Positions 1 to 51,497 of a stretch of DNA of 51,497 nt are shown one piece after another. The stretch covers positions 1 to 51,497 of the forward strand of contig JAHLLM010000039.1 in the NCBI GenBank assembly GCA_020444175.1, read 5' to 3'. The notes under the pieces were generated by a model. That model saw only the letters and a program-made list of their open reading frames with translations, was not told the origin of the DNA and made no database searches. Position 1 is the first letter of the stretch. Each line of letters starts with the position of its first letter. This DNA comes from Desulfobulbaceae bacterium (lineage in GTDB: Bacteria > Desulfobacterota > Desulfobulbia > Desulfobulbales > SURF-16). Made by a program: the position numbers and the translations under genes.

Positions 1-59
1 CATCGCTACAGTAAATTGGCCAAGATGGTGTCTCATTTATATTGACATATACCGAAATC

Positions 60-401
60 ATGTCCAGTCAATTTGCCAAACTGCTGATCATCCTTCTTTT
101 CCTGTTCGGGACAAGCTCACAAGTCTGGTCTGCTTCAGGCTGGACATCTTTTGGTGTGGTCTCTGAACTGACGCCAACATCACAGGGTCATTTTATTGTT
201 AAAATTGACGGCCTTGCAACGCCGAGCAATTGCAGGGAAAAAAATTATTTTTATCGCAACTATTCCGGTACTGGGGCGGATTATATGTTCACCCTTCTGC
301 TTAACGCTGTTACTGACAATAAAAAAGTGAGAGTCTATGTCACTGGAGGTTGTGATCTGAACGGGTATTCCGAGATATCCTCTGCCAGTATTGTTCCCTG
401 A
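60..401 (+). CDS. Small secreted hypothetical protein
   Basis: A 113-residue protein if read from the ATG at 60; a TTG at 42 would add six residues before the signal peptide and is less likely. Residues 1-24 form a classical signal peptide (basic/polar start, hydrophobic core LLIILLFLF, small residues before WSA), so the product is probably periplasmic or secreted. The mature part of about 90 residues has two cysteines (in SNCREKN and GGCDLNG) that could form a disulphide. I recognise no family. No good Shine-Dalgarno lies before either start. It is followed by about 180 bp without a gene, then a sensor kinase on the same strand. Confidence 0.6.
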   Translation: MSSQFAKLLIILLFLFGTSSQVWSASGWTSFGVVSELTPTSQGHFIVKIDGLATPSNCREKNYFYRNYSGTGADYMFTLLLNAVTDNKKVRVYVTGGCDLNGYSEISSASIVP

Positions 402-580
402 TCCAAGCTGACAGGAAAAATTTCCTTCCCCTGAACGTAATTTCTCTTCGTTCGTTTAGTGCATTCCCTCTGAAAATCTCTTGATCCTTTTCCACTTTTG
501 TGTGGGTGAAAATTTTATCTATCTCCTCAAACTTGCACGTCAACACTTCCTTTTTTTTGCATACCTGCTAAAATAAAATC

Positions 581-2095
581 ATGTGTCATCGTAATAATTA
601 CAAATGTTATTTCATTGCGGTTTTATTATTTCTGGGCTTCGTAATCCTGGTCCTTTTTATTAATAAAGAAACCCGCGCTTATGCAATTTCCGAAGCAGAA
701 AAAAATATTGAAGACGCTCTGCTGACTCACCGTGCGATCCATTCTTTTGTTGAAGAAATCCAGAAGCCTGAAATTTATCGTCTCAAAGAGACGGGCAAGC
801 TCTACCCTGAATATTTTGCTCCTGAAATTCTTTCCTTTACCTATATTGCCCGCACCTTTAAAGAATTTCTCAACGAGGAAAGGCAGAAAGCAGGAATTGA
901 TGAAATTTATTTCAAACTTGCTGCCAGTAATCCTCGAAATCCGGTCAACAGAGCTGACGAAACAGAACTCGAACTTCTGAGACAGTTGAATGCTGGAGAG
1001 CTCACAGAGCTCAAAAAAGTGTATGAAAAAGATGGCAAAAAATATCTTTATTATGTCAAACCAATAAACCCCAATAAAGATTCCTGTATGCGCTGTCATG
1101 GCGACCCGTTAAGTGCACCGGATGAACTTCTTGATATGTATGGCGATAAAAAAGGTTTTCATGAGGATGTCGGTTTTATCAGAGCCATGGTTTCAATACG
1201 TATCCCTCTTGAACGATGGTTTGACAATGCCCACAAGACAACGGTTGTCCTGTCCTTTATTTCCTTTTGTGTCCTGTCGGCTCTCTATCTGACCATCGTC
1301 ATGTTTATGCGCAGGATTGACAGGCAGCAGCTTGAAATTGAAAAAGACTATTCCCTGCTTGAGGCAAATGCACGGCTCAGAGAAGAAGTCGAACGAATTA
1401 CCCGCCATGATTTGAAAAGTCCACTTAACGCGGTAATAAATTATCCCGATCTTATACAATCTGAGGGGAATTTGACGGAAAGACAGATAAAAGATCTCCG
1501 AGTCATAAAAGAAGCCGGTCTCAGAGTTTTGAACATGATAAATCTTTCCCTTGATCTCTATAAAATGGAATCCGGGACCTATCAATTTCTGCCCCATGAC
1601 GTCAATGTCATTACGGTTTTAAAAAATATAGAACAGGAATATGCTGAGATTCTGAAACGTAAAAAAATCAGGATCAGATATTTTGTGGATGAAAGAGATT
1701 TGATGCAAAATCAGATTCTTTATATAAAGGGAAAAGAACTGCTTTTCTATTGCCTGCTTTCTAATCTTATCCAGAATGCCATTGAAGCATCCCCGGAAGA
1801 TGGTATCATTACCCTTTCTTTGACAACAGGAGAGGAGACAACGATCACAATCCACAATTCCGGCACCGTGCCCTATGAAGTAAAACATACTTTTTTTGAG
1901 AAGTATGCAACCCATGGGAAAAAGCATGGCACCGGACTTGGCACATATTCCGCCAAATTAATTACAGAAACATTGGGTGGACACATAGCCATGGATTCAG
2001 CCCCTGAGAAAGGAACAACGCTTACCGTATCTTTTCCGTCGGCAAAAAAGAAAGAGCATAACGTATCTGCCCATTTGTCTCCAACACCACTATAG
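581..2095 (+). CDS. Membrane sensor histidine kinase with periplasmic DUF3365 heme-c domain
   Basis: 504 residues. TM helix at about 10-28, periplasmic domain about 29-217 of the Tll0287-like/DUF3365 type, second TM about 219-243, then cytoplasmic kinase. The periplasmic domain carries CMRCH (169-173), a CxxCH c-type heme site, followed by GDP as is common in this family. The kinase has an H-box with His276 (TRHDLKSPLN), an N-box (NLIQNAIEAS) and a G-box (GTGLGTYSAK). Known role of the family: heme-based redox or gas sensing and autophosphorylation. The signal and the partner regulator are not shown here; no response regulator is adjacent. The next gene starts 42 bp downstream on the same strand, so co-transcription is possible. 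Confidence 0.9.
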   Translation: MCHRNNYKCYFIAVLLFLGFVILVLFINKETRAYAISEAEKNIEDALLTHRAIHSFVEEIQKPEIYRLKETGKLYPEYFAPEILSFTYIARTFKEFLNEERQKAGIDEIYFKLAASNPRNPVNRADETELELLRQLNAGELTELKKVYEKDGKKYLYYVKPINPNKDSCMRCHGDPLSAPDELLDMYGDKKGFHEDVGFIRAMVSIRIPLERWFDNAHKTTVVLSFISFCVLSALYLTIVMFMRRIDRQQLEIEKDYSLLEANARLREEVERITRHDLKSPLNAVINYPDLIQSEGNLTERQIKDLRVIKEAGLRVLNMINLSLDLYKMESGTYQFLPHDVNVITVLKNIEQEYAEILKRKKIRIRYFVDERDLMQNQILYIKGKELLFYCLLSNLIQNAIEASPEDGIITLSLTTGEETTITIHNSGTVPYEVKHTFFEKYATHGKKHGTGLGTYSAKLITETLGGHIAMDSAPEKGTTLTVSFPSAKKKEHNVSAHLSPTPL

Positions 2096-2137
2096 GCTGT
2101 TGAAGCCGGGTGAGCAATTTTTTTGAAAAGGATTGTT

Positions 2138-3052
2138 ATGAATAGACGACAGTTTCTTAAGCAGGTTTCACTCTGGTCAGCGGGGATGACACTCACTATC
2201 CCCCATTTTAAGATTACACCGGACGTCTTTGCCAAAGAGAACCGGTCAGCGACTCTATCCATTGCCGAGGGAAAGGATTATATGTCTCTGGTAAACAGGG
2301 TCCTTGACTCTCTGGGCGGCATAAAGAATTTTGTCAAACCTAAAGACAAGGTCGTTATTAAGCCGAATATCGGCTGGGACCGAAACCCGGAACAGGCGGC
2401 AAACACACATCCTCTTATTGTCAAAGCCCTTGTCCTGCAGGCCCTTTCTGCCGGCGCATCCGAGGTGAAAATTTTTGATCGAACCTGCAACGAAGAAAGG
2501 CGATGCTACGTCAACAGTGGAATACAAGAGGCACTCAAATCAATTGATGACAGGAGAGTCAAATATTTTCATCCTGATTCAAGAAAATTTATTCCTGTTA
2601 CTATCGAAAGAGGCAAGGCTGTCAATCGTCTGGAAATATACAAAGACGCTCTGGATGCTGATTGCTATATTAATGTGCCGGTTGCCAAACACCATGGTTT
2701 AAGCAAATTGACACTGGGACTTAAAAACAGCATGGGTGTTCTGGGAGGCAACCGGGGACAGATCCATCATAATATCGGACAGAAACTGGCTGATCTGGCC
2801 ACGGTAATACGCCCGAAACTGACAGTTATCGATGCAACCAGAATACTTCTCAGAAACGGTCCCCAGGGTGGAGACCTAAATGACGTCAAGGTGATGGACA
2901 CGGTCATTGCTTCAGCTGACCCGGTCGCAGCCGACGCCTATGCCACCACTCTTTTCGGTATGCAGCCTGATGAAATAGATTCTACTGTTTCCGCATACCG
3001 CATGGGGCTTGGAGAAATGAATCTTGCCAAAATGCAGATATTAAAATCCTAA
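2138..3052 (+). CDS. Tat-exported DUF362 protein
   Basis: About 304 residues from the ATG at 2138, which has an AAGG-like ribosome site just upstream; a TTG at 2123 is in frame but unlikely. The N-terminus NRRQFLKQ followed by a hydrophobic stretch is a twin-arginine signal, implying export of a folded, cofactor-bearing protein. The body matches the DUF362 fold (VIKPNIGWDRNPEQAANTHP region, later LGLKNSMGVLGGN). DUF362 proteins are often fused to or paired with 4Fe-4S ferredoxin domains. Here the iron-sulphur partner is encoded separately by the next gene (3194). The reaction is unknown; a periplasmic redox role together with the polyferredoxin is inferred. Confidence 0.85.
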   Translation: MNRRQFLKQVSLWSAGMTLTIPHFKITPDVFAKENRSATLSIAEGKDYMSLVNRVLDSLGGIKNFVKPKDKVVIKPNIGWDRNPEQAANTHPLIVKALVLQALSAGASEVKIFDRTCNEERRCYVNSGIQEALKSIDDRRVKYFHPDSRKFIPVTIERGKAVNRLEIYKDALDADCYINVPVAKHHGLSKLTLGLKNSMGVLGGNRGQIHHNIGQKLADLATVIRPKLTVIDATRILLRNGPQGGDLNDVKVMDTVIASADPVAADAYATTLFGMQPDEIDSTVSAYRMGLGEMNLAKMQILKS

Positions 3053-3193
3053 CCCAGATATATCGGAAAAGGAATTACGGTTTTAGGGATAAGTCCCTTA
3101 ACAGTAGAGGCAAGTTATATATTTCAAAAAAATTTTTAGATTTCTTGTCACAAAGAACACGAAAATAATTTCTAAGGGACTAAATCTCTGAAC

Positions 3194-4768
3194 ATGCCCA
3201 AAAAGGGAATTGTTTATACCGGATTGAGGCGATTTTCCCAGCTCCTCGCCCTCTTTATCTTCTGTTTTTTATTTATAAAGACAGATTACAACGGCACGGA
3301 TGAGATGACCTATGCTGTGAATCTGATTTTCCGCCTTGACCCCTTACTCTTTCTCAGCTCATCTCTTGCTGCGCGTACATTTATCAGTCTGATGATGCCG
3401 GCAGTGGTCACCATAATTCTCACCATTGTATTGGGCCGTTTTTTCTGCGGATGGATATGTCCCATGGGAACACTGCTCGACGGAACGCATAAACTTGTCT
3501 TTCCATCACGTCCAGCAGAAGATTCTCCTTTCAAGCCGTTTAAATATTTCCTGCTCGTTTTAATTGTGACAGGTGCCCTGTTCGGTTTTCCGATTGCCGG
3601 CTATTTTGATCCTTTTTCTATCCTGGTCAGAGGACTTTCCCTGGCCTTTTATCCTGCCTTTAATATTCTTAACACCTCATTCTTCACCTTTACCTATCAG
3701 CAGGCTCCAGAATGGGTGAACCTGCTCAGCGAGCCTGTTTACGCTTTTCTTAAACAGACTGTTCTTCCTTTTCACCAGAAGTATTACGACCTGGCACTTT
3801 TTTCATTTTTTATTCTTGTCGCTGTCTTTTGGCTGGAAGCTTTGGGACGCCGTTTTTTCTGCCGCAATATGTGTCCTCTGGGCGCCCTGTTTTCTGTTGC
3901 CTCCCACTTTTCCCTGCTGCGCGGCAAGGCCGGCTCAACATGCGGTAAATGCAAAAATTGCCAGGATGTTTGCCGCATGGCTGCCATTGACGAAAAACGC
4001 CAGATTTCGATGAATGAATGCATTCTGTGCATGGACTGTATCGAAAAATGTCCAGGTGATAAAATATCATTTCAATTTTTCAAACCGCCTCGTCGTAAAA
4101 AAAGCTTTGCACTCTCAAGAAGATCTTTTGTCGGGGCACTGCTTGCAGGCGTAACCCTTCCTCTTTTTGCACGCACAAGAACAATGGCAAAGCGTCCTGA
4201 TCCTTTTCTGATCAGACCGCCTGGTTCATTGCCTGAAGAAAAATTCTTAGGTCATTGCGTTCGATGCGGAGAGTGCATGAAAATATGTATCGGCAATGCG
4301 CTTCAGCCTGCTTTTCTTGAGGCCGGACTGGAAGGCATGTTCTCCCCCGTGCTCAAGGCTCGTACAGGGTATTGCGAATATAATTGCACCCTCTGCGGTC
4401 AGGTCTGTCCCACCGGGGCAATACGAAAACTTGCTCCCGCTGAAAAAAAATCGACCAAGATCGGTCATGCCTATTTTGACAAGAACAGATGTCTTCCTTA
4501 TGCCAAGGGCGTGCCCTGCATAGTGTGTGAAGAGCACTGCCCTACCCCGGAAAAGGCTATACAGTTAAGGGAAAAAACAGTTCTGGGAAACGATGGGATA
4601 GAGAGACGAGTCAAACAACCTTATATTATCGACAAATACTGTACCGGCTGCGGTATCTGCGAGAACAAATGCCCACTTCCAGACGATTCCGCCATAAAAG
4701 TCACCAGTGCTGGAGAAGCGCGCCATCCCGAAAGCGCCCTGCCTGTCATAACCATTAATCCTTATTAG
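3194..4768 (+). CDS. NapH-type membrane polyferredoxin fused to Tat-like ferredoxin domain
   Basis: 524 residues. The N-terminal half has several TM helices and the NapH/RdxA-type pairs CGWICPMG and CRNMCPLG, then a cytoplasmic-type 2x[4Fe-4S] cluster region (CGKCKNCQDVC, CILCMDCIEKCP). At about residue 310 there is a second targeting-like segment, LSRRSFVGALLAGVTLPL, resembling a Tat signal. Beyond it lies a NapG/NapF-like ferredoxin domain with four more Cys groups (CVRCGECMKIC, CTLCGQVCP, CEEHCP, CTGCGICENKCP). This reads as a fusion of a membrane quinol-linked NapH module and a periplasmic NapG-like module. With the DUF362 gene upstream it likely forms an electron-transfer pair; donor and acceptor are unknown. 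Confidence 0.88.
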   Translation: MPKKGIVYTGLRRFSQLLALFIFCFLFIKTDYNGTDEMTYAVNLIFRLDPLLFLSSSLAARTFISLMMPAVVTIILTIVLGRFFCGWICPMGTLLDGTHKLVFPSRPAEDSPFKPFKYFLLVLIVTGALFGFPIAGYFDPFSILVRGLSLAFYPAFNILNTSFFTFTYQQAPEWVNLLSEPVYAFLKQTVLPFHQKYYDLALFSFFILVAVFWLEALGRRFFCRNMCPLGALFSVASHFSLLRGKAGSTCGKCKNCQDVCRMAAIDEKRQISMNECILCMDCIEKCPGDKISFQFFKPPRRKKSFALSRRSFVGALLAGVTLPLFARTRTMAKRPDPFLIRPPGSLPEEKFLGHCVRCGECMKICIGNALQPAFLEAGLEGMFSPVLKARTGYCEYNCTLCGQVCPTGAIRKLAPAEKKSTKIGHAYFDKNRCLPYAKGVPCIVCEEHCPTPEKAIQLREKTVLGNDGIERRVKQPYIIDKYCTGCGICENKCPLPDDSAIKVTSAGEARHPESALPVITINPY

Positions 4769-4964
4769 CCCCATCCTTTATTTGGTTAATTTAAACGTTC
4801 TTCAAACGGCAAATTCAGACAAACTATTTTCCTATCGAACTATTGACTTTTACCCAGAGTTTTGCGCAGAATAATGTATCACGTTCATAAACTTCATCCT
4901 GTTGATAGAATAAATTATCATTAACGCTCACAGTGTTTGTAAGAAACACAGGGAGGAGAAACGT

Positions 4965-7655
4965 ATGTTGAAAAGATTATACTGTTTTTTGGCAGTTATT
5001 CTTTCAATGCAGCTTTGCGGATGGGATATCTCATGGGCTTCATCGTCTGGTACCCACTGGAGTTATGGTGGACATGACGGTCCTGCAAACTGGGGAAGCT
5101 TAAACCCGGAATATGCGGTGTGCAGTGCCGGCAGAAGCCAGTCTCCCATAGATATCTCCCATACAGTGCCGTCCAGCATGGGGGATCTCGAATTTGACTA
5201 TAGAAACACCCCACTGCGTCTCATTAACAACGGCCATGCGATACAGGTTAATTACGGCACAGACTCATTCATGCGTATGGGAGGCAAGGTTTATAAACTT
5301 CTGCAATTTCATTTCCACAGTTTGAGCGAGAATACACACCATGGAAAAAACACAGCCATGGAAGTCCATCTTGTTCATAAGAATGACCAAGGTGAATTAG
5401 CTGTTGTTGCCGTGTTTATCGAAGAAGGAAAATACAATCCCTTTATTCAAAAATTATGGGACAACATGCCTCATTCCGTGGGACAGGAGAACGTGGTCAG
5501 CCAGCTTCAGGTCAATGCTCTTGAACTGCTGCCGGCCAACGGTTCCTATTACCACTGGTCCGGCTCCCTGACCACTCCTCCCTGCTCCGAAGGGGTAATG
5601 TGGTATATGATGAAAGACCCCATTGAAGTTTCTGCCGATCAGGTCAAGCAGTTCGTTTCAATTATCGGCTTGAATAACCGTCCTGTCCAACCCCTGCACG
5701 GCAGGCAGGTCTATGAATTTACGACAGGCAGGGTAGTACAGACAACAATAGCTCATTCGCCTCACTCCCCCTCTCAACAAACCGCACATTCCGCTTCTGA
5801 CGGCCATACGGCAGCGTCCAATGTTGCTCCGCCAGCCAGTCATTCAACAGATGCTCATGCATCAAATGCTTCAATGAATCGACTGCAGAGAGTTTCCCAT
5901 GAAAGAGGAGACAGTCAAAGGGGTGAAGAAGCAAAAACTACTGAACATGTGGAGGCAAAAACAACCATGACATTCTGGATCATACTTGCAGTCGGTTCTC
6001 TCGTTGTCCTTTCACTCCTTCTCTTCCTCTTTCGCGGAGGCAGCGGTCTTGCCGCCCTTGACCGCATGAAAGTCGGAGCCCGGGTCGGCCTGTTGTCCGG
6101 CGTTCTTATTTTTCTTATTATTTCTGTTTCGACATTTGCTGTTCTTTCCATGAAATCCATTGGCGTAGAGCTGGCAGATATAGATGAGGAATATCTCCCT
6201 CTGCTTGAAACTGCAAATTCAATCACTGAACATTCTCTGGAGCTTGAAATTGAGTTTGAAAAGGCCCTGGCCCATGGCGAAAGAAACGACATGCAGGGGT
6301 TTCAGGCGGCTGTCTCCGAATTTGAGAACATCACTCCATTGATCGATACTGAATTACAGAAAGGCGAGGAATTAGCCGAAAAAGGCGCTCGTCTCGCAAG
6401 GACTCCAGAGGAAAGACTTGAGTTTGAGAAAATAGATCAAGCGATCATGAAAATTGAAAAACAACATGATGAATACGATAAGGATGCCCGGAATATCTTT
6501 GACTTGGTATTTGCCGGAAAACTCATTGAAGCTGAAAATCTTGTAGATGGAGTGGAAGAATCAGGCCGGGAAGTTTCCCATGAACTGGAGAAACTTGTTG
6601 AGGAGGTCGATGGTTTCATTGACAGTGCGGTATCCAACGCCGAGCATCATGAACAGAATGCGACAAGGATAATGCTCCTTCTCTCATTGTTGGCCGCAAT
6701 TATCGGCAGTATCCTCGCTTTTCTTATTACCCGGGGCATTAACCTGGCTCTTCTTACCGCCTTTGATGCGGCTGACAATGTCGCCACAGCAAGCCAGCAG
6801 CTTTCATCAACTGCAGAAGAACTTTCCCAGGGGGCAACGGAACAGGCAAGTTCGGTTGAAGAAGCATCTGCCTCCATTGAACAGATGGCTGCCAATATCC
6901 GGCAAAATGCAGATAACGCGCAACAGACGGAACGTATATCAAAAATGGCTGCTGCTGATGCTGAACAGTCAGGAACGGCGGTAAGCCAGACCGTAAATGC
7001 CATGAAGGATATTGCAGATAAGATCTCCATCATTGAGGAAATTGCCCGCCAGACCAATCTTCTCGCTTTAAATGCCGCTATTGAGGCAGCCCGGGCCGGT
7101 GAGCATGGCAAAGGTTTTGCCGTTGTTGCATCCGAGGTCCGCAAACTTGCTGAACGCAGCCAGGCTGCTGCTGCGGAAATCGGTCAATTATCATCGAACA
7201 GCATGATGGTAGCTGAACAGGCTGGCGATATGCTGAAAAAACTTGTTCCGGATATCCAGAAGACATCTCAGCTTGTCGAAGAAATCAGCGCCGCAAGTGC
7301 GGAACAGGATATTGGAGCAGAACAGATCAACACAGCCATCCAGCAACTTGATCAGGTTATTCAGCAGAATGCTTCCGGAGCAGAGGAAATGGCTGCAACT
7401 TCAGAGGAACTCTCCGGTCAATCCGACATGCTTAAAAGTACTGTGTTAAACATGGTCCATGTGGATTCAGGACACCTTTCCAATACAGCAATGAGCTTTG
7501 AAAGGACCAGACAACTCCCGGCGAGAAAAAATATTTTGGGGAAAAATACACACCCCGCCAAACAAGCACCGGATAAAAATGAAGCAGAGCATGGTGTTAA
7601 ACTGCAACTTGAAGATGGCCGCGATCAGTTGGATGATAATTTCACCAAATATTGA
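4965..7655 (+). CDS. Alpha-carbonic anhydrase / methyl-accepting chemotaxis receptor fusion
   Basis: 896 residues with a strong ribosome site (GGGAGGAG) before ATG. Signal peptide 1-25. Residues 30-255 are a complete alpha-carbonic anhydrase: zinc ligands His116, His118 (QFHFH) and His135 (EVHLVH), Glu133, proton-shuttle position His91 (NNGHA), gate Thr203 (SLTTPPC) and the usual Cys53/Cys207 pair. A His/Ser/Pro-rich linker (260-332) leads to TM1 (335-356), a short basic loop, TM2 (374-396), a helical sensor-like bundle (398-566), TM3 (568-589) and an MCP signalling domain (600-830). The hairpin tip is [17 protein letters not shown]. No clear HAMP is seen and there is no C-terminal NWETF-type tail. 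The topology puts the enzyme in the periplasm. A CO2/bicarbonate/pH-taxis role is inferred. cheR follows. Confidence 0.95.
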
Positions 7656-7682
7656 CAATATCGCAAAAAGCTCTGAAGCTGA

Positions 7683-7817
7683 CCATCCGCCAAAGTAATA
7701 TCAACTAATTACATACGTGTCGGCGGCGGTTGAGAGGTTTTTTTGCGAAACCGTCAAATATTAACAAGTTCACTCTGTGTCAACGGCGGTTGACTGTTTT
7801 TCACGAAACCGTCAAAG
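7683..7817. repeat. Two tandem hairpin repeat units (family A)
   Basis: Unit 1 (7683-7764) and unit 2 (about 7760-7817) share the pattern tgtc.rcggyggttg, a short spacer, then GTTT-loop-AAAC and cgtcaaa. In unit 2 the arms TTGAC.GTTT and AAAC.GTCAA give a hairpin of about 9 bp. A third unit lies at 9001-9076, on the other side of cheR. They look like REP-type dispersed intergenic palindromes; the first T-rich loop could also terminate transcription. Confidence 0.7.
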
Positions 7818-7829
7818 AGTAATGAGCTG

Positions 7830-7871
7830 TCAAAGGCATGGGGAAAAACTCATAATTCCCTGTGCCTTTGA
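7830..7871 (+). terminator. Hairpin after the carbonic anhydrase-MCP gene
   Basis: Inverted repeat TCAAAGGCA ... TGCCTTTGA enclosing a second short stem GGGGAA/TTCCC. It is followed by an A-rich rather than T-rich stretch, so termination strength is uncertain. It separates the receptor gene and repeats from cheR. Confidence 0.5.
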
Positions 7872-7977
7872 TAAAAGAAAACTATCTGAATGAATTTGAA
7901 AAGAAATTTTCTTTACTGTATTAACCAGCTTACTTTTTTATGTTGTTCCCTTCTTGACCTGTACGCCTTTTTTGACA

Positions 7978-8844
7978 ATGACTCCTCCGGCGACTTCTAA
8001 ACAGTCCACCTCATTATTTGCGATGTCTGATAAAGAATTTCAGGCATTCAGTGAATTTGTCTATACGGTATGCGGCATCTTGCTGCCACCAGCCAAAAAG
8101 ACGATGCTGACCTCCAGGCTGATGAAAAGACTGAAAAAACTCGGACTGCGTTCCTTTTCTGAATACTACGATTATATCAACAGCGAGGAGGGCCAGGTTC
8201 TTGAATTGACAGCAATGATCAACTCCGTAACAACGAATAAAACTGATTTTTTACGTGAACCGAAACATTTTGAATATCTGACCAGCAAGGTCTTTCCTGA
8301 AATTGTTCTTAAGGAACGAAACCATTCAGCAGAGCGGAGAATAAATTTCTGGAGCGCCGGATGCTCAAGCGGTCAGGAGCCATATACCATTGCCATCATA
8401 GCCAGTGAATTTTTTGAAAAACACAAAAAATTCAGCTATTCAATTACGGCAACGGATATCTCGACAAAAGTCTTGAACACTGCAGACCTTGCAATTTACG
8501 AGCATGACGTTATCTCCCCTCTTCCCATGCCCCTGAGAAAAAAATACCTCCTGAGAGGAAAAAACAACAATCAGGTTCGCATAATTCCACAACTCCGATC
8601 CAGGGTGAAGTTTCAGCAATTGAACTTTATGGACAAAAAATATAATTTCCCCACCCTGATGGATATTGTTTTCTGTCGTAATGTCCTCATTTATTTTGAT
8701 AAAAAAACCCAGATTCAGGTCATTTCGCGAATTTGCAACTGCCTGAAACCGGGAGGGTATCTCTTTTTAGGTCATTCAGAAACAATACAGGGTTACGACC
8801 TGCCACTGCAGAATATGGGAGGAACTATTTTCCGTAAAACATGA
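7978..8844 (+). CDS. cheR: CheR-type chemoreceptor glutamate methyltransferase
   Basis: About 288 residues from the ATG at 7978. A TTG at 7954 and an ATG at 8023 are alternatives, and none has a clear ribosome site. The N-terminal helical CheR domain (DKEFQAFSEFVY onward) is followed by the SAM-dependent methyltransferase domain: NFWSAGCSSGQEPYTIAI (SAM-binding motif), DIVFCRNVLIYFD and LGHSETI. It transfers methyl groups from S-adenosylmethionine to receptor glutamates for adaptation. It follows the carbonic anhydrase-receptor gene on the same strand and is the only other chemotaxis gene in the window, so that receptor is its likely substrate. No cheA, cheW, cheY or cheB is nearby. Confidence 0.93.
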   Translation: MTPPATSKQSTSLFAMSDKEFQAFSEFVYTVCGILLPPAKKTMLTSRLMKRLKKLGLRSFSEYYDYINSEEGQVLELTAMINSVTTNKTDFLREPKHFEYLTSKVFPEIVLKERNHSAERRINFWSAGCSSGQEPYTIAIIASEFFEKHKKFSYSITATDISTKVLNTADLAIYEHDVISPLPMPLRKKYLLRGKNNNQVRIIPQLRSRVKFQQLNFMDKKYNFPTLMDIVFCRNVLIYFDKKTQIQVISRICNCLKPGGYLFLGHSETIQGYDLPLQNMGGTIFRKT

Positions 8845-9000
8845 TAATCACATGCTTTTTTCCCCTATTCCGATTATTTGTTTTGTTTCTTATTTTTTTG
8901 TTGATACACTTAGAGGCAATATAGCTCGATTTTTTATGCAAACATGATGGATTCGCATTTATGCCTATGCCCTTTAAGGGGTAAAATCATTTAACATAAC

Positions 9001-9076
9001 CATCCGCTAACGCAATATCAACAAGTTACATCATGTCAGCGGTGGTTGCGTGTTTTTTTGCGAAACAGTCAAATAT
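9001..9076. repeat. Hairpin repeat unit (family A, third copy)
   Basis: Near-identical in layout to the unit at 7683: catccgc.aa, then aatatcaacaagttacat, then gtcagcggtggttg, then GTTTTTTTGCGAAAC and agtcaaatat. The GTTT/AAAC arms around a T-rich loop are kept. It lies just upstream of the phosphofructokinase start (9101), so it brackets cheR together with the copies at 7683-7817. Confidence 0.7.
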
Positions 9077-9100
9077 CCTTTTCAGCCCCCATAAAACACT

Positions 9101-10399
9101 ATGAAGACTGACACCTTACAGAATGACCTCACCCAGAAAAACTTTATTTCTGAGGACCTCGGGGAAAATATTTTTCCTAATCCTCTTCAACTGCCGGACA
9201 ATTTTTTTGCTGAAAAACCGGAACGCATCCTCTACCAGAATACGACGTGCTGCCACGGGAAAATGCCTGACCAAACGTTTAGTTTCGGCAGTCCGGGTCC
9301 CTATAAGCATCTTTACTTCGATCCATCAAAAGTAAACGTCGGCATCGTCACCTGCGGGGGACTCTGTCCCGGCCTCAATGATGTTATACGTTCAATATCA
9401 TATAGCTGCATTAACTCGTACAAAACAAAAAACGTGTATGGTTTCCGCCATGGTTTTGCAGGACTAACCAGAAGTCATGAATCCCCCCCCATGATTCTTA
9501 CCAGTGAAATCGTCAGCAACATTCATGAACAGGGCGGCACGATTCTCGGCTCTTCCCGTGGAGCTCAGTCCATTGAAGAAATGGTTGATACGCTTGTTTC
9601 ATACGATATTTCAATCTTATTTGTTATCGGCGGTGACGGCTCACAACACGCTTCTACAAAAATCGCGGCTGAAATAAAAAAAAGAAATCTTAAAATATCG
9701 ATCATTGGCATTCCTAAAACCATTGATAACGATATTGCTTTTGTCTACAAAACATTTGGTTTCGACACGGCTGTGGAGCATGCCAGAAAAGCGATTAACG
9801 CAGCCCATGTTGAAGCTATCGGCAGTTTTAACGGCATCGGGCTTGTTAAATTAATGGGACGTGATGCAGGCTTTATTGCGGCCCATGCCTCTCTTGCTTC
9901 AGGGAATGTCAATATTTGTCTGATTCCGGAAGAACCGTTTGATCTTGAACAAATCCTGAAGCGAATTCAGTCAAGATTGGTCAAAAGAGACCACCTCGTC
10001 ATTGTTGTCGCTGAAGGTGTAGGACAGGATATCCTGGTCGATGAGGAGTCAAAACGATTTGATGAGTCAGGCAATCCCAAACTGAAAGATATCGGTTTGT
10101 TTCTGAAACAAAAAATATGCACCTACCTTGAGAAAAGGCATATCCCGCATACTCTGAAATACATTGATCCAAGCTATATGATCCGCTCCACCAAGGCAAA
10201 TGCCATTGATTCATCTTTCTGCCTGCAGTTAGGTATGCATGCTGTTCATGCCGGCATGGCCGGCAAGACAAACACGCTCATAGGTTTCTGGAATCAGCAT
10301 TTCTGTCTGGTGCCAATCCAGTTAAGTTTGAGCGACAAAAAAAGGGTAGATATCAATGACGCCATGTGGCGTGCAGTTCTTGAAATAACCCAAGGCTGA
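9101..10399 (+). CDS. 6-phosphofructokinase, plant-like ATP-dependent subfamily
   Basis: 432 residues with an N-terminal extension of about 75 residues before the catalytic core. Motifs are CGGLCPGLND (85-94), GGDGS (177-181) and PKTIDND (205-211), then GRDAGFIA and a C-terminal MIRSTKANAID. Glycine in GGDGS (rather than GGDD) with lysine in PKTIDND is the combination found in plant/trypanosome-type ATP-dependent enzymes. ATP dependence is therefore the better guess over pyrophosphate, but it is not proven by sequence. It phosphorylates fructose 6-phosphate in glycolysis in the cytoplasm. It stands alone between repeats, with no obvious ribosome site. Confidence 0.92.
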   Translation: MKTDTLQNDLTQKNFISEDLGENIFPNPLQLPDNFFAEKPERILYQNTTCCHGKMPDQTFSFGSPGPYKHLYFDPSKVNVGIVTCGGLCPGLNDVIRSISYSCINSYKTKNVYGFRHGFAGLTRSHESPPMILTSEIVSNIHEQGGTILGSSRGAQSIEEMVDTLVSYDISILFVIGGDGSQHASTKIAAEIKKRNLKISIIGIPKTIDNDIAFVYKTFGFDTAVEHARKAINAAHVEAIGSFNGIGLVKLMGRDAGFIAAHASLASGNVNICLIPEEPFDLEQILKRIQSRLVKRDHLVIVVAEGVGQDILVDEESKRFDESGNPKLKDIGLFLKQKICTYLEKRHIPHTLKYIDPSYMIRSTKANAIDSSFCLQLGMHAVHAGMAGKTNTLIGFWNQHFCLVPIQLSLSDKKRVDINDAMWRAVLEITQG

Positions 10400-10502
10400 C
10401 ATAAGTTTATTCTCAGCAAGTTAGTGTCTGTCCAGAAACAGGTCATTTTGATCGAGATCAAGGATTGTGCAAAAAATTACCGGAGGCATATATACGATAT
10501 CT

Positions 10503-10590
10503 CGGTGTCTCGCCGAGGCTCGCTTACCGGAGGATAATTTTTTAAGCATGACGCAGATATCGGGCAGGTAAGCGAGCCCGCGAGACTCCG
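10503..10590. repeat. Inverted-repeat element (family B)
   Basis: Left arm 10503-10528 (cggtgtctcg ... ggctcgcttacc) and right arm 10567-10590 (ggtaagcgagcc ... cgagactccg) are imperfect inverted copies about 38 bp apart. The arms resemble two direct copies at 23987-24012 and 24028-24056, so this is a dispersed palindromic repeat in gene-free DNA between the phosphofructokinase and the lipoprotein gene. Confidence 0.65.
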
Positions 10591-10635
10591 AAAGGGCCAT
10601 TTATGGACAGGCACAAGTTAATTAAAGGAAAAAAA

Positions 10636-11118
10636 ATGGCGAGAAAATACACCTGTCTTTATTTTCAGATATTTTTGCTTTTGCTTTGCTGCAGTTGTGC
10701 CGCAATACAGCCGGGCTATACTCCACCTTCCGTGAATGTTGTTTCTTTTAAGGCATTACCCAATCAGGGCGTTTTTCCCCGTTTTGAGATAGGGCTGCAT
10801 GTAATAAATCCGAATCGGGCGCCACTTGATCTACAGGGTATTGCCTACACAGTTGAAATCCACGGACACAGAATACTTACCGGCGTTGCCAATGATCTGC
10901 CACGTATTGAAGGATATGGAGAAAAAGATGTACTCTTGAATGCATCAACAGACTTAATCAGCAGTATAAGCCTGATCGCCGACCTGATGAAAAAAAAGCA
11001 GGAATCCTTTGAGTATACCCTTGATGCCAAGCTGGACCCTGGTGGACTGCATCCAGCCATACATGTCAGGGAAAAAGGGACTGTCTCGCTGAGCACCGGC
11101 GAAAATCAGATTAAATAA
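10636..11118 (+). CDS. LEA14-like (water-stress/hypersensitive-response domain) lipoprotein
   Basis: About 160 residues from the ATG at 10636, chosen for the AAAGGA ribosome site just upstream. The N-terminus is a signal sequence ending in a Cys-rich LLLLCCSC stretch that resembles a lipobox, so it is probably a lipid-anchored envelope protein. The remainder is an LEA type 2 domain: the pattern LHVINPNRAPLDLQGIAYTV (a beta-sandwich strand with the NPN motif) and a Gly-rich turn before a second sheet. Family members are small periplasmic or outer-membrane lipoproteins of poorly known function. It is convergent with the aldolase gene at 11146. Confidence 0.8.
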   Translation: MARKYTCLYFQIFLLLLCCSCAAIQPGYTPPSVNVVSFKALPNQGVFPRFEIGLHVINPNRAPLDLQGIAYTVEIHGHRILTGVANDLPRIEGYGEKDVLLNASTDLISSISLIADLMKKKQESFEYTLDAKLDPGGLHPAIHVREKGTVSLSTGENQIK

Positions 11119-11145
11119 TCGATTTGCGCCGGTGCAGGCTAAAAA

Positions 11146-12096
11146 TCAGACAGTGTCAATGGTGTTGCAGATAGTGTCGTAGAACTCTGTAATCTCTTCT
11201 TTTTTGTCCGATTCCATGTGCGCCATGGCAGACCTGGGATGTTGATTCATCACTCCGGTTACCATGTAGGGCGCTGAATATCCCCAATCAATTTTTTTGC
11301 TCCAGGGGAAGATCTCTTCTTCGATACACTTCAGAAGCGGACGAACCTTGAATTTAGGATTTTTCAGAAAGGATAAAAGCAGCTCAAGCGGGCAGTTTCC
11401 TGCTCCCCGGCCAATGCCGTAGAGAGTTGCATCAAGATAATTTATACCGTTAATGATGCCTGAAATTGTATTGGCAAAGGCAAGTTGCTGGTTATTGTGG
11501 AAATGCGCTCCGATGGTTTTTTCCGGAAGTCTTTCAATATATTTGGCAGCCAAGGTGTCAATATCTTCGGAATAAAAAGCACCGAATGAATCAACAAGAT
11601 AAATGATCGGCACCTTACTCTTGTTCAGGTCTTCCAGTGCCTCATTAAGATCCCGCAACCCGACTGTAGAAACCGCCATAAGATTGATAGTCGTCTCATA
11701 GCCTTTATCCCGGCAATGATGGGCAAGATCAATAGCTGTGTCCACCTGATGGACGTAGCACGCCACCCTGACCATATCAAGAGAACTTTCCGATTTTGGC
11801 GGGATATCCTCATAATGGATTCTGCCGATATCAGCCATGGCGGAAAGTTTAATCTTCTTTTCACTGCTGCCGATAATTTTTTGCAGGTCTTCCTCAAAAC
11901 AAAAACGCCATGGCCCGTACTCTTTTCTGTCAAAGGCGTCTTTTGAGCTGAGATAGCCGATCTCCATATAATCAACACCTGCCTCGGTCAGGGCATTATA
12001 GACATGACGGACAAATTTGTTGCTGAACTGCCATTTATTCATCAAGCCGCCATCGCGCACGGTACAATCAATGACCTTTATTTCTTTTTTATACAT
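11146..12096 (-). CDS. DRE-TIM metallolyase family aldolase (HMGL-like)
   Basis: 316 residues; GGGAG ribosome site before ATG. The motif DCTVRDGG (10-17) is the DxTLRDGG signature of the HMGL-like/DRE-TIM superfamily. HFHNN (198-202) gives the metal-binding His198 and His200, and Asn202 fits the superfamily. Superfamily members make or break C-C bonds next to a keto-acid using a divalent metal; relatives include 4-hydroxy-2-oxovalerate aldolase and isopropylmalate synthase. The exact substrate cannot be read from sequence. It lies 73 bp downstream of a KDPG-type aldolase on the same strand, so a shared sugar- or keto-acid pathway is inferred. Confidence 0.85.
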   Translation of the reverse strand: MYKKEIKVIDCTVRDGGLMNKWQFSNKFVRHVYNALTEAGVDYMEIGYLSSKDAFDRKEYGPWRFCFEEDLQKIIGSSEKKIKLSAMADIGRIHYEDIPPKSESSLDMVRVACYVHQVDTAIDLAHHCRDKGYETTINLMAVSTVGLRDLNEALEDLNKSKVPIIYLVDSFGAFYSEDIDTLAAKYIERLPEKTIGAHFHNNQQLAFANTISGIINGINYLDATLYGIGRGAGNCPLELLLSFLKNPKFKVRPLLKCIEEEIFPWSKKIDWGYSAPYMVTGVMNQHPRSAMAHMESDKKEEITEFYDTICNTIDTV

Positions 12097-12169
12097 TTTA
12101 TTCTCCCTTATCAGTCAATCGCTCTGCGAATTTTTATCTGCATCGGATTAATAACTACAATTTTCGATA

Positions 12170-12811
12170 TTAATCAAGCTCTGCTCTTGCTGGTTGGCAA
12201 TATTGCATGAATTTTTTTACATTTTCAGCAAGCTCATCTATGTTTTGCTGCGCAAGGGCTTTACGACCGAATAAAGCGCTTGAAACGCCGACTCCTTTTG
12301 CTCCGGCGTTGAAATATTCGCCAACATTTTCTCGACTTACGCCCCCTACTGCCACCAGTGGAATGTGATCAAACGGGCCGCGGAGGTCCCGAATATATCG
12401 CGGCCCTCCCATTGCCTGGCAGGGGAAAACCTTTATCATTGAAGCTCCGGAACTCCAGGCGGCATAAACCTCAGTTGGGCTCAATGCTCCGGATATAACA
12501 GGTATATTTTTTGATATTGAATAGGAAATCACTTCTTTGTCACAATTCGGAGTAACAAGAAACATGGCACCGGCATCAACGGCCATTTTCGCTTCATCGA
12601 TATTGCGAATCGTCCCCATACCGAGAAGTTTTCCTTCAGGAACCCCCTTCCTGCAATGCCTGACCATGGATAAGGCCCCAGGAGTATTCATGGTTACTTC
12701 TATTGCCTCTAGGCCTTCACGGAATGCGACATGCATCAGCTTACTGAAGAAATCACCTTCAATTCCGCGTAAAATACCGATAATCGAAAACTTTGCAGCC
12801 ACATTTTCCAT
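12170..12811 (-). CDS. eda: 2-dehydro-3-deoxy-phosphogluconate / 4-hydroxy-2-oxoglutarate aldolase
   Basis: About 213 residues from the ATG at 12811, which has an AGGAG ribosome site; the frame is open further upstream but without support. Class I KDPG aldolase signatures: ILRG with Arg15, IEVTMNTP with Glu38, MFLVTPNC, and the Schiff-base lysine in MIKVFPC (Lys127). Function in the family: cleavage of KDPG to pyruvate and glyceraldehyde 3-phosphate, or of 4-hydroxy-2-oxoglutarate. No Entner-Doudoroff dehydratase is adjacent. It is the first gene of a two-gene minus-strand unit with the DRE-TIM aldolase. Confidence 0.9.
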   Translation of the reverse strand: MENVAAKFSIIGILRGIEGDFFSKLMHVAFREGLEAIEVTMNTPGALSMVRHCRKGVPEGKLLGMGTIRNIDEAKMAVDAGAMFLVTPNCDKEVISYSISKNIPVISGALSPTEVYAAWSSGASMIKVFPCQAMGGPRYIRDLRGPFDHIPLVAVGGVSRENVGEYFNAGAKGVGVSSALFGRKALAQQNIDELAENVKKFMQYCQPARAELD

Positions 12812-12991
12812 ACAATCTCCTCTCAAATTGAAAAAAGGCAGAACCCTCGTAAAAACAGTCTGTTTTGCTGCATTTAATAGAATTTTATTAGTCTGGCAAC
12901 AAAGCAATGTATATAATGTAGTTCATGGAACATGATCGGAACCGGCAAGTGCCATAAAACTCGGCATATTTAAGTAGAAGATGGAAATACA

Positions 12992-13162
12992 ATGGATTAC
13001 GAGATTACACACATTGCAATGCAGGAAGAATTTAAAGTCTGTCCCGCTTGTGGTTATAAGGACGGTTTTCATTCAATGTTTAAAAGAAAAGGGGATATTA
13101 TTAAATGGCTTTTTATATGCCCTTCCTGCCATAAAGTCTTTGATTTAGGCTTCATTAAATAA
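12992..13162 (+). CDS. Small zinc-ribbon protein, 56 residues
   Basis: A 56-residue reading frame from ATG 12992 to TAA 13162. It contains two CxxC pairs, CPAC and CPSC, spaced about 26 residues apart as in a zinc ribbon, with basic residues between them. I see no family-specific signature. A clean stem-loop with a T-run directly follows the stop codon, which supports a real transcription unit. The ribosome site is weak. It is the only plus-strand gene between the minus-strand aldolase pair and the metallo-hydrolase. Confidence 0.6.
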   Translation: MDYEITHIAMQEEFKVCPACGYKDGFHSMFKRKGDIIKWLFICPSCHKVFDLGFIK

Positions 13163-13190
13163 GCAGGATTACCTGCAACCTGCTTATTTT
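13157..13190 (+). terminator. Intrinsic terminator of the small zinc-ribbon gene
   Basis: An 11-bp perfect inverted repeat, AAATAAGCAGG and CCTGCTTATTT, overlaps the stop codon and runs into TTTT. Confidence 0.75.
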
Positions 13191-13196
13191 CTCTAA

Positions 13197-13336
13197 CAGG
13201 CTGTTGAAAAATGTAGCGAGCGTAGCGGAGACAAGGAAAAATGAGGCGAAAAAGCGCAGTTTACATGGAGTAAATGAGCATTTTGAGCCGAATTTTGACG
13301 CAGTATCAGCAAGCGCAGTAGTTTTTCAACAGCCTG
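13197..13336. mobile_element. 140-bp MITE-like element with 15-bp terminal inverted repeats
   Basis: The ends CAGGCTGTTGAAAAA (13197-13211) and TTTTTCAACAGCCTG (13322-13336) are perfect inverted repeats. Directly outside both ends is CTAA (13193-13196 and 13337-13340), a plausible 4-bp target duplication. The interior has no credible gene. A short match to one end (aggctgttgaa) occurs at about 2093-2104 after the sensor kinase gene. Confidence 0.75.
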
Positions 13337-13484
13337 CTAAGAGAGACTTTCCCGGAACAGTCCTCCGTCACCCGTCATGTACGCCTTTTTTTGATGGTTC
13401 ATCTCTTTCCCATTTTAAAAGACTGATTATGGTAGTGCATATATAATATCTTTTACAGTCCATTCAACCTATGGAGATACAACC

Positions 13485-14222
13485 ATGTTAAAAAGCGTTA
13501 TGCCGGCTCTTTTGTCTTTAATGCTCTTCATCTCTCCAGCCCATTCTATGGAGATTTTTGAAAAAGATACCATTTCGACGTCAGCAGGCGATCTAGTCAT
13601 AACATTTATAGGTCATAGCTCACTCATGTTCACTTTTAACGGCAAAACAATTCATGTTGATCCATACAGTCGATTGGCTGACTATGATCAACTGCCAGAG
13701 GCGGATTTCATTCTTATAACGCACCACCACCGCGATCACCTTGACTTGAATGCAATAGAAAAGGTGGACAAGGGCACGAGCAAAATTATACTCACAGATA
13801 AATGCGCTCAGCAATTATCCACCGGGATTATTATGAAAAATGGTGACAATTTGGTTATAGACGGAATAAAGATAAAGGCCGTACCAGCCTATAACCTTGT
13901 CCACAAAAGAGAAAACGGCCATTTTTTTCACCCCAAAGGAGAAGGAAACGGATATATACTGGCATTTGGCAATAAAAATGTCTATATAGCCGGTGATACG
14001 GAAAACACCCCTGAAATGAAATCATTGAACAATATCGATATAGCATTTCTCCCGATGAACCTTCCGTACACAATGACTCCCGAAATGGTGGCAGATGCGG
14101 CAAAGGCATTTAAACCTAAAGTGCTTTATCCCTATCATTACGGAGAAACTGACATATCAGAGCTTGTGAAGCTGCTTGATCACAATCCAGACATTGAGCT
14201 TCGTATACGAAAGATGAAATAA
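13485..14222 (+). CDS. Secreted UlaG-like metal-dependent hydrolase (metallo-beta-lactamase fold)
   Basis: 245 residues; GGAG ribosome site before ATG. Signal peptide about 1-21 (ends AHS). The metal site is THHHRDH (79-85), i.e. the HxHxDH motif, followed by VYIAGDTE with the bridging Asp and a C-terminal YPYHYGE with the last His. This is the L-ascorbate-6-phosphate lactonase-like branch (UPF0173 type) of the metallo-beta-lactamase fold. The export signal places it in the periplasm, where the substrate is unknown. A small Cys-containing gene follows after 21 bp. Confidence 0.88.
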   Translation: MLKSVMPALLSLMLFISPAHSMEIFEKDTISTSAGDLVITFIGHSSLMFTFNGKTIHVDPYSRLADYDQLPEADFILITHHHRDHLDLNAIEKVDKGTSKIILTDKCAQQLSTGIIMKNGDNLVIDGIKIKAVPAYNLVHKRENGHFFHPKGEGNGYILAFGNKNVYIAGDTENTPEMKSLNNIDIAFLPMNLPYTMTPEMVADAAKAFKPKVLYPYHYGETDISELVKLLDHNPDIELRIRKMK

Positions 14223-14243
14223 GAAATAAAAGGAACATGAGCA

Positions 14244-14408
14244 ATGACGTTTCACTGTAAGAATTATGATATTAACGCAGATAAATGCAATAAATTAAAA
14301 GGTGATTGCATTCCTGGAAGACGCGGTTGCGTGCTGGAGGGCAGAGTTAAGATAAGTTCTGAACTTCAAAAGAAAATTAATGAGTTGGAAAAAGGGAAAT
14401 CCGAATGA
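14244..14408 (+). CDS. Small cysteine-containing protein, 54 residues
   Basis: ATG 14244 to TGA 14408, with an AAGGA ribosome site upstream. Four cysteines at residues 5, 15, 22 and 29 could bind metal or form disulphides; the C-terminal third is a charged helix. No signal peptide. It lies 21 bp after the metallo-hydrolase, and a strong terminator hairpin begins right after its stop, so the two genes probably form one transcript. I recognise no family. Confidence 0.6.
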   Translation: MTFHCKNYDINADKCNKLKGDCIPGRRGCVLEGRVKISSELQKKINELEKGKSE

Positions 14409-14409
14409 C

Positions 14410-14448
14410 AAAGGAGCACACTTGGTAAGTACCGTTATGTGCTCCTTT
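14410..14448. terminator. Bidirectional-type stem-loop between convergent genes
   Basis: Perfect 11-bp inverted repeat AAAGGAGCACA and TGTGCTCCTTT between the plus-strand small gene and the minus-strand membrane protein genes that converge here. Confidence 0.7.
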
Positions 14449-14474
14449 CAAGAAGGGGGGATTGCTCTTACACT

Positions 14475-14807
14475 TTAATTGGCTGCCGTAACCTCTTCTT
14501 CACTGTTTAAATATTTGTAAACTGCTGTGAAGGCTGCAAAGCAGACTCCAGCAAGCAGGTAATCAATTCCGTTTATATTGCAGTACTGGTTAACAATCGC
14601 TTCATAGTCTTCAATATGACCGGCGCCCATGAGATACTGCCGACACACTTCTGAAATCTGCCAGTTCACCGAGGCAAATCCGGAAACCAGTGTCGCCATT
14701 GACCACATACCTATAAATGTTCCAAGTGCTGCCGCAATGCCAAAAAAAGTAGCTGTAGATTTGTTTGCCATATAATTTTTTTCAGATTCTTTTCTATGAG
14801 ATGACAT
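14475..14807 (-). CDS. Small membrane protein, paralogue of the upstream gene
   Basis: About 110 residues from the ATG at 14807, chosen for the GGGAGGAAC ribosome site. Two hydrophobic segments: residues about 22-45 (FFGIAAALGTFIGMWSMAT) and about 85-103 (YLLAGVCFAAFTAVYKYL). The first contains a G.WS.A.L pattern that also occurs in the neighbouring 68-residue protein, suggesting duplication and divergence. The loop between the segments has two cysteines (EVCRQ and NQYCN). Function unknown. Co-transcription with the gene at 14864-15070 is likely (56-bp gap). Confidence 0.7.
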   Translation of the reverse strand: MSSHRKESEKNYMANKSTATFFGIAAALGTFIGMWSMATLVSGFASVNWQISEVCRQYLMGAGHIEDYEAIVNQYCNINGIDYLLAGVCFAAFTAVYKYLNSEEEVTAAN

Positions 14808-14863
14808 TTTTTGTTCCTCCCCCCTGCATTTTAGAATCACTGAAGAGCGCTTTGCCAAGAGCC

Positions 14864-15070
14864 CTATAATCCCATCACTGCAGAAAACCATCCTTTAATA
14901 ACACCAGTTATACCGTACTGAGAAATTGCTCCGATAAGACATGCAACTGACCATGTGCCGATAAGGGCGCTGGCAAATGCTATAATTCCGATACCGACCT
15001 GAGAGCTACTCTCTGCTACTGATTCCTGTCCCTGTGCCTGAACTGTAATTTCTTGAGCTTTCGTTTTCAT
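14864..15070 (-). CDS. Small single-pass membrane protein
   Basis: 68 residues with a near-perfect ribosome site (AGGAGGTACACC then ATG). Polar Gln/Glu/Ser-rich N-terminus of about 24 residues, then one hydrophobic span IIAFASALIGTWSVACLIGA, and a short amphipathic tail. The GTWSVACL core parallels GMWSMATL in the next gene. No known family. The upstream region is long, contains a good -10 (TATAAT) and a cluster of inverted repeats, so the pair appears tightly regulated. Confidence 0.7.
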   Translation of the reverse strand: MKTKAQEITVQAQGQESVAESSSQVGIGIIAFASALIGTWSVACLIGAISQYGITGVIKGWFSAVMGL

Positions 15071-15107
15071 GGTGTACCTCCTGTCCGGTTTTTTTATTTA
15101 TTTGATT

Positions 15108-15113
15108 ATTATA
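15108..15113 (-). promoter_or_regulatory. Candidate -10 box for the small membrane protein operon
   Basis: Reads TATAAT on the minus strand, 37 bp before the start codon at 15070. The hexamer 17 bp further upstream is TGTATG, a poor -35, which would fit an activator-dependent promoter. That is inference. Confidence 0.5.
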
Positions 15114-15220
15114 CAGAGCAGACCTCGTGCCATACAGAGAAGCAACACCAATAAAAAAAGATAACCATCTGAAAAAATTAACAAAAAAACCAAAACGCCA
15201 CATTGGAGAGATTTCACAGA

Positions 15221-15281
15221 AGTGTTGCACGTAGTGTTGTCGCAACACTTAGTGTGGCAGAACAATGCAACAATATTGTTG
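15221..15281. promoter_or_regulatory. Cluster of operator-like inverted repeats
   Basis: AGTGTTG-TCG-CAACACT (15233-15249) is a perfect 7-bp inverted repeat. CAACAATATTGTTG (15268-15281) is a perfect 14-bp palindrome. Isolated half-sites AGTGTTGCA (15221) and AGTGTGGCA (15251) flank the first repeat. All share a TGTTG core. They lie 110-175 bp upstream of the candidate -10 of the minus-strand membrane protein pair. In the other direction, the plus-strand gene at 15674 starts about 390 bp further on. Confidence 0.55.
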
Positions 15282-15673
15282 TACGGAGAAATTCCCCGTT
15301 AGGAAAGGGTTTGTGGGAGGAACAGTGCAGCAAGATTTATTTTTGTATACGTGGAACCTTCTGTCGCATTTGACCGTTAATTGTTTAATAGCTTGATAAG
15401 CACAATACAAATGGGCCTTTTTTACTTCTGCTTATTATTTAATAAAGGGAAACACGCTGCTCTTTATCCAACATTTTTTTGAATTGAGAATAATTGACTA
15501 ACAACTCGGAATGAACGTTGTGGTTTGCAGACTGTGAGCACAGACTGAGATTTACGTTTTGCCGGTCCACCAAAAGCATATTTTGTCTTTTTTTTAAATC
15601 AGCAACAGTGCTTAGAAATTTTTCACCTGAATAGTTCAAAATGATCAATGTATCCTTATAAAGGAGTTTAATC

Positions 15674-16210
15674 ATGAGATTGCCAACTATGAAAATAGCA
15701 TCCCTGACTTTGATATACCTGTTCGCTGTTTCAGTTGTCGCCTTTGTTCTGGCACCCATTTCGTCTTATGGGCAAGATGAAAATACACGACTGGTAAACA
15801 TAGTTATTTCTCCCAGTGTTCTGATATTTGGAAATGATAGCGACCACATTCTTACAGTTCATATCGATATACCTTACAGTGAGGTTTATGTTGATGACCT
15901 TGAAAATTATCCGATTGAATTATGTTCCGACTATGAAAACGACTGTGCCACGATAGACTGGTGGAAGGCTGATGACTGTGGAAATTTCGTGGCAAAATTT
16001 TCAATGAGCGATATAAAAAAATTGGAATTGACCTGTGACTCCATCAACACCTTTACTCTGGAAGGCTATTCTATACCTGTTGACACCCTGAACGAAGAAT
16101 ACATCCCTTTTAGCGGTGCAGATGTCATATATGTAAAATGTTTTGAAGTTGATCCTGTGATGAACAAAAAACAGATACGCAACCGGTATATTCCTGAGGA
16201 AGTTGATTAA
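15674..16210 (+). CDS. Secreted or membrane-anchored hypothetical protein
   Basis: 178 residues; AAAGGAG ribosome site before ATG. An N-terminal hydrophobic span (about 8-32, LTLIYLFAVSVVAFVLAPI) may be a signal peptide or anchor. The mature domain is acidic and beta-strand-like, with five cysteines (ELCSDYENDC, ADDCGN, LTCDS, VKCFE), suggesting disulphides in the periplasm. No recognised family. A strong stem-loop (16244-16289) follows. The nearest downstream gene is the ECF sigma factor; linkage is unclear. Confidence 0.7.
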   Translation: MRLPTMKIASLTLIYLFAVSVVAFVLAPISSYGQDENTRLVNIVISPSVLIFGNDSDHILTVHIDIPYSEVYVDDLENYPIELCSDYENDCATIDWWKADDCGNFVAKFSMSDIKKLELTCDSINTFTLEGYSIPVDTLNEEYIPFSGADVIYVKCFEVDPVMNKKQIRNRYIPEEVD

Positions 16211-16243
16211 GTTAATGATGGAAAAGTATTTTCTGTAATTGCC

Positions 16244-16289
16244 AAAGACAATAATCGGTTCAGGGAATTCAAAACTGATTGTTGTCTTT
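16244..16289 (+). terminator. Long stem-loop after the secreted protein gene
   Basis: Arms AAAGACAA.AATC.GTT and AAC.GATT.TTGTCTTT form a stem of about 17 bp with two mismatches. No T-run follows, so it may act as a 3' structure rather than a classical terminator. Confidence 0.5.
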
Positions 16290-16329
16290 GCTGCGTTCAG
16301 CCCAGGATATTTTAGAAAATTATACCTGA

Positions 16330-16965
16330 TTGCCTGATTATAAAGAGACGTGTATAGTGATTGCGCGTCTGGAGTGCTTCAGTATCTTACCCATGGATAG
16401 AGTAATAAGCTTGGCAAGACAAAATATATCAGATGCGGATGAGTTTGAAATGCTCGTAACTCCGCATATAGAAAATATGTATCGGCTCGCATATCGATTT
16501 ACAGGCAATACGGCAGATGCCGAAGATCTTGTCCAGGACGTGTTGGTCAAAGTTTATCCTCGACGTCAGGAAGTTGCACGGATTGAAAAACTACGTCCAT
16601 GGCTGGTAAAAATTCTATATAGAGTTTTTGTTGACCAGCATCGCCGTGCTGTACGTTCACCTCTGCGCCTTTTAAAATTCACCTCAAGCAATGATGATGA
16701 TTTTGATGAAACTTTAAAAAACATCCCAACAGAAGACCCGGGACCAGCAGAAATTATTGATCGGAAGTTAAACTACTCAAGAATTTTACAGGCGTTAGAT
16801 CTCTTAAACGATGACCAGCGTCACCTCTGTATCCTTCATGACGTTGAGGGGTATACGCTGAGTGAACTTGTTGACATTTTAAACGTTCCCCTCGGCACCC
16901 TCAAATCTCGACTTCACCGAGCAAGGGCGGCACTCCGTCAGCAATTAAACAGAGGAACCTTTTAG
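16330..16965 (+). CDS. ECF-type RNA polymerase sigma factor
   Basis: 211 residues if read from the TTG at 16330; the ATG at 16393 would give about 190 residues and is equally plausible. Region 2 spans roughly 35-105 (EMLVTPHIENMYRLAYRF, DAEDLVQDVLVKVY) and region 4 roughly 150-205, with the helix-turn-helix GYTLSELVDILNVPLGTLKSR. Sigma-70 family, ECF class. The anti-sigma gene follows after 88 bp. By family precedent it directs transcription of an envelope-response regulon when released; its regulon probably includes this cluster, but no promoter was proven. Confidence 0.9.
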   Translation: MPDYKETCIVIARLECFSILPMDRVISLARQNISDADEFEMLVTPHIENMYRLAYRFTGNTADAEDLVQDVLVKVYPRRQEVARIEKLRPWLVKILYRVFVDQHRRAVRSPLRLLKFTSSNDDDFDETLKNIPTEDPGPAEIIDRKLNYSRILQALDLLNDDQRHLCILHDVEGYTLSELVDILNVPLGTLKSRLHRARAALRQQLNRGTF

Positions 16966-17053
16966 ATAAAACATTCGTTATATACATTAGGGGAAACAAT
17001 CCAAAAGCCGGAAAGGCTCCGATTTAACCTCTTGGTCATATAAAGGTATTTTT

Positions 17054-17734
17054 ATGAACTGTAACAATGCAAGAGAATATCTGGACGATTACTTTGATGG
17101 GATGCTTGACAAAGATTCCAAGGATGAGGTTTTACATCATATAATCGGCTGTGTTTCCTGTCATAGTGTCTTTGAAAACGAAAAGCAGCTCCGTGAAATG
17201 CTGCACAGTCTCCCAGCTCCTGTTCCCTCAACTGATTTTAAAAATAAGGTTGTTCGCAGGGCAATATCAGAGGCGCAAAGCATAGGACGTTTCAGGGCTG
17301 CTTTATCTTTCGGCGGAGGCCTTGCTGCAGCTATTGCCCTTTGGGTGCTTGTTTCTCTTTCCGGAAACATACTTCCTGGTGGAGAAAAACAAAACAGCGA
17401 CATACTCGCAGACATGACCTTGGAAGTTCAAAGACAAACAACCATCAAAATGGTCTTTAATGCCCCACATGACATGTTGCATTCCCAGGTCACGCTGCAA
17501 GTTCCCCTGAATCTGGAGATAGTTGGATTTCCAGGACAACGTGAAATATCGTGGAATACAGATTTGCTTAAAGGAAAGAATCTGCTTGAAGTTCCTGTTG
17601 TGGCTAAAAAAGCTGGACAAGCAGACTTGATTACTTTTATAGATTATCAAAATAAAAAGAAAAAGTTGACACTCACTACGCAGATTCAGGAAACTATACA
17701 AAAAAGTTCGCTTGTTCTGCCCCAAAGTGCGTAA
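17054..17734 (+). CDS. Anti-sigma factor with zinc-finger (zf-HC2/ZAS) domain
   Basis: 226 residues. The N-terminal HxxxCxxC motif (His29, Cys33, Cys36) and Cys3 form the zinc-binding anti-sigma domain. One TM helix at about 83-104 anchors it in the inner membrane. The periplasmic part (105-226) is beta-rich, with a sequence reminiscent of cell-adhesion-like sandwich domains (VTLQVPLNLEIVGFPGQREI). It follows the sigma gene and overlaps the next reading frame's upstream extension by a few bases, consistent with an operon. It should hold the sigma factor inactive at the membrane. Confidence 0.87.
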   Translation: MNCNNAREYLDDYFDGMLDKDSKDEVLHHIIGCVSCHSVFENEKQLREMLHSLPAPVPSTDFKNKVVRRAISEAQSIGRFRAALSFGGGLAAAIALWVLVSLSGNILPGGEKQNSDILADMTLEVQRQTTIKMVFNAPHDMLHSQVTLQVPLNLEIVGFPGQREISWNTDLLKGKNLLEVPVVAKKAGQADLITFIDYQNKKKKLTLTTQIQETIQKSSLVLPQSA

Positions 17735-17783
17735 CTATAATTCAGACGTTTTCATGCAAAAGACAATCTTAAAGAAAAAACCA

Positions 17784-18434
17784 ATGAAAACATTCAGGCT
17801 TTTATTAACAGGTTCAACCGCAGCATTCATTGCTTTATCCGGTCCCATCTCTGCCTCACATGCCGGATCTATGACGCCGCCGGCTGAAAACATGCAGCTT
17901 TCTGCAGACGAAGGCAGCCATGCAACGCCAATGTTGCTTGCACTCAATGACTTGGGTGACCTTGAAATTACCATGGAACTCATGGATGAATCTTCAGCAG
18001 ATGCCGATGCAATTGTTAACAAGATTCAACTCCCTGTCCAGTTACAGAAAAGAAAAATGGTCAATGAGCAAAAAAGACAGCGAGAAAAGATAAATTCTTC
18101 AGACGATATATTGGATAAAGGGTATCAAATTCGCGAGCAGATCAAGGAACACCGGAGCGACTCCGTGAATAATATTAACGAGCAGACGCAGGAAATACGG
18201 GAACAGAATAATTCGATTGAAGAGGTTCGTGAGCAGGCTAAAGAACAACAGTCAGAGGTGATTGAAGATTTTCGTGATGAGGCAAAAGGACAACAGTCAG
18301 AGGTGGTTGAAGATATTCGTGATGAGGCAAGAAAACAGCAGTCAGAGGTGATAAATAATATGGATACCCGGGGGGAACACAATAACACGGTCAATGAGAC
18401 TCGTGAAAACACGCAAAGGAAGCGAAAGGACTAG
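17784..18434 (+). CDS. Exported coiled-coil protein with tandem 15-residue repeats
   Basis: About 216 residues from the ATG at 17784; an ATG at 17754 is also possible. Signal peptide MKTFRLLLTGSTAAFIALSG, cleaved near SHAGS. From about residue 90 the protein is nearly all charged helix. Three clear repeats of the form REQAKEQQSEVIEDF / RDEAKGQQSEVVEDI / RDEARKQQSEVINNM are preceded by looser copies (REQIKEH, REQNNSIEEV). It is very rich in Glu, Gln, Arg and Lys. No family recognised. It is the third gene of the sigma/anti-sigma cluster, so it is a candidate envelope target of that sigma factor. Confidence 0.75.
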   Translation: MKTFRLLLTGSTAAFIALSGPISASHAGSMTPPAENMQLSADEGSHATPMLLALNDLGDLEITMELMDESSADADAIVNKIQLPVQLQKRKMVNEQKRQREKINSSDDILDKGYQIREQIKEHRSDSVNNINEQTQEIREQNNSIEEVREQAKEQQSEVIEDFRDEAKGQQSEVVEDIRDEARKQQSEVINNMDTRGEHNNTVNETRENTQRKRKD

Positions 18435-18476
18435 CCCCCTGCTTGTCGATCAACCTGAACCTGAACGAACAAAGAA

Positions 18477-19922
18477 TCAGAAACTTCGTGAGAGAGATAA
18501 AACTATCATATTTCTTACATAGGTATATTTCTCATAATTTGAATCATTATCCGTATATTGATACTCTCCATTTAATTCCCAGTCGTTTTTCATAAAGAGG
18601 GTACATCTCAATTCACCCCGCATGCGCTCCTCATGACGATCGTTGTCATTTGTTATATCATATTTGCTGTCGCGATAATTGACTCCGAGTGAGACTCTTA
18701 CCAACGGAGCAGGCCGCACAGAAAAGAGAGCTTTAATCGTATGGCGTGTGGGGGAGAAGTCCGGGTCATCCCTGTCATTTGTCTCTAAAACGTATCCAAG
18801 CAAGGCACTGTAAGCAGACCATTTCCAGAAAGATTCTCCCAGAAATTGATGTCTGTACCCTGCCAGGTATTCGTAATCATCATCCAGAATATCCAGGTAA
18901 CTGAGACGATAGCGAAAGCGCACAACAGATTTCGCACTCTGAAGTGGATATTTTAACTGGAAGCTCAAAGAAGGTACCTGCTCAAAACGGCTCTCGTCAA
19001 GAAGAGTGTATGCATATTCCCCTCTTGCTTCCATTTGTAATGTGTTGATCGTTTCTTTATGCAGCAAACTTACGAAAAAAGAGCTGACATCATATTCATC
19101 CAGTTCAAGATAATGCAACAGGTAAACGTTGGCATGGAACTGAGTTCCTCTTTCACTCGGATTTTCGCTGAGATAGCCACTTATGTGGCCAAGTATTTCA
19201 GCAAAAAAATCATCACTGCCACTTGCCCGGACATTCTCAGTGTCAGCCAGCAATGCGACGTTGTCATCGTAGCCGAAGCCAAATGAGGCATATTGCATCC
19301 AGGTAATTTTCTGTTCTTCCTTTTTGAGCTTTTCGAGAGCCGCATCAGCCATTAAACGAAGTTTTTGATTTTTAGCTTCGAATCGGGCTCTTTTAAATCT
19401 GTTGATAGCGGCATCACTTTGCTGTTGCTGAAGAGAGATAAGTCCAAGATTATAATAAGCCAGCGAAACCATATCAGGATATTCCGCCGTTTTCCTGAAG
19501 GCTTGTTCTGCCTCCGGATATCTGCCAAGCTTGTAATAACAGACACCTATATTGTAATAGAGAGATGGTTTTGACAACCCGGCGGCCTGAGCATCCAGAA
19601 AATCCTGCAGGGCATCTTCATGCAGCCCCTTCCGGAAAGCCTCCTGGCCTGCCTTGAAATGAAATGATGGGCTGCGAGTATGAACAGTTTCGTCTTCAGC
19701 TTTTAAAAGTGGAGGAGATACTGTTAACCAGGACAGCAACAGACAGAGAACAGCAAAGAATTTATGTATTTTTAAAGACTTGGAAATATCCATCATCATA
19801 TCCATGAAAATCATTTCTAATCGTAATAGCACCAAATGACAGATAAATTCAATATTAAAAAAAGGTATAGAGGCAAGTTGAATAAAAAAAAACGATTTCG
19901 GGACATATTTCCCGATTTTCAT
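18477..19922 (-). CDS. TPR protein with C-terminal outer-membrane beta-barrel
   Basis: 481 residues from the ATG at 19922, which has an AAGGAG site 4 bp before it. This start places about 39 extra residues before a second good signal-like start (Met40; IHKFFAVLCLLLSWLTV), so the effective export signal may begin there. Three to four TPR units at about 85-200 (FKAGQEAFRKGLHEDALQDF, YNIGVCYYKLGRYPEAEQAF, YYNLGLISLQQQ). From about 215 to the end there is alternating-hydrophobic, aromatic-rich sequence ending LSLSRSF with a terminal Phe, the outer-membrane barrel signature. It is probably an outer-membrane protein with a periplasmic TPR. It converges on the sigma-cluster. Confidence 0.8.
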   Translation of the reverse strand: MKIGKYVPKSFFFIQLASIPFFNIEFICHLVLLRLEMIFMDMMMDISKSLKIHKFFAVLCLLLSWLTVSPPLLKAEDETVHTRSPSFHFKAGQEAFRKGLHEDALQDFLDAQAAGLSKPSLYYNIGVCYYKLGRYPEAEQAFRKTAEYPDMVSLAYYNLGLISLQQQQSDAAINRFKRARFEAKNQKLRLMADAALEKLKKEEQKITWMQYASFGFGYDDNVALLADTENVRASGSDDFFAEILGHISGYLSENPSERGTQFHANVYLLHYLELDEYDVSSFFVSLLHKETINTLQMEARGEYAYTLLDESRFEQVPSLSFQLKYPLQSAKSVVRFRYRLSYLDILDDDYEYLAGYRHQFLGESFWKWSAYSALLGYVLETNDRDDPDFSPTRHTIKALFSVRPAPLVRVSLGVNYRDSKYDITNDNDRHEERMRGELRCTLFMKNDWELNGEYQYTDNDSNYEKYTYVRNMIVLSLSRSF

Positions 19923-19957
19923 TCATCTCCTTGAGATGAAAAACCACTCGAAAACCA

Positions 19958-20076
19958 CGAGTGTCATGTCAAGCTTCAATAGTCGTGTAGGTCGCCATAC
20001 CCATGGCGACTCTTCAGTGTCGGGAAGGGCTTCCCGACCTACAGCATGCGTCAAAAGGCATTTGACATGACACTCG
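19958..20076. mobile_element. 119-bp MITE-like element with cloverleaf potential (family C)
   Basis: Termini CGAGTGTCATGTCAA (19958-19972) and TTGACATGACACTCG (20062-20076) are perfect 15-bp inverted repeats. Inside, GTAGGTCG pairs with CGACCTAC around two hairpins, GTCGCCAT/ATGGCGAC and GTCGGGAA/TTCCCGAC, giving a cloverleaf. A diverged second copy lies at 34006-34120. No target duplication is evident. Confidence 0.75.
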
Positions 20077-20121
20077 TCATGTGCGTAACTTTACGATATG
20101 AAAAAAAGTTGATCAGCTTCA

Positions 20122-20661
20122 TCACATTTTGCTTATTCGCAGGCCAAATGCCTCGACCTGTTGCCAGTCAGTAAATTCCACTACTGCTTCAGGTTCGGTA
20201 GGTCCCTTGCTCATCCACATGATTAATCGTATCATCAGCCTATCCCAAAAGCGATAACTCGGGTAGTCAATTTTCCCTGCAAAAACAGCTAATTCTTTTG
20301 GACGCCACGATATTTGTTTCAAAAATTTCTGTAAATACGGATTCGTTTCCGGCTGATTTTTCTCGGGTTTTCGGGCAACGACATTCACAGAGAAAAAGGC
20401 ATTCAGCTTACTGTCAAGAATATGCTCGTTCCTTTTTATGAATTCATAAACCTGCTGACTATGTTTTCCGTACCGTATACTGGCACCGATAACAATCTTA
20501 TGAAATGAAGCCAGATCAACCTGAAATTCATCACTTATGGCAATAAGCTTTACCTGATCTCCCTCTTTTTCAATCACTTGTTTGAGACGTTGACAGATTT
20601 CAAAGGTGTGGCCATCAGTGCTTGAATAGATAATCAAAATAAGAGATTTTGAATATTGCAA
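20122..20661 (-). CDS. hemG: Menaquinone-dependent protoporphyrinogen IX dehydrogenase
   Basis: About 180 residues. I favour the TTG at 20661, 9 bp after an AAGGAG site, because it gives an N-terminus (QYSKSLILIIYSSTDGHT) matching known HemG proteins. The ATG at 20688 would add nine residues without a ribosome site. Flavodoxin-like fold. Matches to E. coli HemG recalled from knowledge: VIGASIRYG, FFSVNVVARKPEK, WRPKELAVFAG and FWDRLMIRLIM, including the long insertion typical of HemG. It oxidises protoporphyrinogen IX to protoporphyrin IX with electrons to menaquinone, consistent with anaerobic heme synthesis. It stands alone. Confidence 0.92.
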   Translation of the reverse strand: MQYSKSLILIIYSSTDGHTFEICQRLKQVIEKEGDQVKLIAISDEFQVDLASFHKIVIGASIRYGKHSQQVYEFIKRNEHILDSKLNAFFSVNVVARKPEKNQPETNPYLQKFLKQISWRPKELAVFAGKIDYPSYRFWDRLMIRLIMWMSKGPTEPEAVVEFTDWQQVEAFGLRISKM

Positions 20662-21032
20662 GATTTTCTTCTCCTTAGAAACATCCAATCATTTTTAGCA
20701 ATCTGTGAAGTCATTCTACCATATTCGGTGTTCCAGACTAGAAAACAAACACTTTCAGCTCACTTTTGACCAAAAACATGTATACAAAAATTTTAATGGG
20801 TATAAAAATTGTCACACCTGGAATAGCCAGTACATATCTTTAAGTATTTCAATAGATTATTAAACAGTCCTAGCTGCCCGTTTAAGCTATCTCCTTAAAG
20901 TCACGTCTCTTTTCAGAGACAGTTTTAAGTAAATGATAGTAATTCTCCTTCTTTTAAACACCAAATTTTTTCTCCTTTAATTACAAATGGTTACTATTAA
21001 GCAAACAGCAACACACGACTCATAGCACAATG

Positions 21033-21048
21033 TGGCATGCAAGGTGCA
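21033..21048 (+). promoter_or_regulatory. Candidate sigma-54 promoter
   Basis: TGGCATGCAAGGTGCA keeps the invariant GG-N10-GC spacing of -24/-12 promoters (consensus TGGCAC-N5-TTGC). It would start transcription near 21060, about 290 nt before the MopE-type gene. No sigma-54 activator gene is visible nearby. Confidence 0.55.
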
Positions 21049-21054
21049 TTAAAG

Positions 21055-21345
21055 CCGAGGTACGCCTTGGGGGAACAAAACAAATCAGGGCCGGCATATA
21101 GTACTCCCTTGGCCAACAAAAACAAACCGGTATCAGCGTACGCTCAAGCAACTAACTTCAAAAAATTGTCTTCAAGTCAAACTTCATGAGAGGAAATGCA
21201 TGGAAAAAAAATAATTGGCGGCTGTTTCAACAAAGTGGAGATTCCCGGCTGGTGAATTCACACAACAGGAAGATAAAAGAGTCTGAAGATAAAACGCTCA
21301 AAATATACCTGTTGTCCATTGCTTATTAACAATAACGAGGTGTAA
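21055..21345 (+). promoter_or_regulatory. Long, structured 5' leader of the MopE-type gene
   Basis: Gene-free DNA of 660 bp (20689-21348) precedes the gene; the part after the sigma-54-like site has several stems. CCGAGG-tacg-CCTTGG forms a local hairpin at about 21056-21071, GTACGC (21061) can pair with GCGTAC at about 21137, and GCCGG (21091) with CCGGT (21127). The stems are partly mutually exclusive, as in a switch. I could not assign it to a known riboswitch class. The rest of the gap (20689-21030) shows nothing I can name. Confidence 0.4.
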
Positions 21346-21348
21346 TCA

Positions 21349-22851
21349 ATGTTAAAGAAAAACATTTCTTTTGCAATAACATTAGTAGGATCTTTTTTTA
21401 TATCGGTAGCGACCTGTTCTGCATTTGGCTCTTTCGGTTCCGATGTGAACAACTTATGTGCTCCGCAACAACCCTATACCGGCAGTTGTTCACTCTGCCA
21501 TACAGGGGGCTATTCAAGTAGCACACCAGCTAAAACTGCGTATTCAGCTGGTGGTACCACCTTAACGGATTATTTCTGTCCGTCCGGCCCGACCTGTACC
21601 GATGATGATGGAGATACCTTTGCCATTGAAGGTGGTGAATGCGGTCCCATGGATTGCAACGATGCTGATGTTGCGGTTAACCCATCTGCCGCAGAAAACT
21701 GTACAGACGGCATTGATAATGACTGTGACGGTTTAATTGATGCTGCTGATCCTGATGCGGTAGGCTGCCCCCCAGTCTGTACCGATGTTGACGGCGATGG
21801 TTTCGCCATTGAAGGCGGTGCCTGTGGCCAGACTGATTGTAACGACGGTGACTCAACCGTCAACCCCTCTGCTGCCGAGATATGTGATGACGGTGTAGAT
21901 AACAACTGTGACGGTATGATTGATGAAAACTGCGTCACTCAGCCGACCTGTACTGATTCTGACGGTGATGGTTTTGCCCTTGAAGGTGGTGAGTGCGGAG
22001 CCGTTGACTGTGATGATACCGATAGCTCAGTTAACCCTGATGCGGCAGAAAATTGTACAGACGGTATTGATAATAACTGTAACGGTCTTGTAGATGCTGT
22101 TGACGATACAGCAGTAAACTGCCCGCCGATCTGTAGCGATGCTGACGGTGATGATTATGCCTTGGAAGGCGGTGTCTGTGGTCCGGTTGACTGTGATGAC
22201 AACGACATTGACGTCAATCCGGGTGCAGTGGAAATCTGTGATGACGGCATTGATAATGATTGTGATGAACTGATCGACGAGGGTTGTGATACAACCTGTA
22301 CAGATCTGGACGGAGACGGTTTTACCGATGCTGCATGTGGCGGTACTGACTGCAATGATTCTGATTCTGCAATTAACCCAGGTGCCTCAGAAGTATGTGG
22401 AAACGGTGTTGATGAAAACTGTAACGGCGAAAACGATGATGTATGCGTAACATGCCCTGAAGGCGGCGTGTTAATCATCAAGAAAGCCGAGTATAAATTC
22501 GAGGCCGGAAAGCTTGAGGTTAAGGGGCGTTCCAACATTAATACACTCATAACAGTCGTAGATGCTGAAACAGGAAATGTTCTTGCCGAGGATGTAAAAG
22601 TCAAGGGCGGGAAATGGAAAGTAAAGATCAAAAGACTGAATGCCAATGATGCCCCGGTGATCGTAGAAGCCATCAACTCAGAAGGCTGCTCAACCGAACG
22701 CGAAGTTAAAGTCGATGGTCGTCCTGAAAGAAAAAAAGACCGTGATGACGATGACGACGATGACGACGATCATCACAAAAAAGGCGATGATGACGATGAT
22801 GATGATGACGATCATCACCAAAAAGGCGATGATGATGACGACGACGATTAA
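21349..22851 (+). CDS. Exported MopE-repeat metal-binding protein with one c-type heme site and Asp/His tail
   Basis: 500 residues; AACGAGG-type ribosome site. Signal peptide 1-25. CSLCH at 47-51 is a CxxCH heme-c motif. Residues about 83-370 hold five MopE-type repeats, each with a Ca-binding-like DxDGDGF loop, a CNDxDxxVNPxAxE segment and a DNxCDGxID segment, with paired cysteines. Residues about 378-460 look like an Ig-like beta domain. The last 35 residues are almost all Asp and His in two near-identical blocks (about eight or nine Asp, then HHKKG or HHQKG). Related MopE proteins bind copper or calcium. An extracellular metal-binding redox protein is inferred. Confidence 0.88.
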   Translation: MLKKNISFAITLVGSFFISVATCSAFGSFGSDVNNLCAPQQPYTGSCSLCHTGGYSSSTPAKTAYSAGGTTLTDYFCPSGPTCTDDDGDTFAIEGGECGPMDCNDADVAVNPSAAENCTDGIDNDCDGLIDAADPDAVGCPPVCTDVDGDGFAIEGGACGQTDCNDGDSTVNPSAAEICDDGVDNNCDGMIDENCVTQPTCTDSDGDGFALEGGECGAVDCDDTDSSVNPDAAENCTDGIDNNCNGLVDAVDDTAVNCPPICSDADGDDYALEGGVCGPVDCDDNDIDVNPGAVEICDDGIDNDCDELIDEGCDTTCTDLDGDGFTDAACGGTDCNDSDSAINPGASEVCGNGVDENCNGENDDVCVTCPEGGVLIIKKAEYKFEAGKLEVKGRSNINTLITVVDAETGNVLAEDVKVKGGKWKVKIKRLNANDAPVIVEAINSEGCSTEREVKVDGRPERKKDRDDDDDDDDDHHKKGDDDDDDDDDHHQKGDDDDDDD

Positions 22852-22913
22852 TTAAAATCATTATCTTTTCTCCAACAAAAGAGACAGTTCCCCTCCCCAC
22901 CCTGTCTCGCCAT

Positions 22914-22947
22914 AAAAAGGAGGAAGGCATGTGCCTTCCTCCTTTTT
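22914..22947. terminator. Strong bidirectional terminator
   Basis: AAAAAGGAGGAAGGCA and TGCCTTCCTCCTTTTT are a perfect 16-bp inverted repeat with A and T runs on both sides. It lies between the convergent MopE-type gene and the EamA transporter gene. Confidence 0.9.
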
Positions 22948-23010
22948 ACCTTTTATGCTCCAAGTCCGTCGAAAAAAAACATCCGTTTGACACAGAGACT
23001 GACTAAAGTC

Positions 23011-23871
23011 TTATAAGTTTTTGACATGAACGGCCTGATGTTTTTCAAAAATCGCCAGTAAAATGCCGCTGAGTGTAGCAAGTGATGCCAGGACAAACCG
23101 CATTGTAAGTTGCTCATCGAGTAAAAGAATGCCGCCCAATGCGGCAATTACCGGAACACTTAACTGCACGATCCCTGCACTGGTGGCTTTCAGTTCTGGT
23201 AAAACAGAGTACCAGATCGCATAAACAAGCCCCGATGCCACTGCCCCTGACACAAATGCATACAAAATTCCAGTAAAATCCCAAACAGCTTGACGAGACA
23301 TAACAATGCTCATCGCAACAGCTATGGGAACAGCCCGCAGGAAATTGCCCGCGGTTATTGTTGTGGGATTTCCCTGCCCCCTGCCGCGTAAGGAATATAT
23401 TCCCCATGCTATTCCGGCAGCAATCATCAAGAATGCGTCACGAAGCGGGGGCGCTGAAAGTCCCGGCAGCAGAAGGCCGACAATGCCGGCAAGCGCAAGG
23501 AAGAGTCCAAAACACTGCAGCATACCAAGTTTTTCGCCAGACCAAAGGCCGCGACTGATCATTGACACCTGAACTGCACCGAAAAGCAACAGCGCACCCG
23601 TTGATGCAGATAAGCTTACATAAGCAAAAGAAAAAAAAGCGGCATAAATAAAAAGAGTTAACGCGGATAGCCAGCTGCCCTTTTTACCGTTTTCAGTCCC
23701 TTTTATACGGACAAGAATCCAGAGTGAGAGCGCTCCGGAAAGTATGCGAATGGTGGTGAAGCTGCAGGCGTCAATGCTCGTATCTGTCAGCGCCATCCTG
23801 CAAATCAGAGAATTGCCGGCAAAGCCGATCATTGTTAACGAAGTCAGGATAATCACACTTGCAGGTTTCAT
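23011..23871 (-). CDS. EamA/DMT-family membrane transporter
   Basis: About 286 residues from the ATG at 23871 (AAAAGG upstream); a TTG six bases earlier is less likely. Ten predicted TM helices in two EamA repeats of about 140 residues each. Typical features are GFAGNSLICRMAL near the N-terminus, LSASTGALLLFGAVQ at the end of repeat 1 and SVPVIAALGGILLLDEQL in repeat 2. The family exports small metabolites such as amino acids or drugs; the substrate cannot be predicted. It is a single gene preceded by family-B repeats. Confidence 0.88.
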   Translation of the reverse strand: MKPASVIILTSLTMIGFAGNSLICRMALTDTSIDACSFTTIRILSGALSLWILVRIKGTENGKKGSWLSALTLFIYAAFFSFAYVSLSASTGALLLFGAVQVSMISRGLWSGEKLGMLQCFGLFLALAGIVGLLLPGLSAPPLRDAFLMIAAGIAWGIYSLRGRGQGNPTTITAGNFLRAVPIAVAMSIVMSRQAVWDFTGILYAFVSGAVASGLVYAIWYSVLPELKATSAGIVQLSVPVIAALGGILLLDEQLTMRFVLASLATLSGILLAIFEKHQAVHVKNL

Positions 23872-23986
23872 TGACAAGAGCCTTTTCTTTGCACATGTGC
23901 CTTTGAATCCAACGCCAAAAAAATATGTAACGATTCAGCTGCACCTCATCTTTGAACGATCAGGCCTGCTCACATAGACGGGCTAT

Positions 23987-24056
23987 CGGAGTCTCGCAAG
24001 CTCGCTTACCTGCCTCGCAGGCCTGCTCGGAGTCTCCACTTCGTTGCGCTTACCTG
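23987..24056. repeat. Two direct copies of family-B repeat
   Basis: CGGAGTCTC ... GCTTACCTG occurs at 23987-24012 and again at 24028-24056, separated by a CCTCGCAGGCCTG hairpin-like spacer. The same core is found as inverted arms at 10503-10590. It occupies most of the 270-bp gap between the EamA and YceI genes. Confidence 0.65.
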
Positions 24057-24145
24057 TCCAAATCTAAGGCACATCTGAATAGTTACGGCCTGGAGTTGTG
24101 GCCCATTTCGAGCCCTCGCTGAATAGATACAAAAATATCAGCAAA

Positions 24146-24730
24146 TTACTGGTTGCGAATCATCTCCAGAGTTATCAGAATGTCAACATCCTGGCCCACA
24201 ACCCCCATCTGCGCGAATTTTCCTGTACCAACGCCATAGTCAAGCCGATTTATCTTTGTTCGTGTCTCAAGACCTGCGACAATCTTCCCCTTCATAAGGG
24301 CATGGACTTTTTCACCCCAATAGAAGAATTCCAGTTGTGCATCCCTGCTTTTATTTTTAATGGTCAGTTTTCCTTCAGCCGTATACTTATTTCCACCGGC
24401 AGGGGTAATTTTTGAAGACTGAAATGTCATGACAGGATACTTGCCGGCATCAAAAAATTCATCTGAGCGAAGGTGAATATCTCTCTTGGTGTTGTTGGTA
24501 TTAATGCTGCCAACTTGAACTTCAAGATATATTCTGTTTTTACCGGGGGTGTCTGGATCGAAAAATATGTCACCGGAAAACACATCAAACTGCCCTCTGA
24601 CAGTTGAGTAAATATGTTTTATATCAAAGAAAAAACCACTGTGTATGGGATCAAGCTCCCACTGAGCTGCTCCTGCCTGGGTATAACTCAACATAAAAAC
24701 TGAAAATAGAAAGAATAGAACCTTTTTCAT
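24146..24730 (-). CDS. YceI-family periplasmic lipocalin-like protein
   Basis: 194 residues; GAGGAGGG ribosome site before ATG. Signal peptide about 1-22 (cleaved at GAA-QW). The mature protein begins with WELDPIHSGFFFDIKH, the YceI start (W.lD..HS.v.F...H), and contains the usual SINTNNTKRDIHLRSDEFFD motif. Family members are periplasmic beta-barrels that bind polyisoprenoid or amide lipids. Specific function unknown. The next minus-strand gene upstream (YitT) ends 28 bp before it, so the two may be co-transcribed. Confidence 0.9.
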   Translation of the reverse strand: MKKVLFFLFSVFMLSYTQAGAAQWELDPIHSGFFFDIKHIYSTVRGQFDVFSGDIFFDPDTPGKNRIYLEVQVGSINTNNTKRDIHLRSDEFFDAGKYPVMTFQSSKITPAGGNKYTAEGKLTIKNKSRDAQLEFFYWGEKVHALMKGKIVAGLETRTKINRLDYGVGTGKFAQMGVVGQDVDILITLEMIRNQ

Positions 24731-24757
24731 TTTCCCTCCTCATTTCTTGTTCCTTTT

Positions 24758-25630
24758 TTACCAGTGAGGTTGATTACCAATCCTGAAATTTATTACCTCC
24801 ATAGTGTCGCTGATGACGACAAAGGCACCAGAATCAATATCAAGAACCCGTCTCTTAAGACGACCAATTTCAGTCATGGGAACGACGGTGTACAAAATAT
24901 GTTCCTCGTTTCCGGTATAACCACCTTGTCCTTTGATAACAGTGACCCCTCGTCTTATGTCTTTGAGTATTTCTCCGGAGATCTTCTCCCATTGCGATGA
25001 GATAATAAACACAGCCTTTCTCTGGCTGAGTCCGGTTACCACGAGGTTGACGACTTTGGAGCTGACATAAAGCACAATCAGTGTATAAAGCACTGCTTCT
25101 ATTGAGTAATATACTGATGTCATGAGTATGACTATGGCATTGACAGTAAGAATTGTGTTCCCAAGACTTACGGAGAATCTCCGGAGCAGCATTACGGAGA
25201 GGATATCAGTCCCTCCCTGCGAGCCTGATGATCGCAGGCAAAGGCCGGCACCGGCTCCAAGGATAAGACCAGCCAGCAAAGCATTCAGCATCTTGTCATC
25301 AAGACTGATGCTGAAGTGAATATATGCTATGGACAAGCTTAAAAAGAGTGTACCGAAAATGCTGTAAAAAAAGAAACGACGCCCAACGGCCATCCAGGCC
25401 AGGATAAAAAGTGGGATATTCAGGATTAAATAAATCAATCCCAGGTTAATTTGAGGCAGAACTTTATAAAGTACCAGAGAGATACCGGTAATTCCACCTG
25501 AAACAAAATTCTGAGGGATTAAGATTCCATTAATGGCTATTGCGCAAAGGATGCTTCCAATGGAAAGAAGTAACGTATCACGAAGTACCTGTTGCGGAGA
25601 TTGAAAGAGAGTCTGAACTTTATTTTTCAT
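24758..25630 (-). CDS. YitT-family membrane protein (DUF161/DUF2179)
   Basis: 290 residues. Six or so TM helices in the first 200 residues, with SGSQGGTDILSVMLLRR typical of YitT proteins. A C-terminal soluble DUF2179 domain (about 220-285) carries RRGVTVIKGQGGYTGNE and IDSGAFVVISDTMEV. The transport or regulatory role of the family is not well defined. It sits upstream of yceI on the same strand with a short gap. Confidence 0.9.
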   Translation of the reverse strand: MKNKVQTLFQSPQQVLRDTLLLSIGSILCAIAINGILIPQNFVSGGITGISLVLYKVLPQINLGLIYLILNIPLFILAWMAVGRRFFFYSIFGTLFLSLSIAYIHFSISLDDKMLNALLAGLILGAGAGLCLRSSGSQGGTDILSVMLLRRFSVSLGNTILTVNAIVILMTSVYYSIEAVLYTLIVLYVSSKVVNLVVTGLSQRKAVFIISSQWEKISGEILKDIRRGVTVIKGQGGYTGNEEHILYTVVPMTEIGRLKRRVLDIDSGAFVVISDTMEVINFRIGNQPHW

Positions 25631-25701
25631 GCATGACAGTATCCCGCTCTAAAACACATGCAGGTTTGTAAATTGATAATTTGACGTTTCTGGCCCCCCC
25701 T

Positions 25702-26823
25702 TTACAGAGGAAGAGAAAACCTAAACACGGTCCCTTGGTCTTCGGATGTCGTAAAGCTTACCTTGCCTCCGAGAATTTTCTCTCCGAACAACTTCATCGA
25801 ATAGGTGCCGACTCCCCTTCCTGCTTCCTTCTTGGTGCTGAAGTTGCGCTGAAAAACCCTGAGAGCAATATCAGAGGGTATCACTTGGTCGTTCCATACG
25901 CAAAAGGATAACGAAGTGTCGTTCTGCTCCAGCCACATTTCCATAGAGGCATTTTCAGCAGTTGCCTCCAGTGCGTTTATAACCATATTACATAATACTC
26001 GTGACAATAAAGATATATCTGTTTTGAAAGAGAAAATGGGATATGGCTCACGAAAGAGCAATTTCTTGTTTCTGGCTGCCGGGTGGTTGGCAAAAAAAGA
26101 TTGAAGTTCTTCTCTTACCTGGCCTGTACCAGTCATATGCCATAATGGATGATAGACGCAGGATTCATTTTGCAGCAGACATCTTTGAATCTCTACTTCC
26201 TGTTTAAGGCGCAAGGCCGCCTGGTGGACCACTCTGACAACATCAGGCTCACTGTTGCCCATAGAAAGCATTTCACTTGCCCCGAGAAGACCGCACAGCA
26301 TATTGTTGACATCATGAAAGAATGTTCTTTCCAGAGCAGCCCTTTCCTGTTGCAGAGTAATATCCTGCAGAAACAAGAGTAAAAAATTATCCCTGTCAAT
26401 TTTTATGGAGTGCGCTCTGACCAGCAATGCAATATCTGCGGCCTCCCCTTCCCTGTCCGTTGTCAGTGCACAGATTCTTTCGACAGGTTTGTCCCGGCCC
26501 AGGCAGCTGACTATTGCTAAGGCAGCTCCGCAACTGGAACAAAATTTCGTAGTACCGCATCCTGCCGGTTCTTCGTGGGCATGAGTGCAATGCAGAACTT
26601 CTCCAGGACGCAAACCCAATGCCTGGGAGGGATCATCAATGCCCAGCATTTCCAGTAACGAATCGTTTACGGCAAGAATCTGCCGATGTTCGTTGAGAAT
26701 AGCAAGCAGTCCACTTATTGAATGAAGCAAGCTGGTCATGACGGGACTGTTGCTTACTATTTCAATTTCGCGAATTATTTCATCCTCACCGACACGCTCC
26801 GGCTTGGCAAAATACGTATCCAT
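25702..26823 (-). CDS. PAS-domain histidine kinase with Cys cluster
   Basis: 373 residues, no TM helix, so cytoplasmic. An N-terminal PAS domain (about 35-150) contains a cysteine cluster: LHCTHAH, GCGTTKFCSSCG and a further SCLG, a pattern suited to metal binding. HisKA-like region with FFHDVNNMLCGLLG (about 168-181). HATPase with N-box NMVINALEAT and G-box GRGVGTYSMKLFGE. The kinase core resembles that of the heme kinase at 581-2095 (both GVGTYS/GLGTYS). No receiver gene is adjacent. The upstream neighbour is another sensor on the same strand. Confidence 0.87.
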   Translation of the reverse strand: MDTYFAKPERVGEDEIIREIEIVSNSPVMTSLLHSISGLLAILNEHRQILAVNDSLLEMLGIDDPSQALGLRPGEVLHCTHAHEEPAGCGTTKFCSSCGAALAIVSCLGRDKPVERICALTTDREGEAADIALLVRAHSIKIDRDNFLLLFLQDITLQQERAALERTFFHDVNNMLCGLLGASEMLSMGNSEPDVVRVVHQAALRLKQEVEIQRCLLQNESCVYHPLWHMTGTGQVREELQSFFANHPAARNKKLLFREPYPIFSFKTDISLLSRVLCNMVINALEATAENASMEMWLEQNDTSLSFCVWNDQVIPSDIALRVFQRNFSTKKEAGRGVGTYSMKLFGEKILGGKVSFTTSEDQGTVFRFSLPL

Positions 26824-26929
26824 GTTCTAAATGCCTTTTTAAAAATTAATCTTATGGATGAGCATCATATCATATTTGATTCGCAGATAAATAACGGTAC
26901 TCATGAAAAAATACCAACCAATTTTCATC

Positions 26930-27802
26930 TCATTCGAGCTTCTCCTTTTGAATAGCTGCAAATTCTTCCGGGAAACGCTCTTCCAGACAACTTGGACAGA
27001 TACCATGACTGAAATCTGCATCAGACCGTTTCTTTAAATAAACTTCAACCTGGTCCCAGTACCCTTCATCATCCCGAATTTTTTTGCAGTATGAACATAT
27101 GGGAAGAATCCCTCTGAGTGTTTTTACTTCTCGTAAGGCTTTTTCAAGTTTTGCCACTGTATCCTGCAGTCTTTTTAGCATCGGATTCGTTACCTGGAAA
27201 AAAAGAACAACACCCAGCAGAATCATGACCATGGCAAAAATCCCGCTAATAATACCGGCTTTAACAAAGGGGGCTTGGATCTCGGAAAGATCGACTTTTG
27301 CGACAATGCCCAGATCCAACTCCCTGACCGGTTCATAGGCGGCAACTACTGTTTCTCCCCGATAATCAAGTCCGATAATTGTCCCTGATTTCCCGGATAA
27401 TGCAAGCTTCATTGGTTCTGCCAGGCCTGAATCCCAGGGAACAGGCATGGGGTTATCAAGATCATGATGGCGATGACTTAAAAGAAAAATAATTTGATCG
27501 TTTTTCCTGGTTGAGAGAGTAAATTCACCGGTTTCTCCAAAGCCTTTGTAATTGGAATGGGCGTCTTTAATCTGAAGGAGAGTTGCCTGCCTTGCCCCAA
27601 AGGGGAAGCCGTTACTGTAAGTCTTGTCAAAACGTGATATAGCCTCGATCAAACAGGCCTGACTCCTGACTGTTTCCTCAAGACGTGATTTTTCTTCATC
27701 GAGTGCCGTATGGTACAAGATAGCGAGCGTAATTGCCTCAACAACAAGAACAGTTGCCGCCATTATAAATACCAGCAAGATAACTCTTTTACGGGGGCTC
27801 AT
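26930..27802 (-). CDS. Membrane sensor with cache-like domain and CxxC tail
   Basis: About 290 residues from the ATG at 27802, which has a GGAG site; a GTG at 27820 is less likely. TM1 about 6-30, a periplasmic cache-like domain about 31-180 (KLALSGKSGTIIGLDYRGE, YEPVRELDLGIVAKVDL are typical), TM2 about 187-210, then a coiled coil. A C-terminal module has ICSYCKKIRDDEGYW and HGICPSCLEE. This two-CxxC tail is common at the ends of sensor and receiver proteins in Desulfobacterota and may bind zinc. There is no kinase, GGDEF or MCP output domain, so the output is probably through a partner. Confidence 0.8.
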   Translation of the reverse strand: MSPRKRVILLVFIMAATVLVVEAITLAILYHTALDEEKSRLEETVRSQACLIEAISRFDKTYSNGFPFGARQATLLQIKDAHSNYKGFGETGEFTLSTRKNDQIIFLLSHRHHDLDNPMPVPWDSGLAEPMKLALSGKSGTIIGLDYRGETVVAAYEPVRELDLGIVAKVDLSEIQAPFVKAGIISGIFAMVMILLGVVLFFQVTNPMLKRLQDTVAKLEKALREVKTLRGILPICSYCKKIRDDEGYWDQVEVYLKKRSDADFSHGICPSCLEERFPEEFAAIQKEKLE

Positions 27803-27890
27803 AGATCGATTCTCCGGCACACCCTCGGGTTCAAATACGTGTGTAATACGCCACTTTTTCTAATAAAAATGGATACTTCGATACCCCATA

Positions 27891-29126
27891 CTATGCTATC
27901 CTTTTAATCTTTACTGTTAATTGCCCTTTATTGTTGCCGTATTTACTTTTTAAATCATTGGCAAAGGCAAATAATACACCATCTTTTTCTGCCTTAAAGG
28001 GTTTGGCAGTCCCACCTCGCCCAATTCTGAAATGATCATCTTCGTTTTCATCAATTGTTCCGATGAGCTCAAACCACTGTGCTCCGGGAACACGCCTGTT
28101 ATCCTCTAAAAACTCCAGGATCTTTTCCTTAAACCACGGGAGTTGTTCACTGTCCCAGCCCTCAGGGCCACAACTTATGCCGGCATCGAACCATTTCTGA
28201 TCCCCGGCAATCTCAAACTGGTAGGTCTCACCTGCCCGAACTTTTATTCCTGTCCAGTTATATTTGCTTGCGGCCCTGACCGGAAAAACACTTTCTTCAT
28301 TTATATCCAGTTGTTTTTCCAGGGCAGATGCATGAAAAACATCCTGGGCAAGAACTTTCCTCCTGGGATCCTCGAAAGGGTCGAAGTTCTCGTAAACTGG
28401 TGCAAACGTATCAGTGGCGGCTTGAACATAGTCAATTTCTGCTTGAGGTATGGCTAAACCACTCTCTCTGGCCTTAGTCAACATCCACTCAAGAGCGATG
28501 TTGTTTCTGGAATTGTTTCCATTGCCGCCACCGATGTCACTGTGGACCCCACGAAACCAGACTTCCTCGAAATTAGGGCATTGAGATTCAAGACGAATCC
28601 CTTTAAATGTTTCACGCCGTTCATCCAGGGCACGGGCATGGAAACAATTTTTAACCGTGTCGGAAACAGTCCGGATATCCCAACCCAGATTAATTTCCTG
28701 AAAATTAATGATGATATCCTTGGGTATGCCAAAAGAACCGACAATATCCCATAATCCTAAAAAACGAATATCCGGATAAACAACCTCTTGCGGATCACTC
28801 TTCAGAACAAGCCCCTGTTTTGCAAGAATATTGGAAAAATGGACAGCAAGGGCAGCTCCACGGCTGAAGCCGACAATATCTATATCATGATCACCTCTTA
28901 ACCAGTTTTTGCGGAGAGCGTCATACATCTCTTCGATGCGGGATCGACCACCAACTCCGAAAATACCGCCGAGCAATTTCCCCATCATACCGAATCTGGT
29001 CCCCACACCTTTCTTGTATTCAATACTGCCTTCAATATCGTAAATCTCGGCAAACTTGACGACGCTTGTATCCTGTTGCGGTTCTTCCTCATCTTCATTC
29101 CATGTACCATCAAATGCGTAGAGCGC
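27891..29126 (-). CDS. DUF2235 alpha/beta hydrolase (Tle1-like phospholipase fold)
   Basis: About 411 residues from the ATG at 29126, which follows GGAGGAG. Start ALYAFDGTWNE is the classic DUF2235 beginning (xxxFDGTWN). The nucleophile elbow is VGFSRGAAL (GxSxG), and a later HSDIGGG holds the Asp/His region. A C-terminal domain of about 130 residues (from KYNWTGIKVRAGETYQFEI) is a lectin-like beta sandwich. Some family members are type VI secretion phospholipase effectors, but no secretion, VgrG or immunity gene is visible here. It is followed upstream by a patatin gene on the same strand, suggesting linked lipid hydrolysis. Confidence 0.85.
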   Translation of the reverse strand, partial: ALYAFDGTWNEDEEEPQQDTSVVKFAEIYDIEGSIEYKKGVGTRFGMMGKLLGGIFGVGGRSRIEEMYDALRKNWLRGDHDIDIVGFSRGAALAVHFSNILAKQGLVLKSDPQEVVYPDIRFLGLWDIVGSFGIPKDIIINFQEINLGWDIRTVSDTVKNCFHARALDERRETFKGIRLESQCPNFEEVWFRGVHSDIGGGNGNNSRNNIALEWMLTKARESGLAIPQAEIDYVQAATDTFAPVYENFDPFEDPRRKVLAQDVFHASALEKQLDINEESVFPVRAASKYNWTGIKVRAGETYQFEIAGDQKWFDAGISCGPEGWDSEQLPWFKEKILEFLEDNRRVPGAQWFELIGTIDENEDDHFRIGRGGTAKPFKAEKDGVLFAFANDLKSKYGNNKGQLTVKIKRIA

Positions 29127-29255
29127 CATTTCTTTCTCTCCTCCAATTAATTTGATACTGATCGGACAAACCAATCACTGATTGAAGTTCTTCTCTTTCC
29201 ATTCATCATTTTATGTCACGAAACCTTTTATCTTCATGCCATACAACCTCCCAGG

Positions 29256-31463
29256 TCATACGGACTTCTGATACAGATCTTCAAACCAGTCTCCGGCGTT
29301 TTTAAACACCTTGCTTGCGATTTGATAGCCAAGCTCGCGGTATGATTCAAATTGGGCCTCGTCAAAAAACTGATCCCCTGTCATTTCATCCGGGAAATCA
29401 GGGTTTTGACGATCATAAGTCAGAATATCTTCGGGTTCGCTTCCCTCCAGGGTTGACTTCATATAAACAAAAACCGCTGTTTTTCCTTCCGGATAGTTGA
29501 TCTTGCCAATTGCATAATTCTGCGGGGTTCTGCCGGTCACTTTGTCAGGTCGCAGAGGGGTGAGATCAATGGTAAACGTCACACCCAAATCAATGCGTGC
29601 CTTACGCATCAAATTGGCCAGATCCGTCATGAGAAAATTTGGATCAGCTCCGGCATCACAGGCAATAATAAGCCTGCATCTGCGTTCAAGAAGAGGATAA
29701 ACCCCAAGATTTTCATGATGTCCGCCATCTGAGAGGTTGAGAAGCCTGTCGGTTTCTTTGCCCTTTCCAAGAATTTCTTTGAGGAAATACCAGAGCCAGA
29801 ACCCCGGACAAAGTTTTATTCCTGCTTGTTTTTGAGGATCCGGATTCGGCATCCAGCGATTCAAACGGACGTTTAATAAGGTGAGGAGAAAAGTCAGTAC
29901 CGGACTCGTTGATGATCCCATCTGCGGACTGGCTGCAGCCCCGGAAATGGCCATGGCCGTAGCAAGACGGGTCTTGCCGTTCTCGTATTGCTCCGTTTCC
30001 CGGTATCCCGTTGACTGTGCGCCGACATATTCGCGTGAAAACAAAAAGAGTTCCGCACCGCGACCTCTCAGATAGCGATTTTTCGAATCAGGAACATTAA
30101 GTGTAGCATTGATCAGGTGGTACGGGCCTGATTTATGCTCATGGAGCTTACTCAGACAGAGAGGTTCATTGGATACGATCATTTCCGTGTCCCCCTCAAA
30201 CTGGTGCCCGGAAAGAACGTCCTCCTCAACCACCTGTTGCCCGGATATTTTCTTCCTTTTAATAATATACGCTTCGCTCAGGCGATCACGATAAAAATGA
30301 TGCAGTGAAACACGGTTGGTGTTGACGAGCAAACTGATGGCAATGGCCAGTAGAACTACCGGATAAAACAATATATCATTGTGAATAAAACAGGAGTTCA
30401 GAGCAAAATGAGCAAGAAGAAGATAGCCGATTGGCAAAAGTATTACCCAGGCTATACGAAAGATTATTGCCCGAATAAAGCGTAAAAAACTTGAGTTTGT
30501 CTGAAAAATATTGGTCAACAGACCGAGAAGGGAGAGAACGAAACTTCCTCCCAGAAACTCTTCGTTGTTTTTCAAGAAATCTTTTATAAAAGCGACAAAC
30601 TCCGGCAATACGTCCACTCCACGAGTGGTGAACATGATAACGCCGTAGACAGTCAGCAAAGTTACCGAAAATAACGTTAGCCATCCCAGTGCGATTCCAA
30701 GTTTGCGGCGTTGAGGATACAATAAATCCTTCACCCCACCCCAAAAACGCACAAACACCATGACAAACAACGAAAAAAAGAAAAACGCTAAAACACCTTT
30801 TGCTAAACCTTCAAAAAAAGATCCGTTATCCCCTATGATTGTAACCATTTTTAAAAAAATCAGAAGCAGAGCCAGGGGAAAGAGATTGGTCAGGACAAGA
30901 CCGGTGAGAAAAAGTCCAACCATCCGCCACACATCAGGGCTGAGAGGGCTCCTGTCAGGGGCCAGGTAATTTCCGTACTTGCGTAGATGTTTTACTTCCT
31001 TGTGTTCATCCCCCCTTTGGCCGGAGCTCGCATCCTTCTTGCTCCTCTCAAATCTGAAGGGGAACTTTTCCTTCTCAACCGAAGCCTCGGGATTATCCAG
31101 CAGGGAACTGAGACACGATCCAATGTACCCTCCGCCTGATACGGTCGACATATAATCAATGAATTTCAACAGATTATACTTGCAGAGGCCTTGAAGAACA
31201 CCCAGATTAAAGGTCGCAGAACGAATTCCACCTCCGGAAAAAGCAAGGCCTATTGTTCCATGATCCATTTCCGGCAGCAGTGATTCTTTTTCCTCAGGCA
31301 AGCAGAGTTTTTTTTCCTTTCCATTCCCGGTAAGTTGTCTGACAGGAGGAAAGACATATTCATTGCGTCGTTCTTTCAGATACGCAACTTCCTTGGCATA
31401 AACCCTGCCGAAATCTTTTGTATAGCTGTTTTTCGGCGTGTTTTTCACGTTGTTGTCTGACAT
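29256..31463 (-). CDS. Membrane-embedded patatin-like phospholipase
   Basis: 735 residues; GGAGGA ribosome site before ATG. Patatin signatures: FSGGGIRSATFNLGVLQGL (oxyanion hole GGGIRS at 77-82), nucleophile Ser109 in STVSGGGY, and LSDGGHHENLG carrying the catalytic Asp (DG dyad). The catalytic halves are split by about 250 residues with several TM helices (roughly 180-390), giving a membrane-inserted lipase. Known function of the fold: acyl hydrolysis of phospholipids. It lies 130 bp upstream of the DUF2235 gene in the same direction. Whether it acts on own or foreign membranes is unknown. Confidence 0.87.
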   Translation of the reverse strand: MSDNNVKNTPKNSYTKDFGRVYAKEVAYLKERRNEYVFPPVRQLTGNGKEKKLCLPEEKESLLPEMDHGTIGLAFSGGGIRSATFNLGVLQGLCKYNLLKFIDYMSTVSGGGYIGSCLSSLLDNPEASVEKEKFPFRFERSKKDASSGQRGDEHKEVKHLRKYGNYLAPDRSPLSPDVWRMVGLFLTGLVLTNLFPLALLLIFLKMVTIIGDNGSFFEGLAKGVLAFFFFSLFVMVFVRFWGGVKDLLYPQRRKLGIALGWLTLFSVTLLTVYGVIMFTTRGVDVLPEFVAFIKDFLKNNEEFLGGSFVLSLLGLLTNIFQTNSSFLRFIRAIIFRIAWVILLPIGYLLLAHFALNSCFIHNDILFYPVVLLAIAISLLVNTNRVSLHHFYRDRLSEAYIIKRKKISGQQVVEEDVLSGHQFEGDTEMIVSNEPLCLSKLHEHKSGPYHLINATLNVPDSKNRYLRGRGAELFLFSREYVGAQSTGYRETEQYENGKTRLATAMAISGAAASPQMGSSTSPVLTFLLTLLNVRLNRWMPNPDPQKQAGIKLCPGFWLWYFLKEILGKGKETDRLLNLSDGGHHENLGVYPLLERRCRLIIACDAGADPNFLMTDLANLMRKARIDLGVTFTIDLTPLRPDKVTGRTPQNYAIGKINYPEGKTAVFVYMKSTLEGSEPEDILTYDRQNPDFPDEMTGDQFFDEAQFESYRELGYQIASKVFKNAGDWFEDLYQKSV

Positions 31464-31750
31464 GAATTATCCTCCGACCAGAGGAGATTTTTATACATTG
31501 AGAAGAAGAAAGATGATGCATAACAAAAAGTTGAATATCCCAACTGCCCCAAACACACAATCCTCTCTTCTTATCGCTATTCCTATCTATCGGATACCAC
31601 CTTGGCGGAAATTAGTCAATGTCGTTTTGAAGGCCGATGTCTAGCCGTAGTTGGTGCTGCTCGCAGTCCGGATAAATAAAACATAAAAAAGAAAGTCAGA
31701 GGAAAACGAGACGCAGTTGACAGAAATTTGATTTTCATCCCATTTTTTTG
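31464..31750. other. Gene-free interval, about 290 bp
   Basis: Separates the patatin gene from the HD-GYP gene on the minus strand. It must hold the promoter of the patatin/DUF2235 pair; I see no strong promoter, repeat or terminator in it. Confidence 0.5.
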
Positions 31751-33991
31751 TCATAGCTTGCAGTGCAAACTGCTGTTTTGCCGCACAGCATCAATCACCG
31801 GTTGACTGTCATCAATGGCCTGTATTTCCATTTTTTCCAGCTTATCAATGGTGTAGACCTTTCCTGCCGACAGATCAATATGGTGGACATCAATATGGAT
31901 TTCCGTATCAACTATGCTGGCAAGGGAGTTAATCATTTGGTCGTCAACAGCCAGATGTTTTTTTGAGATAACGGCAAAATCGTTTCCATAAGCCCTGAAA
32001 ACAAGGAATTCGGAAAAACGGGTCTGCAGTTCAACGGCAAACTCCTTAAAAAACTGGTTCCCGCGAGCCCAGCCGTGGAGCTTGTTATACTCCGGCACAT
32101 TCTGCAGATGCAGCATGTTCAAACACATATATTTATTCAAATCAAGATTGTTCAGGATGATCTTCAGGTAATCCTCATTATAAAGCCCTGTCAGCTTATC
32201 ATTAAAAAAGTAAGAAAATCTCTTTTTCTCAAGATCGCTTACCGGCAGCTGGTTGATGGCAGTGGATATCTGCACATCAGCCAACACCTTGACAGCAGCC
32301 GTGACAACGTCAGGATGAAACTGAGTGCCACTGCAGCTCTTCAGCTCTTCCAGGCCTGCTGGGATTTCTTTTCTGGCCTTGTAGATACGATTGGTGGTCA
32401 TGGCATCAAAGGCATCGCCAACCGACATGATTCGGGAAAGCAGTGGAATCTCATCTCCCTGCAGTCCATCGGGGTAGCCTGTGCCGTCATGCCGTTCGTG
32501 GTGATGACGAATAATCACGGCCAGATCCTTGTACATCTCGATATTGGAAAGCATCTCATAACCGGCGCAGGCATGAAGCTTGATCAGGTCAAAATCCAGG
32601 CTGGTGAGCTTACCGGGCTTGAGTAGAACGGAATCAGGAGTGGCAATCTTGCCAATGTCGTGAAGAATGGCGGCCTTATAGACTTTTTTTATCTGTTCGA
32701 GCTCAATGCCCATTTCTTTGGAAATCAGTTCGCAATAACGGGCAACGCGTTCCGTATGGCCGGCCGTGTAAGTATCTCTTTGCTCAATCATATCTACAAA
32801 GGAAAATATCGTTTCTTCATAATTGGCAGTACGTTCAGCCGTAAGCTTTGTCACCGCCTCCCGGTGTCTGAAGGAATCAATGGCAAAACCAATGTCGCCG
32901 GAAAGTTCGTCCAGCATTTCTTCTTCTTCCGGTTCAAAACCTTCCCTTCTCCAGGTAAAGATGGACAGCACTCCAAGGGGCTCTGCATCCTGGTGGGCAC
33001 ACAGGGGAAGACTTATGACCGACTGATATCCTCTCACCATTTCTGGATCGCGCCACATGTGGGGATGAGGTTTTTCCTGATCATGTGTGTGGATAACCGC
33101 TCGATTTTCACGGATACATCGGGCGCTGGAAGTCTGATAAAAAAAACCGGCAGTATCGTTAACAGCATATGGAGGTTCCACCAGGGGACTGTCCTCAATG
33201 CTTGAGGTATGGACCGTTGTGATCTCATCGTTTTGCAGCAGGCCAATCCAGCAGAAACCATAATGCCCGTGCAGGACGAATCGGGCACAGGAACTTTCCA
33301 GCAGGCTGACAATGTTCGGCGTGGTAATCAGCAGCTTATTGATATGGGCAACAGTATCCAGAATTTCCCGGAGATACCGCTCCTGATCCAGAAGGGAACC
33401 GATTTTTTCCGTGCGCCTGGTCACCCGGAATTCCAGAGTGCGATTGAAATGCTCCAGCTTTTCCTTGTCGCGCTTCACCTTCTCCGTCAACAGCCCTACA
33501 GGTATGGTGATGAAAAAGAGAAACCCGATTCGCATGGCAAGATCGGTCCACTCGACGCTGGCCACCATGGGTAAAATGCTGACCACGTAACAAACTGCGG
33601 AAATACCGGCAACCAACAGCCCGAAGCCAAGACCGAAATAGATAGTGTGCAGGCAGATAAGCAGATAATAGCCAAGAAAAAAACTGCTTTCAAAGCTTGT
33701 TTCAGCATGGACCAGCATGGACAGGAAGGTCATGTCGAGAAAAAGGGATACCAGATAGACTTTTTTTAACAGACCTGGACGCCAGAAAATAACCAGATAC
33801 AAAACTGTGCTGTATATGGAAAAACAGATGAGGGCGTTAACCAGAATAGCCTCTTCCCGAGGCAGAAGCGGGACAATCAAAAACCAGGCAATACCGCCGG
33901 CAAGACTGAAAAGACGTAACAGCAAAAAAACAAGATCCACCTCGCTGGTAGCTTCAGAAACCGTTTTCCACTGTTTGTGCAAAGAGAACAT
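31751..33991 (-). CDS. GAF-HD-GYP protein with degenerate C-terminal GGDEF
   Basis: About 746 residues from the ATG at 33991. A start at 34018 would place the first codons inside a MITE-like repeat, so it is rejected. Six TM-like helices (about 20-165), coiled coil, GAF domain (about 205-370). HD-GYP follows (about 385-570): HDIGK with the metal His/Asp, HHERHDGTGYP and the GYP motif intact, then LLSRIMSVGDAFDAMT. After this a GGDEF-like domain has YGNDF in place of GGDEF and so should be inactive as a cyclase. HD-GYP proteins hydrolyse cyclic-di-GMP; the unusual C-terminal domain may bind GTP or regulate. Confidence 0.9.
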   Translation of the reverse strand: MFSLHKQWKTVSEATSEVDLVFLLLRLFSLAGGIAWFLIVPLLPREEAILVNALICFSIYSTVLYLVIFWRPGLLKKVYLVSLFLDMTFLSMLVHAETSFESSFFLGYYLLICLHTIYFGLGFGLLVAGISAVCYVVSILPMVASVEWTDLAMRIGFLFFITIPVGLLTEKVKRDKEKLEHFNRTLEFRVTRRTEKIGSLLDQERYLREILDTVAHINKLLITTPNIVSLLESSCARFVLHGHYGFCWIGLLQNDEITTVHTSSIEDSPLVEPPYAVNDTAGFFYQTSSARCIRENRAVIHTHDQEKPHPHMWRDPEMVRGYQSVISLPLCAHQDAEPLGVLSIFTWRREGFEPEEEEMLDELSGDIGFAIDSFRHREAVTKLTAERTANYEETIFSFVDMIEQRDTYTAGHTERVARYCELISKEMGIELEQIKKVYKAAILHDIGKIATPDSVLLKPGKLTSLDFDLIKLHACAGYEMLSNIEMYKDLAVIIRHHHERHDGTGYPDGLQGDEIPLLSRIMSVGDAFDAMTTNRIYKARKEIPAGLEELKSCSGTQFHPDVVTAAVKVLADVQISTAINQLPVSDLEKKRFSYFFNDKLTGLYNEDYLKIILNNLDLNKYMCLNMLHLQNVPEYNKLHGWARGNQFFKEFAVELQTRFSEFLVFRAYGNDFAVISKKHLAVDDQMINSLASIVDTEIHIDVHHIDLSAGKVYTIDKLEKMEIQAIDDSQPVIDAVRQNSSLHCKL

Positions 33992-34005
33992 GATAAGTCC
34001 GTATA

Positions 34006-34120
34006 AGTGCCATGCCACGCTTTAATTGTCGTGTGGGTCGTCATATCCATGGTGACTCTTCACTGCCGGGAAGGGTTCAAAGTCTACTGTCCCCCCCCAA
34101 AAGTCACTTGACATGACACT
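34006..34120. mobile_element. Diverged second copy of family-C MITE-like element
   Basis: Right end TTGACATGACACT (34108-34120) is identical to the copy at 19958-20076, and the left end AGTGCCATGCCACG is degraded. The internal order gtcgtgtgggtcg, catggtgac, cgggaaggg is conserved but the hairpins are partly lost, so this copy looks older. It abuts the start of the HD-GYP gene. Confidence 0.65.
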
Positions 34121-34391
34121 CATGATGAACTCGCATTTATGCCTTTACTGCTGTTAAAATAAAGAAAATGATAACATTATATGCGATATCGTCGTGTTAC
34201 AGGTGTCAACCACGGATGTGATTTTTATTTACCATGCAATGGGCATAAATGCATTCTTGACGTGATTTTTTTCTCATGACAAACATCAGAGTACTCTCAA
34301 AGCAAAAAGTCTCTTTAGCGATCAAGGATTCTTTCCCCTTTTTTTGGTATTCTTGCGACAACTATCCATGGTCGGGGATTCACCCTGGAGT
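34121..34391. other. Gene-free interval with a GCATTTATGCC inverted repeat
   Basis: GCATTTATGCC (34133-34143) and GGCATAAATGC (34242-34252) are an 11-bp inverted pair about 100 bp apart. The left one, with its flank catgatg..ctc, is repeated at 8943-8965. Probably another decayed dispersed repeat. No gene seen. Confidence 0.45.
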
Positions 34392-35474
34392 TTATAGTTT
34401 ATACGTGTTGTTATCCGCGTGATAATCGAGTGTCTGTTCCACAGTCATTCCATTAAACATACCGTTAAAAAGCGCTTTTAATGTGTTATTCTTTTTAACA
34501 GAGCTGCCTTTAAAATACGTATGCTCAGAACCGACATGTTTTGCATCTGTCACATCTATATAATGGGCGTTCGGGCTGTTCAGCTGCTTCGTGTAATGGC
34601 CGAGACGGGCCTTCTGTTCTTCCCCGGGTTTGATCCTCGATGCCTTGAGGGCAGAATCGTTTTCGTTAATAACAACGTAGATTCTTTTGCGGACATCAAG
34701 TTTTCCCACCCAGTTAACATGATTTTCGTTATTCGCATCCGCTGCAACAAGACAAATGTTATCGAACACCAGCTTAGACGTGGCGTTCTCGCTTGTTGAC
34801 AGGGTGTGCTTGAATACATAGTTCCCCATGCTGTGACAGAGCAGACTGATTTTTACAGAACAATCCTTTTCCATCAGTTTCGTAAAAAGTGTGTCTGCAG
34901 CACTAGGATTATCAGGATGTTTTTTCTTGGCCGCATCCTGGTGCAGTCGTTTTCTGGAACGGGTAAGCATAAGATGAAATTCTTGAATTTTTCCTATTGC
35001 ACGGTTAAGAGCCCCGGCAGAAGCTCGGGCATCGGATTTGTCGCTCAGATATGACGCAGTCCCGGAAATTGCGCCACCACCATTGGCAGGCCAGGTAAAA
35101 GGAACAACAATCACATTATAAAGGGATTCAATCTCATGGGCTGCCTTCAATACGTCTGCCACGTCATTGTTATAACCATGCACAAAAAACAATATTGATT
35201 TATTTTCAGCACGAGCTTTCTCAAAAAGCTCACAGGCAATTTTCAGACTTCCATGCCAGGGAGAATCACAATCGATATCAAGCGAATACTTCGACTGCAA
35301 TGCTTTCACTGTGTTGGGAGGGAGAAGGTCACTTACCGGCTCAACTTTCCAGCCACTTCCCGATCTCTCAACATTGACCATGAGCAGCTCATTCGGTCCC
35401 TTTGGGTTTGGGGTTTTACCAAATGCCTTTAAGTTCTTTGCTTTTGTCAGTACGCGATTTGTAATGAGGTACAT
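34392..35474 (-). CDS. Alpha/beta hydrolase (DUF900-like)
   Basis: 360 residues; AAGGAG ribosome site before ATG. ILFFVHGYNNDV is the HG motif and oxyanion region of alpha/beta hydrolases. LLCHSMGNYVF holds the nucleophile Ser in a CHSMG elbow (GxSxG variant with Cys first), and a late GSEHTYFKG offers the catalytic His. No signal peptide. It resembles the DUF900-type hydrolases of unknown substrate. With the DUF2235 and patatin genes on the same strand within 8 kb, it makes three Ser-hydrolases in this area, although the HD-GYP gene lies between. Confidence 0.8.
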   Translation of the reverse strand: MYLITNRVLTKAKNLKAFGKTPNPKGPNELLMVNVERSGSGWKVEPVSDLLPPNTVKALQSKYSLDIDCDSPWHGSLKIACELFEKARAENKSILFFVHGYNNDVADVLKAAHEIESLYNVIVVPFTWPANGGGAISGTASYLSDKSDARASAGALNRAIGKIQEFHLMLTRSRKRLHQDAAKKKHPDNPSAADTLFTKLMEKDCSVKISLLCHSMGNYVFKHTLSTSENATSKLVFDNICLVAADANNENHVNWVGKLDVRKRIYVVINENDSALKASRIKPGEEQKARLGHYTKQLNSPNAHYIDVTDAKHVGSEHTYFKGSSVKKNNTLKALFNGMFNGMTVEQTLDYHADNNTYKL

Positions 35475-35555
35475 GTGATTCTCCTTTTTTCTTCATCATT
35501 TCAGCCCGAACAGCCCATAAGTCTGCCTGTAACAAACTTGAGATCCTTTTTTAAA

Positions 35556-37622
35556 TTAAAAACCTTCCCTCCCCAATGCCTTGCAAACCTTGAAGGCCAT
35601 TTCTTTTTTAGTAAATGGTTTTTGTATAAAGTTTACGCCTTCATCAAGCACACCCCGATGAGCAATGACATCGGACGTGTACCCGGACATAAACAGGATT
35701 TTAAGATCCGGATAAAGGGCATGCAGCCGGTCGGACAAATCGCGGCCGTTCATTTCAGGCATAACCACATCCGTGATCAACAGATGAATGCTGCCGGCAT
35801 ACTTCTCGGCCAGTCGCATGGCCTCGCTCGGTGCGCTTGCTTCCAGCACCTGATACCCCAATCTTTCAAGCATTCTTTTGCTCATTTTCATGATTGCCTG
35901 ATCATCCTCAACCAGCAGCACCGTTTCACCTTTGCCTTTTGGAATTTCATGTGCATTTCCTGAAGATGTCTTGTCGGTTTTACCTTTGTGCCGTGGCAGA
36001 TAGATTTTGAAGGTGGTACCGTTCTCTGTTTCAGAGTAGACGTTAATAAAACCCTTGTTCTGTTTGACAATGCCATAAACGGTGGCTAAGCCCAGGCCGG
36101 TGCCCTTGCCGATTCCTTTGGTGGTAAAAAAAGGTTCGAAAATCATGTCCAGATTTTCCGTCGCTATTCCGTAGCCATCGTCGCTGACAGTGAGCAACAC
36201 ATATTCGCCGGGGAAAAAGTCTGGATGAAGGGCGCTGTAGTCCTCATCGATGCTCATATTTTGGGTTTCGATTGTTACCTTACCCACATCGGCGATGGCG
36301 TCCCGTGCGTTAACACAGAGATTTACCAGGATTTGATCGACCTGGGAGGGATCAATTTTAACCGACCACACATCAGGTGCAGGCCGCCAGGCCAGATCTA
36401 TGTCTTCGCCGATCAACCTCCGAAACATTTTGAGCATGTTTTCTATTGCATCGTTCAGATTGAGGACTTTGGGGGCAATGGTTTGTTGTCGGGCAAAAGC
36501 CAGTAATTGCCGGGTAATATCCTTCGAACGTTCTGCTGCATTCATAATCTCAACAAGGTCGGTGTGCAGAGGATCCCCGGGTTTCACGTTTTCCATGCCA
36601 AACTCCGCATATCCGATAATAATGCTGAGCATGTTGTTAAAATCGTGCGCCACACCACCAGCCAAACGGCCCACGGATTCCATCTTCTGCGCCTGAAAAA
36701 GCTGCACCTTGAGGTTTTCCCTTTCTTTGTCCATTTGTATACGTTCGGTGATATCCTGGACGGTTGCGAAAATCTTTGGTTTTTTTCCAACCCTTTGCTG
36801 AATTACGCCGACAGTGCGGACGAATAAAATTTGTCCATCTTTTCGTATCACCCGGTACTCATTGGGAGTAAGCTCTTCCGTGCCGGATGCGATACAATTT
36901 CCGAGCCACCGGGTGATCCGCTCCACATCATCCGGATGATATATCTTCGCATTAATCCCGGCATAATCGAAGGTCTCTGATTTCTCATACTGCAACAGGT
37001 CGAACAGCGCATCGGACCAGGTGACTTCCCCGGTTTCAACATCCCAGACAAAATCTCCCATCTTCGCCATCCGCTGGGCTGCAATCAATCTTTCCCTGCT
37101 CTCGACAAGAGCTTTCTCGGCCTTTTGGCGCGCCTCTATCTCCTGTTCGGCCTGCACCATTTTCTGCTCAAGTTTTCTAACCAGCCTTTCGCTGTATAGC
37201 CTGAGAACCTCCTCTTCCTCTCCCCGGACCGGAACAGAGGCTCTCTTCAAATGGCCGGCAGAGGCTATTACTTCGTCGACTGCTTTCATGAAGATCTCCG
37301 GCTCGCAGGGCTTTTCAATGAATCGGTCCGCACCGATTTTCAAGGCAAAATCATGATCCTTGGGCCCTGTGTAGGTGGCTGTGTATATAATAAACGGAAT
37401 GGCGCGCAAATTTGCGTCGGTCTTGACTTTTCGGCACAATTGAAAACCATCCATCACAGGCATGAGAATATCGCTGATAATGAGATCGATTCCACCCGCC
37501 TGCAGTATCTCGAAAGCCTCTTCGCCGTTTGCTGCCTGCCGCACGTCGTGCCCGTTTGCCTTGAGCATGGTTTCCTGTAGGTAGCGATTCACTTCATGGT
37601 CGTCAACGATGAGAATATTCAT
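35556..37622 (-). CDS. Hybrid histidine kinase REC-PAS-HisKA-HATPase-REC
   Basis: 688 residues, no TM helix. N-terminal receiver (about 1-125, phospho-Asp in [14 protein letters not shown]), coiled coil, PAS (about 190-300), HisKA with [17 protein letters not shown] (His in AHDFNN), HATPase (G-boxes DDGYGI and [11 protein letters not shown]), and a C-terminal receiver ([13 protein letters not shown]). Its start overlaps the stop of the stand-alone receiver gene by 4 bp (ATGA, 37619-37622), so translation is coupled. Predicted role: last protein of a multi-step cytoplasmic phosphorelay with the two upstream genes. No DNA-binding output is encoded here. Confidence 0.92.
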
Positions 37623-38017
37623 TGCCGCTCCTCCTTGCTGTCATCACCAGGCTGAGGAAAGTATCGGGTGATTTCTGCTACAAAAGTATCTGGATCGATA
37701 GGTTTTTCGATGTAGCCTGTGGCACCGGCTGCAAGAATTTTTTCCCGGTCGCCAACCATGGCGTACGAGGTGACTGCTATAATAGGAATCTTTGCCAGTT
37801 CGGGGTGTTTTTGGAGCTCCTCCGCCACGGCATAACCATCCATTTCCGGCAACTGGATGTCCAGCAATATTGCGCGTGGCTTGTGGAGCAACGCCTTTTC
37901 GATGCCCTCCCTGCCATTTTCCGCACCAAAGACACTAAAACCATTCTTTTCCAGCAGAAAACGCATCATGTAAAAATTCTGCTCGTTGTCTTCGATGATT
38001 AATAATGTATCGCTCAT
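37619..38017 (-). CDS. Stand-alone response regulator receiver (DivK-like)
   Basis: About 132 residues from the ATG at 38017, which has an AGGAG site. The frame is open upstream inside the preceding gene but without a ribosome site. One receiver domain only: IIEDNEQNFYMMRF acidic pocket, phospho-Asp in ILLDIQLPEMDGYAV, switch Thr/Ser in AVTSYAM, and the lysine in GYIEKPID. There is no output domain, so it acts by protein contacts or as a phosphate shuttle. It overlaps both neighbours by the 4-bp ATGA arrangement, marking a coupled operon between two hybrid kinases. Confidence 0.92.
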   Translation of the reverse strand: MSDTLLIIEDNEQNFYMMRFLLEKNGFSVFGAENGREGIEKALLHKPRAILLDIQLPEMDGYAVAEELQKHPELAKIPIIAVTSYAMVGDREKILAAGATGYIEKPIDPDTFVAEITRYFPQPGDDSKEERQ

Positions 38018-41000
38018 GACAAATCTCCTGTCTGCATCTCTCGCGGGAAACGTATAGTAAAGGTGCTGCCTTGACCCCACAGACTTTCAACATCAATGGT
38101 TCCTTCCATCATATCCATCAATTTCTTGCAAATGGACAACCCCAGGCCGGTACCTTCGTGTTTGCGTGAAGTTCCGGTTTCTATTTGGTGAAAAGGTTGG
38201 AAGAGGCCTGGAATTTCTTCCTGACGGATGCCGATACCGGTATCTGAAACCGATAAAAGGTAATGATCTTGGCTGGTCCGGCAGTAAATTCTTACATGCC
38301 CTTTTTCGGTAAATTTAACACCATTATTGAGCAAATTGAGAATGACCTGTTCCAATCGCCGCTGATCCGAGTTCACGGCAGTGACATCATCGTCGATCTC
38401 CAGCTGCAGCTCAATTCCTTTTTTTTCGGCCAATGGAGCAACCAGATCAACCATTTTTTTTATGGATGGCTGTAATTCAAAAACAGTAAAAGAAAGGGAT
38501 AATTGGCCCGCCTCGATTTTGGAGATATCCAGGACATCGTTAATCAGGGCCAGAAGGTGGCGTGAACTGTTTTGCACCATGCGCATCTGCTTTTGCTGTT
38601 CTTCATTTAACGGCCCGGCCAGTCCCTGCAGCAGGATGCCGGTAAAGCCAATGATCGAGTTCAGTGGGGTCCGCAACTCATGGGACATGGTGGCAAGAAA
38701 GGCGGATTTTATGCGGTCCGCGGATTCGGCCTGTTCCATGGCTATGGCCAGCTCTGCAGTGCGCTCTTCCACGCGTTTCTCCAAGCTTTCCGCGTGACGC
38801 TGCAAGTCCTCATTGAGCCGGTGAATTTTCTCCTCAGCCAGCTTGAGATCGGTTATGTCGGAACCAATGCTCAATATCTCTTTGATCTGTCCCTGCTCAT
38901 CAAGTACGACCCTGTTCCTCCAGTCGATCCATACCCGTTCACCATTACGGCGTATGTTTTCGTTAATATTATGCTCGAACTGCTGCGGGTTGACTAAAAT
39001 TTCCTCCATCAGAGGAAGTAATTTCCGGCCGGTACTCTCTTTCTCCGGAACTATGGTTCCGACTACGTGTCGGCCAAGTATCTCTGGCTCCGTATAACCG
39101 AAAAACGTCAGGGCAAATTCATTCATGAACGTTATCCGTCCATCGCCAGACCAGCGCAGGATAATACTGTTGGCCAGCATCACCAGTTCCCGGTATTTCC
39201 TTTCGCTTGTACGTAGTTTGTCCTCCATGTTCTTTTGTTCGCTGACATCCCGAACAGTCTCAATGGCTCCACAACGCCGACCATCCTGGTCGTACAGGGG
39301 CGATGCTACTCCCCACAAATGGGCTCCCCGTCCATTGTAAATACGTTGAATGAATGACTCCCCATAAAGTCTGTCGTCGTGGCGCTCAATGTACTTATAG
39401 GTGGATTCAACGTCCTCCATAGGCAGGTCCAGAAGATCAATAAGAATTGGCCGCCGTTCTCCAAAAAAAGGCTCGGCATAGGCGAAATCACCCTTACCGA
39501 GCAAAGATTCTTTTTTTACACCGGTTAATGCTTCACATGCGTGGTTCCAGGCAATGACTTTTTTGTCCTTATCAATAACAAAGGTCGCATCGGGCAAAAA
39601 CTCGACAATATCCTCGAACCGTTGCTGCGCCCTTTGTCGCGCCAATTCGGCGTTATCCCGTGCAACACGCGTCCGGTGACTCATAATGCCGAAAGCAAGA
39701 TCGCCGGCTATCTCTGTGAGCAGCCCAGTCTCCCTCGTATCAAAAGCAGCAGGATCAACCGAATAGATTCCAAGGACACCGAGGGTCTTTTTATCGGATA
39801 TCAGCGGCAGCATCACCGCAGATGCGTAACCTCGCTTGCGCGCATCATTCCGCCATGATTTAAAATCCGGATCAGTTGCAATATGCCTGGCGGAATACAC
39901 CCGCCCGGTTCGAAAGGCATCAATGGCCAAGCTGCGACTGAGATCAGCTTGGTCCCAGGGGATATTTTCGCTTTCGAATGTTTCTTCTCCAGAGGCGGCC
40001 TGAACCAGGCTGCCGAGCGTTTCGGCCATGCCCGATTCGGTGAAACCTATGCAGGCGAAACGATACCCCCCCGTGTTGACCATAATCCGACAGATGGCCT
40101 GAAGCAGATCGGTTTCGTCGGTGGAGTGCACCAGAGCCAGATTGCATTCGCTCAGGGTACGCAAGGCGCGGTTCAACTTTTGTAATTTCTGGGTTCGGAC
40201 ATTCACCTGATGCTTCAGAACAAAGCTGCCAACCAGGCTTAAAAAAAGCAAAAAAACCAGCAATATGCCGAGCGTGTATAGCCAGACCGGCAATTCAAAA
40301 TGTGTTTTCTCGGATATCCAGCGTTGCAGCGACTGATAATAAATAGAATGAGAGTCTTTTTTCAGACTTTCAAGACGGGCATCGATAGTATTCAGTAGTT
40401 TCTGATGTGCACCTTTGGGAGCGGCAAAAAAGAGGTTGCTGGGATGAAAAAGAACCGCAGTATCTTCAAGACCGAACTTCTTTGCATGCATGAGACCATA
40501 AAAACGGTTGGTGATGGCAGCATCGGCCTCATTCTTTGCAACCATCTCAAAACTTGTTTTGTAGTCAGCTACGGGAAGGATGGTGGTTTGTAATTCGAAG
40601 TCTGCAACAAGTTGAACAAATGCATCCTGTTGAACTGAACGTTCCAGAACGGAAATTCGTTTTCCGCCAAGATCCAAAATTGATTTAATCCCGCTTCTTT
40701 TGCGGGCATATACTTGAAACCAGGAGGAAAGGACAGGCACCTTATGAAATGAGAATATTCTTTCCCGGTCTGTCGTATAAGCCACGTCCGGCATGAGATC
40801 GATTTCCCCTCTTTCCAAACGATCCAAGCCTTCCCCCCAGGTCCCGGGCACATAGTTGAGTTTCCATCCTTCGCTTTTTGCTATGGACTCAATGATATCA
40901 ATAAAGATGCCCGATGGTTGACCGGATTCGGAGATAAAAATCTTTGGTGCGTTCTGATAGACGCCGATATTCACGATCCCATCAGCGGCCTGTGCGGAAT

Positions 41001-41091
41001 CGCAAACCAGATGTAAGGAAACAAACAAAACAATTACTATGCTGAAAAAGAATCCCCCGCTAAAATATTTGATTCGATTATTTTTCATCAT
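38014..41091 (-). CDS. Periplasmic-binding sensor kinase SBP-GAF-PAS-PAS-HisKA-HATPase
   Basis: 1025 residues. Signal/TM segment 12-35, then a complete SBP_bac_3-type solute-binding domain (about 38-270: NIGVYQNAPKIFI, GTWGEGLDRLERGEIDLMPD). TM about 272-295, GAF (about 315-470), two PAS domains (about 488-610 and 620-740), coiled coil, HisKA with ATMSHELRTPLNSIIGF, and HATPase (N-box LLNNGVKF, G-box GTGLGLSICKK). It is BvgS/EvgS-like in architecture; its ligand is a small solute bound in the periplasm. First gene of the coupled three-gene phosphorelay; its stop overlaps the next start (ATGA). Confidence 0.93.
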   Translation of the reverse strand: MMKNNRIKYFSGGFFFSIVIVLFVSLHLVCDSAQAADGIVNIGVYQNAPKIFISESGQPSGIFIDIIESIAKSEGWKLNYVPGTWGEGLDRLERGEIDLMPDVAYTTDRERIFSFHKVPVLSSWFQVYARKRSGIKSILDLGGKRISVLERSVQQDAFVQLVADFELQTTILPVADYKTSFEMVAKNEADAAITNRFYGLMHAKKFGLEDTAVLFHPSNLFFAAPKGAHQKLLNTIDARLESLKKDSHSIYYQSLQRWISEKTHFELPVWLYTLGILLVFLLFLSLVGSFVLKHQVNVRTQKLQKLNRALRTLSECNLALVHSTDETDLLQAICRIMVNTGGYRFACIGFTESGMAETLGSLVQAASGEETFESENIPWDQADLSRSLAIDAFRTGRVYSARHIATDPDFKSWRNDARKRGYASAVMLPLISDKKTLGVLGIYSVDPAAFDTRETGLLTEIAGDLAFGIMSHRTRVARDNAELARQRAQQRFEDIVEFLPDATFVIDKDKKVIAWNHACEALTGVKKESLLGKGDFAYAEPFFGERRPILIDLLDLPMEDVESTYKYIERHDDRLYGESFIQRIYNGRGAHLWGVASPLYDQDGRRCGAIETVRDVSEQKNMEDKLRTSERKYRELVMLANSIILRWSGDGRITFMNEFALTFFGYTEPEILGRHVVGTIVPEKESTGRKLLPLMEEILVNPQQFEHNINENIRRNGERVWIDWRNRVVLDEQGQIKEILSIGSDITDLKLAEEKIHRLNEDLQRHAESLEKRVEERTAELAIAMEQAESADRIKSAFLATMSHELRTPLNSIIGFTGILLQGLAGPLNEEQQKQMRMVQNSSRHLLALINDVLDISKIEAGQLSLSFTVFELQPSIKKMVDLVAPLAEKKGIELQLEIDDDVTAVNSDQRRLEQVILNLLNNGVKFTEKGHVRIYCRTSQDHYLLSVSDTGIGIRQEEIPGLFQPFHQIETGTSRKHEGTGLGLSICKKLMDMMEGTIDVESLWGQGSTFTIRFPREMQTGDLS

Positions 41092-41099
41092 CCAACTCT

Positions 41100-41492
41100 T
41101 TGATAGATGAAAGCATTAAATATGAAGGTAATTCTTGCATATTTCATAATGATCAAGCCCTCTCATACGGAGCCAACGATGAAGTGATCCGGCAGGCCAA
41201 GATCTGCCAGGGAACATGCCCACGTTTCTCTCTGTCAGGTTACACGCTTTGTGTTGGTCGTGATCTTAAGGAGTGGTGCGAGTACCATGCCTGTAACCCT
41301 TTATACTATCAACAAATAGTAGCGAAAATACAAGTCAATAGCAAGGGCGATATGGAAAGGAATCGTCTGGAGAAGATGGAGGATGGGAATGCGGCGGTCG
41401 GAGTCTTCGCATACCTGTGCAAAGGAAGGCCAAAGCTCTTGCAAAGGGAGATCTGTCCGGTTTGCGATCTTTTCGGATCATCCGGTAAATAG
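41100..41492 (+). CDS. Possible cysteine-rich hypothetical protein
   Basis: A 130-residue open frame starting at a TTG only 8 bp from the divergent kinase start, which leaves little room for a promoter and ribosome site. A later GTG near 41184 is an alternative start. It has nine cysteines, including CQGTC, EWCEYHAC and a C-terminal CPVC, which could bind metal. No family recognised and no good ribosome site. It may be a real small metal-binding protein or the remnant of one. Confidence 0.4.
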   Translation: MIDESIKYEGNSCIFHNDQALSYGANDEVIRQAKICQGTCPRFSLSGYTLCVGRDLKEWCEYHACNPLYYQQIVAKIQVNSKGDMERNRLEKMEDGNAAVGVFAYLCKGRPKLLQREICPVCDLFGSSGK

Positions 41493-41557
41493 ATACCTGT
41501 TTCGGGCTAAAAGTATCTTGACACCTGCCGTCAAAGTCTAACCTTATTCGTTCGCTT

Positions 41558-41816
41558 TCAGCGATAAATGTCTTTGCGGTGCCCTACTTTTACTGCCCAT
41601 ACAGTTAATTCCTTGTCCTGAACTGAATAAACAATTCGGTATAGTCCTTGACGAATGCGGTATTTCTCCTGCCCCGTCAGTTTTTCACAACCTTGTGGAC
41701 GTGGGTCTTCTGAAAGTAAGCCAATTTGTTTGATGATTTTACTAAGTTCTTTTTTGGGAATAGCCTTGAAGTCCTTCTTCACTTACTGCTTGAAGCAAGA
41801 TTTTATATTCGGCCAT
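41558..41816 (-). pseudogene. RelE/ParE-family toxin gene with frameshift near its start
   Basis: The ATG at 41816 overlaps the antitoxin stop by 14 bp, the normal coupled arrangement. It encodes MAEYKILLQAV, then after about eleven codons the frame changes. The remaining toxin (KKDFKAIPKKELSKII onward, with YRIRQGLYRIVYSV and the typical VGHRKDIYR C-terminus) is in another frame, open from a GTG at 41782. Dropping one A at about 41783-41785 would restore a full toxin of about 86 residues. Either a single-base insertion has inactivated the toxin, or a shortened form is made from the GTG, or the base is a sequencing error. Confidence 0.75.
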
Positions 41817-42036
41817 CTTTTTTAAGCCTCTTAACCATTTCGTCATAGCTGACCAGAGGTTCACTCTGTCTATCTTCAAATGCACCTAAATCTGTTGCAT
41901 CCTCAAAAAGAGCCGCCCTTACAGCTTGGTTGACAAGTTCTGTTATTGAGCGTGATGTTTCTGCTGCCTTCAACCGTAAAGCTTTATGTAAAATAGGGTC
42001 AAAATAGATAGTCGCTCGTTTGGTCTGTGTGGTCAT
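41803..42036 (-). CDS. Ribbon-helix-helix type antitoxin
   Basis: About 77 residues from the ATG at 42036, which is preceded by AGGAGGTGATATC. The N-terminal TKRATIYFDPILHKALRLKA is a CopG/Arc-like ribbon-helix-helix that should bind its own promoter. The acidic C-terminal part (LGAFEDRQSEPLVSYDEMVK) is the toxin-neutralising region. It is the upstream gene of a type II pair with the frameshifted RelE-like toxin. Confidence 0.85.
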   Translation of the reverse strand: MTTQTKRATIYFDPILHKALRLKAAETSRSITELVNQAVRAALFEDATDLGAFEDRQSEPLVSYDEMVKRLKKDGRI

Positions 42037-42158
42037 GATATCACCTCCTATTTTCACAATAAAAGCATAACGCTATAACGTCAATGTGTAGGAGTGAACG
42101 TTGAGCTGAGACGCGCGCTCTTCCAGCGCGAAGATTTCCAGCGATCCGTTATAATTCC

Positions 42159-42204
42159 TTGACAACGACCTGAAACAGATGTACATTTTGTACACAACGT
42201 ACAT
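42159..42204 (+). promoter_or_regulatory. Promoter and operator of the Phd/RelE toxin-antitoxin operon
   Basis: -35 TTGACA (42159-42164), 17-bp spacer, -10 TACATT (42182-42187). Overlapping the -10 are TGTACA-type inverted repeats (tgtacattttgtaca, then tgtac-acaac-gtaca), where the antitoxin would bind and autorepress. The antitoxin ATG with a GGAGG site follows at 42221. Confidence 0.75.
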
Positions 42205-42220
42205 CTCTGGAGGTGTTATC

Positions 42221-42469
42221 ATGATTACAGTTACCACAGCAGAAGCCAGAAAAAAACTTGCAGAAATCGTCAACAAGGTAGCGTATGGAAAAGAGCCTGT
42301 TATTTTGACCCGCAGGGGCGAGGAGATAGCCGCGCTCATTTCCATGGAAGAATTGGAATTGCTTCAGCTTATTGAAGATCACATGGATATTGAAGATGCG
42401 AAAAAAGCCCTTGCTGAACCCGGCGAAAATATTCCGGCCAAGAAACTCTGGAAGGAATTGGGGCTTTAA
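42221..42469 (+). CDS. Phd/YefM-family antitoxin
   Basis: About 82 residues from the ATG at 42221 (GGAGGTGTTATC upstream); an earlier in-frame start lacks support. The sequence ITVTTAEARKKLAEIVNKV and EPVILTRRGEEIAALISMEEL is the Phd/YefM DNA-binding fold. The C-terminal tail (LAEPGENIPAKKLWKELGL) is the toxin-binding segment. The toxin gene starts 3 bp downstream, so the two are translated together. Confidence 0.9.
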   Translation: MITVTTAEARKKLAEIVNKVAYGKEPVILTRRGEEIAALISMEELELLQLIEDHMDIEDAKKALAEPGENIPAKKLWKELGL

Positions 42470-42472
42470 TTC

Positions 42473-42739
42473 ATGAAATATTCTGTCGAGTTCAGGCCAG
42501 CCGTTTTGAAAAGCTTGAAACGGCTTCCCAAAAAAGATCTGCGGCGAATTAAGAAAAAGATAGACGACCTTGCTGTAAATCTGCCTGATCATGCCACCAC
42601 AAAAATGAAAGGCAGTAATTCTTTTCATAAAGTGCGATCTGGTGATTATCGGATAATTTATGAAATCCATAATGATCGGCTTGTCATCCTGGTTGTGAAA
42701 ATCGGGCATCGTAAAGACGTTTATAAAAAACTCCTGTAA
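42473..42739 (+). CDS. RelE/ParE-family toxin
   Basis: 88 residues. Typical RelE-superfamily layout: YSVEFRPAVLKSLKRLPKKD (first strand and helix), KVRSGDYRIIYEIHND (central sheet with the conserved Arg-Ile-Ile-Tyr) and VVKIGHRKDVYKKLL at the C-terminus. RelE members cleave mRNA on the ribosome, while ParE members target gyrase; sequence alone suggests RelE. It directly follows its Phd-type antitoxin. It looks intact, unlike the neighbouring divergent toxin. Confidence 0.9.
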   Translation: MKYSVEFRPAVLKSLKRLPKKDLRRIKKKIDDLAVNLPDHATTKMKGSNSFHKVRSGDYRIIYEIHNDRLVILVVKIGHRKDVYKKLL

Positions 42740-42779
42740 TCTTCCGTTTTCTTCGAAAAAAAAATTCCGTATCCGCAGG

Positions 42780-42855
42780 CTTTCCCTGCTTCTGGATATG
42801 ATATGGGGCGTATGATATGTGATATGTTGATATTTTGTATGTTGATATGTGATAT
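42780..42855. repeat. AT-rich GATATG-type low-complexity stretch
   Basis: Repeated short units gatatg / gttgatat / gtgatatg over about 75 bp, immediately before the outer left end of the first RAYT element. Confidence 0.6.
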
Positions 42856-43912
42856 GGGGTCGGACCACGTTAAGTGTTTGGAAATTATAAATTTATATCC
42901 CACAAATAGGCGTTTTTACCCACTATATTATATGGGGTCGGACCACGTTAAGTGTTTGAAAATTATAAATTAATATCCCACAAATAGGCGTTTTTACCCG
43001 CTATATCGTCTTTTTTGATATCAAAATCAGCATTATAGGTCGCCTTATTTTCTCGGAGCTGAAAGCCTTCATCACTTTCAATAATTTTCCGTCCCTTGGC
43101 CAATATGCCCAATTTCTCTTTAATCCTTTCGGTAAAGCTTTTGCTTCCGACCGCTATGCTTTCAGTCCATTGAGCTTGCCTTTGACTGAAGTCGCCACCA
43201 TTCACCAGAGCTTCACGCACCCATTCTTTGTGAGATTTTTGAAATGCATCATACGTTGCAAACCCTGCTAATTCAACAAGTTTTTGGTATGCGATCAACA
43301 CCGACTTCCTGCGTGGTTTCTGAATCTCTCCATAACCACCAAAAGGCCATTCAGACGGATGTGAGACTACACCAGCACGCACCATATTAAAGTCAATATA
43401 CACAAGACACCTGAGTAGATGGTCTTCCGATTCCACAGCTGTTGCATGATAACGGTCTTCCCAGAAAGCTCCTTTCCTGTTTTTTCTCAAATTGTATTCT
43501 TGAGCAGTTCTTCCGGCAACTAATTTGATTGATTGAGGTATGACGTCTCTTCCCTGTTCATCCAGGACAAGCAAGTGAATATGGTTTGAGGTAACGGTAT
43601 AATTTAGAATGATCAAGCCGTAGCGTCTTTTTGCCTCAAAAAGCCATTGAAGCCATTTTCGCCTATCTTTTACCAGTTTAAGCAAGAATTCTCGTTTGTG
43701 GCATCGATGTGTGAGATGCCATACTTGTCCGGGAATATAATGTCTATTGGCTCTGGCCATAATTGCTACAAATTCCTTATAATCACGTTTTTGACCCCAA
43801 AATCATGATTATAAGACCATAAAAGGACTGTTTTTAACACTTATTCTTTATATTTTCAGCTAATTAGCGTGGTCCGACCCCAGCGTGTGCGTAATTAGCG
43901 TGGTCCGACCCC
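42856..43912 (-). mobile_element. RAYT transposon copy 1 with duplicated ends
   Basis: The left end GGGGTCGGACCACG occurs twice (42856-42869 and 42934-42947) within a duplicated segment of about 78 bp. The right end CGTGGTCCGACCCC occurs twice (43868-43881 and 43899-43912) in a 31-bp tandem duplication. Left and right ends are perfect 14-bp inverted repeats of each other. The only gene inside is the Y1 transposase. Confidence 0.8.
42963..43760 (-). CDS. REP-associated tyrosine (Y1, IS200-like) transposase, copy 1
   Basis: 265 residues, intact. Start MARANRHYIPGQVWHLTHRC is the typical RAYT opening. The HuH metal motif is TSNHIHLLV, and the catalytic Tyr is probably in RTAQEYNLRKNRKG or the following helix. 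WEDRYHATAVESEDHLLRCLVYID is the strongly conserved block. The C-terminal extension of about 100 residues is typical of RAYTs rather than IS200 itself. These enzymes cut single-stranded hairpins at REP-like ends. Identical or near-identical copies follow at 44952-48455 and 48775-49257. Confidence 0.92.
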   Translation of the reverse strand: MARANRHYIPGQVWHLTHRCHKREFLLKLVKDRRKWLQWLFEAKRRYGLIILNYTVTSNHIHLLVLDEQGRDVIPQSIKLVAGRTAQEYNLRKNRKGAFWEDRYHATAVESEDHLLRCLVYIDFNMVRAGVVSHPSEWPFGGYGEIQKPRRKSVLIAYQKLVELAGFATYDAFQKSHKEWVREALVNGGDFSQRQAQWTESIAVGSKSFTERIKEKLGILAKGRKIIESDEGFQLRENKATYNADFDIKKDDIAGKNAYLWDINL

Positions 43913-44040
43913 AGCGTGTGCGTGTGCGTGTGTGCGTGTCAGCCAGCGTGCGTGCGCCCAGCGTGCACGCTGGCTGAACAAGGGTTGATATCTGTTAAAG
44001 AACAGTGGTCGAAAATTCACTACCCGGCTACGGCCCGGAT
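43913..44040. repeat. GTGTGCG microsatellite and 12-bp inverted repeat
   Basis: Alternating gtgcg/gtgtg repeats (about 43913-43938) run into CAGCCAGCGTGC ... GCACGCTGGCTG (about 43939-43976), a perfect 12-bp inverted repeat. The rest of the stretch probably belongs to the group II intron relic that follows. Confidence 0.6.
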
Positions 44041-44045
44041 ATCTT

Positions 44046-44120
44046 GATGAAACGCCCTGTGCGGAGCCGCACGCAGGGTGTTGTGGGGGCTGGGGGAGAA
44101 AAACCCCCGGCTACCCGATT
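44046..44120 (+). other. Group II intron 3'-end relic (domains V-VI)
   Basis: CCCTGTGCG-gagc-CGCACGCAGGG with a bulge resembles a domain V hairpin. It is followed at the right distance by GGGGGCTGGGGG-agaaaa-CCCCCGGCTACCC, a domain-VI-like stem, and an end cgatt. Only the 3' end is present; no reverse transcriptase is nearby. Judged from resemblance to known bacterial group II intron ends; not folded by computer. Confidence 0.5.
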
Positions 44121-44183
44121 AAGGCTTGGATTTGCCTCGCTGCTGCAATAAAAAGAGGTGCAACGACTCGTGATTAAGCATTT

Positions 44184-44555
44184 TCATGTTGTTCTTGTGT
44201 TGTATGGTTTTATTAATATTTCTGCTGAAATACCCAAACCTTTTTGTAGTTTTCTTATCATGTTGATTGATAGAGTGCGTTTCTTGTTTAATATTTCCGA
44301 TACTCTTGCTCTTGAGCCAAAAAATGGAATTAAATCCTTGCGTGAAAGACCCTGGCTTTCCATTTGATGAATGATAGCTTCAACTGGTTCGGGAGGCAGA
44401 ATAGGATGATGTTTTTCCTCGTATGCCTCTATTAAGGTAACTAGAACATCAAGGGTATCACCTTCAGGTGTATCTATTTTTGCATCCATTAAATTTTCAA
44501 CTGCCTGCAATGCTTCAGTGTAATCAGTTTCTGTTTTGATAGGTTTAATATTCAT
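44184..44555 (-). CDS. higA: HigA-family antitoxin (helix-turn-helix)
   Basis: 123 residues. The C-terminal half has an XRE-type helix-turn-helix (LSRKDLIPFFGSRARVSEIL then RTLSINMIRKLQKGLGI). The N-terminal half is the helical extension found in the HigA branch with a partner toxin encoded first. It should neutralise HigB and repress the operon. The gene begins 9 bp after the toxin stop. Confidence 0.88.
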   Translation of the reverse strand: MNIKPIKTETDYTEALQAVENLMDAKIDTPEGDTLDVLVTLIEAYEEKHHPILPPEPVEAIIHQMESQGLSRKDLIPFFGSRARVSEILNKKRTLSINMIRKLQKGLGISAEILIKPYNTRTT

Positions 44556-44564
44556 GTTTCCACC

Positions 44565-44858
44565 TCAAATAATTGTTGCGTCAATTTTGTCATATTCTTT
44601 GTGGCTACCCACAAAACGGATATAAAGGATACCGAAATCATAATTGACTGCTGCCACAAGACGGTATGTGTTACCTTTAATATTGAAAATGACACGATTA
44701 TTGGCAACAAAGCTGGCATTTCTATAATCGCTTTTGATGTCACTTGAAGTTTTCCATTCCGCTAATTTTGCTTTTGCGTGCCAAGCCTTTAATGACTGTT
44801 CGGCATCTGAATGGACTCCCCAAAACTCTTTCAATATTTTTTTCGAAATTATTCTCAT
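44565..44858 (-). CDS. higB: HigB-family mRNA interferase toxin
   Basis: About 97 residues from the ATG at 44858; a GTG nine bases upstream is also open, but the family begins MRIISKK. Characteristic blocks are ILKEFWGVHSDAEQSLKAWH near the N-terminus, NRVIFNIKGNTYRLVAAVNY in the middle and LYIRFVGSHKEYDKIDA at the end. HigB toxins cleave translated mRNAs. Toxin-before-antitoxin order is normal for higBA. It appears intact. Confidence 0.9.
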   Translation of the reverse strand: MRIISKKILKEFWGVHSDAEQSLKAWHAKAKLAEWKTSSDIKSDYRNASFVANNRVIFNIKGNTYRLVAAVNYDFGILYIRFVGSHKEYDKIDATII

Positions 44859-45337
44859 ATCAAACACAATAACTCGTTACCGTTTTGGGATCAAGTTTTA
44901 TTTTTAGTTTAGATTGAGGTTTGCCTTTGTTGTGTCTTTGGGGTCTGAAAATTAAGAATTAATATCCCAAAAATAAGCGTTTTGGCCCCCTATATCGTCT
45001 TTTTTGCAATCAAAATGGGCAATATAGGTTACCTTATTTTCTCGGAGCTGAAAGCCTTCATCACTTTCAATAATTTTCCGTCCCTTGGCCAATATGCCCA
45101 ATTTCTCTTTAATCCTTTCGGTAAAGCTTTTGCTTCCGACCGCTATGCTTTCAGTCCATTGAGCTTGCCTTTGACTGAAGTCGCCACCATTCACCAGAGC
45201 TTCACGCACCCATTCTTTGTGAGATTTTTGAAATGCATCATACGTTGCAAACCCTGCTAATTCAACAAGTTTTTGGTATGCGATCAACACCGACTTCCTG
45301 CGTGGTTTCTGAATCTCTCCATATCCACCAAAAGGCC

Positions 45338-45613
45338 TGTTGTCGTGCTGTTTATTTCACCGGACTTTGTCCACATTAAAATACGTCAGATTTTTGGCAA
45401 TTGCCGATTTAAAATACTATCGTTAAGGCTGTGCTTTGTGTAAATGATTGGGGCTTTGCCCCAAACCCCAAGGTTTTATTAAGGCATGGGGAGAGCAGCG
45501 AATAAAACCTCATAAGAGCAATACCTGATTGTCATACCAAACCAAGAATTTCACCGCTGGGATAATCAGACCAAAACATGCCGGTATTTTTTTAAATAAA
45601 CAGACTTACAACA
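45338..45613. mobile_element. 276-bp MITE inserted in RAYT copy 2
   Basis: Ends TGTTGT..TG.CTGTTTATTT and AAATAAACAGACTTACAACA are inverted repeats of about 20 bp. AGGCC (45333-45337 and 45614-45618) is duplicated on both sides, a 5-bp target duplication that fits the RAYT sequence exactly. The interior has a GGGGCTTTGCCCC hairpin and no gene. The inner part of the ends (AAATAAACAG) resembles the IS66 end nearby. Confidence 0.85.
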
Positions 45614-45865
45614 AGGCCATTCAGACGGATGTGAGACTACACCAGCACGCACCATATTCAAGTCTATATACACAAGACACCTGAGTAGATGGTCTTCCGA
45701 TTCCACGGCTGTTGCGTGATAACGGTCTTCCCAGAAAGCTCCTTTCCTGTTTTTTCTCAAATTGTATTCTTGAGCAGTTCGTAAGCGACAAATAAACAGC
45801 ATCTTTTTTCCAGTTCAAAAATTTGCCAATATGACCGTGACATTTAATAAATCACGGAGGAAAAG

Positions 45866-46213
45866 ATGGCAAACAAAAGACGGCAGGAAGAGTTGTTGGC
45901 AAAGAGACGTTTCTGGAAAGCTCACATTCAGGCTTGGGAAAAGAGTGGATTGTCACAAAATGATTATTGTCGTAGGAACAAATTAAAGGTCAAAAGCTTT
46001 TGGTACTGGAAGAAAAAATTCACCAGTAAGACTGCTGCTGGTGCAGTAAATTTTGTGCCAGTTCCTGTTCCAAGTGAGAAAAGTCAAAAAATCAGCGGAT
46101 CAGATTTTTCCGGCCTGACACTCTTCCTCAACAATATTGAAATACAGGTGAGCAACGATTTTAATACGACCACATTAACTCGTGTGGTTGATGCCCTTGA
46201 GAGGCGATCATGA
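45866..46213 (+). CDS. tnpA: IS66-family accessory protein TnpA
   Basis: 115 residues; GGAGGAA ribosome site before ATG. It is the first of three IS66 genes. The N-terminal helix-turn-helix-like segment WKAHIQAWEKSGLSQNDYCR and FWYWKKKF are typical of IS66 OrfA. It overlaps the next gene by 4 bp (ATGA at 46210-46213), implying coupled translation. Confidence 0.9.
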   Translation: MANKRRQEELLAKRRFWKAHIQAWEKSGLSQNDYCRRNKLKVKSFWYWKKKFTSKTAAGAVNFVPVPVPSEKSQKISGSDFSGLTLFLNNIEIQVSNDFNTTTLTRVVDALERRS

Positions 46214-46554
46214 AAATGCTTCCGGGAAATGTCCAGGTCTATTTGGCCATAGGCAATACTGACATGCGAAAATCAATTAATGGTCTGAGCATGTTGGTGG
46301 CGGATGATCTTGAACTTGATCCCTTTTCGGGGCATCTGTTTGCCTTCTGCAACCGTCAGCGCAAGATTATAAAAATTCTGTTCTGGGACAATAACGGATT
46401 CTGCCTCTGGCATAAACGACTGGAAAAGGATCACTTTCACTGGCCGGAGTCAGAAGATGATGTGGTGAATATCGGCACCAGGCAAATGTCCTGGTTGCTC
46501 GCCGGCCTTGAGATAGAAAAGGCCCACAAGCAGCTATTTTATAGCGAAGTTTGA
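46210..46554 (+). CDS. tnpB: IS66-family accessory protein TnpB
   Basis: 114 residues. Clear IS66 Orf2 features: VYLAIGNTDMRKSINGLSML, FCNRQRKIIKILFWDNNGFC, LWHKRLEKDHFHWPE. Required with TnpA and TnpC for transposition in this family. It starts within the end of tnpA. Confidence 0.95.
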   Translation: MKMLPGNVQVYLAIGNTDMRKSINGLSMLVADDLELDPFSGHLFAFCNRQRKIIKILFWDNNGFCLWHKRLEKDHFHWPESEDDVVNIGTRQMSWLLAGLEIEKAHKQLFYSEV

Positions 46555-46599
46555 TCAATAAAATGATGAAATTTCAGCCAGTTGTGTTATATTTACTAA

Positions 46600-48186
46600 A
46601 TGATTTCCGCACAATGCAACCTGTCTGAAAATACGGTTGACCTCAAAGAAATAATCCAGTCTCAAGGGCAGCAGCTCGAGTCAAAAAATCAGGAAATAGA
46701 GCGACTCGAGGAAGAAAACCGTTTGCTGCGTCAGGCCCTGTTTGCGCCAAAATCTGAAAAGCGTAAAGACCAGGAACCCTCTCCACAATTACCGTTATTT
46801 GACATCCCGGAAAATCCTCCTGCCGACGAAGAGTCCAAGCAGGAAGAAGAAATCATTGTCCCGGAGCATACCCGCAAGAAAAAAGGACGCAAACCCATTC
46901 CTGACCATCTGCCAAGAATCGAGATTGTTCATGATATTGCTGATGATGAGAAAAAATGCGCTTGCGGTTGTGAGTTGAGCCGGATAGGTGAGGATATTTC
47001 TGAAAAACTTGACATTGTTCCGGCCGTCATGAGGGTTATCCGCCATGTGCGCCCTAAATACGCCTGTAAAAACTGTGAAGGAGTTGAGGATGACAGTAAG
47101 AGTGTAAAGATTGCCCCGGCTCCACCCCAGATCATTCCCAAAGGCATTGCCACAGCAGGTTTACTGGCTTATGTAGTTACCGCCAAATTTTGCGATGCCC
47201 TGCCTTTTTATCGCCAAGAAAAACAATTTATCCGTTTGGGAGTCGATATTCCCAGGCAAACCATGTGCAACTGGACGATGATTGCAGCAGAGAGATGTCA
47301 GCTTCTGCTTGATTTGTTACATAAAGAAATTCGAGGTGGCCCTCTGATCCATGTCGATGAAACAACAGTACAGGTTCTTGACGAGCCGGGACGCAAGGCA
47401 ACCCAGAAGTCCTACATGTGGATCTTTCGCGGTGGTGCGCCTGATCATCCTGCTGTGGTGTATCAATATCATCCCACCCGGTCAGGAGATGTGGCGAAGC
47501 TTTTTCTTGACGGCTATCATGGTGTCGTGCAGACCGATGGTTACAAGGGTTATGATTTCCTGGATAGCTGGCAGGATATCCTCCATGTAGGCTGTTGGGC
47601 TCATGCCAGGCGTAAATTTGTCAAAGCCTTGGATGCAGGTACGAAAAAAGCGAGCCGTCGGGCCAACAAGGCTCTTACGTTTATCCGCAACCTTTATAGT
47701 CTGGAAAAATTTGTCCGACAAAATGAACTTAAACCTGATGACATCTACAGTCTACGGCAGGAACAGGCAAAGCCAATTCTTGAAAAGATGAAGGCATGGC
47801 TCATGGAGCGCAAAAGCAAGGTTACACCGTCAAGCCTGTTTGGTCAGGCTGTTCATTATTGCCTGAATCAGTGGCACCGACTCAGCAACTATATAGAAAG
47901 TGGTAACGCCGCCATTGACAACAACGCAGCAGAGAATGGTATTCGGCCATTTGTGATTGGTCGCAAGAACTGGCTCTTTTCCGGCACCCCTGAGGGAGCT
48001 GAGGCTAGCGCTTTACTATACAGTTTGATAGAAACCGCCAAGGCCAATAATCTTGAGCCCTTCAGCTACTTGCGTTTTCTGTTTGAGAAGCTGCCGACTA
48101 CTCCCATGGATAAGCTTGCCACCCTTCTGCCAACAAAACTTACTCTGGTAGATTTGACCTTGCCAGATACTCCCAGTGGGATTTAA
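46600..48186 (+). CDS. tnpC: IS66-family transposase TnpC
   Basis: 528 residues. N-terminal leucine-zipper-like coiled coil (KEIIQSQGQQLESKNQEIER), Zn-finger region (CACGCELS ... YACKNCEG), then the DDE domain with the first Asp in LIHVDETTVQV, the second in VVQTDGYKGYDFL and the Glu in NNAAENGIRPFVIGRKNWLF. The typical C-terminal IS66 domain follows. Full length and uninterrupted, so the element may still be active. Confidence 0.96.
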   Translation: MISAQCNLSENTVDLKEIIQSQGQQLESKNQEIERLEEENRLLRQALFAPKSEKRKDQEPSPQLPLFDIPENPPADEESKQEEEIIVPEHTRKKKGRKPIPDHLPRIEIVHDIADDEKKCACGCELSRIGEDISEKLDIVPAVMRVIRHVRPKYACKNCEGVEDDSKSVKIAPAPPQIIPKGIATAGLLAYVVTAKFCDALPFYRQEKQFIRLGVDIPRQTMCNWTMIAAERCQLLLDLLHKEIRGGPLIHVDETTVQVLDEPGRKATQKSYMWIFRGGAPDHPAVVYQYHPTRSGDVAKLFLDGYHGVVQTDGYKGYDFLDSWQDILHVGCWAHARRKFVKALDAGTKKASRRANKALTFIRNLYSLEKFVRQNELKPDDIYSLRQEQAKPILEKMKAWLMERKSKVTPSSLFGQAVHYCLNQWHRLSNYIESGNAAIDNNAAENGIRPFVIGRKNWLFSGTPEGAEASALLYSLIETAKANNLEPFSYLRFLFEKLPTTPMDKLATLLPTKLTLVDLTLPDTPSGI

Positions 48187-48576
48187 TTGTCGCTTACAGC
48201 AGTTCTTCCGGCAACTAATTTGATTGATTGAGGTATGACGTCTCTTCCCTGTTCATCCAGGACAAGCAAGTGAATATGGTTTGAGGTAACGGTATAATTT
48301 AGAATGATCAAGCCGTAGCGTCTTTTTGCCTCAAAAAGCCATTGAAGCCATTTTCGCCTATCTTTTACCAGTTTAAGCAAGAATTCTCGTTTGTGGCATC
48401 GATGTGTGAGATGCCATACTTGTCCGGGAATATAATGTCTATTGGCTCTGGCCATAATTGCTACAAATTCCTTATAATCACGTTTTTGACCCCAAAATCA
48501 TGATTATAAGACCATAAAAGGACTGTTTTTAACACTTATTCTTTATATTTTCAGCTAATTAGCGTGGTCCGACCCC

Positions 48577-48827
48577 AGCGAAGGGCACTTTGGATTACCC
48601 GGCCGGATAACTTCGGAATGAGTGGCCGAATTCATTGGAATATGCAGGGAGTCTTCGGGCTCCCCATTTTTTTGGTCGCTTTCGATATTTTAGAGGAGCC
48701 TTCATGCCTTAAAAAACCTCGGGGTCTGGGGCAGAGCCCCAGGTGAAAGTAAACGTGCAGCCACCATTTGTGAATCATCCCTCAAAAAACTTGACGAACC
48801 ATCCATCAATTAACGTGAACGGTCTCA
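48577..48827. other. Gene-free mosaic of older mobile-element fragments
   Basis: The segment between the right end of RAYT copy 2 and the broken left side of copy 3. It contains ggccgg..acttcggaatgagtggccg-type sequence reminiscent of IS21-family ends. It also has, at about 48695-48745, an inverted copy of the ggggc.ctgcccca..cccc.agg-tttt.ttaaggcatg segment found inside the MITE at about 45453. No gene supported. Confidence 0.45.
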
Positions 48828-49257
48828 CATAACCACCAAAAGGCCATTCAGATGGATGTGAGACTACACCAGCACGCACCATATTCAAGTCAATATACAC
48901 AAGACACCTGAGTAGATGGTCTTCCGATTCCACAGCTGTTGCATGATAACGGTCTTCCCAGAAAGCTCCTTTCCTGTTTTTTCTCAAATTGTATTCTTGA
49001 GCAGTTCTTCCGGCAACTAATTTGATTGATTGAGGTATGACGTCTCTTCCCTGTTCATCCAGGACAAGCAAGTGAATATGGTTTGAGGTAACGGTATAAT
49101 TTAGAATGATCAAGCCGTAGCGTCTTTTTGCCTCAAAAAGCCATTGAAGCCATTTTCGCCTATCTTTTACCAGTTTAAGCAAGAATTCTCGTTTGTGGCA
49201 TCGATGTGTGAGATGCCATACTTGTCCGGGAATATAATGTCTATTGGCTCTGGCCAT
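48775..49257 (-). pseudogene. RAYT transposase copy 3, truncated at C-terminus
   Basis: The first about 148 residues match copy 1 (HuH motif and WEDRYHATAV block kept) up to SHPSEWPFGGY. Sequence identity stops near 48828 and 12 or so unrelated residues follow before a stop. About 100 C-terminal residues are missing. The right end CGTGGTCCGACCCC is present at 49365-49378. Confidence 0.88.
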
Positions 49258-49356
49258 AATTGCTACAAATTCCTTATAATCACGTTTTTGACCCCAAAAT
49301 CATGATTATAAGACCATAAAAGGACTGTTTTTAACACTTATTCTTTATATTTTCAG

Positions 49357-49503
49357 CTAATTAGCGTGGTCCGACCCCAGCGTTACAGCGTCATCTTCAG
49401 ATAAAAATACCGCGCTTAATTCATTGGCCAAGTTTTTTGAGTAAGTCGATTTCCCAGCTCCCATTTTTCCACAGAAAAAAAATAGAGTTCCTTTTCTATT
49501 CAT
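49357..49503 (-). pseudogene. N-terminal fragment of a P-loop kinase-like (AAA_33) gene cut by RAYT copy 3
   Basis: From the ATG at 49503 the minus strand encodes MNRKGTLFFFCGKMGAGKST, a Walker A start (GKMGAGKST), then NLANELSAVFLSEDD. After about 41 residues the frame runs into the RAYT right end and stops. The complete gene would encode a small ATP-binding kinase-like protein; the rest is not seen in the window. Confidence 0.75.
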
Positions 49504-49792
49504 GATCTATCCTTTACGCATAACGCCGCTGTTGAGCCTCGAGCATCGCAGGCCAGCAGAGGAAATTGTAGTTTATTTCCTCTGCTGGTTGAGAAGCGCA
49601 GTGGTTCGAACGCCTTGATAGGTGTAGCCTTTAGGCGGAACCTGTCAAGGTGTTCGAGTTTACTCAACAGCGGCGATAAGCTCGCTCCGCGCAGCGGGCG
49701 GACTTATCGACCTGCATCACCAGTGGCGCCAATGAGCTAGCCGCGTCAGCGCCGCTGCTGTTCTCGCCATCTGGTGTATGCTTTTGTTCGAT
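49504..49792. repeat. Block of nested inverted repeats between HerA and the kinase fragment
   Basis: Outer arms CGCCGCTGTTGAG (49524-49536) and CTCAACAGCGGCG (49663-49675). Inside are CCAGCAGAGGAAA/TTTCCTCTGCTGG (49553-49588) and TTCGAACGCCTTGAtAGGT with its imperfect complement (49605-49657). To the right are CGATAAG/CTTATCG (49674-49709) and CACCAG..GGCGC with GCGCC..CTGGTG (49718-49776). This is 260 bp almost fully paired. It is compatible with an attC-like recombination site, a REP cluster or a structured RNA; I cannot decide. Confidence 0.7.
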
Positions 49793-51352
49793 TTATTTTT
49801 TCCATTCTTTTGCAATTTCTTCAAAGCTTATTGATCGCCATTCCTCTTTCCAGATGTCAAGATAAGGGATATCACTTGAAGAAGGTTCTGGGTCACAAGG
49901 GGTTACATAGACAACACATGGCATAATAGTGGCCTCACCTATTAGGAGTGCTTCACCAGCCCCTAAAGATGGTAGCCCTTCCGTGATATTACCAAGAGTA
50001 TCAGGTAACAATCTTCTGACGTAGCTCTGATCATCAGGATTTGTAAGCCGCATTGCAAGAAAGTTGCTACATTGAGAAAATATTGTTTCGGAAATTTCAG
50101 ACGGTCGTTGACTGGCGATTAGTAAACTTACTCCATATTTTCTACCCTCTTTGGCAATTCTTTCTATTGCTGACAATGAAGCTTTGTAGCGCGCTAAACC
50201 ACTTTTTGGTGCATACTTATGGGCTTCTTCGTAGACTAATAGGAGAGGTGTGTCGCATGTATTCTTGGACCGCCGATAATAGTAGCCGTAATCAAACAAC
50301 AACCGGGTAATGAGAGAAACTGTCATACTTAAAACTTCAAATGGGATACCACTAAGATCTAGAATTGTGATGTTTGAATTTACGCCAGCTTTATAACCCA
50401 TTAACTGGCCAATAACATCTTCAAGTGAAAGTTCAGTTGATTTTTCTCCAAAAATAAATTGAAGTCGCGGATTATTGATTTTTGAAGCCAACCTACGGAC
50501 AAATTTATCTATGCTTCCATCGGCATATGCTCCTTTATTGATACCAATCTTATCTTTCGAAGCACGTTGAGTTGGTGCAAAACTAAGTGGCGCACTACAA
50601 TAACTCTCTAATTTTGCTTGCTCGCTATCAAAACTTTTGTCGTCGCTGTCAGTGATTATGTGTAGTGGATTGTCAGCGTCTTTTGTCTCAACAGAAAGGT
50701 TCATCAGGCAATTAACAAGATCTTGAACGCTGTATTTTAGAGGACTATCGAAGTAAACTTTCTCGGCACCAGAATTGTCCTTTTCTTTGCATAGTGTGAC
50801 TATTGTCCTTAAAAGTGACTCTTGGTTATAATTGTTTCGGTCTCCAGATTCTAAAAAAACTTCCTCCATTTCTTCTTCACTCAGAAGCCAGTAGGGAAGT
50901 ATCAGATCCTCAACTCCAATGACATTTGCTTCAGGAAATGCTGATTGATATTCTGAATGAATGTCGAAAATAACAATGTGTGAATTGTTCAGTCCAGTAT
51001 AATCACCGTTTTTTGCGGCAATTGCCTCTTGTAAAATTGTTGCAACGGTATGTGACTTGCCTGAGCCAGTGGCACCTACTATCGCAATATGCTTGTTAAA
51101 AAATCTATCTCCATGTACAGGGACCTTTATATCCCGCTGCCTCGTTAATTGAGAAAAACAGAATCTCTTCCCTACCTCAAAAGCATTGCTATAAATAGCA
51201 CCGACTTCTTCTTTTGTTGCTGGAAGAACCTTTTTGGGTGGTATTGCTAGATCATCGCCTCCTCTTTTAAACTGACCATCTTGTAGTGTGCCTAAAGGAT
51301 AAGCGTCTATCATATATTTTCGATCAGGACCCGTGTCTGCGTTTTCTTTCAT
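49793..51352 (-). CDS. HerA/DUF87-family ATPase
   Basis: 519 residues from the ATG at 51352. Walker A VGATGSGKSHTVATIL (about 91-106), Walker B PLLLVYEEAHKYAP, sensor-like LLIASQRPSEISETIF and a C-terminal arginine-finger region fit the FtsK/HerA hexameric translocase superfamily. The minus strand upstream of this ATG still encodes HerA-like sequence (RVGSYLKISDNENVALICII), so the real N-terminal beta-barrel lies further on and seems frameshifted near 51450. HerA proteins work with NurA-type nucleases or, in defence islands, with SIR2 or DUF4297 partners; any partner gene would lie outside the window. Confidence 0.85.
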   Translation of the reverse strand: MKENADTGPDRKYMIDAYPLGTLQDGQFKRGGDDLAIPPKKVLPATKEEVGAIYSNAFEVGKRFCFSQLTRQRDIKVPVHGDRFFNKHIAIVGATGSGKSHTVATILQEAIAAKNGDYTGLNNSHIVIFDIHSEYQSAFPEANVIGVEDLILPYWLLSEEEMEEVFLESGDRNNYNQESLLRTIVTLCKEKDNSGAEKVYFDSPLKYSVQDLVNCLMNLSVETKDADNPLHIITDSDDKSFDSEQAKLESYCSAPLSFAPTQRASKDKIGINKGAYADGSIDKFVRRLASKINNPRLQFIFGEKSTELSLEDVIGQLMGYKAGVNSNITILDLSGIPFEVLSMTVSLITRLLFDYGYYYRRSKNTCDTPLLLVYEEAHKYAPKSGLARYKASLSAIERIAKEGRKYGVSLLIASQRPSEISETIFSQCSNFLAMRLTNPDDQSYVRRLLPDTLGNITEGLPSLGAGEALLIGEATIMPCVVYVTPCDPEPSSSDIPYLDIWKEEWRSISFEEIAKEWKK

Positions 51353-51497
51353 CTCAATTGAAAAGCTCTCAATAATACAAATAAGTGCAACGTTTTCATT
51401 GTCAGATATTTTTAAATAGGAACCTACTCGTAGACTTTCTTCGTTAGTGTACCATTATTTCTGTAAATTCAGATAAGGCTTGGCAAGAGCAGGCCAT
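51353..51497 (-). pseudogene. Probable frameshifted N-terminal part of the HerA gene
   Basis: In the frame of the HerA gene, 34 codons upstream of ATG 51352 are open (51353-51454, TNEESLRVGSYLKISDNEN), but they contain no ATG, GTG or TTG. The frame then hits TAA at 51457-51455. Another frame is open from the window edge to 51447 (QALSEFTEIMVH), and skipping one base near 51446 joins them. The gene probably continues beyond the window. Confidence 0.5.

Follow-up and report, generated by a model that had tools for sequence, protein, structure and literature searches.

What would a bacterium do with a chemoreceptor that carries a whole carbonic anhydrase (CA) at its N-terminus? We addressed this question for a gene in a 51,497-nucleotide stretch of DNA from a Desulfobulbaceae bacterium (contig JAHLLM010000039.1), the whole of which is called the window here. 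On the forward strand, an ATG-started frame at 4965-7655 encodes 896 aa with zero internal stops, bearing out the single uninterrupted frame of the original prediction; the extent of the gene is supported by Pfam matches and by seven further full-length relatives. A putative ribosome-binding site, GGGAGGAG, lies 5' of the ATG at a computed position of 4951-4958 (+). From N- to C-terminus the protein consists of a signal peptide, an alpha-CA, a linker, an extra transmembrane (TM) helix and a complete TM-bundle-TM chemoreceptor. The signal peptide (residues 1-26, 4965-5042, +, with a probable cleavage site placed by eye) could be read as had been proposed, although its hydropathy peak lies under the cut-off of 1.6 which was used for calling TM helices.

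The alpha-CA domain covers residues 31-251 (5055-5717, +). Pfam Carb_anhydrase (PF00194) matched residues 39-251 (E 3.7e-43, 148.4 bits against a curated cut-off of 27), and the nearest solved structures for this part were bacterial alpha-CAs (6im0, E 4.4e-64). In an alignment of 82 CA domains the catalytic-set stretch was located at 5235-5576 (+), and the head was found to have H91 (codon 5235-5237), Q114, H116 (5310-5312), H118 (5316-5318), E122 (5328-5330), E133 (5361-5363), H135 (5367-5369), T203 and T204 (5571-5576), as well as the Cys pair C53 and C207. In human CA II numbering we take these to be H64 (H91), Q92 (Q114), H94 (H116), H96 (H118), E106 (E122), E117 (E133), H119 (H135), T199 (T203) and T200 (T204). 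The zinc His trio (H94, H96, H119) is therefore present as H116, H118 and H135, the gate T199/E106 as T203 and E122 and the shuttle H64 as H91, and all the catalytic residues which had been named from the sequence were found.

The three TM helices that had been proposed were recovered by hydropathy at residues 337-355 (5973-6029, +), 376-394 (6090-6146, +) and 569-587 (6669-6725, +). The first of these is the extra helix, which would return the chain to the cytosol, and the second is the first TM helix of the classical receptor part. A third helix is demanded by the topology, since the head would be periplasmic and the receptor chain begins in the cytosol. Pfam MCPsignal (PF00015) matched residues 659-798 (E 3.7e-33, 115 bits), and the nearest solved structure for the C-terminal part was MCP I, presumably the serine receptor Tsr; both confirm the MCP signalling domain of the original prediction. 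The cytoplasmic signalling hairpin (residues 602-827, 6768-7445, +) is 7 residues shorter per arm than that of Tsr, as seen from two 7-residue gaps in the alignment to MCP I. Pfam found no HAMP domain in the window protein (P0001) and, among the seven other fusions, only P0008 had one; P0006 has a 48-residue insertion at the place of HAMP. The window protein ends in NFTKY (7638-7652, +), and a comparison of C-termini found the form xFxx[YF] in 6 of the 8 proteins. E. coli receptors carry the motif NWETF at the C-terminus, and by analogy xFxx[YF] is a possible CheR tether. An AlphaFold2 model of P0001 alone (mean pLDDT 42.9) was set aside.

We searched whole genomes with PF00194 and then measured how long the open frame was at each match, using genome sets which overlap. 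This search for alpha-CA plus MCP architectures, which had been suggested as a check, found seven more full-length fusions (CA-MCPs), making eight with that of the window, all confirmed by reading the DNA and by Pfam: three more in the order of the window (probably Desulfobulbales), three in Nitrospirota and one in Deferribacterota. In the genome of the window the fusion was the single alpha-CA match. Two of the 22 genomes of the window's family matched PF00194, the second with an unfused frame of 262 aa. In the order 61 of 257 genomes matched, with four frames of 900-913 aa (G000, G246, G244 and G206), and the class-level set was the same 257 genomes. The fusion is therefore rare in its own order (4/257, or 5 if a head in G245 is counted). 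The carriers are not all independent, as G244 and G246 belong to one genus. The head in G245 is cut at a contig end, adjoins a kinase frame resembling by eye one beside the G246 fusion, and was excluded from the count of eight; further fusions may hide in frames cut in this way.

Outside the order, 8 of 29 genomes, chosen because they lie behind 30 of 40 loci matching the MCP part, matched PF00194, with long fusions in G279 (924 aa) and G268 (885 aa). The class of G279 gave 41 matches in 230 genomes and long frames in G279, G487 (904 aa) and G370 (994 aa), and an evenly drawn set from its phylum gave 80 in 395, with long frames only in G279 and G370 and without G487 among the matches. G279 (L029) is Ca. 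Magnetocorallium paracelense of the Nitrospirota, and G487 and G370 were taken as Nitrospirota because both turned up when its class was searched; G268 (L015) is a Denitrovibrio sp. of the Deferribacterota, in whose class 1 of 47 genomes matched. The class of Malonomonas rubra (G262) had 12 matches in 277 genomes, none above 325 aa, and the order of Thiorhodococcus drewsii (G273) had 109 in 210, where the longest frame, of 728 aa, was spurious. Long CA frames in G869 (728 aa, a spurious overlapping frame), G277 (487 aa) and G237 (431 aa, with a split CA match filling the frame end) were rejected as fusions. A CA was also present in Desulfogranum japonicum (G278, L028) and, at identical coordinates, in G084 of the window's order, from which this order was taken to be Desulfobulbales.

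When the full protein was used as a query against genome contigs, 40 loci matched the MCP part (from about query residue 496 on), and tblastn at E 1e-3 found no CA in them. No stretch of the viral contigs matched any of six exact CA peptide patterns. Among plasmids, 2170 records matched the full-protein query, none over 80% of the query in one place, and one of the best 10 of these 2170 had a CA, with CA and MCP as separate genes. On the Skermanella mucosa plasmid pSM-2 (Pseudomonadota; L146:2872-5733) a HAMP-MCP begins 27 bases after an unfused alpha-CA, and a second MCP comes next; the CA and first MCP were confirmed by Pfam, and this unfused pairing was seen once.

Since seven further assemblies show this architecture, a chance or chimeric contig is very unlikely. 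Third-position GC does vary along the window gene (CA 0.53, linker 0.33, receptor parts 0.43-0.45), as it might if two genes had been joined by an assembly chimera or an accident of annotation, but an old fusion would fit this equally well, and overall GC is alike across the parts (0.46-0.49). We give the chimera next to no credence.

The linker between head and receptor (residues 248-336, 5706-5972, +) contains 8 His in 89 residues, or 9% against 3% in the rest of the protein, so that its description as His-rich holds as an enrichment but a modest one. Across the eight proteins the linkers are 71-108 residues long and contain 3.6-14.8% His, compared with 1.9-3.2% elsewhere. Such an enrichment would suit a zinc or other metal sensor, in which Zn(II) bound by the CA site and the His-containing linker is signalled to the receptor. 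The Denitrovibrio linker, with only 3 His in 84 residues, argues against this, and alpha-CAs bind zinc very tightly, which would make the CA site a poor reversible sensor; we regard a metal sensor as very improbable.

We also compared the heads of the different fusions with each other. The zinc His trio is complete in 7 of the 8 (the exception being G279), compared with 71 of 74 stand-alone CAs, and all 11 catalytic or structural positions checked are intact in 6 of the 8. In the Magnetocorallium head (G279, P0005) the zinc ligand H94 is replaced by Gln and the shuttle H64 by Arg, and the head of the Nitrospirota genome G487 (P0007) has E117Q; both receptors are full-length despite these substitutions. 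Catalysis may thus be dispensable in some members. The conservation of residues in the other six heads speaks for catalysis in most members, though not as a strict need.

These substitutions bear on the main rival to a catalytic role, namely that the head is a binding sensor, in which occupation of the zinc pocket by CO2, bicarbonate or some other anion would alter the contact of the head with its own or a neighbouring bundle. A solute-binding protein acts on Tar in a comparable way. That the substituted heads remain on full-length receptors favours binding, whereas the full residue set of six heads includes H64 and would be superfluous for binding alone, and with the long linker and the separate TM helix, head and bundle are less likely to be tightly coupled. 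A parallel for binding exists in RPTPgamma, a putative bicarbonate sensor whose CA-like domain, according to the accessible part of the source, is without the catalytic histidines (PMC7541084). We judge a pure binding sensor to be somewhat unlikely, though it deserves to be taken seriously.

The helical sensor bundle which had been proposed for residues 398-566 (6156-6662, +) is upheld by its flanking TM helices, by a bundle profile (A3) and by a Pfam 4HB_MCP_1 match at residues 367-546 (E 1.6e-5), whose 25 bits are slightly below the 27-bit cut-off; in P0002, P0003 and P0004 the match is above the cut-off. Profile A3 was built from seven bundles, all from CA-MCPs and including that of the window protein. 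Over 40 chosen genomes it found bundle proteins without a CA in 5 of the 8 CA-MCP genomes and in none of the 32 others (E <= 1e-20), with weak matches near 1e-5 in 3 of these 32. The co-occurrence has a Fisher value of 8.5e-5, a statistic which ignores kinship and uses a profile derived from the CA-MCPs themselves. By Pfam, the CA-less bundles sit on MCPs in G487, G000, G246 (two) and G279 (weak, 35.8 against 34.6 bits), on a histidine kinase in G370 (L133:628-2223) and on a protein of the guanylate-cyclase type in G279 (L144:448-2202); a second G279 match of the latter kind is a 580-aa frame outside the Pfam scan. Judged from these domain contexts, the bundle appears to be an input module common to three output types (MCP, kinase and cyclase), and its occurrence on such proteins without a CA suggests an independent sensing role. 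Near-invariant positions are P412, L413, I497, F551 and E563 (13-14 of 14 rows), and E402, E486 and E531 are kept in 12 of 14 rows. In proteins that have this bundle but no CA, the frame opens no more than 21 residues ahead of the position aligned with Met368 (6066-6068, +), so the head, linker and first TM helix look as if they had been added to a complete receptor. In the G370 CA-MCP the sensor is of another, longer kind and a HAMP domain is present, and the CA head has therefore been combined with more than one type of receptor.

In a tree of CA domains (8 heads and 74 stand-alone, from part of the CA hits only, with L001 as a duplicate, L075 as a fragment, L076 and L085 omitted), seven of the eight heads formed one clade (support 96/94). 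The Denitrovibrio head was sister to the adjoining stand-alone CA (support 100/99), and this grouping indicates that the fusion probably arose twice. Constraining the eight heads together cost 25.9 log units (p-AU 0.039), a modest rejection of a single origin, and two fusions are probably the simplest reading of these trees; a single fusion would also do if the neighbouring CA had later overwritten the Denitrovibrio head through gene conversion. In a tree of 14 bundles 9 of 11 inner branches stayed open (p-AU 0.163), which speaks neither for nor against a shared origin of the Denitrovibrio fusion. In the Denitrovibrio sp. (L079:7381-10801, minus strand) the stand-alone CA lies directly before the CA-MCP and their open frames overlap, and this pair probably preserves the traces of a duplication and a fusion.

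At least one che gene was found close to the fusion in 7 of the 8 carriers. In the window this is cheR, the next gene on the same strand, 298 bases downstream (7954-8844, +; PF01739, E 9.6e-61), and it was the only che gene seen beside the CA-MCP. The gene orders elsewhere were: for G487 CheA, fusion, CheW, CheR, CheD and CheB; for G206 fusion, CheW, CheA, CheR, CheD and CheB; for G246 fusion, CheA, CheW, CheR, CheB and a HEAT-repeat/receiver protein; and for G244 fusion, CheA and CheW. G279 has CheA near the fusion, and G268 has CheW after it and a stand-alone CA before it. For G370, the frames of a 17-kb stretch were read and showed no obvious che gene. The HEAT-repeat and receiver protein ends the G246 che cluster at L072:11557-13164, and similar-looking frames follow the che clusters in L073 and L074 (by eye). 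Flagellin genes were found in 9 of 9 genomes (the eight carriers and G245, a set made of carriers only), and the bacterium of the window probably swims.

Several other features of the window were observed. An imperfect repeat element is present in two copies between the CA-MCP gene and cheR (7697-7822), with a 32-nt copy-like stretch occurring once after cheR (9041-9072, 3 mismatches), and a terminator-like hairpin lies at 7830-7871. Upstream, 581-4768 encodes a Tll0287-like sensor kinase with a CxxCH motif (by eye), a DUF362 protein and a multi-4Fe-4S protein. In the protein at 21349-22851, Asp/Cys-rich motifs of the type CTDxDGDxFAxEGGxCG recur and the Asp-rich tail is long (by eye); this protein is perhaps metal-binding. 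Transposase-like genes at 42963-43760 and 46600-48186 are presumably REP-associated and of the IS66 type, respectively.

It could also be argued that the receptor does no more than anchor the CA at the inner membrane or cell pole, for carbon metabolism or pH buffering, and passes on no signal. The fusion is the sole alpha-CA match (PF00194) in 6 of the 8 carriers (G000, G206, G244, G246, G279 and G487), which would fit a plain metabolic role too, and alpha-CAs are common in the same groups, as in the 61 of 257 genomes of the order. However, in G370 and G268 the fusion is accompanied by a stand-alone CA, and no long fused frame occurs in 57 of the 61 CA-bearing genomes of the order (counting G245 as unfused) or in 38 of the 41 in the class of G279. 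A mere tether would also leave unexplained why the sensor, TM helices and signalling tip are all kept, why che neighbours occur in 7 of the 8 carriers and why the likely second fusion was again to an MCP. We consider such a tethered enzyme improbable. Recurrence in eight genomes, the likely second origin, the che neighbours and the flagellin genes support a role in taxis.

The reading that we prefer, at slightly less than even confidence, is that the gene product is a chemoreceptor for the CO2/bicarbonate/proton system, with the CA converting CO2 beside the bundle. As the sequence shows, a CA with a signal peptide has been placed ahead of a complete TM-bundle-TM chemoreceptor, with the linker and one extra TM helix in between; it would hydrate CO2 or dehydrate bicarbonate right beside the sensor. 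Hydration of CO2 takes tens of seconds when uncatalysed; with the CA in place, the local proton or bicarbonate level would track CO2 within seconds, on the timescale of chemotaxis. The bundle would sense the product of the CA and relay it to CheA via the signalling hairpin, and clustering of receptors might concentrate the enzyme at the array. The outcome would be taxis in gradients of CO2, bicarbonate or pH, which could be of use to anaerobes that make or fix CO2. We counted for this model the intact frame, the seven further fusions, the 11 of 11 residues in six heads, the nearby che genes, the likely second origin, the CA-less bundles, the flagellin genes and the Skermanella CA and MCP gene pair, and against it the substitutions in G279 and G487, the lone cheR of the window, the lack of a noticed che gene in G370, the 4HB match below its cut-off and the six genomes in which the fusion is the sole alpha-CA match. 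It should be noted that a CA merely speeds an equilibrium and adds nothing in fully equilibrated water. The wider idea is put forward more tentatively still: that this is an enzyme-coupled chemoreception, in which an on-board catalyst turns slow, poorly sensed CO2 into a fast proton/bicarbonate signal, and which arose two or more times, some members (Magnetocorallium) having turned into non-catalytic sensors afterwards.

The original prediction also held this design to be undescribed. We found no description of a CA-MCP fusion among the matches listed from the open-access PubMed Central literature (titles and starts of abstracts), and to that extent the claim stands, but the design is not confined to the window, as seven more genes have it. 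The architecture may have automatic entries in domain databases. The genome paper on Magnetocorallium mentions MCPs, and the term 'carbonic anhydrase' is absent from its main text (PMC10278575).

The head shares with bacterial alpha-CAs (PF00194; 6im0, 6eki, 4c3t) the whole domain, the zinc histidines, the Thr-Glu gate, the shuttle His and the Cys pair, and differs from them in forming the N-terminal part of a signalling receptor with three TM helices. Receptors of the Tar/Tsr type (4HB_MCP_1/TarH) have the same TM-bundle-TM layout and MCP signalling hairpin, whereas in the window protein this layout is preceded by a periplasmic enzyme, a linker and a further TM helix, HAMP is without a match and the hairpin arms are shorter. 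To our knowledge, the sensing of CO2 or bicarbonate gradients by free-living bacteria is poorly understood, and we know of no enzyme domain in the Helicobacter pylori chemoreceptor TlpA. Bicarbonate and acid are among the reported signals of TlpA, according to the accessible part of the source, and its sensor is a dCache domain (PMC8406319), in contrast to the CA head and bundle found here. The CA-MCP family supplies a concrete gene, mutable residues and natural variants (intact, H94Q/H64R and E117Q) which could separate catalysis from binding. The mammalian receptors RPTPgamma and RPTPzeta have one TM helix. They likewise carry a CA-like domain on the extracellular side of a one-chain signalling receptor, but with a phosphatase output and with the catalytic histidines missing, which the CA-MCPs keep in 6 of the 8 heads. 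By Pfam the window protein has MCPsignal and no phosphatase domain, and the likeness to RPTPgamma is one of way of working, with no claim of common receptor ancestry. As bicarbonate sensing has been put forward for RPTPgamma, in the accessible parts of the sources as a putative function (PMC7541084; PMC11215419), the CA-MCPs offer a bacterial counterpart to the question whether its CA-like domain is a bicarbonate sensor.
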